Shown here: piece after piece, positions 1-64,000 of the stretch
Position numbering within the stretch: the stretch's first letter is position 1
Layout: the number at the start of each line of letters is the position of its first letter
Assembly (NCBI RefSeq): GCF_014653785.1
Contig: NZ_BNAS01000001.1
Coordinates: 124,001-188,000, forward strand
Length of the DNA stretch: 64,000 bases
Direction: 5' to 3'
Origin: Promicromonospora soli
GTDB taxonomy: Bacteria > Actinomycetota > Actinomycetes > Actinomycetales > Cellulomonadaceae
The notes under the pieces: model-generated
What the model was told of the DNA's origin: nothing
What the model saw: only the letters and a program-made list of their open reading frames with translations
Databases searched by the model: none
Translations under genes and position numbers: made by a program

Positions 1-680
1 AACGCACCGAAGTTGACGATCGAGGAGACGACACCCGGGCGCACCTGGCCCTTCTGCAGCGTCTGCAGGAAGGTGGAGCGAACCTCGGACTGCGTCTGCT
101 CGAGCCAGGCACGGCGCGAGAGCACGACGTTGTTCCGGTTCTTGTCGAGCTCGATGATCTTGGCCTCGATCTCCTTGCCGACGTACGGCTGGAGGTCGCG
201 GACACGACGCATCTCCACGAGAGAGGCGGGGAGGAAGCCGCGCAGGCCGATGTCGAGGATGAGGCCGCCCTTGACGACCTCGATGACGGTGCCGGTGACG
301 ACGCCGTCCTCTTCCTTGATCTTCTCGATCGTGCCCCAGGCGCGCTCGTACTGTGCGCGCTTCTTGGACAGGATCAGGCGGCCTTCCTTGTCCTCCTTCT
401 GGAGGACCAGGGCCTCGACAGCGTCACCGACGGCGACAACCTCGCCAGGGTCGACGTCGTGCTTGATCGAGAGCTCCCGGGACGGGATCACACCCTCGGT
501 CTTGTAGCCGATGTCGAGAAGGACCTCGTCGCGGTCCACCTTGACGATCGTGCCTTCGACGATGTCACCATCGTTGAAGTACTTGATGGTGGCGTCGATG
601 GCAGCAAGGAAGTCCTCCTCGGTGCCGATGTCGTTGATGGCAACCTGGGGTGCGGACTTCGCAGGGGTGGAGATGGTCAT
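1..680 (-). CDS. rpsA: 30S ribosomal protein S1, partial (3' end outside window)
   Basis: Ribosomal protein S1 binds mRNA on the 30S subunit through repeated S1 (OB-fold) domains. The visible N-terminal 226 residues start MTISTPAKSAPQVAINDIGT, followed by S1-type segments such as GDIVEGTIVKVDRDEVLLDI and later repeats with the same pattern. The ATG at 680 is the natural start because it opens the conserved N-terminus; the possible ribosome site (GGAG about 11 nt upstream) is weak. The reading frame is intact to the window edge. A good promoter lies about 110 nt upstream (798-827). polA lies on the same strand a few kb away, as in mycobacteria. Identification is firm; only the C-terminal part is missing. 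Confidence 0.96.
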   Translation of the reverse strand, partial: MTISTPAKSAPQVAINDIGTEEDFLAAIDATIKYFNDGDIVEGTIVKVDRDEVLLDIGYKTEGVIPSRELSIKHDVDPGEVVAVGDAVEALVLQKEDKEGRLILSKKRAQYERAWGTIEKIKEEDGVVTGTVIEVVKGGLILDIGLRGFLPASLVEMRRVRDLQPYVGKEIEAKIIELDKNRNNVVLSRRAWLEQTQSEVRSTFLQTLQKGQVRPGVVSSIVNFGA

Positions 681-797
681 TGAGTTCGATGCTCCGATGC
701 GGACATGGCGTAGTACGGACAGGGTCTGTTTGAGCTCTGCTTGTGCTGTGCTCGTGAGGTACCGATGGTCGCCAAAAGGCGCACGGCACCGCCAGTC

Positions 798-827
798 ATC
801 CTAGTGGCGTCGCAGTGCCCCGGTCAA
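798..827 (-). promoter_or_regulatory. Candidate housekeeping promoter for rpsA
   Basis: On the minus strand a TTGACC hexamer (822-827) and a TAGGAT hexamer (798-803) are separated by 18 bp. Both are close to the actinobacterial vegetative-sigma consensus. Transcription would begin near 790 and leave an untranslated leader of about 110 nt before the rpsA ATG at 680. No strong hairpin was seen in that leader. The rest of the 681-917 gap shows nothing else convincing. Confidence 0.6.
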
Positions 828-917
828 CGCGAGCGAGAGTGGCACGAGCCTCAGAATTCCGGCCTGCGGAACGGTTCGAGGCAACGGTTCGGCGGGTGTC
901 CGCCCAGGTAGCGGGGT

Positions 918-2684
918 TCAGAGCGCCAGCTCCAGATCCTTGCCTGGGATGGCGTCGAGCAGCGCCCGCGTGTAGTCGGTGGCCGGCGAGTCGAAGACCT
1001 CGTCGACGGTCCCCTCCTCGACCACGCGGCCCTCCTGCATCACCAGCACGCGGTCGGCGATCTGCCGCACGACGGCGAGGTCGTGGGTGATGAAGAGGTA
1101 GGTGAGGCCGAGCTCCTCCTGCAGGCCGGCGAGCAGCTGCAGGATCTGTGCCTGGACCACCACGTCGAGCGCCGAGACCGCCTCGTCGCACACCACGAGC
1201 TCGGGCGACAGCGCCAGGGCGCGCGCGATCGCCACCCGCTGCCGCTGGCCGCCCGACAGCTCGGCGGGGAACCGCCGTAGCTGGCCCTTGCTCAGCGCCA
1301 CCTGCTCGGCGAGCTCCTCCACGCGGGCCCGCCGAGCCGCGGCGTCGCCGTAGTTGTGCGCGCGCAGCGGCTCCTCGATGGCGCGGAACACCGAGTAGAG
1401 CGGGTCCAGCGACGAGTACGGGTCCTGGAACACGGGCTGTACCCGGCGCCGGTAGGCGATCTGGTCCCGGTGCCCCCCGGCGCCCACGAGGACGCCGTCG
1501 AACGTGATCGTGCCCGTGGTGGGCTTCTCGATGTCGAGGATCATCCGCGCCAGGGTCGACTTGCCCGAGCCCGACTCCCCCACCACCGCCACGGTGGAAC
1601 CGCGCGGGATGTCGAGGCTCACGCCGTCCACGGCCGTGAAGTCCCTGCTGCGGGACAGCAGGCCGCTGCCGCGGATCGAGAAGACCTTGCTCACGTCCTT
1701 GACGGACACGAGGAAGTCGGCCGCGGCCGTGCCGTCGGCCGCCCCGTCCTCGCCGGGAGCCAGCAGGGCGTCGTCCAGCACGTCGTCCAGGCCGCGCTCG
1801 CGCGCGATCTCGATGCGGCGGGAGGCGAGCGACGGGGCCGCCGCCATGAGGCGCTTGGTGTAGTCGTGCTGCGGCGCGGTGAGCACCCGGCGGGCCGGGC
1901 CCTGCTCCACGATCTCGCCCTGGTACATGACCACCACGGTGTCGGCCCGCTCGGCCGCGAGGCCGAGGTCGTGCGTGATGAGCAGCACCGCGGTACCCAG
2001 GTCCTCGGTAAGGCCCGCGAGCTGGTCCAGGATGCCCCGCTGCACGGTCACGTCGAGGGCCGACGTCGGCTCGTCCGCGACCAGCAGCGCCGGCCGGGCC
2101 GACAGGCCCATGGCGATGAGCGCGCGCTGGCGCATGCCGCCGGAGAACTCGTGCGGGTACTGGCTGGCCCGACGGCCCGCGTCGGGCAGGCCCACCTCGT
2201 CGAGCAGCTCGACCGTGCGGGTCCGCGCGTCCCGGCGGGACCGCAGGCCGTTGTCGATCAGGCCCTCGTCGATCTGCTGCCCGATCCGCATGATCGGGTT
2301 GAGGTTGGTCATCGGGTCCTGCGGCACGAGGCCCAGCTCCGTGCCCCGCAGGTGCGCCATGCGCTGCGTTGATACACGGCCCAGGTCCTCGTCCTTGAAC
2401 CAGATGTGCCCCTCGGCCACCGAGCCGTTGCTCGCCAGCAAGCCCAGCACCGCCATGGCGAGGGTGGTCTTGCCGGAGCCGGACTCCCCCACGATCGCGA
2501 CGGTCTGGCCGCGCCGGACGGTCAGGCTCGCGTTCGACACGGCGCGTGCGGCGCCGTTCTCCGTCCGGAAGTCGACGCACAGGTCCTCGACGCGCAGGAC
2601 GACGTCGTCGGCCCTGTCGTCGGCCCTGTCGTCGGCAATCGAGCCGGGCAAGGTGGCGGGGGTCTTCTCAGGGGTGTCGCTCAT
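918..2684 (-). CDS. Peptide ABC transporter, fused double ATPase (DppD-DppF type)
   Basis: This 588-residue protein carries two ABC ATPase domains in one chain and would energise import of di/oligopeptides or a related solute. The first Walker A (GESGSGKTTL) is near residue 65 and the second (GESGSGKSTL) near residue 366. Each half has its own signature (SGGMRQR, SGGQRQR) and Walker B (VADEPTSALD, VCDEAVSALD). The ATG at 2684 overlaps the permease stop as ATGA. Single-chain fusions of the two ATPases are common in actinobacteria. The N-terminus carries a low-complexity DDRADDRADD stretch encoded by a 12-bp tandem repeat (2604-2636). It is the last gene of the operon; substrate specificity cannot be read from the sequence. 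Confidence 0.92.
   Translation of the reverse strand: MSDTPEKTPATLPGSIADDRADDRADDVVLRVEDLCVDFRTENGAARAVSNASLTVRRGQTVAIVGESGSGKTTLAMAVLGLLASNGSVAEGHIWFKDEDLGRVSTQRMAHLRGTELGLVPQDPMTNLNPIMRIGQQIDEGLIDNGLRSRRDARTRTVELLDEVGLPDAGRRASQYPHEFSGGMRQRALIAMGLSARPALLVADEPTSALDVTVQRGILDQLAGLTEDLGTAVLLITHDLGLAAERADTVVVMYQGEIVEQGPARRVLTAPQHDYTKRLMAAAPSLASRRIEIARERGLDDVLDDALLAPGEDGAADGTAAADFLVSVKDVSKVFSIRGSGLLSRSRDFTAVDGVSLDIPRGSTVAVVGESGSGKSTLARMILDIEKPTTGTITFDGVLVGAGGHRDQIAYRRRVQPVFQDPYSSLDPLYSVFRAIEEPLRAHNYGDAAARRARVEELAEQVALSKGQLRRFPAELSGGQRQRVAIARALALSPELVVCDEAVSALDVVVQAQILQLLAGLQEELGLTYLFITHDLAVVRQIADRVLVMQEGRVVEEGTVDEVFDSPATDYTRALLDAIPGKDLELAL
2604..2636 (-). repeat. 12-bp tandem repeat in the ATPase gene
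   Basis: Two perfect copies and one partial copy of gtcgtcggccct encode the (DDRA)n run near the N-terminus of the fused ATPase. Similar acidic repeat-coded runs occur at 32112-32156 and 29308-29352. Confidence 0.8.
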
Positions 2685-3643
2685 CGTCGGGTCCTGTTCC
2701 GGGGGTCGAGGGCCTCGCGCAGGCTCTCGCCCACGAGGGTGAAGCCGAGGGCCGTCACGGCGATGCAGATGCCGGGCAGGATCGCCAGGCGTGGTGCGAC
2801 CGCCAGCTCCTGCTGCGCCGCGGTGAGCATGCGCCCCCATTCCGCGGTGGACGGCTCGCCGCCGCCCAGGCCCAGGAAGGAGAGCGCCGCGGCCTCGATC
2901 ACGGCCGTGGCGAGGGTCAGCGTGGCCTGCACGATGACCGGGCCGACGCTGTTGGGCAGCACGTGGCTCATCGTCACCGACCGCCGGCTCAGGCCCAGTG
3001 CCGACGCGGCCAGCACGTAGTCCTGGCCGCGCTGCGCGAGCATCGAGCCGCGCAGCAGCCGGGCGAAGATCGGTATCTGCACGACGCCGATCGCGACGAT
3101 CACCGACATCGACGACTGACCGGCGATCGCGGCGATCGACACAGCCAGGAGCAGCGACGGCACGGACAGCATGAGGTCGACCAGACGCATCGCGCCGAAG
3201 TCGACCCACTTGCCGAACCAGCCCGCGAGCAGGCCGAGGGCCATGCCGCCGGCCAGGCCGAACAGCGTGGACAGGACGCCGACGAGGAGCGACGCGCGGG
3301 CGCCCCAGATCAGCTTGCTCAGCACGTCGCCGCCGTAGCGGTCCAGGCCCAGCGGGTACTCGGCCGACGGGCCGGGGATCATCGTCGGGCGTACCTCGTC
3401 GCGGCCCGGCAGCTCGTGGGGGCCGTAGGGGGCCAGCCACGGCGCGAACAGCGCCACCAGCACGAAGGCCGCGACGATGATGAAGCCGGTGATGGCCACT
3501 GGGTTCTTGCGGAGCGTGCGCCAGGCGCGTCCCCAGACACCCTCGCCGGCGTGGTCCTCACCGCCGGGACCGTCGCCGTGGATGCTGGTGTGGAGCGGCG
3601 CGGCGGCCGCACCGTCGGTCAGCGGAAGCTCGTTGGCACTCAC
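2681..3643 (-). CDS. Peptide ABC transporter permease, DppC type
   Basis: A 320-residue inner-membrane permease of the BPD transport superfamily. The N-terminal cytoplasmic segment precedes a first membrane helix (AITGFIIVAAFVLVALFAPW), followed by several more helices. The EAA-type coupling loop is visible as SALGLSRRSVTMSHVLPNSV, which would contact the fused ATPase. It forms the channel together with the adjacent DppB-type permease. The start overlaps the end of that gene by 4 nt (ATGA), and its own end overlaps the ATPase start in the same way, so the three are translationally coupled. The family is clear; the transported solute is not. Confidence 0.92.
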   Translation of the reverse strand: MSANELPLTDGAAAAPLHTSIHGDGPGGEDHAGEGVWGRAWRTLRKNPVAITGFIIVAAFVLVALFAPWLAPYGPHELPGRDEVRPTMIPGPSAEYPLGLDRYGGDVLSKLIWGARASLLVGVLSTLFGLAGGMALGLLAGWFGKWVDFGAMRLVDLMLSVPSLLLAVSIAAIAGQSSMSVIVAIGVVQIPIFARLLRGSMLAQRGQDYVLAASALGLSRRSVTMSHVLPNSVGPVIVQATLTLATAVIEAAALSFLGLGGGEPSTAEWGRMLTAAQQELAVAPRLAILPGICIAVTALGFTLVGESLREALDPRNRTRR

Positions 3644-4647
3644 TGTTGCCTCCTCAGCCGGGGGTCGATCAGCCCGTACGACACGTCGACGAACAGGTTT
3701 ACGAGGGCGTAGACGACCGCGATCAGCAGGACGAAGCCCTGCATCACCGGGTAGTCCGCGTTGAACACGGCCTCGGCGAGGAACGAGCCGATGCCGGCGA
3801 ACGCGAACACCGTCTCGGTCAGGACGGCGCCCGAGAGCAGCAGACCGACCTGCAGGCCGATCGTCGTCAGCACCGGGAGCATCGAGTTCTTCAGGATGTG
3901 GTCACCGCGCAGCCGCGCGGGCTTGATGCCCTTGGCGCGGGCGGTGCGGACGTAGTCGGCGTTCTGCACCTCGGACACTGCTGCGCGCGTCATGCGCGCC
4001 ACGATCGCTAGCGGGATGGTGCCGAGCGCGATACCCGGCAGGACCAGGTGCATCAGCGCGTCCCACGCGGCGTCCCACTCACCGGTGAGTATCCCGTCCA
4101 GCACGTAGAAGTTCGTCGGGTGCGTCGCGTTGATCGTCGGGTCCTGACGCCCGGTGGACGGGAACCAGCCCAGCTCCACGGCGAACACGTACTTCAGGAT
4201 GAACGCGAGGAAGAACACGGGCACGGTCACGCCGATCAGCGACACGACCACCGACGAGTGGTCGATGATCGATCCGGCGCGGCGGGCCGCGACGTAGCCG
4301 AGCGGGATGCCGATGCCGATCGCGATGATCAGGGCCACCACGGTCAGCTCGATCGTCGCGGGGAACCGCGTGATGAACTCGTCGAGCACCGGACGGGCGG
4401 TCCGCGTGGAGACGCCGAAGTCGCCCTGCAGCAGGCGGGTCAGGTACTTGAAGTACTGGATGTACAGCGGCTGGTCGAACCCGTACAGGGTGTTGATCCG
4501 GGCGATTGCCTCCGGCGTGGCCCGCTCGCCCAGCAGGGCGGTCGCGGGGCCGCCGGGCAGCGCCCGGACCCAGGCGAACAACAGGACCGACAGCCCTAGG
4601 AGCAGCGGTATCAAGAGCAGCAGCCGCTGCACGATGAGGCGGATCAT
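3640..4647 (-). CDS. Peptide ABC transporter permease, DppB type
   Basis: A 335-residue permease beginning with the characteristic N-terminal helix LLLIPLLLGLSVLLFAWVRA, followed by the periplasmic region and further helices. The coupling motif VRTARAKGIKPARLRGDHIL matches the DppB/OppB family. It pairs with the DppC-type permease encoded immediately downstream. The 123-nt space before it contains a strong hairpin (4686-4717), which may lower permease expression relative to the binding protein. The ATG at 4647 is preceded by a moderate purine-rich site. Confidence 0.92.
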   Translation of the reverse strand: MIRLIVQRLLLLIPLLLGLSVLLFAWVRALPGGPATALLGERATPEAIARINTLYGFDQPLYIQYFKYLTRLLQGDFGVSTRTARPVLDEFITRFPATIELTVVALIIAIGIGIPLGYVAARRAGSIIDHSSVVVSLIGVTVPVFFLAFILKYVFAVELGWFPSTGRQDPTINATHPTNFYVLDGILTGEWDAAWDALMHLVLPGIALGTIPLAIVARMTRAAVSEVQNADYVRTARAKGIKPARLRGDHILKNSMLPVLTTIGLQVGLLLSGAVLTETVFAFAGIGSFLAEAVFNADYPVMQGFVLLIAVVYALVNLFVDVSYGLIDPRLRRQQ

Positions 4648-4685
4648 ACCTATCCTCGGTGGGTTCCTCGAATGTCACGGACAGC

Positions 4686-4717
4686 GGTCGGGGCGCGGCA
4701 GGCGCCGCGCCCCGACC
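4686..4717 (-). terminator. Intercistronic hairpin between binding-protein and permease genes
   Basis: A perfect 14-bp GC-rich stem (4686-4699 with 4704-4717) closes a 4-nt loop. It sits between the substrate-binding gene and the first permease gene on the minus strand and is not followed by a T-run. It is more likely a partial terminator or mRNA 3'-end stabiliser than a full stop. Confidence 0.6.
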
Positions 4718-4770
4718 TGAGCACTTCACCCTAAGACGTGATGCGCCCTAGGCATGTCATCAGCCTTCTC

Positions 4771-6414
4771 TCACTCCGAGAACGTGATGACGTTGTAGAC
4801 CTCGTCCTGGACCGGCGAGACCGGGTAGCCCTGGACGACGTCCGTGAACGCGAGCGAAGGCACCGGGCTGGCCAGCGGCACGCCCGGCAGGAACTCCATG
4901 ACGGCCTCGTTCGCGGCCTTGTACAGCTCCTCCTGCTGGTCGACGTCGGCGTAGCGGGCGTCGGCGAGGCTCTTGAAGAGGTCGGGGTCGTTGAAGCCCC
5001 ACTCGGACGACTCCGCACCGAAGAACGTGCCGATGAAGTTGTAGGTGTCGTTGTAGTCACCAGTCCAGCCCAGCAGGTGCAGGCCGTGCTTCTCGCTGCC
5101 CTGGATGGTGTCGAGGTAGGTGGGGCTCCACGGCTCCGGCGTCGCCGTCACCGTGATGCCGACCTCCTCGAGGTCGGCCGAGATGGCCTCGAAGATCGCC
5201 GCGGGGTCCGGCATGTACGGCCGCGAGATGTCGGTCGGGTAGTTGAACTCGAGCTCGAGGTTCTCCTGCCCGGCCTCCGCCAGAAGATCCCGCGCCTTGT
5301 CCTGGTCGAACTCGTACGTCGGGACGTCCTCGCTGTAGCCCGAGACGATCGAGGGGACGAACTGCGTGGCGACCTCGGTGCCCTCCGGCAGCGCGGCCGC
5401 GACCAGCGCCTCCTTGTCGATCGCGTGGGCGATCGCCTGGCGCACCAGCGGGTCGTCCAGCGGCTTGGCCTTCTGGTTCATGCCCAGGTACAGGATGTTG
5501 AACGGGTCGCGGTCCAGGATCTGGAAGCCGGCCTGCTCGAGCGCGTCGACGTCGGCCGGGGCGACCAGGTCGTACCCGTCGATGTCACCGGCCTCGAGCG
5601 CCTGACGGCGGGCGGTGGGCTCGGCGATCACCGTGAAGACGATCGACTTGACGTCGGCGATCTCGCCCCAGTACCCGTCGAATGCGTTGAGGGTGATCGA
5701 CTCGCCGGTCTTCCACTCCTCGAACGTGTACGGGCCGGTGCCGACCGGGTGCTCCGTGGCGTACGCCGAGAGCTCGGGGGCGTCCTCGGCGCCGCCGACC
5801 TCGTCCGCCTTGAACTCCTCCAGCGCCGCGGGCGACTGCATGGAGAACGACGGCAGCGAGAGAGCCGGGACCAGCTCGGGCAGGGGGCTCTTCAGCTTGA
5901 CGACGGCGGTCGCGGCGTCGGAGGCCTCGCACGACTCGTACTTGCCGTTCTCGCCCTGACCACCGAACACGTGCGTGTAGTAGTACGACAGCGACTCGGA
6001 CGCGGCCAGGCCGGTCCAGTTCGCCCAGCGGTCGAAGTTGAAGCACACGGCCTCGGCGTCGAAGTCCGTGTCGTCGTGGAACTTGACGCCCTCCTTCAGG
6101 TGGAAGGTGTACTCCAGGCCGTCCTCGCTGATGTCCCAGGTCTCCGCCAGCAGCGGGGCCGGGTCGGCCGTGCCGGGCTCGACCCCGACGAGACCCTCGA
6201 ACATCTGGCGTGCGACCCGGAACGACTCGCCGTCACTGGCGAACGCCGGGTCGAGCGAACCGGGGTCAGCGGAGGCGGCGAACACGAACGTGTCCTTGCC
6301 GCTCTCCTCGCCGCCCTCGGCGTCCCGCTCGCTCGCGACACAACCACTCAGCGCTACTGCGAGCGTGGTCACCAAGGTGACGCCGCCCGCGAGGCGCGTA
6401 GCGCGTCGACGCAT
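4771..6414 (-). CDS. Peptide-type ABC transporter substrate-binding lipoprotein
   Basis: A 547-residue extracellular solute-binding protein of family 5 (DppA/OppA). The N-terminus is a lipoprotein signal with basic start, hydrophobic core and lipobox ALSGC, so Cys25 would be lipidated by Lgt (also in this window). The body has family features such as DPGSLDPAFASDGESF, the YTFHLKEGVKFHDD segment, and the C-terminal GWTGDYND. The ATG at 6414 has a clear ribosome site (AGGAGA, 6-7 nt upstream). It is the first gene of the uptake operon. The AT-richer 6470-6600 interval upstream probably contains its promoter; no hexamer pair is convincing enough to call. Peptide binding is the usual role, but nickel or sugar ligands are possible in this family. 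Confidence 0.92.
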   Translation of the reverse strand: MRRRATRLAGGVTLVTTLAVALSGCVASERDAEGGEESGKDTFVFAASADPGSLDPAFASDGESFRVARQMFEGLVGVEPGTADPAPLLAETWDISEDGLEYTFHLKEGVKFHDDTDFDAEAVCFNFDRWANWTGLAASESLSYYYTHVFGGQGENGKYESCEASDAATAVVKLKSPLPELVPALSLPSFSMQSPAALEEFKADEVGGAEDAPELSAYATEHPVGTGPYTFEEWKTGESITLNAFDGYWGEIADVKSIVFTVIAEPTARRQALEAGDIDGYDLVAPADVDALEQAGFQILDRDPFNILYLGMNQKAKPLDDPLVRQAIAHAIDKEALVAAALPEGTEVATQFVPSIVSGYSEDVPTYEFDQDKARDLLAEAGQENLELEFNYPTDISRPYMPDPAAIFEAISADLEEVGITVTATPEPWSPTYLDTIQGSEKHGLHLLGWTGDYNDTYNFIGTFFGAESSEWGFNDPDLFKSLADARYADVDQQEELYKAANEAVMEFLPGVPLASPVPSLAFTDVVQGYPVSPVQDEVYNVITFSE

Positions 6415-6619
6415 GGCACTCTCCTTCCTCGGGCGCTCCGTCGGGGTCCGGGTTCGGACACGACGAAGCGCAGACGTTTGCGTTTGACCTTAGGAGTCGT
6501 TTGGTTGCTTCCGTATTTCGGTCGGCACTCGCAATCCAATTGTGATGCTTTTGTTACCGCTATGAATGTGGTAATTGGCCTGCGGTTCACCGGCACGTGC
6601 GGGCGGGGATGATGGCCCT

Positions 6620-7423
6620 GTGAGCGACAACGAACCCGTGACCTACGGCTACCGCGATCTGCCGGACGACGGCCGCGCCGCACGGACCTGGTGGGACGCC
6701 AACGCCGACGAGTACCTCGAGGAGCACCGGGACTTTCTCGGCGATGCCGGTTTCCGCTGGGGCCCGGAGGGCCTGACCGAGGCCGAGGCTGGCCTGCTGG
6801 GCGACGTCGCCGGCCGCGACGTGCTCGAGGTCGGGGCCGGCGCCGCGCACTGCTCGCGCTGGCTCATCTCGCGCGGGGCTCGGGCGGTGGCCACCGACTA
6901 TTCGGCCGGCATGCTGGCCGGCGCTGGCCCCCTCGACGCCGCCACCGGCGTCGTCGTGCCGCGGGTCCAGGCCGACGCGCGGGCGCTGCCGTTCGCCGAC
7001 GGCTCGTTCGACGTCGCCTTCACGTCGTTCGGCGCCATCCCGTTCGTGCCCGACGCCGTCCGCGTGCACCGCGAGGCCGCCCGCGTGCTGCGGCCCGGCG
7101 GCCGGTGGGTGTTCTCGGTGACCCACCCCCTGCGGTGGGCGTTCCCGGACGACCCGACGCGGCGCGGCCTGACGGCTACCCGCTCGTACTTCGACCGGCG
7201 CCCCTACGTGGAGGCCGACGCCGCGGGCCGCGTCCAGTACGCGGAGTACCACCGCACCGTCGGCGACCACGTGCGGGACCTCGCCGCTGCCGGGCTGCGC
7301 CTGACCGACCTGGTCGAGCCTGAGTGGCCGGACTGGAACGACCAGGTCTGGGGCGGCTGGGGCCCGGAACGCGGCCGCTACCTGCCGGGTACGGCGGTCT
7401 TCGTGACGGAGACGCCGACGTAG
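6620..7423 (+). CDS. Class I SAM-dependent methyltransferase
   Basis: A 267-residue protein with a typical Rossmann methyltransferase core. Motif I is VLEVGAGAAHCSRWL, the acidic ribose-binding turn follows (ATDYSAG), and a motif IV-like FDVAFTSFGAIPFV and AARVLRPGGRW segment complete a Methyltransf_11 domain. The GTG at 6620 gives an N-terminus (VSDNEPVTYGYRDLPDDG) that fits the family; a TTG at 6575 in frame is less likely. It is divergent from the binding-protein gene and convergent with polA, with only 9 nt between the ends. The methyl acceptor cannot be deduced. In actinobacteria similar genes often neighbour polA. Confidence 0.85.
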   Translation: MSDNEPVTYGYRDLPDDGRAARTWWDANADEYLEEHRDFLGDAGFRWGPEGLTEAEAGLLGDVAGRDVLEVGAGAAHCSRWLISRGARAVATDYSAGMLAGAGPLDAATGVVVPRVQADARALPFADGSFDVAFTSFGAIPFVPDAVRVHREAARVLRPGGRWVFSVTHPLRWAFPDDPTRRGLTATRSYFDRRPYVEADAAGRVQYAEYHRTVGDHVRDLAAAGLRLTDLVEPEWPDWNDQVWGGWGPERGRYLPGTAVFVTETPT

Positions 7424-7432
7424 GGCGCCACG

Positions 7433-10162
7433 TCAGTGACCTGCCTCGTGCCAGGTCGATCCCGTGCCCACGGAGACGTCCAGCGGCACGTTGAGCACGA
7501 ATGCCGCGCCCATCTGGCTGCGCAGCACCTCCTCGGCGGCGGCCCGCTCCCCCGGCGCGACCTCGATCACGAGCTCGTCGTGCACCTGCAGCAGCAGGCG
7601 CGAGCTGAGCCCACGGTCGTCGAGCTCGTGCTGCACCTTGAGCATGGCGAGCTTGATGATGTCGGCGGCGCTGCCCTGGATGGGCGCGTTGAGCGCCATG
7701 CGCTCCGCCATCTGCCGGCGCTGCCGGTTGTCGCTCGTGAGGTCCGGCAGGTAGCGGCGCCGGCCGAGGATCGTTGCGGTGTACCCGGTGGGGCGCGCCT
7801 CCTCGACCACGCCCGAGAGGTAGTCCCGCACGCCGCCGAACCGCTCGAAGTATTCGTTCATGAGGGTCTGCGCCTCGCCCGTGGCGATGTTGAGTTGCTG
7901 CGACAGCCCGAACGCGCTCAGGCCGTATGCCAGGCCGTACGACATGGCCTTGATCTTGGACCGCATCTCGGCGGTCACGTCGGCGGGCGCGACCTCGAAC
8001 ACGCGCGAACCCACGTACCGGTGCAGGTCCTCCCCCGAGTTGAACGCCTCGATCAGGCCCTCGTCCCCGGACAGGTGGGCCATGATCCGCATCTCGATCT
8101 GGCTGTAGTCGGCCGTCAGCAGCGACTCGTAGCCCTCGCCGACCCGGAACGCCCGGCGGATCTGCCGGCCCGCCTCCGTGCGGATCGGGATGTTCTGCAG
8201 GTTCGGGTCGGTCGAGCTCAGGCGGCCCGTGGCGGCGATGGTCTGCTGGAACGTCGTGTGGATGCGGCCGTCGGGCGCCACGGACTTCAGGAGCCCCTCG
8301 ACCGTCACCCGCAGGCGGGACACGTCGCGGTGCGCCAGCAGGTGGGCGAGGAACGGGTGCTCGGTCTTGACGAACAGGTCCTGCAGGCTCGCGGCGTCGG
8401 TGGTGTATCCCGTCTTGATCTTCTTGGTCTTGGGCATGCCGAGCTGGTCGAACAGGACCTCCTGCAGCTGCTTGGGGCTGCCGAGGTTCACCTCACGGCC
8501 GATCACGTCGTACGCCTCGCCCGCGGCGTCCGCGACCCCCTGCGCGAACTGCTGCTCCAGGCTGGTCAGGTACTCGGTGTCGGCCGCGATGCCGATGCGC
8601 TCCATCCGCGCCAGCACGCCCGACAGCGGCAGCTCCACATCGTCCAGCAGGTGGGTGGCGCCGCGGTCGGCGAGCTCGCCCTCCAGGGCCGTCGCCAGCT
8701 CGGCCACGCCGTGCGCGCGCACCGCCTCCGCCTGCCCCTCGGCCTCACCCTCGAGCGACAGGTCCAGCGCGCCCTGTGCGCCCTCCGGCTCCGCGACCTT
8801 GAGCTCCCGGCCGAGGTGCCGCACGGCGAGGTCGCCCAGGTCGTAGCCACGCTGGTCCGGGTGGCACAGGTAGGCCGCGAGCTCGGTGTCGAACACGACG
8901 CCCTCGAGGTCCATGCCGCGCGCGGCGAGCATGTGGGCCGCCGCCTTCGCCCCGTGCAGGACCTTGGGCGCGCTCGCGTCGCCGAGCCAGGTCGCGAGCG
9001 CCTTCTCGTCGTCGGCCCCCAGCTGTGTGAGGTCGACGTAGACGGCCTCACCCGCCGGCTCGGCCACGGCCACTGCCCAGGCGTCCCCGCCGCCGGGTAC
9101 GGCCTTGCCGGCCACCTCGACGCCCACGCGCCCCGTGCGGGCGGCGAGCCAGGCGCCGAGGGTCCCCGGGGCGACGTCGGCCAGGTCGAGGCTGGCGTCG
9201 GAACCGGCGGTCGTCTCCTCGGCGGCCGCACCCGCCGGGTCGACGGCGAGCAGCCGGTCGCGCAGCTGGCCGAACTGCAGGGTGTCGGACACGAGGTGCA
9301 CGGCCTCGCGGTCGAAGCCCGTCAGGGCGAGGTCGGCCACGCCGAGCGGGAGCTCGACGTCGGTCAGCAGGTGGTTGAGCTCGCGGTTGATCCGCACCTG
9401 CTCGAGGTGCTCGCGCAGGCTCTCGCCGGCCTTGCCCTTGATCTCCTCGGCGGCGTCCAGCAGCGCGGCGAGGCCGCCGTGCGCGGTGATCCACTTGGCG
9501 GCGGTCTTGGGCCCGACGCCGGGTACACCCGGCAGGTTGTCGCTCGTCTCGCCCACGAGCGCCGCGAGGTCCGGGTAGCGCTCCGGTGGTACGCCGTACT
9601 TCGCCTCGACGGCAGCCGGGTCCATGCGGGCCAGCTCGGACACGCCCTTCTTCGGGTACAGGACGGTGACGTCGCCGTTCACGAGCTGCAGCGTGTCGCG
9701 GTCGCCGGAACACACCAGCACCTCCATGCCGGCCGTCTTGGCCTCCAGCGCCAGGGTCGCGAGGATGTCGTCCGCCTCGATGCCCGCGAGCTCGATCGAG
9801 GAGACGTGCAGGGCGTCCAGCACCTCCTTGATGAGCGGCACCTGGCCCTTGAACGCGTCCGGCGTGGCGTCCCGCGTGCCCTTGTACTCGGGGAACCGCT
9901 CGGTGCGGAACGTGACACGACCGGCGTCGAACGCCACCGCCATGTGGGTGGGCTGCTCGTCCCGCAGGAGGTTCGTCAGCATCGACGTGAAGCCGTAGAC
10001 GGCGTTGGTGATCTGTCCTGAGCTGGTCGCGAGGGTGTCGGGCAGCGCGTAGAACGCCCGATAGGCCATGGAGTGGCCATCGATCAGCAGGAGACGGGGG
10101 CGGCCCGGTAGAGGCTTGCCCGGAGTACGGCTTGGCGCAGTGGAGGTCACGCCTGACAACAT
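7433..10162 (-). CDS. polA: DNA polymerase I
   Basis: Family A DNA polymerase (about 909 residues) for gap filling and primer removal. The N-terminal third is a 5' nuclease (LLLIDGHSMAYRAF). The middle (about 370-527) has the fold of the 3'-5' exonuclease but lacks its acidic motifs. The C-terminal polymerase has motif A (LLTADYSQIEMR, near 682), motif B (KIKAMSYGLAYGLSAFG) and motif C (LLLQVHDELVIEV, near 854). The start is uncertain: ATG 10162 is given, ATG 10171 is in frame, and GTG 10180 has the best ribosome site (GGAGG five bases upstream). All three overlap or abut the divergent thioesterase start at 10170. Strong identification; proofreading is probably absent. Confidence 0.96.
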   Translation of the reverse strand: MLSGVTSTAPSRTPGKPLPGRPRLLLIDGHSMAYRAFYALPDTLATSSGQITNAVYGFTSMLTNLLRDEQPTHMAVAFDAGRVTFRTERFPEYKGTRDATPDAFKGQVPLIKEVLDALHVSSIELAGIEADDILATLALEAKTAGMEVLVCSGDRDTLQLVNGDVTVLYPKKGVSELARMDPAAVEAKYGVPPERYPDLAALVGETSDNLPGVPGVGPKTAAKWITAHGGLAALLDAAEEIKGKAGESLREHLEQVRINRELNHLLTDVELPLGVADLALTGFDREAVHLVSDTLQFGQLRDRLLAVDPAGAAAEETTAGSDASLDLADVAPGTLGAWLAARTGRVGVEVAGKAVPGGGDAWAVAVAEPAGEAVYVDLTQLGADDEKALATWLGDASAPKVLHGAKAAAHMLAARGMDLEGVVFDTELAAYLCHPDQRGYDLGDLAVRHLGRELKVAEPEGAQGALDLSLEGEAEGQAEAVRAHGVAELATALEGELADRGATHLLDDVELPLSGVLARMERIGIAADTEYLTSLEQQFAQGVADAAGEAYDVIGREVNLGSPKQLQEVLFDQLGMPKTKKIKTGYTTDAASLQDLFVKTEHPFLAHLLAHRDVSRLRVTVEGLLKSVAPDGRIHTTFQQTIAATGRLSSTDPNLQNIPIRTEAGRQIRRAFRVGEGYESLLTADYSQIEMRIMAHLSGDEGLIEAFNSGEDLHRYVGSRVFEVAPADVTAEMRSKIKAMSYGLAYGLSAFGLSQQLNIATGEAQTLMNEYFERFGGVRDYLSGVVEEARPTGYTATILGRRRYLPDLTSDNRQRRQMAERMALNAPIQGSAADIIKLAMLKVQHELDDRGLSSRLLLQVHDELVIEVAPGERAAAEEVLRSQMGAAFVLNVPLDVSVGTGSTWHEAGH

Positions 10163-10169
10163 AGCCCGC

Positions 10170-10607
10170 ATGACTGACACGAGCGCCTCCGCGACGCCCT
10201 CCGGGCCCGCCATCGACTGGAAAGCCCTGTACGGAGTCGACACGACGGGCACGCTGTTCGAGCGCATGGAGATGGAGCTCCTGGAGCTCGCGCCGGACCG
10301 CGCGGTCGGGCGCATCCCGGTGAAGGGCAACACGCAGCCCGCGGGCCTGCTGCACGGGGGCGCCTCCGTCGTGCTCGCCGAGACGCTCGGCTCGCTCGCC
10401 GCGCAGGCGCACGCCGGACCGGACAAGAAGACCGTCGGCATCGAGGTGAGCGCCACGCACCACCGCGGGGCCCGCGAGGGCTACGTCACCGGCACCGCGA
10501 CGGCGATCCACCTGGGCCGCACGACGGCGTCGTACGAGATAGTCATCACCGACGACGCCGGCAAGCGGGTGTGCACGGCTCGCCTGACCTGCCTGATCCT
10601 CGGCTGA
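10170..10607 (+). CDS. PaaI-family hotdog thioesterase
   Basis: A 145-residue single hotdog-domain protein expected to hydrolyse acyl- or aryl-CoA thioesters in the cytoplasm. The diagnostic segment is PAGLLHGGASVVLAETLGS, where the HGG motif precedes the catalytic acid on the long helix. The later strands (VGIEVSATHHRGAREGYVTG) fit the 4HBT family. The ATG at 10170 lies inside the possible polA start region on the other strand, so the two promoters must be intertwined. It is convergent with the acetyltransferase; 10608-10700 between them holds only weak repeats of ctcagc/gctgag. The substrate is unknown, though a menaquinone-pathway DHNA-CoA role is possible for such proteins. Confidence 0.88.
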   Translation: MTDTSASATPSGPAIDWKALYGVDTTGTLFERMEMELLELAPDRAVGRIPVKGNTQPAGLLHGGASVVLAETLGSLAAQAHAGPDKKTVGIEVSATHHRGAREGYVTGTATAIHLGRTTASYEIVITDDAGKRVCTARLTCLILG

Positions 10608-10700
10608 GGGCAGAGTGCAGCGCAGGGTGAGGGCCGAGCTTGCGAGGCACTCGCCCGAAGCGGAACGTCGCACTCAGCCGACAACAAGCTGAGCTGAGCC

Positions 10701-11351
10701 TCAGCCGGCCTTCGCCGGGTGGCGGCGTGACGGCGCGCCGCCGCCCACCGTCCGCATGTCGATGGGCCCGGACTCCATGACGGACCGGGCGCGACGGCGT
10801 CGGGCGATGAGGTCCTCGAGGCCGCCGCGGCCGAACCGGCGCCCGGCGTCGCGCGCCGTGGGATCGATCCCAAGGCGACGCTGGAGCGCAGCGACGGACG
10901 CCACGCGGTGCCCCGCGGCCGGGGCGAACCCGAGCCGGGCAAGGAAACGCTGCACTCCGCGGTTGCCGGGCACCGGCGCGGAGTAGATGTCGTGACACTC
11001 GTGCTCCGCCGCGAGATCCGCGGCCGCACGGAGCAGCGCGTGGCCGACGCCGTGGCGGCGCGCCCGGGGCGCGACGAAGAGCATGTCGAGGTACAGGCTT
11101 GCGTGCTGCGCGAAGAGATAGGCCGCGACGACGCGACCGAGAACGACGCCGACGACCTGCCCGTCCTGCTCCGCGACCAGCACGTGCCCTCCGGCCGAGA
11201 GCAGCACGCTGAGGTGCTCCAGCAGGCGGTCGGTCTCCTGCGCTCCGAGCTGCGCCCCGGTGGGCGAGTCGTCACGCGCCTCGGCGGCGAGGGCGGCGAT
11301 GGCAGGCAGGTCGTCTTCGCGAGCGGGATGAATATCGAGCACAGGGCGCAC
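10701..11351 (-). CDS. GNAT-family N-acetyltransferase
   Basis: A 216-residue protein with an N-terminal GNAT domain. The acetyl-CoA binding motif is visible as LFVAPRARRHGVGHALLRAA (R-x-x-G-x-G/A), followed by the C-terminal GNRGVQRFLARLGF element of the fold. The last 70 residues are basic (IARRRRARS) and not part of the domain. The GTG at 11351 is favoured because GGAGGAG stands 8 nt upstream. The acceptor molecule is unknown. It is a stand-alone gene between the convergent thioesterase and the ANTAR regulator; the 126-nt gap upstream contains an AT-richer patch but no clear promoter pair. Confidence 0.85.
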   Translation of the reverse strand: MRPVLDIHPAREDDLPAIAALAAEARDDSPTGAQLGAQETDRLLEHLSVLLSAGGHVLVAEQDGQVVGVVLGRVVAAYLFAQHASLYLDMLFVAPRARRHGVGHALLRAAADLAAEHECHDIYSAPVPGNRGVQRFLARLGFAPAAGHRVASVAALQRRLGIDPTARDAGRRFGRGGLEDLIARRRRARSVMESGPIDMRTVGGGAPSRRHPAKAG

Positions 11352-11477
11352 GCTTATCTCCTCCCGGGGATCTGAGGTCCGAGGTTCAAGGGCAGCTAAG
11401 CGCAGACACTAGACCCGACCCGGCCCGGCAGAAAACACGCAAACCCCACTTTCACCCGCTCTAGGCGGCCGTCAGGG

Positions 11478-12131
11478 TCAGGCGCCGACCTGCTCGATGA
11501 CGGCGTCCGCGACCTCGCGCATGGTGAGGCGGCGGTCCATCGAGGTCTTCTGGATCCAGCGGAACGACTCGGGCTCCGACAGGCCCATCTTCGTCATCAG
11601 CAGGCCCTTGGCGCGGTCCACGCGCTTGCGGGTCTCGAAGCGTTCGGTGAGGTCAGCGACCTCGGCCTCCAGCGCGCCGATCTGCGAGTAGCGCGAGATC
11701 GCGATCTCCACCGCGGGCAGCAGGTCGGCCGGGGTGAAAGGCTTGACCACGTAGGCCATGGCGCCGGCGTCGCGGGCACGCTCGACGAGCTCCGTCTGCG
11801 AGAACGCGGTGAGCAACACCACAGGGGCAGCGTGAGCCTTGCCGATGCGCTCGGCGGCGGAGATGCCGTCCAGCTCGGGCATCTTGACGTCCATCACGAC
11901 GACGTCGGGCTTCAGCTCGATCGCCAGGTTGACGGCGGTCTCGCCGTCGCCGGCCTCACCGACCACGTCGAAACCTGCCTCGCGCAGAGTCTCAACCACG
12001 TCCATGCGGATGAGCGCCTCGTCCTCCGCCACGACGGCGCGGCGGGACGGGCGGGCGGGAGCGGCCTCCGGCTCGGCATCGACCATCGGGGGCAGATCCA
12101 GGGAAAGCTTCTCGGTGTTCTCGTCGGTCAC
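11478..12131 (-). CDS. pdtaR: ANTAR-domain response regulator (PdtaR-like)
   Basis: A 217-residue two-domain regulator. After a 30-residue leader, the receiver domain (about 31-145) has the acidic pair EDE, the phospho-acceptor in VVVMDVKMPELDG (Asp81), and the switch lysine in AYVVKPF (Lys130). The C-terminal ANTAR domain (about 155-212) contains RKRVDRAKGLLMTKMGLSEP, the RNA-binding fold that blocks terminator hairpins. The M. tuberculosis homologue Rv1626 is partnered by the kinase PdtaS and lies near polA/rpsA, as here. No kinase gene is present in the window. GTG at 12131 is the start that gives the family-like N-terminus. RNA targets are unknown. Confidence 0.92.
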   Translation of the reverse strand: MTDENTEKLSLDLPPMVDAEPEAAPARPSRRAVVAEDEALIRMDVVETLREAGFDVVGEAGDGETAVNLAIELKPDVVVMDVKMPELDGISAAERIGKAHAAPVVLLTAFSQTELVERARDAGAMAYVVKPFTPADLLPAVEIAISRYSQIGALEAEVADLTERFETRKRVDRAKGLLMTKMGLSEPESFRWIQKTSMDRRLTMREVADAVIEQVGA

Positions 12132-12193
12132 GGGGACATCCTACGTCGCGTGCCCGGGCTTGGGTCCCAGGCCAGCGGTATGGTTCGATGTCC

Positions 12194-12218
12194 GCCGGGA
12201 CACAGTTCGTGTCCCGGC
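12194..12218 (+). other. Perfect hairpin in the tRNA-Leu 5' leader
   Basis: A 10-bp perfect stem (12194-12203 with 12209-12218) closes a 5-nt loop and ends 2 nt before the mature tRNA 5' end. It could be a precursor processing element, or a terminator protecting the minus-strand ANTAR gene from read-through. The sequence alone does not decide. Confidence 0.6.
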
Positions 12219-12220
12219 AG

Positions 12221-12304
12221 GCCGGGTTGGCGGAACAGGCAGACGCGGCGCTCTCAAAAAGCGCTGTCCGAAAGGACATGTGGGTTCGAGTCCCACACCC
12301 GGCA
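12221..12304 (+). tRNA. tRNA-Leu (anticodon CAA)
   Basis: A class II tRNA of 84 nt. The acceptor stem GCCGGGT pairs with ACCCGGC. The anticodon stem GCGCT/AGCGC frames the loop CTCAAAA, giving anticodon CAA (12255-12257) for the TTG codon. A long variable arm (TGTCC-GAAA-GGACA) and the TTCGAGT T-loop confirm a leucine type. The discriminator is A, and CCA is not encoded directly after it. No integrase or attachment repeat is seen next to it. Confidence 0.96.
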
Positions 12305-12332
12305 CACCAGACTCACCGGACCGAGCGCACGG

Positions 12333-14006
12333 TCAGCTCATCGCCGCGGGCACCGGGCTCTCGGCGTACCGCACGACCTCCAGCCCGAACTCCGCGAGGA
12401 TCTCGGGCAGCAGGCGCACCACGTCGCGGTCCTTCTCCCGGTTCTCCTCGGGCAGCTCGGACCACGGCACGCCGATCATGGGGTGCACGCGGGCCTCGTC
12501 GTCCCGCACCGGCCCGCTGCGCCAGCCCTGCGCCACGCGCACGGACTCCCACAGCTCGTGCTCCGCCTCGGCGAGCTTGTCCAGCTCGGCCCCCTCGAAC
12601 ACCACCTCGGGAGCGCCGTCGCGCGGCGCGATCGTCGCGCCCATCCGCGCGAGGCGCGCGGGCAGGCCCACCACCCAGCCCCGGTTGGAGGCCCGCAGGT
12701 CCTGGGAGAGGTCCTCCCAGCGCACCATCGCGGGGACCGCGCCCCAGGCGACGCCGCGCTCCCGCTGGTTGCGCAGGTACACGTGGTGCACGGACCGCGC
12801 GATCCGCTCGTACATGTCGGCGTGGGCGCGGGCCTCCGCCCGTTCGACGTCGGCGAGCAGGTCGCGCATCGTCACGGTGCGCAGCCGGCCGTCGAGGTTG
12901 TCGAGGACGCGCGAGGCCTCCGTGCCGAAGGCGCCCGTGAGCCCCGCCAGGCCGTCGAGCAGGAGCACCAGCGAGCCGGGGCCACCGTGCCACAGCTTCG
13001 TTGCCGTGAGGGCGATCCGCAGTGAGGTGCCCTCTGAGGCATGGCACACGTACACCGTGTCCGGAACGGCGGTGCTCCCCGTGCCGAGCGCCGGGGCCGC
13101 CCGCAGGTCGATCTTCTCGGCCACCGGTGACCACCGGCCACGCAGCTCCTCGACGACCCGGCCGGCGTCGTCGGCCATCAGGTCGACCACGAGGCGCACG
13201 CCGTCCCCCGCGAGCTCCCACTCGCGGGCGAGCCCCACCACGAGGGCCTTGGCGAACTCGCCCGAGCCGACCACCACCACGTGGGTCACCGGCGCGGGCG
13301 CGGCCGGACCGTCCACGATCCGCCGCACCTCGCGCACCGCGAGCGCCTGGGCGGCGATCACGTCGAGCGTGAAGAAGTCGACGCCCGGCTCGGCGCAGCT
13401 CAGGTGCCGCGCCTGGAGCGCGACGCCGAGGTCGGGGTCGCTGACGTGGGCGTAGAGCCGGTCGGGTCCGCTGCCCGCCCGGCGGACGGCGTTCTCCGCC
13501 TCGGCCACGGTCAGCACGTTGGCGGTCGCGTCGGTGGTGTCGTCGCCGCACGCGTACAGGACGGTCGCGCCGGTGAGGCCGACGTCGGCGAGCCCGGCGG
13601 CGTCCGGGGTGCGCAGGACCCGGTGGCCTGCCGCCTCCAGTGCGGCGGTGACGGTGTCGGCGGCGTCGGTCTGCCCGACGACGACGGCGTGCCCCTTGGC
13701 CCGCCGGTGCCTGAACCGGCGGATCTCGCCCGTGAACAGGGCGCGGGCCGCCTCGAACAGCGCGTAGACGGCGGTGCCGGGCGCGAGGAACCGCGCCACC
13801 TGGAGCTGCCAGGACAGCGGCCCGCCCCCGCTGGCCGGGTCGGCGCCCATCACGAAGAGCTGCAGGTCGTGGTAGACGACGTCGTACCAGGTGCGCCCGG
13901 GCAGGTGGCTGGTGTCGAGCGCGAGGCCCCACCACCCGAGTCCGAGCGAGACCACGACGAGGGCGGCGAAGCCGAGGCGGGTCCAGGGGAAGGAGGTGCG
14001 GGTCAC
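12333..14006 (-). CDS. Membrane protein with two Rossmann (TrkA-N-like) domains and a C-terminal RyR domain
   Basis: A 557-residue protein of unknown function. Near the N-terminus is one clear membrane helix (about 11-30, LGFAALVVVSLGLGWWGLAL) and a second hydrophobic stretch near 72-92. Two nucleotide-binding-like units follow: HAVVVGQTDAADTVTAALEA (near 107) and THVVVVGSGEFAKALVVGLA (near 232), resembling TrkA-N/RCK domains though without a perfect GxGxxG. The last 80 residues match the RyR domain found in ryanodine receptors and some bacterial proteins: HELWESVRVAQGW, DDEARVHPMIGVPWSELPEE and KDRDVVRLLP. The start is uncertain: GTG 14006 is used, and TTG 14045 is an alternative. It stands alone between tRNA-Leu and pyk. 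A ligand-sensing or ion-flux role is an inference. Confidence 0.8.
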   Translation of the reverse strand: MTRTSFPWTRLGFAALVVVSLGLGWWGLALDTSHLPGRTWYDVVYHDLQLFVMGADPASGGGPLSWQLQVARFLAPGTAVYALFEAARALFTGEIRRFRHRRAKGHAVVVGQTDAADTVTAALEAAGHRVLRTPDAAGLADVGLTGATVLYACGDDTTDATANVLTVAEAENAVRRAGSGPDRLYAHVSDPDLGVALQARHLSCAEPGVDFFTLDVIAAQALAVREVRRIVDGPAAPAPVTHVVVVGSGEFAKALVVGLAREWELAGDGVRLVVDLMADDAGRVVEELRGRWSPVAEKIDLRAAPALGTGSTAVPDTVYVCHASEGTSLRIALTATKLWHGGPGSLVLLLDGLAGLTGAFGTEASRVLDNLDGRLRTVTMRDLLADVERAEARAHADMYERIARSVHHVYLRNQRERGVAWGAVPAMVRWEDLSQDLRASNRGWVVGLPARLARMGATIAPRDGAPEVVFEGAELDKLAEAEHELWESVRVAQGWRSGPVRDDEARVHPMIGVPWSELPEENREKDRDVVRLLPEILAEFGLEVVRYAESPVPAAMS

Positions 14007-14070
14007 GACCGGAACAATAGCGACATCTCCCCCAGTGACCCGCAACTCGAAGAGAACCCGGACACGAGAA

Positions 14071-14100
14071 GGCCCGGACTCCCGCGAGGGGGTCCGGGCC
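14071..14100 (-). terminator. Terminator-like hairpin after pyk
   Basis: A 13-bp stem (ggcccggac plus inner tccc/gggg with one wobble pair) is capped by a GCGA tetraloop of the GNRA class. It lies 38 nt past the pyk stop on the minus strand and is followed by a modestly T-rich stretch (TTCTCGTGTC). It fits an intrinsic-like actinobacterial terminator. Confidence 0.7.
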
Positions 14101-14138
14101 CGTTCGGTGCCGGCCGTGCTACCGGCCGGAAGCCACCG

Positions 14139-15575
14139 TCAGAATCCGCTGCGGCCGTCCACGCCCGAGCCGACGCGGTGCACCAGGATCGAGTTCGTGG
14201 TGCCCGGCACGCCGACCGGCGCGCCCGAGACCACCACGACCAGGTCGCCCTTCTCGGCGAGGCCCTGCTCCTGCAGGGTCTGGTCCACCTGCTGCACCAT
14301 CGCGTCGACGTTCTCGACCTTCGGCATCAGGTACTGGGTGGTACCCCACGTCAGGGCGAGCGTGTTGGCGACGTGCTGCTCCGGCGTGAAGGCGAGCAGC
14401 GGGATCGACGAGCGCAGGCGAGACATCCGGCGGGCGGAGTCACCGGACTGCGTGAACGTCACGAGGTACTTGACCCCGAGCGTCTCGCCGATCTCGGCGG
14501 CGGCACGCGTGATGGCGCCACCACGGGTGTGCGGCGTGGAGCCGAGCGGCGCGATGCGCTCCCGGCCTGCCTCCTCCGTGGCCTCGATGATCCGGGCCAT
14601 GGTCTCCACCGTGAGGATCGGGTAGTCGCCCACCGAGGTCTCACCGGACAGCATCACCGCGTCGGCGCCGTCGAGCACGGCGTTGGCGCAGTCCGACGCC
14701 TCGGCACGGGTCGGCGTGGGCGACGTCGTCATCGACTCGAGCACCTGCGTTGCGACGATGACCGGCTTGGCGTTGCGCCGCGCCATCTCGACGATGCGCT
14801 TCTGCACGAGCGGCACCTGCTCCAGCGGCATCTCGACCGCGAGGTCGCCGCGGGCCACCATGACGCCGTCGAACGCGGCGATGACCTCGCTGAGGTTCTC
14901 CACGGCCTGCGGCTTCTCGATCTTGGCGATGACGGGGACCGTACGACCCTCCTCCTCCATCACCCGGCGGACGTCCTCGTAGTCCTTGGCGGACCGCACG
15001 AACGACAGCGCGATGAAGTCGGCGCCGAGCTGGAGCGCCCAGCGCAGGTCGGACTCGTCCTTGTCGGACAGGGCCGGCACGGACACGGCGACGCCGGGCA
15101 GGTTGATGCCCTTGTTGTTCGAGACGGGGCCAGGGACCTCGACCTCGGTGATGACCCGCGGGCCGTCGACGGCGGTGACGCGCACGCGCACCTTGCCGTC
15201 GTCGATCAGCAGCGGGTCGCCGACCCTGGCGTCGTTGGCCAGCCCCTTGTGGGTGGTCGACACCAGCTCGCGCGTCCCGAGAACGTCCTCGGTGGTGATG
15301 GTGAAGGTGTCACCCTTGTTGAGGAAGTGCTTCTCGTCCCCGGCGAACCGGCCGAGCCGGATCTTGGGGCCCTGCAGGTCGACAAGTACGGCGACCGACT
15401 TTCCAGCCGCCTTGGCGGCCGCTCGCACGTTGCGGTAGACCGCCGCATGCGCCTCCTGCTCGCCGTGGCTGCGGTTGATCCGCGCCACGTTCATGCCGGC
15501 GTCTACGAGCTCGCGGAGTTTCTCCGGGCTCTCTGTGGCGGGTCCGATGGTGCACACGATCTTGGCTCTGCGCAT
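14139..15575 (-). CDS. pyk: Pyruvate kinase
   Basis: This cytoplasmic enzyme of 478 residues makes ATP and pyruvate from phosphoenolpyruvate and ADP in glycolysis. The N-terminus MRRAKIVCTIGPATESPEKL is the standard opening of the barrel. The active-site segments LVDLQGPKIRLGRF, the catalytic lysine region PVIAKIEKPQAVENL and the metal site VMVARGDLAVEMP are intact, as is DAVMLSGETSVGDYP. Length is typical. The ATG at 15575 is unambiguous. It follows gltD on the same strand after 71 nt and is closed by the hairpin at 14071-14100. Effector specificity (AMP or sugar phosphates) cannot be told. Confidence 0.97.
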   Translation of the reverse strand: MRRAKIVCTIGPATESPEKLRELVDAGMNVARINRSHGEQEAHAAVYRNVRAAAKAAGKSVAVLVDLQGPKIRLGRFAGDEKHFLNKGDTFTITTEDVLGTRELVSTTHKGLANDARVGDPLLIDDGKVRVRVTAVDGPRVITEVEVPGPVSNNKGINLPGVAVSVPALSDKDESDLRWALQLGADFIALSFVRSAKDYEDVRRVMEEEGRTVPVIAKIEKPQAVENLSEVIAAFDGVMVARGDLAVEMPLEQVPLVQKRIVEMARRNAKPVIVATQVLESMTTSPTPTRAEASDCANAVLDGADAVMLSGETSVGDYPILTVETMARIIEATEEAGRERIAPLGSTPHTRGGAITRAAAEIGETLGVKYLVTFTQSGDSARRMSRLRSSIPLLAFTPEQHVANTLALTWGTTQYLMPKVENVDAMVQQVDQTLQEQGLAEKGDLVVVVSGAPVGVPGTTNSILVHRVGSGVDGRSGF

Positions 15576-15646
15576 GTCTCCAGCCTAGGCACGGGGGGCG
15601 CGATAGCGCCCTGTGGGGGTGTACAACTCCCGGTCGCGTTCTCCGG

Positions 15647-17117
15647 TCACGATCGCAGAGCGAGCGTGCGCGGACGCACCGGGGCGGGCAGCTCGGTGCT
15701 GCCCTGCAGGTAGGTGTCGGCCGCGGCAGCCGCGGCGCGGCCTTCCGCGATGGCCCACACGATGAGGGACTGTCCGCGGCCGGCATCGCCGGCGACGAAC
15801 ACGCCCGGCAGGCTTGCAGCGTAGTCGTCGCCGCGACCGACCAGGCCACGCTCTGTGATCTCGATACCGGTCTGCTCCTCGAGCACACCGGTCTCGGGGC
15901 CGGTGAAGCCCATGGCCACGAGCACGAGGTCCGCGGGGATCTCGCGCTCCGTACCGGGCGTGGCGGCGCGGCGGCCGCCGGGCAGGTACTGGGTCTCGGC
16001 GACCTTGAGCGCCCGCACGTTGCCCTCGGCGTCCGGCAGGAACTCCACCGTCGAGGCGAGGTACGTGCGCTCGCCGCCCTCCTCGTGCGAGGTCGAGACC
16101 TCGAACAGGATCGGGTCGGTCGGCCACGGCTGGTTCGCCGTGCGCTCGAGCGGCGGCTTCTTGCCGATCGCGAGGGTGGTGACGCTGGCGGCGCCCTGGC
16201 GCAGCGCGGTGCCGAGGCAGTCCGAGCCGGTGTCGCCGCCACCGATGATGATCACGTGCTTCCCAGCGGCCGACGGCGCACCCTCGGGCAGGATGTCCGG
16301 CGTGCCCGCCCCGACCGCGTGGTTCGCGGGCGTCAGGTAGTCCATGGCGAAGTGGATGCCCGCCAGGTCCCGGCCGGGCAGCGGCAGGTCGCGCGGCACG
16401 GTGGCACCCGTGGCGACCACGACGGCGTCGAACCGGCGACGCAGGGCGTCCCAGCTGATGTCCTCGCCGATGGTGACGCCCGCGCGGAAGCGCGTGCCCT
16501 CGGCCTCCATCTGCGCCAGACGGCGGTCGATGTGCAGCTTCTCGAGCTTGAAGTCGGGGATGCCGTAGCGCAGGAGGCCGCCGATGGCGTCGTCCCGCTC
16601 GTAGACGACGACGGTGTGGCCCGCGCGCGTCAGCTGCTGCGCCGCGGCGAGACCCGCCGGGCCGGAGCCGACGACGGCGACCGTCGAGCCCGTGAGCCGC
16701 TCCGGCACGTGCGGCGTGACCAGGCCTCGGGCGAACGCCTCGTCGATGATCGACACCTCGACGTTCTTGATGGTCACCGCGGGCTGGTTGATGCTCAGGA
16801 CGCAGGACGACTCGCACGGCGCAGGGCAGACGCGGCCGGTGAACTCCGGGAAGTTGTTCGTCGCGTGCAGGCGGTCGATCGCGTCGGCCCACTGGCCGCG
16901 CCACACCAGGTCGTTCCAGTCGGGGATCAGGTTGCCCAGCGGGCAGCCCTGGTGGCAGAACGGCACGCCGCAGTCCATGCAGCGGCCCGCCTGCTCCTTC
17001 AGGAACGGCTGGCCCTCCGCGCGGTGCGCGTGCGTGTCCTGCCAGTCCCGCAGCCGCACCTCGACGGGACGGTTCGGCGGGAGCTCCCGGTCACGGACCT
17101 TGAGAAATCCTCGGGGG

Positions 17118-17125
<8 letters not shown>
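15647..17125 (-). CDS. gltD: Glutamate synthase small subunit (NADPH)
   Basis: The beta subunit of glutamate synthase passes electrons from NADPH through FAD and Fe-S clusters to GltB. The N-terminal ferredoxin-like cysteine cluster [17 protein letters not shown] is followed by the FAD-binding motif [17 protein letters not shown] and the NADPH site [18 protein letters not shown]. The C-terminal FAD contact [19 protein letters not shown] is present. The GTG at 17125 is chosen because GGAGG lies 7 nt upstream and the resulting 492 residues match the family; it overlaps the gltB end by 8 nt, so the two are coupled. Confidence 0.97.
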
Positions 17126-21689
<4,564 letters not shown>

Positions 21690-21803
21690 GGGTCCTCACA
21701 GGCACCCGGCCGTGGCCGGGCGCAGTTCCTTGCGGTGGTCCGGGACGACGGCGGCCCGGTCGGTCAGGGGGCTCGTCGTCCGGTGGTCCCGGCGGACGCG
21801 CCC

Positions 21804-22865
21804 CTAGGTGCGCGCGGAGGTGTCCGCGTCGGACTCCTCCACTGCTGCTGTCTTCGTTTCCTTCTTTTCCGCTGGCGCGGTGTCCGCCTCGCCAGTTTCT
21901 TCAGTTCCTGGGTCGGGCTCTGGTTCGGCCCCAGCCCCGGCCGACGGATCGTCGCCCTCCGGCCGCAGCCGTACCGACTCTTCCCTGGTGGGGAACTTTC
22001 GAGCCAGCACTATCGAGACCACCAGGGCCGTGAGACCCAGGAGGATCGAGGTCCAGACGTTGAGGCGGAGCCCCAGCACCAGTTCCGCATCGTCGATGCG
22101 GAGCATCTCGATCCAGACCCGTCCGAGAGTGTAGAGCAGGACGTACGCCCAGAATACCCGCGCATGACCCAACCTGAACCGACGGTCGACAAACAGGAGA
22201 ACTCCTGCCATAGCCAGGTTCCACAGGAGCTCGTACAGGAACGTCGGGTGGAAGAGCGTGCCCTCGGGGTACGCCACACCGGTGGCCGGGTTCGACACCA
22301 GGTACCCGGCGTCGATGTGCAGGCCCCAGGGCAGCTCGGTGGGCCGCCCGTACAGCTCCTGGTTGAACCAGTTGCCGAGCCGGCCGACGGCCTGCGCCAC
22401 CAGCAGGCCGGGCGCCACTGCGTCGGCGAAGGACGAGAGCCTGACGCCCTGCCGACGGCAGCCGATCCATGCGCCGACGGCGCCGAGCGCCACGGCGCCC
22501 CAGATACCGAGACCACCCTCCCAGACGTAGAGCGCCTTGATCGGCTCGCCCCCGCCCGAGAAGTTCTCGCCGAAGTACCGGTCGGGCGAGGAGAGCACGT
22601 GATAGATCCGGCCGCCGACGATGCCGAACGGCACCGCCCAGAACGTGATCTCCAGCACGTCGTCGGGGTTGCCCCCGCGCGCCTTCCATCGCCTGGCGGT
22701 CATCCAGACGGCGATCACGATACCCACGAGGATCGCGAGCGCGTAGGCGCGCAGCGGGAAGATCCCGAGGTACCAGGTGTGCTCGGACGGGCTGGGAATC
22801 TCGGTGGCCAGAGCAGCCGGCAGCAGAGCAGGCAGGGAAGCCGGCAGTGCGGTCAGCAGCGTCAC
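21804..22865 (-). CDS. lgt: Prolipoprotein diacylglyceryl transferase
   Basis: This integral membrane enzyme adds diacylglycerol to the lipobox cysteine of prolipoproteins, the first step of lipoprotein maturation. Seven or so helices are visible, with the Lgt signature region VAQAVGRLGNWFNQELYGRPT and the conserved FGIVGGRIYHVL segment. The cytoplasmic C-terminus is extended by about 70 acidic, low-complexity residues (GAGAEPEPDPGTEETGEAD), which is common in actinobacteria. The GTG at 22865 overlaps the trpA stop (GTGA), so lgt is coupled to the trp genes. Likely clients in this window are the peptide-binding lipoprotein and the FKBP lipoprotein. Confidence 0.96.
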   Translation of the reverse strand: MTLLTALPASLPALLPAALATEIPSPSEHTWYLGIFPLRAYALAILVGIVIAVWMTARRWKARGGNPDDVLEITFWAVPFGIVGGRIYHVLSSPDRYFGENFSGGGEPIKALYVWEGGLGIWGAVALGAVGAWIGCRRQGVRLSSFADAVAPGLLVAQAVGRLGNWFNQELYGRPTELPWGLHIDAGYLVSNPATGVAYPEGTLFHPTFLYELLWNLAMAGVLLFVDRRFRLGHARVFWAYVLLYTLGRVWIEMLRIDDAELVLGLRLNVWTSILLGLTALVVSIVLARKFPTREESVRLRPEGDDPSAGAGAEPEPDPGTEETGEADTAPAEKKETKTAAVEESDADTSART

Positions 22866-23794
22866 GGGGCCTCTCCGGAGATGGTCGCGCCGGCAGGCGC
22901 GGCGTCGGATGTGTCGTCAGTTAGCGCGTTGGCGCGCGCAGACCGTACCCCGGCGGCGAGGTCCTCCGTCACCTCGGCCAGATTCGTGAGACGGGCGGCC
23001 CACTCATCGTCGGTCAGCGGGCCGTCCGACAGCAGCGGCCGCACCAGCGCCGAGCCGACGATCACGCCGTCGGCGAAGCGGCCCGTCTCGGCCGCCTGCG
23101 CGCCCGTGGAGATGCCCAGGCCCACGCAGACGTTCGCCGCGCCGGCGGCGCGCGTGTCGGCCACGAGCTGCTCGGCGCGCGAGCCAACCTCGCTCCGCTC
23201 CCCCGTCACGCCCATGAGCGACGCCGCGTAGACGAACCCGCGCGTGGCCTGGACCGTGAGCCGCAGCCGGTCCGCGGTCGAGCTCGGGGCCACGAGGAAC
23301 ACGCGGTCCAGCCCGTGCGCCTCGCTGGCGGCCAGCCAGTCGGCGCCCTCGTCCGGGACGAGGTCCGGGGTGATCAGCCCGGCCCCGCCTGCTTCGGCCA
23401 GGTCGCGCGCGAACGCGTCCGGGCCGTACTTGAGCACCAGGTTCCAGTAGGTCATGACCAGCACGGGGACGTGCGGCGCGTAGTCGGTCAGCTCCCGCAG
23501 CACGCGGAACACGTCCCGCACCCGGGCGCCCGCGTCGAGCGCAGCCTGCGCGGCGGCCTGGATCACCGGGCCGTCCAGGACGGGATCGGTGTACGGGATG
23601 CCGAGCTCGATGATGTCCGCGCCGTGGTCGACGAGCGTCTTCAGCGCCTCGATCGACCGGTCCACCGTCGGGTAGCCGACGGGCAGGTAGCCCACCAGGG
23701 CGGGCCGGTTCTCCTGCTCGCGCAGGCGGGCGATCAGGTCGCTCGTGCTCGAACCCGTCTGCGGCCCGGTGGCCGGCTCCGTCACAGCACTCAT
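22862..23794 (-). CDS. trpA: Tryptophan synthase alpha chain
   Basis: TrpA cleaves indole-3-glycerol phosphate to indole and glyceraldehyde 3-phosphate, passing indole to TrpB. The barrel shows the catalytic glutamate in [16 protein letters not shown] and the catalytic aspartate region [12 protein letters not shown], with the phosphate site [13 protein letters not shown]. The ATG at 23794 overlaps the trpB stop (ATGA), and 310 residues is a little long because of N- and C-terminal tails. It lies in the order trpC-trpB-trpA-lgt, the usual actinobacterial arrangement. Confidence 0.96.
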
Positions 23795-25065
23795 CCCCGG
23801 CCCTCCTGCCGTTCGAGCTCTTCCGACGCGACGCCTTGGTCGAGCAGGCCGAACCACCTGGCCGCCGTGGCCACGTCCTTGTCACCGCGACCGGAGAGGT
23901 TCACGAGGATCAGGAGCGGCTCGCCGTCGGGGCCGGTGCGCCCCTGGGCCGCCGCCGCCTTGCCGACGCGCATCGCGCCCGCGAGGGCGTGGGCCGACTC
24001 GATGGCCGGGATGATGCCCTCCGTGCGGCACAGGAGGCGGAACGCCTCCATGGCCTCGTCGTCGGTCACCGGCTCGTAGGTGGCGCGGCCCAGGTCGTGC
24101 AGCCAGGCGTGTGCCGGGCCGACGCTCGGGTAGTCCAGGCCCGCCGACACGGAGTGGCTGGGCAGGGTCTGGCCGTCGTCGTCCTGCAGCAGGTAGGAGC
24201 GGGCGCCGTGCAGCACGCCCAGCGCGCCGCCGCTGAACCGGGCGGCGTGCCGGCCCGACTCGATACCCTCGCCGCCGGCCTCGAAGCCGCACAGGTCGAC
24301 GTCCTTGTCGTCGAGGAACGCGTTGAAGATGCCGAGCGCGTTGGACCCGCCGCCCACGCACGCCGCGACGACGTCGGGCAGGCGGCCCGCGCGCTCCAGG
24401 ATCTGCTCGCGCGCCTCCTCGCCGATGATGCGGTGGAACTGGCGCACCATCTCGGGGAACGGGTGCGGGCCCGTGACGGTGCCCAGCAGGTAGTGCGTGG
24501 TCTCGACGTTGGCCACCCAGTCGCGCAGGGCCTCGTTGATCGCGTCCTTGAGGGTGCGCGACCCGATCTTCACCGGCACCACCTCAGCGCCGAGCAGGCG
24601 CATCCGCGCCACGTTCAGTGCCTGCCGCCGGGTGTCCTCCTCGCCCATGTAGACCACGCACTCGAGGTCCATCAGGGCGGCCGCGGTGGCGGTGGCGACG
24701 CCGTGCTGGCCCGCTCCCGTCTCCGCGATGAGGCGCTTCTTGCCCATGCGCTTGACCAGCAGGGCCTGCCCCAGCACGTTGTTGATCTTGTGCGAGCCGG
24801 TGTGGTTGAGGTCCTCACGCTTGAGGAACACGCGCGCGTCGCCAGCGTGCGCGGCGAACCGCGGCACCTCGGTCAGCGGGCTCGGCCGGCCCGTGTACTC
24901 CCGGTGCAGGCGCTGCAGCTCGGCCGCGAACTCGGGGTCTTCGGCCGCCTTGCGGAACTCGGTGTCGAGCTCATCGAGGGCCGAGATGAGTGCCTCGGGC
25001 ACGAACCGCCCGCCGTACTGGCCGAAGTACGGGCCGGAGACGTCGGAAAGCTTCACGTCGGTCAC
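23791..25065 (-). CDS. trpB: Tryptophan synthase beta chain
   Basis: This PLP enzyme joins indole and serine to give tryptophan. The PLP lysine is in [14 protein letters not shown], the phosphate-binding loop is [13 protein letters not shown], and the glutamate of the active site lies in [12 protein letters not shown]. About 424 residues, slightly longer than average. Two nearby GTG codons are possible starts (25065 and 25056); 25065 is used because AAGGGA is 8 nt upstream. It is 11 nt from trpC and overlaps trpA, so the three are one unit. Confidence 0.96.
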
Positions 25066-25076
25066 CTCGAATCCCT

Positions 25077-25892
25077 TCAAGCCGGACGGACGGACCGCAG
25101 CGACGGGTGCGAACCCGCGGCGACGAGGTCGGCCACCGAGGCGCGCGGGGCGCCGTCGGTCACGAGCGCCTCGCCCACCAGGACGCCGTCGGCGCCGGCG
25201 CGAGCCATCTCCATCACGTCGTGCGGGCCCCGGATGCCGGACTCCGCGATCTTGATCACGTCGTCCGGGATGTACTCGGCGAGGCTCCGGAACAGGCCGC
25301 GGTCCAGCTCGAGCGTCTTCAGGTTGCGGGCGTTGACGCCCACGACCCGCGCGCCGGCGTCGACGGCCCGGCGGACCTCTTCCAGGTTGTGCGCCTCGAC
25401 GAGCGCGGTCATGCCGAGCGAGTGCACGCGCTCCACGAGGGACTCGAGCACGGTCTGCTCCAGGGCGGCCACGATGACCAGCACCAGGTCGGCCCCGTGC
25501 GCCCGCGCCTCCCACACCTGGTACGGCGTCACGATGAAGTCCTTGCGCAGCACGGGGACGTCCACCCTGCCGCGCACCGCGTCCAGGTCCGCCAGCGAGC
25601 CGTTGAACCGGCGCTGCTCGGTGAGCACCGAGATCGCGGAGGCTCCGCCGGTCTCGTACTCGACCGCGAGCGCCGCCGGGTCGTCGATCGAGGCGAGCGA
25701 CCCCTTGCTGGGGCTCGAGCGCTTCACCTCGGCGATCACCGATACGGCGTCCGCCTGCTTCAGGCGACCGAGGCACTCGAGGGCCCCGGGCACCGCGGTG
25801 GCGCGCTCCTTGAGCGCGTCGAGAGGCACACGTGCCTCACGCTCCGCGAGGTCCTCACGAACCCCCGCGACGATGTCCTCCAGGACCGACAT
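25077..25892 (-). CDS. trpC: Indole-3-glycerol phosphate synthase
   Basis: TrpC closes the indole ring from carboxyphenylaminodeoxyribulose phosphate. The 271-residue barrel shows the family motif [15 protein letters not shown] (catalytic Glu and Lys), [20 protein letters not shown] with the second lysine, and [10 protein letters not shown]. The ATG at 25892 is supported by GGGGAGG 9 nt upstream. The 206-nt gap before it (25893-26098) carries a 2 x 10-bp tandem repeat but no recognisable leader peptide with tryptophan codons, so any separate promoter here is not obvious. Confidence 0.96.
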
Positions 25893-25927
25893 GTAATGAG
25901 CCTCCCCGTGCCTTTGCTCTGCCCTCG

Positions 25928-25947
25928 TCATGCGGCCTCATGCGGCC
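25928..25947. repeat. Two-copy 10-bp tandem repeat upstream of trpC
   Basis: The decamer tcatgcggcc occurs twice in tandem, 36 bp upstream of the trpC start. It is the only notable structure in the 206-nt gap before trpC apart from a short gtggtc/gaccac inverted repeat. Function unknown. Confidence 0.6.
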
Positions 25948-26098
25948 TGACTACGCCTCGTACGCCTGCTGGGGCCGTTCGCCCCATGGCCATCGTAGGC
26001 GGACCGACGGTGTGGTCCTGACCACTCCCGGACCGTGAGACGACGTCTCGTCAGATACCGGCCGGGAGTCGAACGGGCGCTCCCCGGGGATCACCTGA

Positions 26099-26533
26099 TC
26101 AGATCCACGGCGTCAGATAGGGCTGCAGCGCGGGGACGTTTCGCGCTACGAAAAACGCGATGGCAACCCCGAGCGTTACCCACCCGGCCGTGCTCGACAG
26201 GCCGCGGAAGGGCCGGCCCCGCACGGCCGCCAGGAGCCAGGTCAGCCAGAGGACCACGACTACGGGCGCGGCGACGGTCCACAGCGCGTTGGCGGACCAG
26301 GCGCCGGCGAGGTCGAGGTGGGCCAGGTCGTGCGTCGCGCGCAGCCCCCCGCACAGCGGGCAGGCCAGGCCGGTCAGCTCCAGCAGCGGGCAGAACCCGT
26401 AGGAGCCGGGTGTGTGCGGGTCCCTCAGCGCCACCAGCAGCGTGGCCGCCCCGACGGCCGCGCCCGCCAGCAGCGGCGCGCGCAGCGCGGGCGCCACGGC
26501 GGTCGGGGCGGCCACCTCAGGAACCGGACCCAC
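26099..26533 (-). CDS. DUF2752 membrane protein
   Basis: A 144-residue small membrane protein with three hydrophobic segments. The DUF2752 hallmark is clear: FCPLLELTGLACPLCGGLRATHDLAHLD, given here only as its key parts CPLLELTGLACPLCGG and RATHDLAHLD, in which the cysteines could bind metal or form a disulphide. The GTG at 26533 overlaps the end of the upstream 51-residue gene by 17 nt; GTG 26515 is an alternative. It lies between trpE and trpC like other small membrane genes in actinobacterial trp operons. Function is unknown. Confidence 0.82.
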   Translation of the reverse strand: MGPVPEVAAPTAVAPALRAPLLAGAAVGAATLLVALRDPHTPGSYGFCPLLELTGLACPLCGGLRATHDLAHLDLAGAWSANALWTVAAPVVVVLWLTWLLAAVRGRPFRGLSSTAGWVTLGVAIAFFVARNVPALQPYLTPWI

Positions 26534-26672
26534 CCGCCAGGAGACGGACGATGACGAGGACGGCCACGAGCGCCAGGATCACCAGCGAGGCCCGGCCCAG
26601 CACGAGTGACCAGACCCCAAGGCTGTTCCGGGGGTACGTGGCCGGCTGCGCGGGCATCGCCAGGGCGGTCAT
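26517..26672 (-). CDS. Small single-helix membrane protein in the trp operon
   Basis: A 51-residue product, MTALAMPAQPATYPRNSLGV then a membrane helix (about 30-48, LVILALVAVLVIVRLLAG) and a short GSGS tail. The ATG overlaps the stop of the HGxxPAAW gene by ATGA, and its end overlaps the DUF2752 gene, which is strong context that it is translated. No family is recognised; it is easily missed by gene finders because of its size. Confidence 0.65.
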   Translation of the reverse strand: MTALAMPAQPATYPRNSLGVWSLVLGRASLVILALVAVLVIVRLLAGGSGS

Positions 26673-26941
26673 CGCGCCGACGTCCGCTGGACTTCCTTCT
26701 GGCCGAGGCCCATGTTGCGCAGCACCAGGCCAACGATCAGCGAGGCGCCGATCACGACGAAGCCGAGCAGGAACAGGACCAGCCAGGCCGACGACGACTG
26801 CGCGATCAGGACACCCCACGCGGCGAGCAGCGCACCCAGCGTGATGCCGGACATCGTCACCCACGCGGCGACCGTGTGGCCGTGGTTGTGCGGCGGGACG
26901 CCCGGCGGAAGGTAGGCGATCTCGGGCTTGTTCTCGGTCAT
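26669..26941 (-). CDS. HGxxPAAW-type small membrane protein (DUF6704)
   Basis: A 90-residue protein with a short polar N-terminus (MTENKPEIAYLPPGVPPHNH) and two membrane helices (about 33-50 and 56-77). The segment HGHTVAAWVTM corresponds to the HG-x-x-P-A-A-W motif, although the proline is replaced by valine here. The family is known from actinobacterial trp operons. It starts with ATG at 26941 and overlaps the next small gene by 4 nt. Role unknown; a part in tryptophan transport is only a guess from location. Confidence 0.8.
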   Translation of the reverse strand: MTENKPEIAYLPPGVPPHNHGHTVAAWVTMSGITLGALLAAWGVLIAQSSSAWLVLFLLGFVVIGASLIVGLVLRNMGLGQKEVQRTSAR

Positions 26942-27002
26942 CGCAGGTTGGTGCCTCTCGTGTCGTGCGGTACGCGCCCAGCCTAACCCGCTTCGGGTCA
27001 GG

Positions 27003-27662
27003 TCAGCGGCCCGTGGGGTCGTCGCCGCGGGACAGCGCGTCCCAGGCGTCGTGGGGGTCGATCTCGTCGTCGTCCCCGTTGTCGGAGCTGTTGTCGGAGC
27101 CGTCGTCGGGACCAGCGGCGGACCCCCCGGCGGCAGCGGCGGACGCGCCGCCCGCGGTCGCCGCGCCGGGCGCCCCGGCCTGGTCCGCGCGCTCGTGCCG
27201 GCCCGACGTCGCCGTCCAGCCCCGGGCCGCGAAAACGCCCCAGACCGCGACGACCACGGCGAGCACACCCGTGGCGACGGCTGCCCACGGCCACGCGGTC
27301 AGCGCGACGGGCGAGGTCAGGTCGGTGACGCCGCTCGAGGCGGAGGCGGCGGCGGTAGCGGCCGGCACGGGGTCGCCGACGACGACGAGCGTGCTCACCA
27401 CCACCAGCACGCCGGCCGCCGCCGCGATCACGAGCGCCACGTACCGGGCCACGCGGCCGGTGAGCGCACACGCGATCCCGGCCGCCAGGAGCACGAGGGC
27501 CCCGGCCCCGACGCCGGGCGCGGCCGAGGTGCCCGAGGCGGCGACCGCCACCTCGGGCTCCAGCGCGGTGGCCACCGTGGTGGTCACCCACGTGGGCGAG
27601 CCCGTGCCGAACGTCAGCGCGCCGAGCACGAGCAGCGCGAGGACCGTGCGGGTACGGGTCAC
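27003..27662 (-). CDS. Trp-region conserved membrane protein (TIGR02234 family)
   Basis: A 219-residue protein with four predicted helices (about 8-25, 53-68, 73-95 and 123-145) and a hydrophilic, Ser/Gly/Asp-rich C-terminal tail (NSSDNGDDDEIDPHDAWDAL). It matches the trp-region membrane protein family that sits between trpE and trpC in actinobacteria (Rv1610 in M. tuberculosis). The GTG at 27662 overlaps the trpE stop (GTGA), so expression is coupled to anthranilate synthase. Biochemical function is not known. Confidence 0.88.
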   Translation of the reverse strand: MTRTRTVLALLVLGALTFGTGSPTWVTTTVATALEPEVAVAASGTSAAPGVGAGALVLLAAGIACALTGRVARYVALVIAAAAGVLVVVSTLVVVGDPVPAATAAASASSGVTDLTSPVALTAWPWAAVATGVLAVVVAVWGVFAARGWTATSGRHERADQAGAPGAATAGGASAAAAGGSAAGPDDGSDNSSDNGDDDEIDPHDAWDALSRGDDPTGR

Positions 27663-29266
27663 TCGCCGCCCCCCGCCGTCCGCAGCGGCGCGAGGCGTGA
27701 CGCGAGCTGGATGGCGCGCACCGCCGCCGCGGCCTTGTTCCGCGACTCCGCGTACTCCAGGGCGGGCACCGAGTCGGCCACGATGCCCCCGCCCGCTTGG
27801 ACGCTGGCGCGGCCGTTCGCGATGTACGCGGTGCGGATGGCGATGGCCATGTCCATGTTCCCGCCGAAGTCGAAGTACCCGCAGACCCCGCCGTAGATGC
27901 CGCGGGAGGCCGGCTCCAGCTCGTCGATCAGAGCGATCGCCCGGGGCTTGGGAGCGCCCGAGAGGGTGCCTGCCGGGAACGTCGCCTTCAGGGCGTCCAC
28001 GGCGCTGTAGCCCGCGCGAAGGCGGCCCACAACGGTGGAGCAGATGTGCATGATGTGGCTGAACCGGCGCACGGTCATGAACTCGACCACCTCGACGCTG
28101 GTGGGCGCGCACACCTTCACCATGTCGTTGCGGGACAGGTCGACGAGCATGACGTGCTCGGCCCGCTCCTTGGGGTCGGCCAGGAGCTCCTCGCCGAGCT
28201 CCGCGTCCTCCTCCGGGTGCGCGCCACGTGGCCGGGACCCGGCGATCGGGTAGGTCGTGACGTGGCCGTCGTCGACCTTCACCAGGGTCTCCGGGCTGGA
28301 CCCCACCACTGCGAACTCCTCGCCGGTCGGCTTGGCCAGGTGGAAGTAGTACATGTACGGGCTCGGGTTCACCGTGCGCAGGGCACGGTAGACGTCCAGC
28401 GGGTCTGCCGGGCAGTCCAGGTCCAGGCGCTGGGACACCACCACCTGGAACACCTCGCCGTCGCGGATCGCCTCCTTGCCGGCGAGCACCGCGTTCTCGA
28501 ACTCCTCCCGGGTGGACCGGAACTCGAGCTGCGGCTCGGGCGCGTCCTCGACGACGACGGACGCGACGCGCGGCCCGGCGTCGGCGAGCTGCGCCTCCAT
28601 GGCATCGAGCCGGGCCACGGCGTCGGCGAAGGCCTCGTCGACGCGCTCGTTCGTGGCGTCCGCGTTGATCGCGTTCGCGACGAGCCACACGGAGCCCTCC
28701 CGGTGGTCCACCACGGCGAGGTCGGTCGCGAGGCAGAGGGCGAGCTCGGGCGCGCCCGTCTCGTCGGGGGCGTTCGCGGGGAGCGTGGGCTCCCAGTGCC
28801 GCACGATGTCCCAGCCGAGCACCCCGGCCAGGCCACCGGTCAGCGGCGGCAGGTTCGCCACGCCGGGCGCGTGGAGCGCGGCAAGGGCAGCCTCGACGAC
28901 GTCGACGACGTCGCCCTCCGTCGGGACGCCGACCGGCACGTCACCGGTCCAGACGGCCTGGCCCGCGTCGCTGGTCAGCGTCGCGCGGGACGCGACGCCG
29001 ACGAACGACCAGCGGGCCCAGACGCCGTCCGACTCCGCGGACTCCAGGATGAACGTGCCGGGCTTGCCCTGCGCCAGGGTCCGGTAGAGGCCGACGGGCG
29101 TGGCGTCGTCGGCGAGCAGGCGGCGGACCACGGGGATCACCCGGCGGTCGGCGGCCATGTCCCGGAACTCCCCGAGGCTCGGCCAGGTGCGACCCCAGGG
29201 CAGGTCGGCGGGTGCTGTCGCCGTGCGGGCCTCATGGGTGTCGAGCTGGCTGTCGAGCTGGGTCAC
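27659..29266 (-). CDS. trpE: Anthranilate synthase component I
   Basis: TrpE (535 residues) converts chorismate to anthranilate. The chorismate-binding domain shows [20 protein letters not shown], the conserved [27 protein letters not shown] and [13 protein letters not shown] segments, and the terminal [14 protein letters not shown]. The glutaminase partner trpG is not in the window. The GTG at 29266 has GAGGAG 5-8 nt upstream, overlapping the hisI end by 4 nt. Feedback control by tryptophan through the N-terminal domain is usual; no leader attenuator is visible because the gene is coupled to hisI. Confidence 0.96.
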
Positions 29267-29721
29267 CGGTTCTCCTCGTTCCTCTGGTTGCCGTTCTGCT
29301 CAGTGCGGTCGTGCTCGTTGCTGTCGTGCTCGTCGCCGTCGTGCTCGTTGCTGTGCTGGCCGCGTTCTCCGACCACCGCGCCCAGGTCGCCCCCGGCCTC
29401 GAAGCACGTGCGAGTGCCGGTGTGGCACGCGGCGCCGACCTGGTCCACCTGGACCAGCAGGGCGTCGCCGTCGCAGTCGATGCTCGCGGCCTTGACGTAC
29501 TGGGCGTGCCCCGACGTGTCGCCCTTGCGCCAGTACTCCTTGCGGCTGCGGGACCAGAAGGTCACGCGCCCCTCGGTGAGCGTGCGGCGCAGGGCCTCGT
29601 CGTCCATCCAGCCGATCATGAGCACCTCGCCCGTGTCGTGCTGCTGCACGACGGCGGCCACCAGGCCGGCGTCGTCCCGCTTGAGGCGGGCGGAGATCGT
29701 GGGATCGAGAACTTCGGGCAC
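29263..29721 (-). CDS. hisI: Phosphoribosyl-AMP cyclohydrolase
   Basis: HisI opens the ring of phosphoribosyl-AMP in histidine biosynthesis. The catalytic core shows [34 protein letters not shown] and the zinc-binding cysteines in [20 protein letters not shown] followed by HTGTRTCF. The GTG at 29721 with AGGA 7 nt upstream gives the correct N-terminus ([20 protein letters not shown]). The protein is 152 residues because of a 30-residue hydrophilic tail of EHD-type repeats coded by a 15-bp tandem repeat. It heads the hisI-trpE unit. Confidence 0.95.
29308..29352 (-). repeat. 15-bp tandem repeat in the hisI tail
   Basis: Three copies of gtcgtgctcgttgct (the middle one with two changes) encode the EHDxxEHDxxEHD tail of HisI beyond the conserved enzyme. 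Copy number may vary between strains. Confidence 0.8.
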
Positions 29722-29785
29722 CTGAGAATCCTGCCACGTCGAGGGCCGCCAGCGGTGTGATGTCCGCCGCCGGAGCATGTCCGAT

Positions 29786-29804
29786 GCGAGATCGAAGGTC
29801 TCGC
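29786..29804 (-). terminator. Weak hairpin after the ABC exporter operon
   Basis: A 6-bp stem (gcgaga/tctcgc) with a 7-nt loop lies between the exporter stop at 29903 and the hisI start, with a further GAT/ATC pairing outside one mismatch. No T-run follows. The rest of 29722-29902 contains no gene. Confidence 0.35.
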
Positions 29805-29902
29805 GCCATCGAGCGCCGAACGCCGGTGCCGGACGCGCACCCTTCGGTTCGGCACCCCTGGTGGACGTTCAACCTGCGGTTCGGCGCGCCGTTCGCGTCC
29901 GC

Positions 29903-31840
29903 CTACCGGGTCTGGGCCATCCAGCTGGCGTGCATCTGGGAGTAGATCCCGTCCGCCGCCGCGAGCTCTGCGTGCGGGCCGACCTCGGCCACGTGGCCCT
30001 GGTCCACCACGACCACCAGGTCGGACGCCTCCGCGGTGGAGAGCCGGTGCGCGATCGTGATCGTGGACCGGCCGGCCGTCAGGGAGTCCAGGGCTCGCGC
30101 GATGCGGACCTCGGTCGCGGGGTCCACCGCCGACGTCGCCTCGTCGAGCACCAGCAGGTCCGGCTGGGCGAGGTAGGCGCGCGCGATCGCTACAAGCTGC
30201 CGCTCCCCCGCGGAAAGCGCCTCGCCGCGCTGGCCCACCTCGGTCTCGAGCCCGTCGGGCAGGTCGGCGACCCAGTCGGACAGGCCGAGCTCGGCGAACG
30301 CCGCCTCGACGGCGGCCCGGGTCTCGGCCTCGCGGCCGGTCGACGCGCCACTGCGGGTCTCGGCCTCGGCGCCGGTCGAGGCGTCGCGGCGGGTCGAGCC
30401 CGTTTCGCTGGTCGGGCCCGTCGAGACCCCCCGCAGCCCGTACGCCGCGTTGTCCAGCACGGTCCCGTCGAACAGGAAGCCCTCCTGCGGCACCAGCACC
30501 ACCCGTTCGCGCAGCGACGCGAACGCCAGGTCGCGCAGGTCCACGCCGTCCAATTCCACGACGCCCGAGGTCGGGTCCATGAGGCGCGTGACCAGCTTGG
30601 CGATGGTGGTCTTGCCGGAGCCCGTCTGCCCCACCACCGCCACCTTGGTACGGGGCGGCAGGTCCAGCGTCACGCCGTGCAGCACCTCTGGCCCGCTGGG
30701 GTACGAGAACCGGACGTCGCGCAGCGTCACGTGCGCCGGACCACGCCGCTGGGTCACCGCGCCGGGCTTCTCGGCGACCTGCACCGGCGTCTCGATGACG
30801 GCGATCACGCGGCGCCAGCCGGCCACGGCGTTCTGCAGCTCGTTGAGGATCTCGGTGGCCATCTGTACGGGACCCGTGAACAGCTGCACCAGGAACAGGA
30901 ACGCCACCAGCTGTCCCGCGGTCAGGCCGCCGCCCACGCCGAGGAGCGATCCCACGACAACCACGACGGCCAGCACCAGGTTGGAGATCAGCACGCCCGA
31001 CGAGAACGTCGCCGCGACCAGGACCTGCGACCGGGCCTGCGCGCTGCGCGTCTCCTCGACGGCGCCGCCGATGCGCCGTCCAGTGCGCTCCGCCACGCCG
31101 TACGCGCGCACCGTCTCGGCGCCCACGACGGACTCGGAGATTGCGCCGAGCATCGCGCCGACCCGCTCGCGCACCAGGGTGTAGGCGCGGTTCACGTACT
31201 TCTGCCCGTACCGGATCACGAGGAACATCGGCACGAAGCTGATCCATACCACCGCGGTCAGGATCGGCGAGTACACGAGCATCAGGCCGGTTGCCACGAG
31301 CACCTGCAGCACGCTGACGAGCAGCATGATGCCGCCCCACTGCACGAACAGGGACACCGTGTCGACGTCGTTGGTCACGCGCGAGACCAGGGCGCCGCGG
31401 CGCTCGGTGTTCTGCGTGAGGGTCGAGAGGTCGTGCACGTGCCGGAAGGCCTTGATCCGCAGCGTCGCGAGCCCGGCCTCGGCCGAGCGGAACAACCGCA
31501 CGTTCACCAGTGCGGCACACAGCGCGGCCAGGACCAGCGCGCCCGCCGCGAGGGACGCCAGGAGCGCCACACGTCCGGCGTCCGGCCCGCCCTCGGTCAG
31601 GATCCCGACGTCGATGGTCTGCTGGACCGCGAGCGGCACCACCACGCGGCCGGTGGCCGCGAGCGACGCCAGGCCGAGAGTGACCCACAGCCCCCTGGTG
31701 ATCTCGGGGCTGATCTCGATGCCGCGCCGCAGTGTCGCGAACACGCCGAGGCCGCTGGTCGACTGGATGCGGGCGCCATCGGCGTCGAGCAGGTCCTCGG
31801 GCAGGTCCGTCACATCGGGCTCGTCCGTCACCGCGGTCAT
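29903..31840 (-). CDS. ABC exporter half-transporter with canonical catalytic residues
   Basis: A 645-residue type IV ABC exporter: a six-helix membrane domain (about 45-330) then an ATPase. Walker A (GQTGSGKTTI) is near 401, Walker B is LLVLDEATSAVDP with catalytic Glu, and the H-loop is IAHRLS. The signature is LSAGE, not LSGGQ, marking the half whose signature completes the degenerate site of a heterodimer. Between the Q-loop region and signature, about 40 residues (471-510, e.g. STGPTSETGSTRRDAS) are low-complexity and encoded partly by a copy of an intergenic repeat (30405-30428). The ATG overlaps the partner gene by 4 nt. It probably exports a drug or lipid; the substrate is unknown. 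Confidence 0.9.
   Translation of the reverse strand: MTAVTDEPDVTDLPEDLLDADGARIQSTSGLGVFATLRRGIEISPEITRGLWVTLGLASLAATGRVVVPLAVQQTIDVGILTEGGPDAGRVALLASLAAGALVLAALCAALVNVRLFRSAEAGLATLRIKAFRHVHDLSTLTQNTERRGALVSRVTNDVDTVSLFVQWGGIMLLVSVLQVLVATGLMLVYSPILTAVVWISFVPMFLVIRYGQKYVNRAYTLVRERVGAMLGAISESVVGAETVRAYGVAERTGRRIGGAVEETRSAQARSQVLVAATFSSGVLISNLVLAVVVVVGSLLGVGGGLTAGQLVAFLFLVQLFTGPVQMATEILNELQNAVAGWRRVIAVIETPVQVAEKPGAVTQRRGPAHVTLRDVRFSYPSGPEVLHGVTLDLPPRTKVAVVGQTGSGKTTIAKLVTRLMDPTSGVVELDGVDLRDLAFASLRERVVLVPQEGFLFDGTVLDNAAYGLRGVSTGPTSETGSTRRDASTGAEAETRSGASTGREAETRAAVEAAFAELGLSDWVADLPDGLETEVGQRGEALSAGERQLVAIARAYLAQPDLLVLDEATSAVDPATEVRIARALDSLTAGRSTITIAHRLSTAEASDLVVVVDQGHVAEVGPHAELAAADGIYSQMHASWMAQTR
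30405..30428 (-). repeat. Intergenic-type repeat copy inside the ABC exporter gene
   Basis: This 24-bp stretch matches one arm of the palindrome at 56608-56655 at 22 of 24 positions. The neighbouring 30330-30404 stretch contains further ggtcgag and gcgggtctcggcctcg repeats. It is translated in frame as part of the low-complexity insertion in the ATPase domain. Confidence 0.7.
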
Positions 31841-33837
31841 CGGGCCACCTCCTCCAGCTCGTCGTCCAGGACGCCGGCAGCGGCCTCATCGGCCCGTTCC
31901 TTCTCCCGGCGTTCGGTCTCGGCCTCGTAGGCCGTGGCGAGCGCGCGATATCCGGGGTCGCGCGCCATGAGCTCGTCGTGCGTCCCGGTGTCGACGACGC
32001 GACCGCCCTCGACGTGGATGACTCGGTCCGCGAGCGCCACCGACGACATGCGGTAGGCGACCATGATCACGGTCGTGCCGGGCCGGGGGTCGCGCCCGCC
32101 GTCGCCGGCCCGGTCACCGTCTGCCCGGTCGTCGTCTGCCCGGTCGTCGTCGGCCTGGTCGGCGGCCCTCTCGTCGGCCCGGTCGGCCACGCCGCGCAGG
32201 ATCTCCTGCTCCACACGCGGGTCGACGGCGCTGGTCGCGTCGTCGAGCACGAGCAGGCGAGGGCCGCGCACGAGGGCGCGCGCGATCGCGAGGCGCTGCC
32301 GCTGCCCGCCGGACAGGTTGGCGCCGCGCTCACCGAGGGGAGCGTCGAGACCGCCGGCCAGGTCGCGCACCGTCTCCTCGAGGCGCGCGAGCCGCAGGGC
32401 CTCCCACACCTCGTCGTCAGACGGCGCACCCTCGGCACCAGCGTCGGCGAGCGTCACGTTGCTCCGCACCGTGTCCTCGAAGATGAAGGTGGACTGCGTG
32501 ACCAGCGCGACCTGCGCCGGGATCTCCCCGTCGGCCAGCGTGCGCGCGTCGACGCCGTCGAGCAGGACTCGCCCGCGCGTCGGGTCGGACAGCCGCGCCA
32601 GGAGGCTCACCAGGGTGGTCTTGCCTGAACCGGTGGTGCCGACGACGGCCACGGTGGCGCCTGGCTCGACCTCGACGTCCACGCCGTCGAGCAGCGTGAT
32701 CGAGCGGCCGAGCGCCCCGCTGATCGCCGGCACGTCGACGCCGACGTCGTCCAGGCGGACGGACAGCCCCGCCTGGCCCCGGGTCCGCGGCAGGCGGGCG
32801 TCGCCGTAGGCGAGGGCGCCCGTCGCGTCGACGACCTGCGCGATCCGCTCGTAGCCGACCAGGGCGCGCGGCAGCTCGCCGAGCACCCAGCCGAACGCCT
32901 GCACGGGCACCGTCATCATCGTCAGCAGGTAGGCGGCGGTGACTATGTCGCCTGGGGCGACGTCGCCGGTGGAGATGCGCCACGTGCCGATGCCGAGCAC
33001 CAGCAGGGTGCCGACGGCCGGCAGGGTCTGGATCACGGGGTCGAACAGTGAGCGGACGATGCCGACGCGCACGTTCGCGGCCCGCAGCTCCTGGGTGCGG
33101 CCGCCGAACCGGCTCTCCTCGCGGTCCTCGGTTCCGAGCGCCTTGACCAGCAGGGCGGCCTCGAAGCTCTCGTGCGCGACGTCGGCCACGTCGCCGCGCA
33201 GGCGCTGCGCCCGGGTGACGGCCGGCGACATGTGCCGCTGGTAGACCGCGTTCACGGCCACCGTGACGGGGATGATCGCGAGCGCGGCGAGCGCGAGCCA
33301 GGGGTCGATCATCAGGAGCATCACCACGGAGACGCCGATCATGACCACCACGCCCAGCGCGAACGGCAGCGGGTTGAAGACGCCGGTGGCGGCCTCGGTG
33401 TCCGAGGTGGTGTGGTTCAGGAGCTGGCCGGCCGGGTGCGCCCGGTGCCACGACACGGGCAGGCGCAGGTACTGGCGGGTCAGGGCGGTGCGGTGGTCGG
33501 CCTGGATGTGAACGTAGCCGAAGCCCGCCCAGATCCGGCGGCCCGCAACCGACAGGGCGAGAGTCACGGCGACGGCGGCGAGCACGAGCCCGCCGAGCCA
33601 GATCCGGTCGCGCGCCGCGGCGTCACCGGCGATCGCAGGGACCACCACGGAGTCCGTGGCCCAGCCGACCGCCCGGCTCACGCCGACGGTCAGGGCGCCG
33701 AAGAGGCCCGAGGCGCCGACGGCCAGGGCGTAGGTGCCGGGGTGCGAGCGCATGCCGCGCCACATCACGGCCATCGACCGGCGTACGCGAGAGCCGGTCA
33801 GGGCCATCGGGTCGGATCGCGGGGCATCTGAGGGCAC
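31837..33837 (-). CDS. ABC exporter half-transporter with degenerate ATP site
   Basis: A 666-residue exporter subunit, the partner of the gene at 29903. The membrane domain is followed by Walker A (GTTGSGKTTL, near 396) and a canonical signature (LSGGQRQRLAIARAL). Walker B reads LLVLDDATSAVDP, with Asp instead of the catalytic Glu, and the switch His is replaced by Tyr (VAYRMS). These changes mark the non-hydrolysing site of a heterodimeric exporter. Between Walker B and the H-loop is a (DDRAD)n insertion encoded by 15-bp repeats. The GTG at 33837 is chosen on a GAGG 9 nt upstream; ATG 33879 is a possible alternative. A MerR-type promoter precedes it. Confidence 0.9.
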   Translation of the reverse strand: MPSDAPRSDPMALTGSRVRRSMAVMWRGMRSHPGTYALAVGASGLFGALTVGVSRAVGWATDSVVVPAIAGDAAARDRIWLGGLVLAAVAVTLALSVAGRRIWAGFGYVHIQADHRTALTRQYLRLPVSWHRAHPAGQLLNHTTSDTEAATGVFNPLPFALGVVVMIGVSVVMLLMIDPWLALAALAIIPVTVAVNAVYQRHMSPAVTRAQRLRGDVADVAHESFEAALLVKALGTEDREESRFGGRTQELRAANVRVGIVRSLFDPVIQTLPAVGTLLVLGIGTWRISTGDVAPGDIVTAAYLLTMMTVPVQAFGWVLGELPRALVGYERIAQVVDATGALAYGDARLPRTRGQAGLSVRLDDVGVDVPAISGALGRSITLLDGVDVEVEPGATVAVVGTTGSGKTTLVSLLARLSDPTRGRVLLDGVDARTLADGEIPAQVALVTQSTFIFEDTVRSNVTLADAGAEGAPSDDEVWEALRLARLEETVRDLAGGLDAPLGERGANLSGGQRQRLAIARALVRGPRLLVLDDATSAVDPRVEQEILRGVADRADERAADQADDDRADDDRADGDRAGDGGRDPRPGTTVIMVAYRMSSVALADRVIHVEGGRVVDTGTHDELMARDPGYRALATAYEAETERREKERADEAAAGVLDDELEEVAR
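32112..32156 (-). repeat. 15-bp tandem repeat in the degenerate exporter subunit
   Basis: Three 15-bp units (ggtcaccgtctgccc, ggtcgtcgtctgccc, ggtcgtcgtcggcct) encode the acidic run RADDDRADGDRAGDGG inserted between Walker B and the H-loop. Confidence 0.8.
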
Positions 33838-33923
33838 GGCAAGACCTCGCTTCCTTCGGGGACACCGCAATTTTCTCATGGCACGAGAATCGATTCGACT
33901 GATTTTCGCCCAGGGCATCAACG

Positions 33924-33954
33924 ACGTTAGAACCTCAACCAAAGTTGAGGTCAA
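33924..33954 (-). promoter_or_regulatory. MerR-family-type promoter for the ABC exporter operon
   Basis: On the minus strand a TTGACC -35 box (33949-33954) and a TAACGT -10 box (33924-33929) are separated by 19 bp instead of 17. The spacer holds an inverted repeat, ACCTCAAC and GTTGAGGT around TTTG. A long spacer with a central dyad is the hallmark of promoters activated by MerR/SoxR-type regulators. The start would be near 33917, about 80 nt upstream of the first exporter gene. No MerR-family gene is in the window. Confidence 0.75.
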
Positions 33955-34035
33955 GGGGTCTCGAAAGGGTCGACCAGCGGGAAGCCGAGGCTCTTCTTCC
34001 GGCCGCCTAGCCCCGGTTTTCGCTGGGCGACACCC

Positions 34036-34806
34036 TCAGCGGACCTCGACGCCAGCAGCCCGCATCGCGTCCTTGACCTCGCCCACCGTCAGCGCGCCGA
34101 AGTGGAACACCGACGCCGCGAGGACGGCGTCGGCCCCCGCCTGGGCCGCCTCGACGAAGTGCTGGGGCGTGCCCGCCCCGCCGGATGCGACGAGCGGCAC
34201 GTGCACCCGCTCGCGCACGGCCCGGAGCATCTCCAGGTCGAACCCCGCGGTGGTGCCGTCGGCGTCCATCGAGTTGAGCAGGATCTCCCCGGCGCCCAGC
34301 GCCGCGGCCTTCTCGGCCCACTCCACGGCGTCGAGCCCGGTGCCGCGCCGTCCGCCGTGCGTGGTGACCTCGTAGCCCGACGGCGTCGTGACGCCGCCGG
34401 TGACGCGGCGGGCGTCGACGCTCAGGGTCAGCACCTGCGAGCCGAACCGTTGCGCGATCTCGGAGATCAGCTCCGGGCGCGCGATGGCCGCCGTGTTCAC
34501 GCCCACCTTGTCGGCGCCGGCCCGCAGCAGCCGGTCGACGTCGTCCGTCGAGCGCACGCCGCCACCCACGGTGAGCGGCACGAACACCTGCTCCGCCGTG
34601 CGGCGGACGACGTCCACCATGGTCTCGCGGTCGCCGGAGGAGGCGGACACGTCAAGGAACGTGAGCTCGTCGGCGCCCTCGGCGTCGTACCGGTCGGCGA
34701 GCTCGACCGGGTCCCCGGCGTCGCGCAGGTCGGCGAAGTTGACGCCCTTGACCACTCGACCCGCGTCGACATCAAGGCACGGGATCACGCGGATCGCGAC
34801 GGACAT
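34036..34806 (-). CDS. hisF: Imidazole glycerol phosphate synthase, cyclase subunit
   Basis: HisF (256 residues) uses ammonia from HisH to make imidazole glycerol phosphate and AICAR. The barrel has both catalytic aspartates ([18 protein letters not shown] and [10 protein letters not shown]) and the phosphate sites [10 protein letters not shown] and [12 protein letters not shown]. The ATG at 34806 overlaps the FKBP stop (TGATG). Elsewhere in actinobacteria hisF is next to hisI; here the two are separated by the ABC exporter. The 198-nt gap downstream contains the exporter promoter and no gene. Confidence 0.96.
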
Positions 34807-35747
34807 CAGCCCTCCTCCTTCTTCTTCGGTTCTTCCTCGGCCAGCGCCTTGTGCGCGTCGAGGATGTCGACCACGTACACCATTGTCTCGCCGGCCAGCC
34901 GGCTCTTGGTGTTCGCGTGGCCGCTCTGCGGCGGTACCACCAGCATCACCTGGGATCCCACGGTCTGCTCCAGCAGGCCCCGGTCCCAGCCCTCAACGAG
35001 TCTGCCGATCCCGATCTCCGCAGACTGCGGCGGTGTGCCTTCCGTCCACGTCGTGTCGACCACCGCACCGTCGCTCCAGCGCACCGCGGTGAACTCCACG
35101 GTGACGATCTGGCCGGCCCGCACCTGCTGCCCCGTCCCGCGGATCAGCGGATGCACCGCCAGGTCCGACGGCGGATCGACGCCCCGCGGGATGCTTACGG
35201 TCGGTGCACCGAGGTCGTCGAGGCTTACCTGCGGCAGGGGGTGGCCCGGAGGCTCCTCGACCGTGCCGGCCGCCCGCGCGGGCAGCACGTCCACCACCAG
35301 CAGCACAGGGATGCCGTCCTGCTCCTCCATGAGGGAAAGGCGCGTGCCGACCCGCCTGCCCTCGAGCGCCTCGAAGAGATGGTTGCCGAGCGACTGCTCG
35401 GTCATCGTGTACGCCGCGGGCGCCGTGCGGAACGTGTTCTGCAGCTCCGTGCCGTCGCGGCCGTCCTGCGCGTAGAGGTTCAGCAGCACCGCGTCGTCCC
35501 GCTCCAGCACATCGCCCGTACCGGGCCAGACCATGTGCGAGCCGGGCTGCACCACGGCGAACGGCTTCTCGTACTTGAGCCGGGGCGGGAGACCGCTCGC
35601 GCCCGTGACCTGCAACGGAGCCTGCGACGCCGACGACGTCGGCGCCGGGCCTACCTCCACCGGGAGCGAGGCCGGCGCGCACGCCGTGGTAGCGATCAGC
35701 GCCGCCGCTGCCAGCGCACCGACGATGACGCGTACCCAGGAACTCAC
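34806..35747 (-). CDS. FKBP-type peptidyl-prolyl isomerase lipoprotein
   Basis: A 313-residue exported protein. Its N-terminus ([19 protein letters not shown]) is a signal with a likely lipidated cysteine near residue 23, though the lipobox (TTAC) is weak. A first, degenerate FKBP-like region (about 90-180, [16 protein letters not shown]) is followed by a clearer FKBP domain (about 215-295) with [19 protein letters not shown] and [14 protein letters not shown]. Such genes adjoin pafA in many actinobacteria. It probably assists folding of secreted proteins. The GTG at 35747 is chosen to give the signal; the ribosome site is poor. It overlaps hisF by 1 nt. Confidence 0.85.
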
Positions 35748-35791
35748 CAGGAGAGTCTGCCATGACGCGGCAGCGCCCCCAGAACGACGAA

Positions 35792-35825
35792 GCCCCGGAA
35801 CCGACCCGGTGGCCGGTTCCGGGGC
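35792..35825 (-). terminator. Terminator-like hairpin after pafA
   Basis: A perfect 12-bp stem (gccccggaaccg with cggttccggggc) closes a 10-nt loop, 12 nt past the pafA stop and before the FKBP gene on the minus strand. It is followed by TTCGTCGTTCT. It probably ends the proteasome transcript. Confidence 0.65.
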
Positions 35826-35836
35826 ACCGCCGAACG

Positions 35837-37198
35837 TCACATGCTCTCGATGAGGCGCTCCACGCGGTCGTCCACGCTCTTGAACGGGTCCTTGCACAGC
35901 ACGGTGCGCTGGGCCTGGTCGTTCAGCTTGAGGTGCACCCAGTCGACCGTGTAGTCCCGCCGCGCCTCCTGGGCCGCGCGCACGAAGTCGCCGCGCAGCT
36001 TGGCCCGCGTGGTCTGCGGCGGCAGGGCCGTGGACTCGAAGACCTCCAGGTCCGTCGTGACCCGCTCCACCATGCCGCGCGCCGCGAGCAGGTTGTAGAG
36101 GCCCTCCGTGCGGGAGATGTCGTGGTAGGCGAGGTCGAGCCGGGCGATCCGCGGGTCGTCGAGCCCGAGGTCGTGCTTCTCCTGGTACCGCCGGATGAGC
36201 TTGTGCTTGATGACCCAGTCCAGCTCACGGTCCACGAGCGACAGGTTCTCTGCCTGAAGGGCGCGCAGTCCGCGCTCCCACAGGTCGAGCACCTGCTTGA
36301 CCACCGGTGTCACCTCGAGGTTGGCCTCGACGAGCTCGCGTGCGCGCTCGTAGTACTCCGACTGGATCTCGATGGCCGTCATGGTCCGGCCGTTGGCCAG
36401 CGTCACGGCGTGCTTGCCCGTGCGGTCGTGGCTGATCTCACGGATGGCGCGGATCGGGTTCTCCAGCGTGAGGTCCCGCATCGGGACGCCGGCCTCGACG
36501 AGGCGCAGCACCAGGTCGGTGGTCCCCACCTTGAGCATCGTGGTGGGCTCCGCCATGGACGAGTCGCCCACGATGACGTGCAGCCGGCGGTACAGCTCGG
36601 CGTCGGCGTGCGGCTCGTCGCGCGTGTTGATGATGGGACGCGACCGCGTCGTGGCGCTGGAGACGGCCTCCCAGATGTGGTCCGCGCGCTGCGAGAGGCA
36701 GAAGACCGCGCCCCGCGGGGTCGAGAGCACCTTGCCCGCGCCGACCAGGATCTGCCGGGTGATGAGGAACGGCACCAGCACGTCGGACAGACGAGAGAAG
36801 TCGCCCGACCGCCGCACCAGGTAGTTCTCGTGGCATCCGTAGGAGTTGCCCGCCGAGTCGGTGTTGTTCTTGAACAAGTGGATGCGGCCTGGCAGATCCT
36901 CGTGCTCGAGGCGCTGCTGCGCGTCCGCCACCAGGCCTTCCAGGATGCGCTCCCCGCCCCGGTCGTACGAGACGAGCTGGCGCACGTCGTCACACTCCGC
37001 CGTCGCGTACTCGGGGTGCGAGCCCACGTCGAGGTAGAGACGGGAGCCGTTCCTCAGGAACACGTTCGAAGAACGGCCCCACGCCACCACCTTCCGGAAC
37101 AGGTAGCGGGCGACCTCGTCTGCAGACAGGCCCCGCCCGTCGTCGGCCGCGCACGTCACGCCGTACTCGGTCTCAAGGCCGAAGATCCTGCGGTCCAT
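35837..37198 (-). CDS. pafA: Pup-protein ligase
   Basis: PafA (453 residues) attaches the C-terminal glutamate of Pup to lysines of target proteins, using ATP. It belongs to the carboxylate-amine/ammonia ligase group. The N-terminus [20 protein letters not shown] contains the catalytic and metal-binding glutamates; [19 protein letters not shown] and the ATP-site [17 protein letters not shown] follow. The shared second half ([20 protein letters not shown]) also occurs in Dop. The ATG at 37198 is firm. It is the last gene of the proteasome cluster and is closed by a hairpin. Confidence 0.97.
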
Positions 37199-37230
37199 GG
37201 ACTTCCCCTCCCTGTTCGCGGTACCTGCTG

Positions 37231-38172
37231 CTAGTGGTCGGCGCCGGGCGTGGTGCCGGACGACTTGTCCGGCCCTGCGTCAGGCTTCTCCTCCGTCGGA
37301 GACTCGTCGGTCGGGGATTCGTCGGAGGACTTCGGTCCGGCCTCCGGCTCGGTCGAGTCGACGCCGTCCGGCGGGGCCGTGTCCGCCGTTCCCATGCCCG
37401 GCGTTGCCGGACCGACCGGAAGGTCGTCCGCAGGCGGGAGATCGTCCGCGGGCGCCGCAGCGCCCGACGGCCCCTCCCCACCCTCGGCGAGCAGGTCGGC
37501 GAGGACCTGCCGCGTCAGCCGCCGGAACGCGCGCCGCGGCCGGTCCCGTTCCAGCACCGCCACCTCGAGCTGGGCCGCCTCGATCGTGCGCGGCGAAGAG
37601 CCCTCGCCCGAACCGAGCGCCGCCACGGCGAGCCGCAGCGCCTCGCCCAGCGACATGTCCTCGCGCCAGCCCTCCTTGACGCGCCGGCCGAGCTGCTCCG
37701 CCTGCCCGCCCATGACGACGAAGCTGTGCTCGTCCGCCACGGTCCCGTCGTAGGTGAGCCGGTAGATCTGGTCGTCCGCGGCCTCCGCGCCGACCTCGGC
37801 GACGACGATCTCCACCTCGAGCGGCTTGGACTCCGTGATGAACACGGTACCGAGCGTCTGCGCGTACGCATTCGCAAGCCCGCGCGCCGTCACGTCCGAC
37901 CGGTCGTAGGAGTACCCGCGCATGTCGGCGTACCGCACGCCGGCGACCCGCAGGTTCTCGAACTCGTTGTACTTGCCTACGGCCGCGAAGGCTATGCGGT
38001 CGTAGATCTCCGAGATCTTGTGCAGTGCACGCGAAGGGTTCTCCGTGGCGAACGCGATACCGCCGTCGTAGGCCAGCACCACCACGGACCGGCCGCGCGC
38101 GATGCCCTTCCGGGCGAAGTCCGCCCGGTCCTTCATCAGCTGCTCGGGCGAGACGTAGAACGGCATGTTCAT
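37231..38172 (-). CDS. prcA: Proteasome alpha subunit
   Basis: PrcA (313 residues) forms the outer rings and gate of the 20S proteasome. The body shows [40 protein letters not shown] and [20 protein letters not shown]. After about residue 235 comes an 80-residue Pro/Ser/Asp/Glu-rich tail ([20 protein letters not shown]), longer than in mycobacteria and probably disordered. The ATG at 38172 overlaps the prcB stop (ATGA); ATG 38166 is an equal alternative. It is coupled to prcB. Confidence 0.96.
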
Positions 38173-39032
38173 GCGATCGACCCCCTCTCGCGACGCTCAT
38201 CTGCGATCTGCTCCGCCACGCGGGCGATCTCGGCACTCTCGATCCGCTGATAGCCGTCCACCGACACGGTGGCGACCACCGGGAAGATGCGCCGCACGGT
38301 GTCAGGCCCGCCCGTGGCCGAGTCGTCGTCCGCGGCGTCGTAGAGCGCCTCGACCGCGACGTGGACCGCGGCCTCCGCGTCCATCCCTCGCCGCCACAGC
38401 TTCTTCATCGCGCCCCGCGCGAACACCGAGCCCGAGCCCACACCGTGGTGCTCGTGCTCCTCGTACCGGCCACCGGTGGGGTCGTAGCTGAAGATGCGGC
38501 CGGTGTCCTTGTCCAGGTCGTAGCCCGCGAACAGCGGCACGACCGCAAGCCCCTGCATGGCCATCGGCAGGTTGCCCCGCAGCATCGTGGCCAGGCGGTT
38601 CGCCTTGCCGTTGAGCGACAGCAGCGAGCCCTCGATCTTCTCGTAGTGCTCGAGCTCGAGCTGGAAGAGGCGCACCAGCTCCAGCCCGATGCCAGCGGAG
38701 CCGGCGAAGCCGACGGCCGAGTACTCGTCCGCGGGGAACACCTTCTCGATGCTGCGGCTGGCGATCATGTTCCCGGCGGTGGCCCGGCGGTCACCCGCCA
38801 TCAGCACACCGCCGTCGAACGTCATCGCCACGATCGTGGTGGCGTGCGGGGACAGGGTCGCCGGGTCGGTCATGCCGGCGGGCATGCTCCGGTTCCCGGG
38901 CAGCCGGTCGGGGGCGTGCTCGGCCAGGAAGTCCACGAAGGACGACGATCCCGGACGCAGGAAGGCGTCCGGGAGGCGTCCTGTGGTGCGGTCTGCGCTC
39001 AGATCACTGCCCACCCTTCTGGACAAATCCAC
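38169..39032 (-). CDS. prcB: Proteasome beta subunit (catalytic)
   Basis: PrcB (287 residues) is the proteolytic subunit. A propeptide of about 64 residues containing [19 protein letters not shown] is cut before Thr65 in [20 protein letters not shown], which becomes the N-terminal nucleophile. DRRATAGN and [14 protein letters not shown] match the family, and [14 protein letters not shown] is the typical C-terminal region. The start is uncertain: GTG 39032 overlaps pup by 29 nt, and GTG 39014 is also possible. Neither has a strong ribosome site, so translation is probably coupled to pup. Confidence 0.95.
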
Positions 39033-39201
39033 GAACGAACGACTCGGCGTTTGTCTCGAGCACCTCGTCGATCTCCTCGAGCAGGGCGTCGACCTCGTCG
39101 TCGTCCTTCTGCGCTGCCGCAGCGGCGGGCGCCGGGGTCTCGGCGTCGTCGTCGGGAGTGCGGTCCTCGTTAGACGGGTTGATTTGTTCCTGACCGGCCA
39201 T
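39004..39201 (-). CDS. pup: Prokaryotic ubiquitin-like protein Pup
   Basis: A 65-residue, largely disordered protein covalently attached to substrates for proteasomal degradation. The N-terminal half is acidic and Ala-rich; the C-terminal half has the helix that binds Mpa ([20 protein letters not shown]) and ends in VQKGGQ. The terminal Gln must be deamidated to Glu by Dop before PafA can use it. The ATG at 39201 has a strong AGGAGG. It overlaps the prcB start. Confidence 0.97.
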
Positions 39202-39253
39202 GGTCGCCTCCTGGTGATTCTCTGACGTATTGCTGGTCTCGAAGCCTAGGCCC

Positions 39254-39275
39254 TGACCCTAGACATTGACCCTAG
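39254..39275 (-). promoter_or_regulatory. Direct repeats in the dop-pup intergenic region
   Basis: Two copies of tgaccctag (39254-39262 and 39267-39275; CTAGGGTCA on the coding strand) lie 53-74 nt before the pup ATG, beside a small palindrome gacat-cga-atgtc (39287-39299). The TAGGGT cores could be -10 elements. This is the only candidate control region of pup in the 96-nt gap. Confidence 0.35.
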
Positions 39276-39297
39276 GTGGTGACACTGACATCGAATG

Positions 39298-40977
39298 TCA
39301 CCTCCTTCCGGAGAGTCCCGCGAGCAGGGCCGCGGCGTCGGGGCTCGCGTCGAGCAGCGCGCCGATGTGGCGGCGCGTGCCGCGGGTCGGGTCGAGCATG
39401 GGAACGCGCTGCAGCGCCTGGGCGCCGTCGACGTCGAAGATCACGGAGTCCCAGCTCGCCGCGGAGATCTGACTCCCGTAGCGGGCCATCACCTCGCCGC
39501 GGAAGTAGGCGCGGGTGTCCTGCGGCGGGTGCTGCACCGCCCGGGCGACGCTCTCCTCGTCGACTATGCGGTCCACGGCCCCCTTGGCGAGCAGCCGGTG
39601 GTAGATGCCGCGCTCGGGGCGCACGTCGGACCACTGCAGGTCCATCGCGTGCAGCCGCGGATGGTCCCACTCCAGGTTGTCGCGCGAGCGCAGGCGGTCC
39701 AGCAGCCGCAGCTTGGCGATCCACTCCACCTCGCGCGCGCAGCCGGCCTGGTCCGTGCCGAGCCGCTCGACGAGAGAGGACCAGCGGTCCAGCACGGCGT
39801 CCGACTCCGGGTCGGTGCCGAGCACCTTGAGGGACCGTCGCACGACGTCGACCACCTCGCCCTGGACCTCCAGCGCCGTCATGGTCCGGCCGTCCGCGAG
39901 GTCGAGCGGTGCGGTCAGGTCGAGGTCGCGCGAGACCTTCTGCACATCGCTCACCGGGGCCGCCAGCCGGAGCGCGCCGAGCTCGGTGCGGGCGTCCACC
40001 CCCGCCTCGGCCAGCTCGTCCAGGTGCTCCAGCACCCACAGCACCAGCGACGTCGTGCCCGTCTTGAGGTAGGTGGGCACCTCCATCAGGTTGGCGTCCC
40101 CGAGGATGAGGTGCAGGCGGCGCCACCGCTGCCGGTCGGCGTGCGGCTCGTCGCGCGTGTTGACGATCGGGCGCCGCAGCGTGGTCTCCAGGCCGATCTC
40201 GGCCTCGATGTAGTCGGCGCGCTGTGAGATCTGGTACCCGGCCGTGCCGCTGGTCGCGCCCAGGCCCACGCGGCCGGAGCCGGTGAAGACCTGCCGGGTG
40301 ACGAGGAAAGGCGTGATCAGCTCGGCGAGCGTGGTGAACGGCAGCGCCCGGTCCACGAGGTAGTTCTCGTGGGTGCCGTAGCTGGCGCCCTTGCCGTCCA
40401 CGTTGTTCTTGTAGAGCACCACCTCGTTGCCGGGGAAGCTTGCCAGCTCCCGCAGGGCGGCGAGCATGACCCGCTCGCCTGCGACGTCCCAGCGCACGAG
40501 GTCCTCGGGCGTCATGACCTCGGGCGAGGAGTACTCGGGGTGGGCGTGGTCCACGTACAGGCGGGCCCCGTTCGTGAGGATCACGTTGGCGGCGCTCGGG
40601 TCGTCGTACTCCTCGGTGGCGGGCCGCTCGACCTCCTGCGTCGACCCGGCCCGGCGCCGGCCGCGGCCCGGCAGGCCGGGCTCCACGACGGGCACCTGCC
40701 CTGTGACCGGGCCGGCCGGCGCGGGCAGCGCCGGGTCGTCGGTCAGCATCGACGGCTGCGCCGAGGCGCGGTCGAGGTGGAACCCGCGCGCGTCCTGCAG
40801 CGGGTCCTCGTCGTCGTAGTCCCAGCGGGCCTTGCCACCCGTACCCTCGGCACGCGTGGAGATAGCCCGGTAGGTAGTCACCACCTGGCTCGACAGCAGC
40901 ATGGGGTTGGCCATCGGCCGGCCAGGCTGCAGCACTCCGTACTCGGTCTCGATGCCCATCACACGACGCGCGCTCAC
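39298..40977 (-). CDS. dop: Deamidase of Pup / depupylase
   Basis: Dop (559 residues) deamidates the C-terminal Gln of Pup and removes Pup from substrates. It is a PafA paralogue: MGIETEYGVLQPGRPMANPM, DHAHPEYSSPEVMTPEDLV, NNVDGKGASYGTHENYLVDR and [21 protein letters not shown] hydrophilic stretch of about 40 residues (about 125-165, GPVTGQVPVVEPGLPGRGRR) makes it longer than the roughly 500 residues usual in mycobacteria. GTG 40977 is used; ATG 40959 would remove only six residues (VSARRV). It lies between arc and pup in the standard order. Confidence 0.96.
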   Translation of the reverse strand: MSARRVMGIETEYGVLQPGRPMANPMLLSSQVVTTYRAISTRAEGTGGKARWDYDDEDPLQDARGFHLDRASAQPSMLTDDPALPAPAGPVTGQVPVVEPGLPGRGRRRAGSTQEVERPATEEYDDPSAANVILTNGARLYVDHAHPEYSSPEVMTPEDLVRWDVAGERVMLAALRELASFPGNEVVLYKNNVDGKGASYGTHENYLVDRALPFTTLAELITPFLVTRQVFTGSGRVGLGATSGTAGYQISQRADYIEAEIGLETTLRRPIVNTRDEPHADRQRWRRLHLILGDANLMEVPTYLKTGTTSLVLWVLEHLDELAEAGVDARTELGALRLAAPVSDVQKVSRDLDLTAPLDLADGRTMTALEVQGEVVDVVRRSLKVLGTDPESDAVLDRWSSLVERLGTDQAGCAREVEWIAKLRLLDRLRSRDNLEWDHPRLHAMDLQWSDVRPERGIYHRLLAKGAVDRIVDEESVARAVQHPPQDTRAYFRGEVMARYGSQISAASWDSVIFDVDGAQALQRVPMLDPTRGTRRHIGALLDASPDAAALLAGLSGRR

Positions 40978-41010
40978 GTTCACCACCCTATGCGGAGTAG
41001 TCCCGTTGGT

Positions 41011-41051
41011 CAGGCAGGTCCGCGCCCGCTGGACGGACGCGGACCTGCCTG
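41011..41051 (-). terminator. Hairpin between arc and dop
   Basis: A perfect 14-bp stem (41011-41024 with 41038-41051) closes a 13-nt loop, 9 nt past the arc stop and ahead of dop on the minus strand. No T-run follows; it may reduce rather than stop read-through. Confidence 0.6.
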
Positions 41052-41059
41052 GTATGCGG

Positions 41060-42721
41060 TCAGAGGTACTGGCCGGTGTTCTGGACTGTGTCGATGGTGC
41101 GGGGCGTCGCGCCCTCGCCCTTCTTCTGGACGATGGTGCGGATGAAGACGATGCGCTCGCCCTTCTTGCCACTGATGCGGGCCCAGTCGTCCGGGTTCGT
41201 CGTGTTGGGGAGGTCCTCGTTCTCCTTGAACTCGTCGACGCACGCGGTCAGCAGGTGCTCCACGCGGATGCCCTTCTGCCCCGAGGCCAGGAAGTCCTTG
41301 ATCGCGTTCTTCTTGGCCCGGTCCACCACGTTCTGGATCATGGCGCCCGAGTTGAAGTCCTTGAAGAAGAGGGTCTCCTTGTCCCCGGACGCGTACGTGA
41401 CCTCGAGGAACTGGTTCTCCTCGTCCTCCGAGTACATCCGCTCGACCACCGAGGTGATCATGCCGTCGAGGGCCTCGGCCATGTTGTTCCCGTACTCGTC
41501 CAGGTCGTCCGAGTGGATCGGCAGGTCCTTGGTGAGGTACTTGCCGAAGATCTCCTTGGCACCCTCGGCGTCGGGACGCTCGATCTTGATCTTCACGTCG
41601 AGACGCCCCGGGCGCAGGATGGCCGGGTCGATCATGTCCTCGCGGTTGGAGGCACCGATGACGATGACGTTGTCGAGCCGCTCCACGCCGTCGATCTCCG
41701 CGAGGAGCTGCGGCACGATCGTGGTCTCGACGTCCGAGGAGAGGCCGGTGCCGCGGGTGCGGAACAGCGACTCCATCTCGTCGAAGAACACGACGACGGG
41801 CATGCCCTGGCTGGCCTTCTCCCGGGCCCGGGCGAAGATCAGGCGGATGTGCCGTTCCGTCTCGCCGACGTACTTGTTGAGCAGCTCCGGACCCTTGACG
41901 TTGAGGAAGAAGCTCTTCACCTCGGGGTTGCCCCCGTTGGCGCGGGCCACCATCCCGGCGAGGGAGTGGGCCACCGCCTTGGCGATGAGCGTCTTGCCAC
42001 AGCCGGGCGGGCCGTACAGGAGCACGCCCTTGGGCGGACGCAGCCCGTGCTCGCGGAACAGGTCGGGGTGCGCGAACGGCAGCTCCACCGCGTCCCGGAT
42101 CGCCTCGATCTGCGGGCCGAGCCCACCGATGTCCTCGTACTCGATGTCCGGGACCTCTTCGAGGACCAGCTCCTCGACCTCGGACTTGGGCACGATCTCG
42201 AACACGAACCCGCTGCGTGTGTCGACCGTGAGCGAGTCCCCGACCCGGAGCGGGACGTCCATCACCGAGCCGGCGAGGCGCACCACGCGCTCCTCGTCCG
42301 CGCGGCCGACCACGAGCACGCGGTCACCACCCAGCATCTCCTTGACGGTCACCAGCTCGCCCGTGCGCTCGTACTCACCGGCGCCGACCACCGTCATGGC
42401 CTCGTTGAGCTTGACCTCCTGGCCGGGGCTCAGCCGGGTGACGTCCAGGCTCGGGCTCGCGGACACGTGCATCTTGCGGCCGGCGGACGAGATGTCCACC
42501 GATCCGTCGGCGTGCGCCCCCAGGAAGACGGCGTACGTGCCCGGCGGCTTGGCCAGGTCGTCGAGCTGTTTCTTCAGCTCGACTATCTGATCGCGCGCCG
42601 CACGGAGCGCCTCTGCGAGGCGCTCGTTCTTTGCTGAGAGGAGGGCAATCTGGCGCTCGTAGTCGCGACTTGGCAAAGGCTCGTGCTCGGGATGGTTGTA
42701 TCCTGACGTGTTCTCGGTCAT
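41060..42721 (-). CDS. arc: Proteasome-activating AAA ATPase (Mpa/ARC)
   Basis: This 553-residue hexameric unfoldase recognises Pup and feeds tagged proteins to the proteasome. Domains in order: N-terminal coiled coil (about 20-57, [20 protein letters not shown]), tandem OB domains, and an AAA module with Walker A ([14 protein letters not shown]) and Walker B ([11 protein letters not shown]). It ends in GQYL, the C-terminal motif that docks into PrcA pockets. The ATG at 42721 has AGGGG at suitable distance. The 141-nt gap before it, up to trmI, holds a TAGAGT/TAGGGT pair of -10-like boxes but no convincing promoter. Confidence 0.97.
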
Positions 42722-42862
42722 GACATCCCCTCTCTTAGGGCCCGGGAGGCGACCCTACGACGCAATCGCCTCCGAGAACAGCACTCTAAGCACAGTCACT
42801 GACATACCGGGAGTAAGAACACCAGTTTGAGACGTGCGGGGTACCCGATCGTTACAGCCCGT

Positions 42863-43876
42863 TCACGCGAGGGGGGTGTTACCGGCCTCCGGCGCAACGC
42901 CTAGGTCACGTCGCACCTTGCGGACCTTCTTGTCCGACACGGCTCGCTCCCCGAGCTCCTCCGGCGTCCACTCCGCTTCGGGGGTCACGGGGTACGCACC
43001 CTTGGCAGGACGCCGTTTCCGCTCGGGCGGGGTGACGCCGTCGGCCAGCCGGCGGGTGGTGATGAGGAAGCCCGTGTGGCCGATCATCCGGTGCTCAGGA
43101 CGGACCGCGAGGCCCTCCAGGTGCCACCCGCGGATCATCGTCTCGAAGGCGGACGGCTCGGCGAACCGTCCGTCGGCGCGGAGATCTTCTGCTGTGCGCG
43201 AAAGCTGTGTCGTGGTGGCCACGTAGCAGATGAGGACCCCGCCGGGTGCGAGCGCGGATCCGACCGCGTCGACGTTCTCCCACGGCGCGAGCATGTCCAG
43301 GACCACCCGGTCGACCGAGCCCGGCTCCATGACCACTGGCAGGACATCGGCGAGATCGCCCACCGACAGGTCCCAGGCCGGGTGCGGTCCGCCGAAGAAG
43401 GTCTCCACGTTGCCCTGCGCGATCGCGGCGAAGTCCTCGCGCCGCTCGATCGAGTGCACGTGGCCGGCGTCGCCGACGGCGCGGAGCAAAGACATGGTCA
43501 GCGCGCCGGAGCCGACGCCGGCCTCGACGACCCGGGCACCCGGGTAGATGTCGGCCATGGCGACGATCTGTGCGGCGTCCTTCGGGTAGACGACGGCGGC
43601 GCCCCGCGGCATCGACAGGACATAGTCGGCCAGCAGGGGGCGCAGTGCCAGGTACTCGATCTCGGCGGTGTTGACGATCACCGAGCCCTCGGGCTGCCCG
43701 ATGATCTGCTCGTGCTTGAAGTAGCCCTTGTGCGTGTGGAAGGTCCCGCCGGGCTGCAGCGTGATCGTGTGCAGGCGACCCTTGGGGTCGGTCAGCTGGA
43801 CCTTGTCGCCCACGCGGAACGGGCCGCGGCGCAGCTCGGCGCCGGTGGCGGTCGGGGTACTGGTGGGAGTGGTCAC
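42863..43876 (-). CDS. trmI: tRNA (adenine-N1-)-methyltransferase, position 58
   Basis: TrmI methylates N1 of A58 in the T-loop of tRNAs. The 337-residue protein has an N-terminal beta domain (GPFRVGDKVQLTDPKGRLHT) and a class I methyltransferase domain with ARVVEAGVGSGALTMSLLRA, HSIERREDFAAIAQGN and RVVLDMLAPWENV. Location next to the proteasome unfoldase matches mycobacteria (Rv2118c). GTG 43876 gives the most compact family-like N-terminus. Its C-terminus has an extra basic segment (PPERKRRPAKGAYPV). Confidence 0.93.
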   Translation of the reverse strand: MTTPTSTPTATGAELRRGPFRVGDKVQLTDPKGRLHTITLQPGGTFHTHKGYFKHEQIIGQPEGSVIVNTAEIEYLALRPLLADYVLSMPRGAAVVYPKDAAQIVAMADIYPGARVVEAGVGSGALTMSLLRAVGDAGHVHSIERREDFAAIAQGNVETFFGGPHPAWDLSVGDLADVLPVVMEPGSVDRVVLDMLAPWENVDAVGSALAPGGVLICYVATTTQLSRTAEDLRADGRFAEPSAFETMIRGWHLEGLAVRPEHRMIGHTGFLITTRRLADGVTPPERKRRPAKGAYPVTPEAEWTPEELGERAVSDKKVRKVRRDLGVAPEAGNTPLA

Positions 43877-43935
43877 GACCGACCAGTCTAGGTGCAGCGC
43901 CGGTGCCTCGCGTGCGCCTGCGGGGCGGAAGGAGG

Positions 43936-45129
43936 TCACGCCCTGGCGCGGACCGCCCGGGCGACGTCGGCGAGGTCGAGCACGCCGGTGACGCGGCCGG
44001 CGAAGACCACCGGGACCAGCCGGGAACCGCGCGACGTCTGGGCCAGGTGCTTGAGCAGATCCGAGCCCGACATGCCCGGGTCGACCTCGGATCCCGGCAC
44101 GAACGGCAAGGCCACGGCGTCGACCTGGGTCAGGTGCTGGGCGGCGGCGGGCACCGCGGCGACGGCGTCGTCGTCGAGCACGGCGACCGGTACGCCGTCG
44201 GGCCCCACCACGACCAGGCGGTACGACGCCGACGGCGGCGCGTCGTCGGCGACCGCCGTCACCCTGGCGCTCAGCGCCTCGGCGACCGTGGAGCCTAGCG
44301 GTACCGGGAGCGCGGGGGCCGCGAGCCCGCTCACGGACAGCCCCGCGATCCTCTCGCGGCGTCGGCCGTTGGTGATCGCCGCCCCGGCGCCTGCCCAGAG
44401 GAACGCGCCGATCAGCGCCGACCAGAGGACGGTGGTGATGCTCGGTGAGGTGCCCTCGAGCAGCGGAACCACAAGGGCCCAGACCAGGACGCCGACGGCG
44501 ACGACGCGGCCCACCCAGCCGGCCACGACGGTGCCGGTCGTGCGCTTCCCCGTGACGGCCCAGACCAGGGACTCGAGAATCTGGCCTCCGTCGAGCGGCA
44601 GGCCCGGGAGCAGGTTGAACGCGCCTACGAACGCGTTCGAGACCGCAGCCGCGTAGAGCAGCAGCGTGGGCACGTTCTGCACCGGCGCAGCAACGTACGC
44701 GAACCAGAACACGGCGGCGAGCACCAGGTTCGTCAGGGGCCCGACGACAGCGACGAGGAAGCCGTCGAGCGGCCGGCCCAGGCCGCCGGTGTAGGCGGTG
44801 TGACCGCCCCAGAGCGTGACGGCGAGCTCGGTCACCTGCTGGCCGCGCGCCCTTGCGACGAGGGCGTGCGCGGTCTCGTGCAGGAACACGGACCCGAACA
44901 GGAGCAGCACGAACGCGAACGCGACGAGGTAGGCGCTCGCGCCGAGGTGCGGTGCGATCGCCTGCACGTTGGGTACGAACAGGATCGTCAGCACGACGGC
45001 GGCGAGGAACCAGGACCGCGTGATGATGACGGGCGCTCCGGCTACACGCCCGACCACGAACCCCTTCGAGAGCGGCGGGGCCGGTGGGGACGGGGGTGCG
45101 GGCGTGGAGGCGGGCTCCGAGGTGGTCAC
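43936..45129 (-). CDS. Site-2-type (M50) zinc metalloprotease with CBS region
   Basis: A 397-residue intramembrane protease. The zinc motif HETAHALVARARG sits in a membrane helix (about 84-97), and the third ligand is in GAFNLLPGLPLDGGQILES. Six helices span about 35-250. The C-terminal 140 residues resemble a CBS pair (STVAEALSARVTAV, VPVVFAGRVTGVLDLADVAR), as in actinobacterial Rip3-like proteases. It could cleave membrane anti-sigma factors; its target is not in the window. GTG 45129 is the start; it diverges from the RecB-like gene with a 93-nt gap. Confidence 0.88.
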   Translation of the reverse strand: MTTSEPASTPAPPSPPAPPLSKGFVVGRVAGAPVIITRSWFLAAVVLTILFVPNVQAIAPHLGASAYLVAFAFVLLLFGSVFLHETAHALVARARGQQVTELAVTLWGGHTAYTGGLGRPLDGFLVAVVGPLTNLVLAAVFWFAYVAAPVQNVPTLLLYAAAVSNAFVGAFNLLPGLPLDGGQILESLVWAVTGKRTTGTVVAGWVGRVVAVGVLVWALVVPLLEGTSPSITTVLWSALIGAFLWAGAGAAITNGRRRERIAGLSVSGLAAPALPVPLGSTVAEALSARVTAVADDAPPSASYRLVVVGPDGVPVAVLDDDAVAAVPAAAQHLTQVDAVALPFVPGSEVDPGMSGSDLLKHLAQTSRGSRLVPVVFAGRVTGVLDLADVARAVRARA

Positions 45130-45222
45130 CGGACCAACCTATCCGGCCTGTCGGTCCGGGGGTCACGGCGCGCTGTGGACAACTCCCGGGGGATGTCAGT
45201 GGCCGCCCCTAGGGTTGAGGAC

Positions 45223-46140
45223 ATGACAACGACGGAGACTGCCGAGGAGCCGGTGCTGGACGTGGCGGAGGCTGCTGATGACGCAGTGTCGGCCCTGCGC
45301 GCGTCCTCACGGCCGCCCGCCCTGTCGCCGTCGCGTGCGAACGACTTCATGCAGTGCCCCCTGCTGTTCCGGTTCCGCACGGTGGACCGGCTGCCGGAGC
45401 CGCCGTCGGCCGCAGCGGCGCGCGGCACCCTCGTGCACGCGGTGCTGGAGCGGCTGTACGACGCCCCGCTGGGCGAGCGGACGCTGGCCGCGGCGCACGA
45501 CCTGCTGCCTGGCGAGTGGGACCGTCTGCTGGAGGCGGACGACCGGTACACGTCGCTGTTCACCGACGGCATCGGCCCGGACGGGCAGGACCGCGCGGGC
45601 TGGCTTGGTGGCGCAAGTGCGCTGCTGGGCACGTACTTCACGCTGGAGGACCCGAACCGGCTGGAGCCGGCCGAACGCGAGCTGCTCGTCGAGTCGCAGC
45701 TCGAGGGTGGTCCGTTGTTGCGCGGCATCGTGGACCGGCTTGACGTCGCGCCCGACGGCGCCGTGCGCGTGGTCGACTACAAGACGGGCCGCTCCCCGCG
45801 ACCGGGGTACGAGTCGTCAGCGGTGTTCCAGATGCGCTTCTACGGGCTGGTGCTGTGGCGCGAGCGCGGGGTGCTGCCGAAGATGCTGCAGCTCGTGTAC
45901 CTGGGCGACGGCCAGGTGCTGCGCGGCGAGCCGACGACCGGCCATCTGGAGCACACGGAGCAGAAGATCCGCGCCATCTGGTCGGCCATCGAGGACGCGG
46001 CCCGGACCGGCGAGTGGAAGCCCCGCAAGTCCAAGCTGTGTGGCTGGTGCGCCCACCAGGCGATGTGCCCGGAGTTCGGCGGCACACCCCCGGAGATCCC
46101 GGACGGCGCCATCCCGCTGCGGCTGGGCATCGCCGTCTGA
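45223..46140 (+). CDS. RecB-family PD-(D/E)XK nuclease with Fe-S cysteines
   Basis: A 305-residue stand-alone nuclease. The PD-(D/E)XK core is visible as LLRGIVDRLDVAPDGAVRVV followed by DYKTGRSP and the QMRFYGLVLW helix. Four cysteines, Cys45 (FMQCPLLF) and Cys273, Cys276, Cys282 (LCGWCAHQAMC), match the iron-sulphur cluster arrangement of AddB/Cas4-type nucleases. M. tuberculosis Rv2119 lies in the same place beside trmI. The ATG at 45223 is preceded by TAGGGT only 13 nt upstream, suggesting a leaderless transcript. It probably acts in DNA repair; no CRISPR is nearby. Confidence 0.9.
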   Translation: MTTTETAEEPVLDVAEAADDAVSALRASSRPPALSPSRANDFMQCPLLFRFRTVDRLPEPPSAAAARGTLVHAVLERLYDAPLGERTLAAAHDLLPGEWDRLLEADDRYTSLFTDGIGPDGQDRAGWLGGASALLGTYFTLEDPNRLEPAERELLVESQLEGGPLLRGIVDRLDVAPDGAVRVVDYKTGRSPRPGYESSAVFQMRFYGLVLWRERGVLPKMLQLVYLGDGQVLRGEPTTGHLEHTEQKIRAIWSAIEDAARTGEWKPRKSKLCGWCAHQAMCPEFGGTPPEIPDGAIPLRLGIAV

Positions 46141-46153
46141 GCCGGTCAGGGCA

Positions 46154-46849
46154 TCAGGCGAGCAGGTCCACGACCTCGCCCGACGCGATCTGCCCGAGTA
46201 CCTCGAGGTCGATCTGCTTGAGCGACGCCGCCCGGCTCAGGCCGGGACGGGGCGGCACCGGCACCTCCGCGGGCACGCCGAGCGTGCGCGCCCCGGACGC
46301 GAGCGCGGACGTGATGCCGGGACCGGAGTCCTCGATCGCCACGCACTGCTCGGGCGGCACGCCCAGCAGGCCGGCGGCCACCAGGTACGGCTCGGGGTGC
46401 GGCTTGCCGTGCACCACCTCGTCGCCGGTGACGAGGTGGACGAAGGTGCCGGCGGGGGCGCCGTCGGCGACGACCTGGGCCTGGCTGCGGTACGACATGG
46501 TCACGATCGCGCACGGGATGCTCGCCGCGCGCAGGTCCTCGAGCAGCTCCAGTACGCCGGGACGCCACGGCACCGTCTCGCGCAGCTGCTCGTTCACCCG
46601 GGACACGAGCCAGGTCACGATCTCGGCGGGCTCCAGCGGGACGCCGGCGTCGCGCAGCATGCTGCCGGTGGTGAGGAGGGCCTGCCCGACCGCGCCGAGC
46701 TCGTCCTCGTGCGTCCACGTCGCCCCGTGCTCTGCGACGATCTCGCGCTCGGCGCGCATCCAGTAGGGCTCGGAGTCCACGAGGGTGCCGTCCATGTCGA
46801 ACAGGACGGCGGCGGGCAGGGCAGCGGATGAGTCGCGGGGCACCCGCAC
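46154..46849 (-). CDS. HAD-superfamily phosphatase (beta-phosphoglucomutase-like)
   Basis: A 231-residue HAD hydrolase. Motif I is AAVLFDMDGTLVDSEPYWMR with nucleophile and acid/base aspartates, motif II is CAIVTMS, motif III lysine is HGKPHPEPY, and motif IV is CVAIEDSGPGI. The alpha-helical cap between motif I and II puts it in the phosphatase/phosphomutase subfamily I. Substrate unknown. The GTG start gives MRVPRDSSAALPA. It is convergent with the RecB-like gene, 13 nt apart. Confidence 0.9.
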   Translation of the reverse strand: MRVPRDSSAALPAAVLFDMDGTLVDSEPYWMRAEREIVAEHGATWTHEDELGAVGQALLTTGSMLRDAGVPLEPAEIVTWLVSRVNEQLRETVPWRPGVLELLEDLRAASIPCAIVTMSYRSQAQVVADGAPAGTFVHLVTGDEVVHGKPHPEPYLVAAGLLGVPPEQCVAIEDSGPGITSALASGARTLGVPAEVPVPPRPGLSRAASLKQIDLEVLGQIASGEVVDLLA

Positions 46850-46910
46850 ATGCTAGGTGCCGACGTTGTACCGCCGGTAACGAGCGGGTGCACCCTTGCT
46901 GCACGTCGAC

Positions 46911-47453
46911 CTAGTCGGCAAGGAGCTCCTCCGCGCGGTCCTTCTGGTCGGCGTCCAGGTCGAGCCGGTCGAACGCGGCAACAGCCTTGTCGAACGTCCG
47001 GTTTACCGTCGGCTCGATGTCGACGACACCCTCAGGGGCGAGGATGGCCTGCTCGTACTCGGCGATCCAGGCGTCGATGTGCGCCACGTAGGCGTCGCGT
47101 GCCTGGTCGAGCGCGTCGCCGTCGGACAGCGGCACCGCGTTGGCGTTGTCCTTGGCGGCAAGGACTCCGGTGCGTGCCTCTTCGGCGAGGTCGGGCACGT
47201 CCGTCATGAGCGCCGCGGCGAGCTCTTCCTTCGCCTCGGCGTCGGACGTGGCCTCGATCTCGTCGAACCGGCCGCTGACCTCGTCGATGTAGTCGCGCAT
47301 CGTCGACTCGCTGTCCTCCACGGCGTCGAGCAGCACGTCAGCGGGCTCGCCGGCGCGCTCGGCCTGGGACCAGGCGATGCCGCTGCCGGCGCCGGCGACG
47401 AGGAACGCTCCGACGACGGAGAGCATGGCCTGGCGATTTCGCAGGTTGAGCAT
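46911..47453 (-). CDS. Exported protein of unknown function
   Basis: A 180-residue protein with one N-terminal hydrophobic segment (about 8-25, QAMLSVVGAFLVAGAGSGIA) that could be a signal or anchor. The rest is acidic and predicted helical (SESTMRDYIDEVSGRFDEIE), ending DADQKDRAEELLAD. No family is recognised. ATG 47453 is used; an in-frame ATG at 47489 would add 12 residues. It is a single gene between the HAD phosphatase and the next plus-strand gene. Confidence 0.6.
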   Translation of the reverse strand: MLNLRNRQAMLSVVGAFLVAGAGSGIAWSQAERAGEPADVLLDAVEDSESTMRDYIDEVSGRFDEIEATSDAEAKEELAAALMTDVPDLAEEARTGVLAAKDNANAVPLSDGDALDQARDAYVAHIDAWIAEYEQAILAPEGVVDIEPTVNRTFDKAVAAFDRLDLDADQKDRAEELLAD

Positions 47454-47674
47454 TGGTTCATAGTCACCCGAACCAGGGGTGCTCGGCATGGCGAATGGTG
47501 TGATCCGTGGGGGAGCTATCGGGCATATGCGCTTATTTCGGGCTCGAAGCAGGCTGGTCGCCCCGGCCCGGCGCAACCCACAGCCCCGCCGCGCGCGCCG
47601 CGACGTACTGCGCGATGCTGGCCCTCGGCCGGCCTCGCCAGCCCCTCGCAGCACCGACCGAAGGGAAACAGACC

Positions 47675-48073
47675 GTGTTCGGACCCGATTTCTTCGAGCG
47701 ACTCTCGCAGCGGACGTACTACGACCTCGACGGCAACCCGATCAGTCAGGACCAGTGGTCGGTGCTGCGTCTCGGGGCCGGCGGCGCTCACGTCGCGCGC
47801 GACCACATCGGGATCTACCACGTGTCCACCATCTGGACCGGGACCGACACCACCCCGCGCGAGGACGACCGCGACCACACGCCGCTGATCTACGAGACCA
47901 TGGTCTTCGTCGAGCGACTCGACCCGGACGGCGTGCTCTCCGCGGACGACCGCCTCGACTGCACCGAGCAGTACGCGGAGATGCACGCCACGCGGGAGGC
48001 CGCGCTGGCCGGCCACAACCGCGCGACAGCGATGGTCCGCGAGTGGATAGTCAACGGCCGCCCGGAGCTCTGA
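47675..48073 (+). CDS. Hypothetical protein
   Basis: A 132-residue hydrophilic protein, no family recognised. It has regular strand-like segments (GIYHVSTIWTGTDTTP, IYETMVFVERLDPDG) and a helical C-terminus with YAEMHATREAALAGH. The GTG at 47675 has AAGGGA 9 nt upstream; the frame remains open further 5' to 47507 without a better site. It is followed by the HD-domain gene after 44 nt and could be co-transcribed. Confidence 0.6.
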   Translation: MFGPDFFERLSQRTYYDLDGNPISQDQWSVLRLGAGGAHVARDHIGIYHVSTIWTGTDTTPREDDRDHTPLIYETMVFVERLDPDGVLSADDRLDCTEQYAEMHATREAALAGHNRATAMVREWIVNGRPEL

Positions 48074-48117
48074 CGACGCCTCTTAGACGACAGCTCTGAC
48101 GACGACGGAGAGCCAGG

Positions 48118-48762
48118 ATGCAGACCAGCACACCTTCTCTGACCGCTCCTCATCCGGCCCGCCGCGCCACACACGCCCCGGCGCTCTACGGTGAACCGAT
48201 GTACGAAATCACCCCGCGGGAACTCGAACCCGCGGGCGCGCAGGCACTGCTGACCGAGCTCTTCGAGCCCGGCGCCGACCGTCTCGCCCACTCGCTCGGC
48301 GTCGGGCAGCGAGCGGAGTACGTAGCGAAGGCGCTGGACCGGCCAGGCCTGCTCGTCTCCGCCGCGTACCTGCACGACGTCGGCTACGCAGCGCCCGCAT
48401 GCGACACCGGGCTGCACCAGCTCGACGGCGCGCGCTACCTGCGCCTCCTCGGCGCTCCGGACGACCTGACGAGCCTCGTCGCGCACCACACGGAGGCGAT
48501 CGTCGAGGCCGCGGCCCGGGGTCTCGACGCGCAGCTGCGGGGCGAGTTCGCTCCGCCGTCGGACAGCGAGCTGCTGGACCTGCTCACCTACTGCGACATG
48601 ACCACCTCGTCCCAGGGCAAGCCCGTCACCGTGGACGAGCGGTTCGGCTGCATCTACGACCGCTACCCGCCCGGCCACCTCGTGTCACGCAGCATGCGCC
48701 GCGCCGAGCCGCACCTGCGGCGGGTCGTGTCCGCCGTCGAGGAGCGGCTCAAGCTCACGTGA
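48118..48762 (+). CDS. HD-domain protein (predicted phosphohydrolase)
   Basis: A 214-residue protein with a compact HD domain. The ligands are the first His in RLAHSLGVGQRAEYVA, the HD pair in AAYLHDVGYA and a downstream aspartate in TYCDMTT, as in metal-dependent phosphohydrolases. The ATG at 48118 has GGAG 7 nt upstream; ATG 48199 is a shorter alternative. The substrate may be a nucleotide. Its stop overlaps that of the convergent Nudix gene within the palindrome TCACGTGA. Confidence 0.8.
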   Translation: MQTSTPSLTAPHPARRATHAPALYGEPMYEITPRELEPAGAQALLTELFEPGADRLAHSLGVGQRAEYVAKALDRPGLLVSAAYLHDVGYAAPACDTGLHQLDGARYLRLLGAPDDLTSLVAHHTEAIVEAAARGLDAQLRGEFAPPSDSELLDLLTYCDMTTSSQGKPVTVDERFGCIYDRYPPGHLVSRSMRRAEPHLRRVVSAVEERLKLT

Positions 48763-49228
48763 GATAGGGCTGGGTCCTCGACGAGTCCACCGCATGATCG
48801 ATGCGCAGCCGCATCGAGGGGTGGATGTCCAGCTCGTCGAGCCGGTCTACCGGCTGCCAGACGACCTCGCTCGACTCACCCGAGGTCCGCGCGGTTCCGC
48901 CGGTGACCACGCCGCGCATGCAGATGGAGAACTGCGCCCGGACCTCGCCGTCCGAGTACACGATCACGTGCCGGGGATCGGTGTAGATCCCGACCAGGCC
49001 CGTGATCCCCACGCGGTACCCGGTCTCCTCCTCGGTCTCCCGGATGCCCGCCTGACGCACGGTCTCCCCCGGGTCGATGCCCCCGCCCGGCAGTGCCCAG
49101 AGGTCGTTGTCGGTGCGATGGATGAGGAGCAGGCGTCCGGCATCGTCCTGCACAGCCACCGTGACCGAAGGAACGACGGAGTTCACGCGTGGCGCGGCCG
49201 GATCGTCGAAGTAGTCGGACCGGACCAT
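48755..49228 (-). CDS. Nudix hydrolase
   Basis: A 157-residue Nudix protein. The Nudix box is complete: GGGIDPGETVRQAGIRETEE followed by ETGY, with the metal-binding REtEEEtG core. The conserved N-terminal strand SVTVAVQDDAGRLLLIHRTD is present. Its likely substrates are nucleoside diphosphate derivatives or damaged nucleotides. ATG 49228 overlaps the stop of the XRE regulator gene by 1 nt (TGATG), so the two are translationally coupled. Confidence 0.9.
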   Translation of the reverse strand: MVRSDYFDDPAAPRVNSVVPSVTVAVQDDAGRLLLIHRTDNDLWALPGGGIDPGETVRQAGIRETEEETGYRVGITGLVGIYTDPRHVIVYSDGEVRAQFSICMRGVVTGGTARTSGESSEVVWQPVDRLDELDIHPSMRLRIDHAVDSSRTQPYLT

Positions 49229-49989
49229 CACGCAACCCTGCCCGAGTCCTCCGTCCGAGGCCAAGCCTCCAAGGGTTTTGCGGCGCTCCAGACCCGTTCG
49301 AACCCCGCCTGGTAGGCAGGCGCCATCGACGCCTCGGGGCCGTCCTTGAGATGCAGCAGCGGGTTGGCTCCGGCGGGCGAGCCCCACACGTGCGTGTTGA
49401 CCAGCAGGTCGTCGTCGAACCGGAAGGTCGTGGCGTAGAGGGTGCGGTCATGCAGCCGCACCTCGACCCCGGACGTGCCGAGCGCGGGCGCAAGGTAGGC
49501 CAGCACCAGCGCGATCCGGCCGGCGAGGCCCGTGCCGCCTTCCTCCTGGGTGCGCACGGCTACCGCGTCGCTCTCGGGGTCGCCGAGCAGCAGCCGGACC
49601 TGCACTCCGCGCGCCGCCATCGAGACGATCTCGGTGGTCAGGTCGAGAGTCTGGTCGGGCAGGAACGTCGCCGCGAAGGCGTGCAGCTCGAACCGCTGCT
49701 CCACTCCCGCCAGGAAGGCCCGCCAGGTCCCGGACGGCACGGCGCGCCGCGCCGGGTACACACCCACGATCTCCTGGGCGGCGGCCTCGGCCCGGTCGAC
49801 GTCGCCCCACAGCGCTGCGACGTCGCAGCCCAGCGCGTCGGACACCGCAACACGATGGCGCGGATGCGGCGTGCGGCCCTGGGCCACCCACCGCTCCACG
49901 GTCTTCGGGTCGACGCCGACGGCGGCCGCGAGCCGTACCTGGCTCAGGCCCGCCTGGCTCATCGCCGCGACAAGTCTCTGGTTCCTCAC
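49228..49989 (-). CDS. XRE-type regulator with PLD-like DUF5919 domain
   Basis: A 253-residue protein. The N-terminal helix-turn-helix (about 1-60) reads MSQAGLSQVRLAAAVGVDPK followed by TVERWVAQGR. The remaining 190 residues resemble a phospholipase-D-type fold without a catalytic HKD motif: the corresponding segment is RLHDRTLYATTFRFDDDLLV, followed by NTHVWGSPAG. It may sense a ligand rather than hydrolyse one. The coupled Nudix gene suggests a nucleotide-like effector, an inference from context. Inverted repeats just upstream (50003-50057) could be its operator. Confidence 0.8.
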   Translation of the reverse strand: MRNQRLVAAMSQAGLSQVRLAAAVGVDPKTVERWVAQGRTPHPRHRVAVSDALGCDVAALWGDVDRAEAAAQEIVGVYPARRAVPSGTWRAFLAGVEQRFELHAFAATFLPDQTLDLTTEIVSMAARGVQVRLLLGDPESDAVAVRTQEEGGTGLAGRIALVLAYLAPALGTSGVEVRLHDRTLYATTFRFDDDLLVNTHVWGSPAGANPLLHLKDGPEASMAPAYQAGFERVWSAAKPLEAWPRTEDSGRVA

Positions 49990-50002
49990 GTGTTACCCCC
50001 TA

Positions 50003-50057
50003 GGGACGTATCTATCACCGAAACGTCCCGGCCGCTGCCGATGGCACGTCCCGTGCC
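50003..50057. promoter_or_regulatory. Inverted repeats upstream of the XRE/Nudix operon
   Basis: gggacgt (50003-50009) and acgtccc (50023-50029) form a spaced inverted repeat, 14 bp from the regulator start. Nearby ggcacg-tcc-cgtgcc (50043-50057) is a second palindrome containing a third acgtccc. Autoregulation by the XRE protein is plausible. Confidence 0.4.
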
Positions 50058-50113
50058 CACGGCGCAGAGTGGTCTCGGCAGTCACCCCGCCCTACGCGTG
50101 TCCGGAGAGTCTC

Positions 50114-50401
50114 TTGAATCCCAGTGCGACGCAGTCGGTCACCGAACGTCTCGGCGATGTCATCGATCTTCTGCGGCACGTTCGAGCGGACTGGATCGAG
50201 GTCCTGACCGTCACGCCCGAACGTGTGTGCCTGCAGCCGTGGCACCTGGACGACGGCGAGAGCATCGCCCGCGCGCTCGGCCTCGACCACGCCATCGACC
50301 AGCGCATGCTGAACCCTGGGTACACGCTGTGGACCGGGACCTGGCGAGGTGTCGAGGTGCAGGTCCGCGGCGCGCTGCGCGCCGGGGTGCCGGTGTTCTG
50401 A
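50114..50401 (+). CDS. Small hypothetical protein
   Basis: A 95-residue protein with no recognised family. It starts at TTG 50114 behind a good ribosome site (GGAGAG). Sequence features include GDVIDLLRHVRADWIEVLTV, a tryptophan-rich middle (VCLQPWHLDDGES) and GYTLWTGTWRGVEVQVRG. It is divergent from the XRE regulator gene and could share its operator region. Codon use is like its neighbours. The TTG start lowers confidence. Confidence 0.5.
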   Translation: MNPSATQSVTERLGDVIDLLRHVRADWIEVLTVTPERVCLQPWHLDDGESIARALGLDHAIDQRMLNPGYTLWTGTWRGVEVQVRGALRAGVPVF

Positions 50402-50412
50402 CCCCGTCGCCC

Positions 50413-50446
50413 GGGCACGGGCACGGGCCCGGGCCCGGGCCCGGGC
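50413..50446. repeat. GGGCNC hexanucleotide repeat
   Basis: Nearly six tandem copies: two of gggcac, three of gggccc, and a partial. The gggccc units are self-complementary and can form a hairpin or slip during replication. It begins 12 bp after the small gene's stop. Confidence 0.85.
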
Positions 50447-50475
50447 TACAGCCGGGCGTGAGCGCGACGTCGCAC

Positions 50476-50492
50476 ATTCGAATTTTTCGAAT
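50476..50492. promoter_or_regulatory. Palindromic operator candidate before the antitoxin gene
   Basis: attcgaa-ttt-ttcgaat is a perfect 7-bp inverted repeat that ends 13 bp before the antitoxin ATG. This position is typical for autoregulatory operators of toxin-antitoxin loci. Confidence 0.5.
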
Positions 50493-50505
50493 TCGACTGG
50501 GTGGC

Positions 50506-50955
50506 ATGACCGCACTCGATAGCCGCACGGTGGTCCCCGAAGAGCGCGACGCAGATGCGTTGACAATGCTGGCCGACACACTCGCTTCCGTCTCGGCGGC
50601 AGAGATCGTCGTGCGCGACGGCGCCCGAGCCCCGATCCCTGGCGACCTTGTGGAACTACTCCGCGACGCGGTATCAAATCTCGCGTCAGGTCGTGCCGTC
50701 ACGCTCACAACCCGGGACTCAGTGCTCACAACGCAAGCCGCAGCAAATCTGCTCGGCGTCTCTCGGCCCACGCTTGTGCGCCTGCTCGACCAGCACCTGA
50801 TCCCCTACACGCAGCCCCAGACACATCGACGTGTCCTCCTTGCCGACGTCCTCGCTTACCGGGCGAAGCTGCGGGAGCAGCAGGGCCGCGCTCTCCAGGA
50901 GATGGCCGACGAGGCCCAGCAGGACGGGCTCACCGGATTCGTCGAGACCCGGTAA
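50506..50955 (+). CDS. HTH antitoxin of a PIN-type toxin-antitoxin pair
   Basis: A 149-residue DNA-binding protein. The C-terminal half is an excisionase-type helix-turn-helix (TTQAAANLLGVSRPTLVRLL, then DQHLIPYTQPQTHRRVLLADVLAYR), the usual antitoxin partner of the RAVLDTCVL class of PIN toxins. The N-terminal half (ADALTMLADTLASVSAAEIV) is helical. The ATG at 50506 follows a modest site (GGGTGG). It is upstream of, and 7 nt from, the broken toxin gene, so it is an orphan antitoxin unless a copy of the toxin is elsewhere. Confidence 0.82.
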   Translation: MTALDSRTVVPEERDADALTMLADTLASVSAAEIVVRDGARAPIPGDLVELLRDAVSNLASGRAVTLTTRDSVLTTQAAANLLGVSRPTLVRLLDQHLIPYTQPQTHRRVLLADVLAYRAKLREQQGRALQEMADEAQQDGLTGFVETR

Positions 50956-50962
50956 GGCGGCC

Positions 50963-51045
50963 ATGCAGAGAGCCGTCCTGGATACCTGTGTCCTGCTGCC
51001 CATCAACCTGTGCGACACGCTCCTCACGCTGGCCTATCGCGACCA
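50963..51045 (+). pseudogene. Truncated PIN-domain toxin remnant
   Basis: The start MQRAVLDTCVLLPINLCDTL is the N-terminus of a VapC-like PIN toxin, with the first catalytic Asp in the VLDTCVL strand. After about residue 28 (LTLAYRDQF) the sequence no longer resembles the family; intact relatives have about 190 residues with further acidic residues. The frame happens to stay open, but it runs into unrelated sequence upstream of and across the PAC2 gene. A different frame (51043-51180, ending GFVDSIAGFAPDSDPRADAG) is coding-like just downstream. A deletion in this interval is the simplest explanation. Confidence 0.7.
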
Positions 51046-51251
51046 GTTCTGTCGAGGTACCGCAACCCGCCTATGGGGCTCATCGATCTCCTGGGTCGCC
51101 TCAAGCCGTTCGTCCCTGGATTCGTCGATTCGATCGCAGGCTTCGCACCTGACAGCGATCCACGCGCCGACGCCGGGTGACCAATTCGCCCGTGCGCGAA
51201 CGTGGCCGCGCCCCTGGTCACGTAGAGCGCCCCACACCCTAGGCTGGGGGG

Positions 51252-52130
51252 ATGACCGACGCGCATCACGAGCAGCCGGAGCAGGCCTCGCCTCGCCAGA
51301 CCGTGCTCCTCGCTGCCTTCGAAGGTTGGAACGACGCGGGCAGCGCCGCAACGACGGCGCTCACGCACTTGGCCGAGGTGTGGGGCGCCGAGAAGGTGAC
51401 CGAGCTCGACCCCGAGGAGTTCCACGACTTCCAGGTCAACAGGCCGTACATCTCGCTGGACGACGACGGCAAACGCTCCATCACCTGGCCCACGACGACC
51501 GTGTCGGTGGCCCAGGTGGGCGAGCGCAAGGTGGTGCTGGTGCACGGCGTCGAACCGTCGATGCGCTGGCGCAAGTACTGCGAGGAGCTGTTGAAGGTCG
51601 CGGACGAGATGGGGGTCCGGACCGTCATCACGCTCGGCGCGCTCCTGGCCGACGTGCCGCACACGCGGCCGATCCCGATGACCGCGACGTCGGACAGCGT
51701 GGGCCTGCAGTCCGTGCTCGACATCGAGGCGAACACCTACCAGGGCCCGACCGGGATCGTGGGGGTGCTGCAGCACGAGGCGGCGCAGCTGGGCCTGCAG
51801 TCGGTCAGCCTGTGGGCGGCCGTGCCGCACTACGTGGCCAACCCGCCGTCGCCCAAGGCGACACTCGCGATCCTCACGCGCGTGGAGGAGATCCTCGGCG
51901 AGTCAGTCCCGATGGGCGAGCTGCCCGACGACGCCGCCGCGTGGCAGCACGGTGTGGACGAGCTGGCGTCCGAGGACTCGGAGATCTCCGAGTACGTGGC
52001 CCAGCTCGAGGAGGCGAAGGACACGGCGGAGCTCCCTGAGGCGTCCGGTGACGCGATCGCGCGCGAGTTCGAACGCTACCTGCGCCGACGCGACATCGGC
52101 GGCAAGGACAGCGGGCCCGAGAAGCTCTGA
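51252..52130 (+). CDS. PAC2-family protein
   Basis: A 292-residue protein of the PAC2 (proteasome-assembly-chaperone-like) family. It has the typical start VLLAAFEGWNDAGSAATTAL, the core ITLGALLADVPHTRPIPMTA and PTGIVGVLQHEAAQLGLQSV, and a C-terminal acidic helix (SEISEYVAQLEEAKDT). The family relates to eukaryotic proteasome assembly factors, but in actinobacteria its function is unproven. The M. tuberculosis counterpart (Rv2125) is in the same neighbourhood as mshC and the proteasome. TAGGCT shortly before the ATG at 51252 suggests a near-leaderless promoter. Confidence 0.9.
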   Translation: MTDAHHEQPEQASPRQTVLLAAFEGWNDAGSAATTALTHLAEVWGAEKVTELDPEEFHDFQVNRPYISLDDDGKRSITWPTTTVSVAQVGERKVVLVHGVEPSMRWRKYCEELLKVADEMGVRTVITLGALLADVPHTRPIPMTATSDSVGLQSVLDIEANTYQGPTGIVGVLQHEAAQLGLQSVSLWAAVPHYVANPPSPKATLAILTRVEEILGESVPMGELPDDAAAWQHGVDELASEDSEISEYVAQLEEAKDTAELPEASGDAIAREFERYLRRRDIGGKDSGPEKL

Positions 52131-52143
52131 TCGTCCTCAGCAC

Positions 52144-52175
52144 AAAGGCCTGGGCCCCGAGGGGCTCAGGCCTTT
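52144..52175. terminator. Bidirectional terminator after the PAC2 gene
   Basis: A 14-bp stem (aaaggcctg with caggccttt, extended by ggccc/gggct) with a CGAG tetraloop. A-rich before and T-rich after, so it can terminate in both directions between the PAC2 gene and the minus-strand small gene. Confidence 0.85.
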
Positions 52176-52197
52176 GGCATCTCGGTTCGGCGTGGGT

Positions 52198-52413
52198 TCA
52201 CGCGCTGTTCGAGATGGGCTCGATCCGTACTCCGGCGTCCGGACCGTGGAAGCCCACCCATGTCTCGACGCACCGTGCGGCGTCCTCGACTCGGTCGTAG
52301 ACCGGCGCGTATCCCGGTCCGTTGCGCACCACTCGATAGCGTGTTCTGCACCGGGGCGTCGTCGTGACGGTGACCCGGGTCTCACCCGTGAAGTCTTCCT
52401 CGTACTCCGTCAT
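52198..52413 (-). CDS. Small hypothetical protein
   Basis: A 71-residue product beginning MTEYEEDFTGETRVTVTTTP. No family is recognised; it has alternating charged and hydrophobic residues and two cysteines. ATG 52413 is used; ATG 52422 would add three residues. It lies between a bidirectional terminator and mshC, which it does not overlap. Expression is uncertain, but the frame has coding-like third-position GC. Confidence 0.5.
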   Translation of the reverse strand: MTEYEEDFTGETRVTVTTTPRCRTRYRVVRNGPGYAPVYDRVEDAARCVETWVGFHGPDAGVRIEPISNSA

Positions 52414-52524
52414 GGTCACCATCCTGCCCCGGGTTAAATGCAAACGGAAGCAGGGGCCAAAACTAACCTGACGAGCGCCCGGCGTGGCTCTGGCCTACCT
52501 GTCGGAAACCGGGCCGCCGAACGG

Positions 52525-53886
52525 TCAGAGACGCACTCCGAGCAGGGCATTCACCGTGCGGGCCAGGACGCCGGGAGCGCCCTCCTCGTCGGCGGACGTG
52601 TCCCTCGACGGCTCCAGGGCCAGGTCCGCCCAGGCGTCGACGGCGGCCAGCGCGGCCGGAGCGTCGAGGTCGTTCGCCAGAGCCGCGCGGACCGCGGCCA
52701 GGGTCTCGTCGGCCGACGGGCCGCCGTTGCCGGACACCGCGTCGCGCCACCGCACGAGCCGCGCCTCGCCCGCCGGCAGCGAGGTCTCGTCCCACTCCCA
52801 CTCGGTGCGGTAGTGGTGGGCCAGCAGGGCCAGCCGGATCGCCATGGGGTCGTGCCCGGCGTCACGCAGACGCGACACCAGCACCAGGTTGCCGAGCGAC
52901 TTGCTCATCTTCTCGCCTTGATAGGCGACCAGGCCCGCGTGCACGTGCGTGCGGGCACCTGCCCGCTCGCCGCCCTCGGGAGCGGACCCGCCGCCGGGAG
53001 CAGACCCATCGGGAGCAGCCCCGCCGTGGGGCCCCGAACACAGGACGCGCAGGTGCGACGTCGACATCTCGTGGTGCGGGAACAGCAGGTCCGTGCCGCC
53101 GCCCTGCACGTCGAACCGCTCCCCCGCCGACAGGCCGAGCCCGTCGCGCGCGATCACGGCGCACTCGATGTGCCAGCCCGGGCGGCCGCTGCCGAGCGGG
53201 CCGCCGTCCCAGGCCGGTTCACCGGGGCGCTCGCGGCGCCACATCAGCGGGTCCAGCGGGTCCTTCTTGCCCTCCCGGTCCGGATCGCCGCCGCGTTCGG
53301 CGAACGTTGCCAGCGCCTGCTCGCGGTCGAGGTGGGCGACCGAGCCGAAGCCGGGGTCGGCGGTGAGGTCCGCGTACACGTCACCCAGGTCCGGCGTCGA
53401 CCCGCCGGCGCCGGGCTCGAGCGGGACGCGGTAGGCGGCTCCGGACTCGATCATGGCCGCCACGGCCCGCGCGACGTCGGGGATCGACTCCACGGCACCC
53501 GTCCACGTCCCCGGCGGTATGACGCCGAGCGCCGTCATGTCCTCGCCGAACAGCGCCGTCTGGGCGGCGGCAAGCTCACGCCAGTCCATACCGGTCGCCT
53601 CCGCGCGCTCCAGCAGCGGGTCGTCGACGTCGGTCACGTTCGAGGCGTAGATGACGTCCTTGCCCGCGTCGCGCCAGGCGCGAACCAGCAGGTCGAACGC
53701 GACGTAGGTGTTCGCGTGCCCGATGTGCGTGGCGTCGTACGGGGTGATGCCGCACGCGTACAGCCGGGCCTGCGGCCCCGGCGCCGCCTCGACGAGCTCA
53801 CCCGACGAGGAGTCGTGGACCCGCACCGGCGCGGGTGCGGGAGAGCCGGGAAGCTGCGGGACTTGGGGTGTGGGCCAGGCGTGCAC
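52525..53886 (-). CDS. mshC: Mycothiol cysteine ligase (L-Cys:GlcN-Ins ligase)
   Basis: MshC joins cysteine to GlcN-inositol in mycothiol biosynthesis, using ATP and a fold related to cysteinyl-tRNA synthetase. The distinguishing ACGITPYDATHIGHANTYVA segment contains the HIGH motif. KMSKSLGN is the second ATP motif, and the zinc/cysteine site is in the WHIECAVIARDGLG and LFPHHEMS regions. GTG 53886 gives the family start VHAWPTPQVPQLPG; an ATG at 53916 would add ten residues. A glycine-rich insertion (PDGSAPGGGSAPEGGERAGA) lies before the KMSKS domain. This confirms an actinobacterial redox system; mshA, B and D are not in the window. Confidence 0.95.
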   Translation of the reverse strand: MHAWPTPQVPQLPGSPAPAPVRVHDSSSGELVEAAPGPQARLYACGITPYDATHIGHANTYVAFDLLVRAWRDAGKDVIYASNVTDVDDPLLERAEATGMDWRELAAAQTALFGEDMTALGVIPPGTWTGAVESIPDVARAVAAMIESGAAYRVPLEPGAGGSTPDLGDVYADLTADPGFGSVAHLDREQALATFAERGGDPDREGKKDPLDPLMWRRERPGEPAWDGGPLGSGRPGWHIECAVIARDGLGLSAGERFDVQGGGTDLLFPHHEMSTSHLRVLCSGPHGGAAPDGSAPGGGSAPEGGERAGARTHVHAGLVAYQGEKMSKSLGNLVLVSRLRDAGHDPMAIRLALLAHHYRTEWEWDETSLPAGEARLVRWRDAVSGNGGPSADETLAAVRAALANDLDAPAALAAVDAWADLALEPSRDTSADEEGAPGVLARTVNALLGVRL

Positions 53887-53949
53887 GCGACCAACGATAA
53901 CCGCCACTACCGACACCCCCTGACCAGATCAGGGCCCTGGGAGTGTGTC

Positions 53950-54870
53950 CTACGCGATGCCGCCGTGCGGCTCGATGTTGCCCGACAGCAGGAGCCACAC
54001 GACCACGCCGGCGAGCGCGAACCGGTAGTACACGAACGGCTTGTAGGAGTAGTTCCCGATGATCTTGAGGAACCCGATGATGACCGCGTACCCGACGCCG
54101 AACGCGACGATCGTCGCGATGATCGTGGCGCCCCAGCCGGGCGCCCCCGCGGGTATCGGCTCGCCGAGGGTCTTGAACAGCTGGTAGAAGCCCGAGCCGA
54201 GCACCGCGGGCAGCGCCAGCAGGAACGAGTAGTCCGCGGCCGCCTTCCGGGTGAAGCCCATGGCCAGGCCGGCGGTGATGGTGCCGCCGGAGCGGGACAC
54301 GCCCGGCACGAGGGCCAGCGCCTGGGCCAGGCCGAAGGTGATGGCGCTGCGCCCCGTCAGGGACGTCAGCTCGCGCTCCTGACGGCCGAAGATGTCGGCG
54401 AGGAGCAGCAGCAGGCCGAAGAACGTGAGCGTGAAGACGGTGAGCCAGAGGTTGCGGAGCGTGGTCTCGATGTAGTCCTCGAACAGGAGCCCGAGCAGCA
54501 CGATCGGGATCGAGCCGAAGATGATGTACCAGCCCATCGCGGCGTCGTGGTTCGCGATGACACCGGGGCGGCTGTGCCGCACGTCGACCGAGCCGGGGCG
54601 TGGCCCCAAACCGACACGGGCGCGCCAGCCGCGGCCGTTCGCACCGGAGAGCGCCTTGAACCAGGCGACGAGGATCGTCCCGATCTTCTGGCGGTAGTAG
54701 ATGATCACCGCCGCCTCGGTGCCGATCTGGGTGATGGCGGTGAAGGCAGCGCCGGGATCGCTCGAACCGATCAGCTCGCCGACGATCCGCAGGTGCGCGG
54801 ACGACGAGATCGGCAGGAACTCGGTCAGGCCCTGAACCAGGCCCAGAAGGATCGCTTCCCACGCAGTCAC
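53950..54870 (-). CDS. uppP: Undecaprenyl-diphosphatase
   Basis: UppP recycles the lipid carrier undecaprenyl pyrophosphate for peptidoglycan synthesis and confers bacitracin tolerance. The 306-residue membrane protein has the two active-site regions GLTEFLPISSSAHLRIVGEL and VPGVSRSGGTITAGLAMGF with catalytic Glu, Ser and Arg. Eight or so helices are visible. GTG 54870 gives the family start VTAWEAILLGLVQG; GTG 54882 is possible. It diverges from the aldo/keto reductase gene. A loop of about 30 residues (ANGRGWRARVGLGPRPGSVD) is longer than in E. coli. Confidence 0.95.
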   Translation of the reverse strand: MTAWEAILLGLVQGLTEFLPISSSAHLRIVGELIGSSDPGAAFTAITQIGTEAAVIIYYRQKIGTILVAWFKALSGANGRGWRARVGLGPRPGSVDVRHSRPGVIANHDAAMGWYIIFGSIPIVLLGLLFEDYIETTLRNLWLTVFTLTFFGLLLLLADIFGRQERELTSLTGRSAITFGLAQALALVPGVSRSGGTITAGLAMGFTRKAAADYSFLLALPAVLGSGFYQLFKTLGEPIPAGAPGWGATIIATIVAFGVGYAVIIGFLKIIGNYSYKPFVYYRFALAGVVVWLLLSGNIEPHGGIA

Positions 54871-54938
54871 GGGCCGTGACACTACCCCACGGCGCGCCTC
54901 CGGACGCACCCGCGGGGGCCGCAGGTAGCCTGCCGCAC

Positions 54939-55913
54939 ATGGAACGACGCCGCGTGGGCAGATCGGGCCTGCGGGTCTCTGAACTCGGGCTCGGAACCAT
55001 GACATGGGGCCGCGACACCGACGAGATCGACGCGGCCGAGCAGGTACGGGACTTCCTCGACGCCGGCGGCACCCTGGTCGACACGGCCGCCAGCTACGCC
55101 GACGGCGACGCCGAGCGGATCATCGGCACCCTGCTGTCCGGAAAGGTGGCGCGCCACGAGGTGGTCCTCGCCACCAAGGCGGGCATCCGCTCCGAGTCCC
55201 GGCCCGACGGCGGCCCGGGCCGCGTCGTGGACGCCTCTCGCGGCGGCCTGCTCGACAGCCTCGACGAGTCGCTCGTGCGCATGGGCACCGACCACGTGGA
55301 CCTGTTCCTCGTGGCCTGTCCCGACCCGAACACGTCGCTCGAGGAGACGTGCAATGCGCTGCGTATCGCGGTGACCAGCGGGCGCGCCCGGTACGTGGGC
55401 CTGAGCAACCACCCGGGCTGGGCCACTGCCCGCATGGCCACGCTGCTCGAGCCGGACATCGGCCTGGCCGCCGTCGAGCTCGAGTACTCCCTGCTGCAGC
55501 GGGGCGTTGAGCGCGACGTCGTACCCGCCGCCGACGCCCTCGGGGCCGGGCTGCTCGCCTGGTCCCCGCTGGGGCGCGGCGTGCTCACCGGCAAGTACCG
55601 GCGCGCCATCCCCGCGGACTCCCGGGCCGCCGGCGCCCTGGCGGGCTTCGTCCAGCCGTACCTGGAGGGGCCGGCGTCCGCCGTCGTCGAGGCCGTGGCG
55701 ACCGCCGCCGAAGGGCTGGGCCGCACCGCGGGAGAGGTCGCCATCGCGTGGCTCCTGGAGCGCGAGGCCATCGCGTCGGCGATCGTGGGCGCACGCACGC
55801 CCGCCCAGCTCCGTTCGTCGCTGGAAGCCGTGACCCTCGAGCTGCCGTACGAGGTGCATGCCGCGCTCGACGACGTCTCCGCGCCCGAGATCGGCTACCC
55901 GGAACGCTGGTGA
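54939..55913 (+). CDS. Aldo/keto reductase-like protein
   Basis: A 324-residue barrel protein of the AKR superfamily. The N-terminus RRVGRSGLRVSELGLGTMTW and the coenzyme-binding end (LEREAIASAIVGARTPAQLR) are typical. Asp, Tyr and Lys of the tetrad appear in VDTAASYADGDAE and VVLATKAGI, but the usual His (LHxPD) position reads LVACPDP, so the catalytic His is absent. The protein may be inactive or act on an unusual substrate. TAGCCT 7 nt before the ATG suggests a leaderless mRNA. It diverges from uppP. Confidence 0.85.
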   Translation: MERRRVGRSGLRVSELGLGTMTWGRDTDEIDAAEQVRDFLDAGGTLVDTAASYADGDAERIIGTLLSGKVARHEVVLATKAGIRSESRPDGGPGRVVDASRGGLLDSLDESLVRMGTDHVDLFLVACPDPNTSLEETCNALRIAVTSGRARYVGLSNHPGWATARMATLLEPDIGLAAVELEYSLLQRGVERDVVPAADALGAGLLAWSPLGRGVLTGKYRRAIPADSRAAGALAGFVQPYLEGPASAVVEAVATAAEGLGRTAGEVAIAWLLEREAIASAIVGARTPAQLRSSLEAVTLELPYEVHAALDDVSAPEIGYPERW

Positions 55914-55935
55914 CCGTGCCCCTGCCCGTGCCTGA

Positions 55936-56259
55936 TCAGCGCTGCTGCGCAGGCTGCGGCTCGTCCTCCTCGATCTCCTCCACGTCGCCCAGGTCGTCGT
56001 CGAAGTCGATGTCTTCGAGGTCCTCGTCCTCGTCGTCCTCTTCGTCGTCCTCGTCGACCTCGTCGGCCAGGTAGAACGGCGTCACCTCGCCGAACACGGT
56101 GGCCAAGGAGTCCTCGTACACCTCGTAGGCGTCGGCGAGTACGTCGTAGGCGTCGTCTACTGCGGGGTCGTCGTCACTCCGGCGAGTGGCGACCGCGTGA
56201 TGGTGGGCCTCGAGTGCGGCTACGAGGCGGTCGAGCGCGGCACGCGGATCAACGGTCAT
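55936..56259 (-). CDS. Small acidic protein of unknown function
   Basis: A 107-residue protein. The N-terminal 70 residues are helical (VDPRAALDRLVAALEAHHHA, then YDVLADAYEVYEDSLATVFG), followed by a strongly acidic tail (DEDDEEDDEDEDLEDIDFDD). Similar short proteins, sometimes labelled primosomal protein, occur next to mshC/uppP in actinobacteria; the label is not supported. ATG 56259 is the start. It is convergent with the aldo/keto reductase gene and divergent from the DUF5703 gene. Confidence 0.7.
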   Translation of the reverse strand: MTVDPRAALDRLVAALEAHHHAVATRRSDDDPAVDDAYDVLADAYEVYEDSLATVFGEVTPFYLADEVDEDDEEDDEDEDLEDIDFDDDLGDVEEIEEDEPQPAQQR

Positions 56260-56376
56260 GCCTTGAAGGTAGCGCCCCATGGGCCACAATGGGCAGACGA
56301 AATTTGTTGCTGTCACCGCTCTGCAACGAAAACGGCATAAACTGACCTCACCCGCGACCCGAGGACGGTGCATCAG

Positions 56377-56592
56377 ATGGCGCGAGACGGCTCCGTGTTC
56401 CGCAAGCACAGTCAGTACGAGTACCGCGTCGTGACGTTCGACCCGGACACCACCGTCCCGGACGCCAGCAAGCTGCTCACCGAAGAGGCCGAGTACGGCC
56501 GCTGGGAACTGGCAAGGACCCTTCTCTATATCGGCGGCAGACGGAAGGTCTGGCTCCGCCGCAAGATCATCAAGGTCTCCTCGACCCTCTGA
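56377..56592 (+). CDS. DUF5703-family small protein
   Basis: A 71-residue protein with the family pattern YEYRVVTFDPDTTVPDASKL, then AEYGRWELARTLLY and RRKVWLRRKII. The family is common in actinobacteria near mshC, uppP and M20 peptidase genes, as here. ATG 56377 is preferred; GTG 56368 is closer to the GAGG. Function unknown. A perfect palindrome (56608-56655) separates it from the convergent M20 gene. Confidence 0.85.
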   Translation: MARDGSVFRKHSQYEYRVVTFDPDTTVPDASKLLTEEAEYGRWELARTLLYIGGRRKVWLRRKIIKVSSTL

Positions 56593-56607
56593 GCGTTGCT
56601 CGAGGCG

Positions 56608-56655
56608 TCGTTGGTCGGGCCTGTCGAGACCGGTCTCGACAGGCCCGACCAACGA
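56608..56655. terminator. 48-bp perfect palindrome between convergent genes
   Basis: Two 24-bp arms meet without a loop; the left arm is tcgttggtcgggcctgtcga followed by gacc. It lies between the stops of the DUF5703 gene (+) and the M20 gene (-), so it probably terminates transcription in both directions. Related sequences are found at 58051-58100 and 30405-30428, marking a dispersed repeat family. Confidence 0.85.
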
Positions 56656-56674
56656 GACCTGCGAACCGCAGGGC

Positions 56675-58012
56675 TCAGCAGTCCGCCAGCAGGCGGTCCA
56701 GCACACGCGTGCCGAACTTCAGGGCCTCCGTCGGCACCCGCTCGTCGACGCCGTGGAACATGCCGGCGAAGTCGAGGTCGTTCGTCAGCTGCAGCGGCGC
56801 GAAGCCGTAGCCGGTGATCCCGAGCCGGTGCAGCGACTTGTTGTCCGTGCCGCCCGACAGTGTGTAGGGCAGCACCGTCGCGCCCGGGTCCTCGGCGCCG
56901 ATCGCGGCGACCATGGCGTCGACCAGGGACCCCCTGAACGGCACCTCGAGCGCCGTGTCCTGGTGGATGGTCTCGATCCGCACCCCGGGCCCGGCGAGCT
57001 CGCGGAGCGTCGCCATGCCGGACTCCTCGTGACCCGGCAGGAGCCGCACGTCGAGCGTCGCCTCGGCGCGGCCCGGGATCACGTTCGCCTTGTACCCGGC
57101 CTGCAGCTGCGTCGGGTTGGACGTGTTGCGCACCGTTGCGCCCACGAACTTCGCGACCGGGCCCAGCGCGGCGACCAGGTCGTCGACCGTCGCGGGGTCG
57201 GAGTAGTCCACGGGAAGTCCCGTCAGGTCTCCGACACCGCGCAGCAGCGCGTCGACGGTGGGCGTGATCGTGTACGGCCAGGCGTGCTGTCCGATCCGCG
57301 CGACGGCGGCGGCGATCTCCGTCACCGCGTTCTCCTCGTTGACCTGCGATCCGTGCCCGGCGCGGCCGTCCGCGACCAGGCGCAGCCAGGCGAGCCCCTT
57401 CTCCGCCGTCTGCAGCAGGTAGGCGCGCTTGCCGCCCAGCTCCACCGAGTAGCCTCCGACCTCGGAGATCGCCTCGGTCGCGCCCTCGAACAGCTCAGCC
57501 CGGTTTTCCACGGCCCACCGCGCGCCGTACACGCCGCCGGCCTCCTCGTCGGCGAAGAAGGCGACCACGAGGTCGCGCGCCGGCTTGCGGCCCTCGCGCA
57601 CCATCTGCCGCACGACGGCCAGGATCATGGCGTCCATGTCCTTCATGTCGACGGCGCCGCGGCCCCACAGCAGCCCGTCGGTCAGCTCGGCGCCGAACGG
57701 GTCCACGCTCCAGTCGTCCTTCGCCGCAGGCACCACGTCGAGGTGGCCGTGCAGGACGAGCGCCGGCCGGCTCGGGTCCTGCCCCTCCAGCCGGACGACG
57801 ACGGAAGCGCGCCCCGGGCTGGACTCGAACAGCTCGGGCTCCAGCCCGACCTCGTGCAGCAGCTCCATGACGTACTCGGCCGCGGCGCGCTCCCCCGGGC
57901 CCTCGTTGTCGCCGTAGTTCGACGTGTCGATCCGGATCAGCTCCTGGCAGATCCGGATGACCTCGTCGGCGGCTGTGGGCACGGGCGTGGGGGTCGGAAC
58001 AGTCTCAGTCAC
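56675..58012 (-). CDS. M20/M25/M40 family metallopeptidase
   Basis: A 445-residue two-zinc hydrolase resembling dipeptidases and succinyl-diaminopimelate desuccinylases. Metal and catalytic residues are in LVLHGHLDVVPA, LLWGRGAVDMKDMDA, VVAFFADEEAGGVYGARW and the C-terminal FAGMFHGVDERVPTEALKFG. A dimerisation domain (about 195-330) includes GRAGHGSQVNEENAV. It probably trims peptides or N-acyl amino acids. GTG 58012 is the first start that fits the family; it follows the M3 peptidase gene on the same strand. Confidence 0.93.
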   Translation of the reverse strand: MTETVPTPTPVPTAADEVIRICQELIRIDTSNYGDNEGPGERAAAEYVMELLHEVGLEPELFESSPGRASVVVRLEGQDPSRPALVLHGHLDVVPAAKDDWSVDPFGAELTDGLLWGRGAVDMKDMDAMILAVVRQMVREGRKPARDLVVAFFADEEAGGVYGARWAVENRAELFEGATEAISEVGGYSVELGGKRAYLLQTAEKGLAWLRLVADGRAGHGSQVNEENAVTEIAAAVARIGQHAWPYTITPTVDALLRGVGDLTGLPVDYSDPATVDDLVAALGPVAKFVGATVRNTSNPTQLQAGYKANVIPGRAEATLDVRLLPGHEESGMATLRELAGPGVRIETIHQDTALEVPFRGSLVDAMVAAIGAEDPGATVLPYTLSGGTDNKSLHRLGITGYGFAPLQLTNDLDFAGMFHGVDERVPTEALKFGTRVLDRLLADC

Positions 58013-58050
58013 GGTGCCACCGTAACCGGCCCACGCAACGCACCCGTCCC

Positions 58051-58100
58051 GTTGGTCGAGCTTGTCGAGGCCAGAGGTCTCGACAGCTCGACCGACCAGC
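58051..58100. repeat. Imperfect palindrome of the same repeat family
   Basis: gttggtcgagcttgtcgagg is followed, after a short loop, by an imperfect inverse ending ctcgaccgaccagc. It sits between the M3 and M20 peptidase genes on the minus strand and could terminate the M3 transcript. Resembles the palindrome at 56608-56655. Confidence 0.7.
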
Positions 58101-58123
58101 CGCACGACCGGCTGGTGGAGTGC

Positions 58124-60241
58124 CTAGGCCAGGCCGCGGCGCTTGAGCAGCGGCGCGATGTCCGCCGGCCGTCCCCGCAGGTCCTCGAACGACGCCAGCG
58201 GGTCCTGCGACCCGCCGCGCGCGAGCAGCTTGCGGCGGAACGCCTCACCGTTCTCGCGGGTCAGGCCACCGTTCTCCGCGTACCACTCGACGGTGTCCGC
58301 GTCGAGCACCTCCGACCAGATGTACGAGTAGTACCCGGCCGAGTACCCGCCGCCGAAGATGTGGTTGAAGTAGGTGGTGCGGTATCGCGGCGGCACGGAC
58401 TCGAAATCGACCCCGGCCGCGGCGAGCGCCGCCGCCTCGAAGGGCAGCACGTCCTCGACCGACGCCGGGACCTCCGACGGCGCGAGCTGGTGCCACGCCT
58501 GGTCGAGCAGCGCGGCGGCGAGGTACTCCGTCGTCGCGAAGCCCTCGCCCCAGATGCGGGAGGCGAGCATGGTGTCGACCCACTCGGACGGCATCGGCTC
58601 GCCGGTGACGTGGTGCACAGCGAACGACTTCAGGATCTCCGGCTCCCAGGACCACATCTCGTTGACCTGCGACGGGTACTCCACGAAGTCGCGCGGCACG
58701 GACGTGCCCGACTGCGACGGGTAGCGCACGTCGCTGAGCAGCCCGTGCAGCGCGTGCCCGAACTCGTGGAACAGTGTGGTGACCTCGTCCCACACGAGCA
58801 GCGTGGGCTCGCCCGCCGGCGGTTTGACGATGTTGAGGTTGTTCACCACGACGGGCTTCTGGCCCAGCAGGTGGTTCTGCGTCACGAGGCTGTCCATCCA
58901 GGCCCCGCCGCGCTTGGACTCACGGGTGTACCAGTCGGCGAGGAAGAGGCCGAGGCCGGTGTTCGGCTCCCCCGGCTCGGGCGCGTCGAACACCTCGAAG
59001 ATCCGTACGTCCGGGTGGTAGCCCTGCAGGTCCGTGCGCTCGGCGAAGGACAGCCCGAAGAGGAGCCCGGCCGCCTTGAACACGCCGTGGTGCACCAGGC
59101 GCTCGAGCTCGAGGTAGGGGCGCAGGGCGGCGTCGTCCAGGTTGAACCGCTCCTTGCGCACCGCCTCGTTGAGGTAGGACCAGTCGGCGGCGGCCACGGT
59201 ACCCGGGCCGCCTTCGCCGCCTGACGACGCCCCGCTCACCTTCGCGAGCTCGCTCGCCTCCCGCTTCGCGTTGGCGACGGCGGCGGGCGCGAGCCGGGCG
59301 AGCATCTTGCTGACGGCGGCGGTGGTGCCGGCCGTCGCGTCGGCCGCGATGTACGCGGCGTGGTGCTCGTAGCCGAGAAGCTGCGCGCGCTCCGCTCGCA
59401 GCCGGGCCAGCTCGAGGAGCACCTCGCGGGTGTCGTTCTCGCCGCCCGTGGCGCCACGGGCCATGGACGCCTCCTGGACGCGCGCCCGGAGCCCGGCGTC
59501 CTGCAGGGACGCGAGCACGTTCTGGTGCGTGAAGAGCTGCATCTCCAGGAGCCACCCCTCCTGGCCCCGAGCCGCGGCGGCGGCCTTGGCACCGGCCTTG
59601 GCGTCCGGGGACAGGCCGGCGAGCTCGGCCTCGTCGGTCACCAGCACGCTCGCCTCGTTGGCACCGGCCAGGAGCTTGCGCCCGAAGCCGGCCTGCAGCG
59701 ACGTGATCCGCGCGTTGAGGTCGCGCAGCTTTTCCTGGTCCGCTCCGGGCAGCGCGATGCCGGCCCGCTTGAACCGCGTCATGAGCTTCTCGAGCAGGTA
59801 CGCGGTGTCGGGCTCGAGGGTGAGGGCACCGGCCGCGGCGGCGTCGGCCAGGGACTTGACGCGCTCGTGGAGGCGCGCGTCCATCAGGATCGCGTCCTGG
59901 TGGGCCGCGAACAGCGGCGCGAGCCGCTCCTGGATGTCCTCCAGTCCCGGGGTCGAGTCGGAGGGCAGCTGGTTGTAGAACGCCGTCGCCGCCCGCCCCA
60001 GGAGCTGCCCCGCACGCTCCAGCGCCTCGAGGGTGTTCTCGACGGTGGCGGGCTCCGGGTCGGTGGCGATCGCCTCGACCTCGGCTCGGTGTGCCGCCAT
60101 GCCCGCGATGATGGCGGGTTCGTAGTGCTCCTCGCGGATCACCGAGTAGTCGGGCAGCTCGTACGGGAGGCCGGACGGCGCGGCGAAGGGGTTGGCCGGG
60201 TCCAGCTCCGTGGACATGGTGGTCTCATGGATGGAGGTCAT
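58124..60241 (-). CDS. M3-family metallopeptidase (oligopeptidase/Dcp type)
   Basis: A 705-residue cytosolic zinc peptidase that degrades oligopeptides. The zinc motif is FHEFGHALHGLLSDVRY (HExxH with downstream Glu in NEMWSWEPEIL). The whole-length match, from NPFAAPSGLPYELPDYSVIR to FGGGYSAGYYSYIWSEVLDA and the final PLLKRRGLA, is of the Dcp/oligopeptidase A type. ATG 60241 is used; ATG 60217 and 60259 are in frame. A repeat-type palindrome follows it. The ABC-F gene begins on the same strand upstream. Confidence 0.94.
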   Translation of the reverse strand: MTSIHETTMSTELDPANPFAAPSGLPYELPDYSVIREEHYEPAIIAGMAAHRAEVEAIATDPEPATVENTLEALERAGQLLGRAATAFYNQLPSDSTPGLEDIQERLAPLFAAHQDAILMDARLHERVKSLADAAAAGALTLEPDTAYLLEKLMTRFKRAGIALPGADQEKLRDLNARITSLQAGFGRKLLAGANEASVLVTDEAELAGLSPDAKAGAKAAAAARGQEGWLLEMQLFTHQNVLASLQDAGLRARVQEASMARGATGGENDTREVLLELARLRAERAQLLGYEHHAAYIAADATAGTTAAVSKMLARLAPAAVANAKREASELAKVSGASSGGEGGPGTVAAADWSYLNEAVRKERFNLDDAALRPYLELERLVHHGVFKAAGLLFGLSFAERTDLQGYHPDVRIFEVFDAPEPGEPNTGLGLFLADWYTRESKRGGAWMDSLVTQNHLLGQKPVVVNNLNIVKPPAGEPTLLVWDEVTTLFHEFGHALHGLLSDVRYPSQSGTSVPRDFVEYPSQVNEMWSWEPEILKSFAVHHVTGEPMPSEWVDTMLASRIWGEGFATTEYLAAALLDQAWHQLAPSEVPASVEDVLPFEAAALAAAGVDFESVPPRYRTTYFNHIFGGGYSAGYYSYIWSEVLDADTVEWYAENGGLTRENGEAFRRKLLARGGSQDPLASFEDLRGRPADIAPLLKRRGLA

Positions 60242-60289
60242 ACGCACATCTTTACGCATAGGTCCGGCGCATCTGGGTTCCCGGACCCG

Positions 60290-62011
60290 CTACCGCCGCT
60301 CCTCCGTGAGATTGCCCGCCGCGTCCAGGTGGATCTCCGCGTCCAGGCCCAGCCGCTCCAGGAACGCCCCGTCATGGCTCACCACGAGCAGCGCGCCCCG
60401 GTACGCCGACAGTGCGTCCACCAGCTGGTCCGTGCTCGCGATGTCGAGGTTGTTCGTCGGCTCGTCCAGCACCAGCAGCTGCGCCGGAGGGTCGGCCAGG
60501 AGCAGCCGGGCCAGAGTGACCCGGAACCGCTCGCCGCCCGACAGCGTCGCGACCAGCCGGTCCACCGCCGCACCTCGCACGAGGAACCGCGCCAGCCGGT
60601 TGCGCAGCTCTCCCGGCGGCACGTGCGGTGCACCCTCACGCACGGCGTCCAGCACCGCCGATGCATCCGGGAGGACGTCGACCCGCTGCGGCAGGTACGC
60701 CTTGCGGTCGGTCAGCAGCTCGCCGGACGCCGCCGTCGGCTCGCCGTCAGCTCCCCCGCCGTCCGCAGCGCCGCCCGATCCCTGGCCGGACGCATTCCCA
60801 GCCGTGCCCGCCAGCAGCCGTTCCAGAAGCGTCGTCTTCCCGACGCCGTTCGGGCCCGTCAGCGCTATCCGCTCCGGACCCTGGATCACGATCTCCCGGC
60901 CGTCCGCGCCCCGGAGCACCGCCAGCCGCCGGCCCGCGGGCACCCCCGGATCGGGCAGGTCGACGGAGATCCGGTCGTCGTCGCGCACCGCCCGTTCCGC
61001 CTGGTCGACCGCCGCGCGGGCGGCATCGACCTTGTCGTCCAGCAGACCGCGCCGAGCACCCTGTGACTTCTCCGCGCTGTTGCGGCGGTCGTTGATCGCG
61101 GCCTTGACGAACTTGCTGTTCGCGGCGTCCTTACGCCCCTTGCGCTCGCTGTGCGCTATCCGCTCCTCGGCCTCGATCCGCTGCCGCTTCTCGCGGCGCA
61201 GCGTCTGCTCGGCGGAGCGCAGCGCCTGCGCCGCCGCCTCCTGCTGCACCTCCAGCCACGCCCGGTACTCCGAGTACGGGCCGCCGAACGTGGTCAGGGA
61301 CCCGGCGCGCAGCTCCGCCGTGTCGTCCATCAGCTCCAGCAGCGCCAGGTCGTGCGAGACGACGACGAGCGCGCCCTTCCAGCCCCGCACCAGCTCGTAG
61401 AGGCGCTCGCGGGCGGCACCGTCCAGGTTGTTCGTCGGCTCGTCGAGCAGCGCGACGGCGGAGCTCCCGCTCGACTGGCGCAGCCGGACCCCGGTGATCG
61501 CGGTCAGCACGGCCTCGCCGCCGGACAGGGTAGCGACGGACCGGTCCAGCCCGGTGGGCAGCCCGGTCGCCGAGAGCAGGGCGACGGCGTGCTCCTCGAC
61601 GTCCCAGTCGTCGCCGACGGCGTCGAAGTGCGCAACGTCGACGTCGCCCGACTCGATCGCACGCAAGGCACGCACGACGGGCGAGATGCCGAGCAGGTCG
61701 GCGACCGTGGCCTCGATCCCCCGGGGTCCGCGCGAAATGCCGGAACGAACCGAGGGTATTTCGTGGGGTGAGGCGTCCAGCGTGATCCGCTGCGGCAGGT
61801 AGTCGGCGGTGCCGCTCAGGACGATCCGACCCGACGTCGGCGTGAGCAGGCCGGCGACCAGGCGCAGCAGGGTGGACTTGCCGGCGCCGTTGAGGCCGGT
61901 CAGGCCGGTGCGACCCCGGCCGAACGCGCCGGAGACGTGATCGAGCGCGACGGCGCCGTCGGGCCAGGCAAAGGTGACGTCGTGCAGCACGACAGAAGGG
62001 TTGGAAAACAC
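60290..62011 (-). CDS. ABC-F family ATP-binding protein
   Basis: A 573-residue soluble protein with two ABC domains and no membrane part, the ABC-F class that acts on ribosomes. Domain 1: GLNGAGKSTLLRLVAG, LSGGEAVLTAI, LLDEPTNNLDG. Linker: basic coiled coil (RRREKRQRIEAEERIAHSER partly, near residues 262-300). Domain 2: GPNGVGKTTLLERLLAG, LSGGERFRVTLARLL, LLVLDEPTNNLD. Some ABC-F proteins give antibiotic resistance by displacing drugs; the leader peptide upstream supports regulation of this kind, as an inference. GTG 62011 has GGGAG about 7 nt upstream. Confidence 0.93.
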   Translation of the reverse strand: MFSNPSVVLHDVTFAWPDGAVALDHVSGAFGRGRTGLTGLNGAGKSTLLRLVAGLLTPTSGRIVLSGTADYLPQRITLDASPHEIPSVRSGISRGPRGIEATVADLLGISPVVRALRAIESGDVDVAHFDAVGDDWDVEEHAVALLSATGLPTGLDRSVATLSGGEAVLTAITGVRLRQSSGSSAVALLDEPTNNLDGAARERLYELVRGWKGALVVVSHDLALLELMDDTAELRAGSLTTFGGPYSEYRAWLEVQQEAAAQALRSAEQTLRREKRQRIEAEERIAHSERKGRKDAANSKFVKAAINDRRNSAEKSQGARRGLLDDKVDAARAAVDQAERAVRDDDRISVDLPDPGVPAGRRLAVLRGADGREIVIQGPERIALTGPNGVGKTTLLERLLAGTAGNASGQGSGGAADGGGADGEPTAASGELLTDRKAYLPQRVDVLPDASAVLDAVREGAPHVPPGELRNRLARFLVRGAAVDRLVATLSGGERFRVTLARLLLADPPAQLLVLDEPTNNLDIASTDQLVDALSAYRGALLVVSHDGAFLERLGLDAEIHLDAAGNLTEERR

Positions 62012-62070
62012 AGAAGGACTCCCGGGGTGGTGGCTGGTGCCGACGCCGGGTACCGCAATGCGGGCAGACG

Positions 62071-62124
62071 TCAGCGCGAGGTGTTCTCGTACCGGGAGAT
62101 GTCTGTCATCACAGTCCTTCGCAT
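62071..62124 (-). CDS. Leader peptide upstream of the ABC-F gene
   Basis: A 17-codon frame, MRRTVMTDISRYENTSR, begins at ATG 62124 with GAGGGAG just upstream. A second ATG at 62109 (giving MTDISRYENTSR) has AAGGA 5 nt upstream, so either may be used. The stop is 59 nt from the ABC-F start. The intervening mRNA can form small GC hairpins (CCGC-ATT-GCGG). Such leaders control antibiotic-inducible ABC-F genes through ribosome stalling; this use is an inference. Confidence 0.55.
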   Translation of the reverse strand: MRRTVMTDISRYENTSR

Positions 62125-62218
62125 CGCTCCCTCACACGCGCGGCACACCCGCAGGAGCGGCCCCAGACTGACACGGCCCTCGCCGAGGCGCAACGTGATT
62201 CACGGCGCCCCGGCCTGG

Positions 62219-62791
62219 TCACGGCGCCTTCGCCGTGAGGTAGCGCTGCACGGTGGGCCCGAGCCAGGCGACGACGTCGGCCCTGGGCATGTCCGCGGCA
62301 GGCCCGAACCTCAGCACGTACCGCACCAGCGCCATGCCGAGCACCTGCGAGGCTACGAGCGCGGCGCGGCGCGCCGCGTCCTGGCTGGTCACGACGAACT
62401 GCTCGGCGAGCGGCAGGATCTGGCCGGCGAACACGGCACGCATCCGCGCGGCCCCGGCCTCGTTCGTCACTCCGACGCGCAGGAGGGTCTGCAGCACGCT
62501 GTCGTTCTCCCACAGGTCGAGGAAGTGGCCGATCAGCACTGCCCCGACGTCGTCGACCGGTATCGCGCCCAGGTCCGGGAGGACCAGCTCGACGTCGATC
62601 ACCGCCGAGAACAGGCCCTCCTTGGAGCCGTAATAGCGCATGACCATCGACGGGTCGATCCCGGCGTCCTGCGCGATGGCGCGCACCGTGGCGCGCTCGT
62701 AGCCGTCGGACGCGAAGCGCTCCCGTGCCGCGTCCAGGATCGCGGTGCGGGTCACGTCGGAGCGGCGCCTCGGGGCATCGGGGTCTGTCAT
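62219..62791 (-). CDS. TetR/AcrR-family repressor
   Basis: A 190-residue one-component regulator. The N-terminal TetR DNA-binding domain (about 12-58) has RTAILDAARERFASDGYERA, TVRAIAQDAGIDPSMVMRYY and GSKEGLFSAVI. The C-terminal helices form the ligand-binding and dimer domain and are not informative about the ligand. It is divergent from the FAD monooxygenase gene and separated by 106 nt holding two matching operator-like sites, so it very probably represses that gene and itself. 62125-62218 downstream of it has no gene beyond the leader peptide. Confidence 0.92.
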   Translation of the reverse strand: MTDPDAPRRRSDVTRTAILDAARERFASDGYERATVRAIAQDAGIDPSMVMRYYGSKEGLFSAVIDVELVLPDLGAIPVDDVGAVLIGHFLDLWENDSVLQTLLRVGVTNEAGAARMRAVFAGQILPLAEQFVVTSQDAARRAALVASQVLGMALVRYVLRFGPAADMPRADVVAWLGPTVQRYLTAKAP

Positions 62792-62805
62792 GTCAACAAC
62801 TGTAT

Positions 62806-62821
62806 GCCAACATGCGTTGAC
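62806..62821. promoter_or_regulatory. TetR operator candidate 1
   Basis: gccaac-atgc-gttgac is a 16-bp imperfect palindrome overlapping the -35 element of the monooxygenase promoter. It is the inverse of the site at 62848-62863 with the core half-sites identical, gtcaac and gttggc. Confidence 0.65.
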
Positions 62822-62846
62822 CTCCGCCCGTCGGCTCGGTTACGGT
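62817..62846 (+). promoter_or_regulatory. Promoter of the FAD monooxygenase
   Basis: TTGACC (62817-62822) and TACGGT (62841-62846) are separated by 18 bp, about 51 bp before the ATG. The -35 box is covered by operator 1, and operator 2 lies just downstream of the -10 box, a classic repression layout. Confidence 0.6.
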
Positions 62847-62847
62847 G

Positions 62848-62863
62848 GTCAACAAGCGTTGGC
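62848..62863. promoter_or_regulatory. TetR operator candidate 2
   Basis: gtcaac-aagc-gttggc has the same half-sites and 4-bp spacing as the site at 62806-62821, in inverse orientation. Single half-sites flank both (gtcaac at 62792, gttggc near 62872). Confidence 0.65.
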
Positions 62864-62897
62864 AAACAGTCGTTGGCCGGAGAACCAGGAGGACATC

Positions 62898-64000
62898 ATG
62901 GACACGGACGTCGTAGTCGTCGGGGCAGGGCCGACCGGCCTCCTGCTCGCCGGGGACCTCGCCACGGCCGGGGTACGCGTCACCGTGCTGGAGAAGCGCC
63001 CGGCCGGCCTGAGCAACCTGACCCGCGCGTTCGCCGTGCATGCCCGCAGCCTGGAGGTGCTCGACGCGCGCGGCCTCGCGGACGAGCTGCTCGGGAAGGG
63101 GCAGCCCGTCGACCGCCTGCGGCTCTTCCAGCGCCTCACCATCAACCTGAAGGAGCTGCCGTCGCGGTTCCAGTACGTGCTCGTCGCGCCCCAGTACGAG
63201 GTGGAGCGGCTGCTGCGCCGCCGCGCCGAGGAGGCCGGTGCCGTCTTCCGGCACGACGCCGAGGTCACCGGCCTGACCCAGGACGGCCTGGGTGTCACCG
63301 TCACCACGGCCGACGGCTCGACGCTGCGCGCCGAGTACGTGGTGGGCACCGACGGCGTCCACTCCACGGTGCGGGACGCGGTGGGCATCCCGTTCCCTGG
63401 CCGCGCCGTGATCCGCTCGATGGTCCTGGCCGACGTGCGGCTGACCCGCGAGCCGCCCGACCTCCTCACGGTCGCGGCCGCGAACGACTCGCTCGGCTTC
63501 CTCGCCCCGTTCGGCGACGGCTGGTACCGGTTCATCGGCTGGCACGGCAACCGGGACGTGGGCGAGGACGAGCCGGTCGACCTCGACGAGGTGCGGTCCA
63601 TCGCACGAGCCACCCTGCACGACGACTACGGCATGGCCGAGGCGCGCTTCCTGTCCCGGTTCCATGCCGACGAACGCCAGGCCCCGACCTACCGCAAGGG
63701 CCGCGTGCTGCTGGCCGGCGACGCCGCGCACGTGCACAGCCCCGCGGGCGGGCTCGGCATGAACACGGGGCTGCAGGACGCCGCGAACCTCGGCTGGAAG
63801 CTCGCGGCCGCGCTGCGCGGCGTCGACATCCTGGACAGCTACGACGCCGAGCGGCACCCCGTCGGGCGGCAGGTCCTGCGGGCCAGCGGCGGCATCCTGC
63901 GGATCGCGACCCGCCAGGGGCCGCTGATCGCGGCCCTGCGGACGGCCGTCATCGGGATGGTGTCACAGGTCAGCCCGATCCGGCGTCGGGCAGCGCTCAC
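62898..64000 (+). CDS. FAD-dependent aromatic-ring-type monooxygenase, partial
   Basis: At least 367 residues of a class A flavoprotein hydroxylase; the 3' end is outside the window. The FAD/NAD motif VVVVGAGPTGLLLAGDL opens it, the DG motif is VVGTDGVHSTVRDAVG, and the second FAD motif is LLAGDAAHVHSPAGGLGMN followed by TGLQDAANLGWKL. Such enzymes hydroxylate phenols, polyketides or antibiotics such as rifampicin and tetracycline. ATG 62898 has AGGAGG 7 nt upstream. The divergent TetR gene and paired operators indicate control by a small-molecule ligand, perhaps the substrate. No resistance phenotype can be assigned from sequence. Confidence 0.9.
   Translation, partial: MDTDVVVVGAGPTGLLLAGDLATAGVRVTVLEKRPAGLSNLTRAFAVHARSLEVLDARGLADELLGKGQPVDRLRLFQRLTINLKELPSRFQYVLVAPQYEVERLLRRRAEEAGAVFRHDAEVTGLTQDGLGVTVTTADGSTLRAEYVVGTDGVHSTVRDAVGIPFPGRAVIRSMVLADVRLTREPPDLLTVAAANDSLGFLAPFGDGWYRFIGWHGNRDVGEDEPVDLDEVRSIARATLHDDYGMAEARFLSRFHADERQAPTYRKGRVLLAGDAAHVHSPAGGLGMNTGLQDAANLGWKLAAALRGVDILDSYDAERHPVGRQVLRASGGILRIATRQGPLIAALRTAVIGMVSQVSPIRRRAAL

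Follow-up and report, generated by a model that had tools for sequence, protein, structure and literature searches.

A predicted membrane protein of Promicromonospora soli that joins RCK-type domains to a tandem RyR repeat, and its relatives beside TIR genes

Thoeris systems combine a TIR enzyme with an effector that answers an ADP-ribose-type signal; their sensors are SLOG, Macro or caspase domains, and membrane effectors exist among them. In the protein described here the sensor would be a RyR domain, a module already published as a binder of cyclic ADP-ribose (cADPR) in phage. According to a May 2026 preprint (PMC13232231), RyDEP, the gp78 protein of Mycobacterium phage DyoEdafos, is a small soluble homodimer with 2'/3'-cADPR glycosidase activity: 2'- and 3'-cADPR are cleaved using H75 and D117, with W78 as a brace for the adenine and H100 as the residue that grips the phosphates. 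For the ryanodine receptor RyR3, PMC12627627 describes Trp880 stacking on adenine, with Lys884 and Arg895, together with Arg1018 of the other repeat, holding the phosphates. A further term of comparison is provided by 2TM-RCK channels and RCK rings, such as GsuK, Slo1, CASTOR/DMI1, KtrA and TrkA. In the literature listings searched no account was found of host 2TM-RCK-RyR proteins or of their pairing with TIR genes, and a 2025 preprint on TIR systems (Yirmiya et al.) may describe such a pair.

The gene under study lies in a window of 64,000 nucleotides of Promicromonospora soli (NZ_BNAS01000001.1), within which all positions are counted (Table 1). Its translation start is unsure: matches in the 11 other genomes of the genus with an unbroken copy open at query residues 2–14, and the true start may lie slightly downstream of the listed codon. 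An earlier note on this DNA had described a solitary gene between a tRNA-Leu and pyk, which encoded an N-terminal membrane segment, two TrkA-N/RCK-like folds and a C-terminal RyR domain. The two neighbours are as claimed, and the flanks in the window hold no partner gene and no TIR gene; the TIR matches of this genome sit on contigs 2 and 4. The RyR assignment was borne out, with PF02026 (residues 489–557 at E 2.8e-13 and 50.3 bits, where 27.4 bits is the cut-off) as the sole Pfam match up to E 1, and was refined to a tandem repeat. At the same threshold the other ryanodine receptor domains MIR, SPRY, RIH and Ion_trans were not found in the protein, which by Pfam shares with these receptors the RyR domain alone. 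The one NCBIfam match, to DotB, scored far below the threshold of that model, and the PADLOC models gave no match. Elsewhere in the window, at 7433-10607, the 5' part of a DNA polymerase I-like reading frame on the minus strand overlaps a 4HBT thioesterase frame (10068-10607, plus strand), so that the listed start of the former is probably over-extended.

Table 1. Features of the RyR gene and its neighbours, in window positions
Feature	Position	Strand	Remarks
Whole gene	12333..14045	-	570 aa; order 2TM - RCK - RCK - RyR - RyR; TTG start uncertain
Predicted TM1, residues 21-44	13914..13985	-	AlphaFold2 model, low confidence
Pore-like helix, residues 53-66	13848..13889	-	AlphaFold2 model and alignment
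Predicted TM2 and linker helix, residues 79-116	13698..13811	-	AlphaFold2 model
Rossmann/RCK-1, residues 119-245	13311..13691	-	model and structural matches; GxGxxG lost (GQTDAA)
Rossmann/RCK-2, residues 253-398	12852..13289	-	model and structural matches; GSGEFA kept
RyR repeat 1, residues 407-474	12624..12827	-	divergent; H420 kept, Y423 and N454 present; alignment and model
RyR repeat 2, residues 485-559	12369..12593	-	pocket H496, W499, R503, R514, H521, D539; Pfam, model and alignment
tRNA-Leu	12221-12305		neighbour of RyR gene
pyk-like ORF	14139-15575		neighbour of RyR gene

An AlphaFold2 model built from 27 relatives (mean pLDDT 74.8, pTM 0.69) shows a predicted 2TM unit followed by two RCK-type domains like those of KtrA, TrkA, CASTOR and GsuK, the RCK-type Rossmann ring proteins that match the scaffold structurally; these matches were re-ranked with VIA-align, a step confined to Foldseek's own matches. 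The two TrkA-N/RCK-like folds of the earlier note thus find support in the predicted structure and in the presence of TrkA_N in 16 of 27 family members, on which the Rossmann assignment is based, whereas TrkA_N itself gives no match to the window protein up to E 1. The first RCK domain of the window group has lost its nucleotide motif, which relatives such as that at locus L048 retain as GLGRKG. The membrane part claimed at the N-terminus also stands, but as a pore-like helix flanked by two predicted membrane helices rather than as a single segment, modelled at low confidence (pLDDT blocks of 56–72 across residues 21–120).

The putative pore helix reads DVVYHDLQLFV and is followed by MGAD, where K+ channels carry TVGYG and relatives have, for instance, LESG, LEFG or LGAE; a TVGYG-like selectivity filter is absent from all 37 family rows, that of the window protein included. 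A profile comparison against 18 K+ channel segments aligns MGAD to the filter position weakly (hhalign probability 6.8% and a score of 20.1, as against 11.4 and 11.7 for the reversed controls; 0/200 column shuffles reach 20.1), and a search of the genome with Ion_trans_2 (PF07885) does not recover the protein. Kinship of the putative pore with K+ channels has weak support. Relative to 2TM-RCK channels and RCK rings, the protein is distinguished by the missing TVGYG, the lost RCK1 motif and the added RyR tandem.

The model shows the C-terminus as a predicted tandem RyR clamshell of the Repeat12 type, in which residues 485–559 form a RyR-like unit, the outcome of the structural check that the earlier note had proposed. 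Alignment shows that the positions binding adenine nucleotides in RyR3, and those binding cyclic ADP-ribose in RyDEP, are kept. The gp78 alignment places H75, D117, W78 and H100 of RyDEP at H496, D539, W499 and H521, the same four ligand or catalytic residues, and Trp880, Lys884 and Arg895 of RyR3 correspond to W499, R503 and R514 by ungapped spacing from the aligned RyR3 row. The phage dimer differs from the window protein, a single chain that combines two repeats with a membrane and RCK scaffold and is encoded on a bacterial chromosome. In repeat 2 the four positions (H, W, H and D) are kept in 27, 26, 20 and 23 of the 27 family members and in 37, 36, 28 and 25 rows of a wider set of 37; the equivalent of D539 is Asn or Ala in the remaining 12. 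Repeat 1 has the His in 27/27 members, with Tyr replacing Trp in 25/27 and Asn replacing Asp in 26/27.

All 13 genomes of the genus have an orthologue of the window gene, with tRNA-Leu(CAA) within the fetched locus in every case, and the other genomes with an unbroken copy keep it intact at 83–93% identity. The presence of pyk was checked beside the copies of the window and of genome G009 and was seen in both. In G009 the orthologue is split into two pieces; an insertion was considered and dropped, and the split, which has runs of N at its breaks, is treated as an assembly gap. The comparison of neighbours recommended by the earlier note thus upholds the tRNA-Leu setting, but it also reveals what that note had missed: the genome encodes a second copy, 47% identical to the window protein, that lies beside a TIR gene. 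This paralogue (46–50% identity) occurs in 10 of the 13 genomes, with a fragment in G009, and a divergent TIR_2 match adjoins it in 10/10, although the match falls under the Pfam cut-off in G000 (E 1.9e-5) and G003 (E 4.7e-5). In P. soli 132 bp separate the two start codons, and the Glu of the AxEVAWW motif, which we take to be the TIR catalytic position, is present in its TIR protein and in the five further genus loci inspected (5/5). The three genomes in which the paralogue is absent (G004, G011 and G012) have no TIR like its neighbour; G011 has other TIRs, and G004 and G012 have neither a TIR_2 nor a TIR (PF01582) match. As the last two retain the window orthologue, the latter need not depend on a TIR. 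TPR-S was found in none of the 13 genomes. In a quick tree the TIR-paired paralogue has as its sister a clade of the window gene, its orthologue and the copy of genome G025, with support 100.

Relatives with the same architecture occur in Chloroflexi, Phycisphaeraceae, Archangium, Acidobacteriaceae, Nitriliruptoraceae and unclassified Actinomycetota. The earlier observation of no obvious partner is true of the window copy and fails for relatives that have TIR, TPR-S or RelA-SLOG-RyR neighbours. A TIR gene adjoins the channel gene on the same strand in six genomes (G058 among them), divergently in one and convergently in two (one of them G633); in another, one short reading frame separates the convergent pair. 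In G095 and G072 the TIR gene lies 2.8 and 5.3 kb away, and in G634 a TPR-S gene is directly 3' of the channel gene, with a weak TIR match at 5.3 kb. The TIR partners vary: the additional matches are to PknH_C in one case, to PKD and a PD40 propeller in another and, under the cut-off, to Septum_form, and one partner is a 1413-residue protein with nSTAND1 and WD40 whose TIR was called by a custom HMM. PADLOC gave partial TIR matches for four of five TIR neighbours and none for the fifth, one weak match for the TPR-S neighbour, and no match for four channel relatives. With the custom HMM, no TIR was detected in the stretches fetched from four genomes, including G025, and from both Archangium genomes, nor at any of the 17 loci of family f106 (3–10 kb on each side), which are conserved within a genus.

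To count these associations, 16 lineages chosen by us were each represented by one locus; in the class genomes adjacency was judged from the flanking DNA of each locus. A TIR lies within 3 kb in 5/16 of these author-chosen lineages, against 0.18 expected by chance (P 2e-7). Left out were six genomes with a contig that is short or ends nearby, and G431, where no clean match spans the full length. Two lineages were assigned to G058 and genus g51 and G633 was uncounted, while G072 and G634 were scored as misses; a tree of 37 proteins joins G058 with g51 and separates G633, so the count is still 5. On this tree the TIR label needs five changes, at least three by starred branches, and none of 500 label shuffles is as low, a result that is helped by near-copies.

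Several individual arrangements were also seen. At L117 (8373-9827) a TPR-S protein is encoded directly 3' of a channel-RyR gene and possibly stands in for the TIR enzyme. At L045 (8607-12919, a region shared with L071) a divergent gene beside that of the channel-RyR protein encodes a 920-residue protein with RelA_SpoT, TPR, SLOG-like (under the cut-off) and RyR parts, hinting at another nucleotide signal coupled to RyR. On a Chloroflexi contig (L065, 2921-4702) roughly 5 kb separate the channel-RyR gene from a second RyR protein, which has a weak, sub-cut-off SLOG match. At five of six g314 loci (L130-L134, for example L131:11865-13574) a homologous reading frame is found directly upstream of the channel gene, and the one scanned is a PP2C-type phosphatase. 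At L063 (9929-12512), where there is no channel, a 119-residue RyR frame directly follows a TIR protein that also matches a phosphorylase weakly, and in G531 (L127:9978-12251) the channel gene consists of two same-frame parts separated by one stop. Other RyR partners are AAA (L074) and a weak kinase match (L055), and a DUF1003 protein (L076) has a sub-cut-off RyR match.

Among genomes sampled from the phylum, 20 of 396 encode a RyR protein of whatever architecture; the figures are 51 of 394 for the class and 0 of 14 for the control genomes. Among 50,697 phage records, 237 carry a domain similar to this RyR repeat at E 0.1, and a RyR protein of a Gordonia phage is matched by 292 phage records at E 1. 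In a viral library one row alone, a Mimivirus protein (probability 0.69), reaches E 0.001, and nine of the 12 listed rows at probability 1.00 are named RyR-domain proteins. A putative counter-defence role of the phage RyR domains would fit the counts in phage records.

We put at roughly one half the probability that the protein is ligand-gated at the membrane and that the 2TM-RCK-RyR family belongs to TIR signalling of a Thoeris-like kind, the window copy being a stand-alone member. TIR genes beside close relatives suggest a bacterial nucleotide signal acting on a membrane pore, and the likeness to Thoeris lies in the adjacency, in those relatives, of a TIR gene and a protein whose sensor domain is of the ADP-ribose type. 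The family has the appearance of a combined receptor and effector for such signals, in which the RyR tandem would sense, the RCK ring transmit and the 2TM pore serve as output. Subunits would assemble into a ring; an NAD-derived nucleotide of the ADP-ribose type would close the RyR clamshell, and the closure would move the ring and open a pore devoid of a K+ filter, thereby changing the membrane potential. The TIR product would serve as ligand of the TIR-paired members, with an outcome akin to abortive infection; the window copy, as their stand-alone sister, might respond to that signal in trans or to an ADP-ribose metabolite of ordinary metabolism. The earlier suggestion of a ligand-gated regulator of ion flux, or of a stress or defence sensor, is supported in part: it agrees with the predicted 2TM-RCK layout, the predicted Repeat12-type pocket and the TIR-linked sister genes, while K+ channel kinship of the putative pore has weak support.

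Against this reading stand the window copy itself, which has no adjacent TIR, its retention in G004 and G012, where no TIR_2 or TIR match was found, and the 11 of 16 lineages, f106 included, without a TIR within 3 kb. The window protein also differs from Thoeris in giving no match to the PADLOC models. The channel part is opposed by the PF07885 result, the 6.8% profile probability and the lost RCK1 motif, the conserved pocket by the variation at D539 and H521, and the TIR pairing by the two sub-cut-off matches beside the paralogue. In a less likely alternative, stand-alone copies would answer ordinary ADP-ribose, NAD or ADP and gate a small conductance or a regulatory contact outside defence, TIR pairing being a side branch. 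The fixed position beside tRNA-Leu, the two genomes that keep the gene without TIR_2 or TIR matches, the f106 loci and GsuK, a structural match that binds NAD and ADP according to structure titles, would all suit it. However, TIR linkage is seen for the sister paralogue and for several distantly related proteins, and G004 and G012, searched with the TIR_2 and TIR models, may contain another NAD-processing enzyme.

The presence of both RyDEP catalytic positions in the alignment would also accommodate an enzyme that terminates the signal by cleaving cyclic ADP-ribose at the membrane, the 2TM-RCK part serving to anchor it and to switch it allosterically. This is improbable: in PMC13232231 the other homologues tested degraded no signal despite conservation while six of eight bound signals, the Asp is replaced in 12 of 37 family rows, and an enzyme needs no gating-ring scaffold. 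Still less credible is a decayed scaffold, that is a membrane-bound binding or structural protein whose pore and RCK1 have degenerated and which gates nothing. The missing filter, the lost GxGxxG and the low confidence of the membrane model would be expected of such a protein, but the pocket and the positions adjacent to the transmembrane helices are among the most conserved alignment columns, and the gene is maintained intact across the genus.

A more specific version of the preferred, TIR-signalling reading is offered tentatively, at less than even odds: the family would comprise bacterial cyclic-ADP-ribose-gated channels, in which a TIR enzyme makes the signal for reception by a RyR tandem joined to a 2TM-RCK pore, and the lone RyR proteins of phages would be decoys or destroyers directed against such receptors. 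If true, this would identify a domain with which bacterial cells receive the ADP-ribose signals made by TIRs, add a channel-type effector to TIR immunity and offer a reason for the lone RyR domains of many phages. It would also provide a bacterial counterpart of the disputed link between cADPR and the ryanodine receptor in animals, and the action of cADPR on ryanodine receptors would become testable in a protein of 570 residues.
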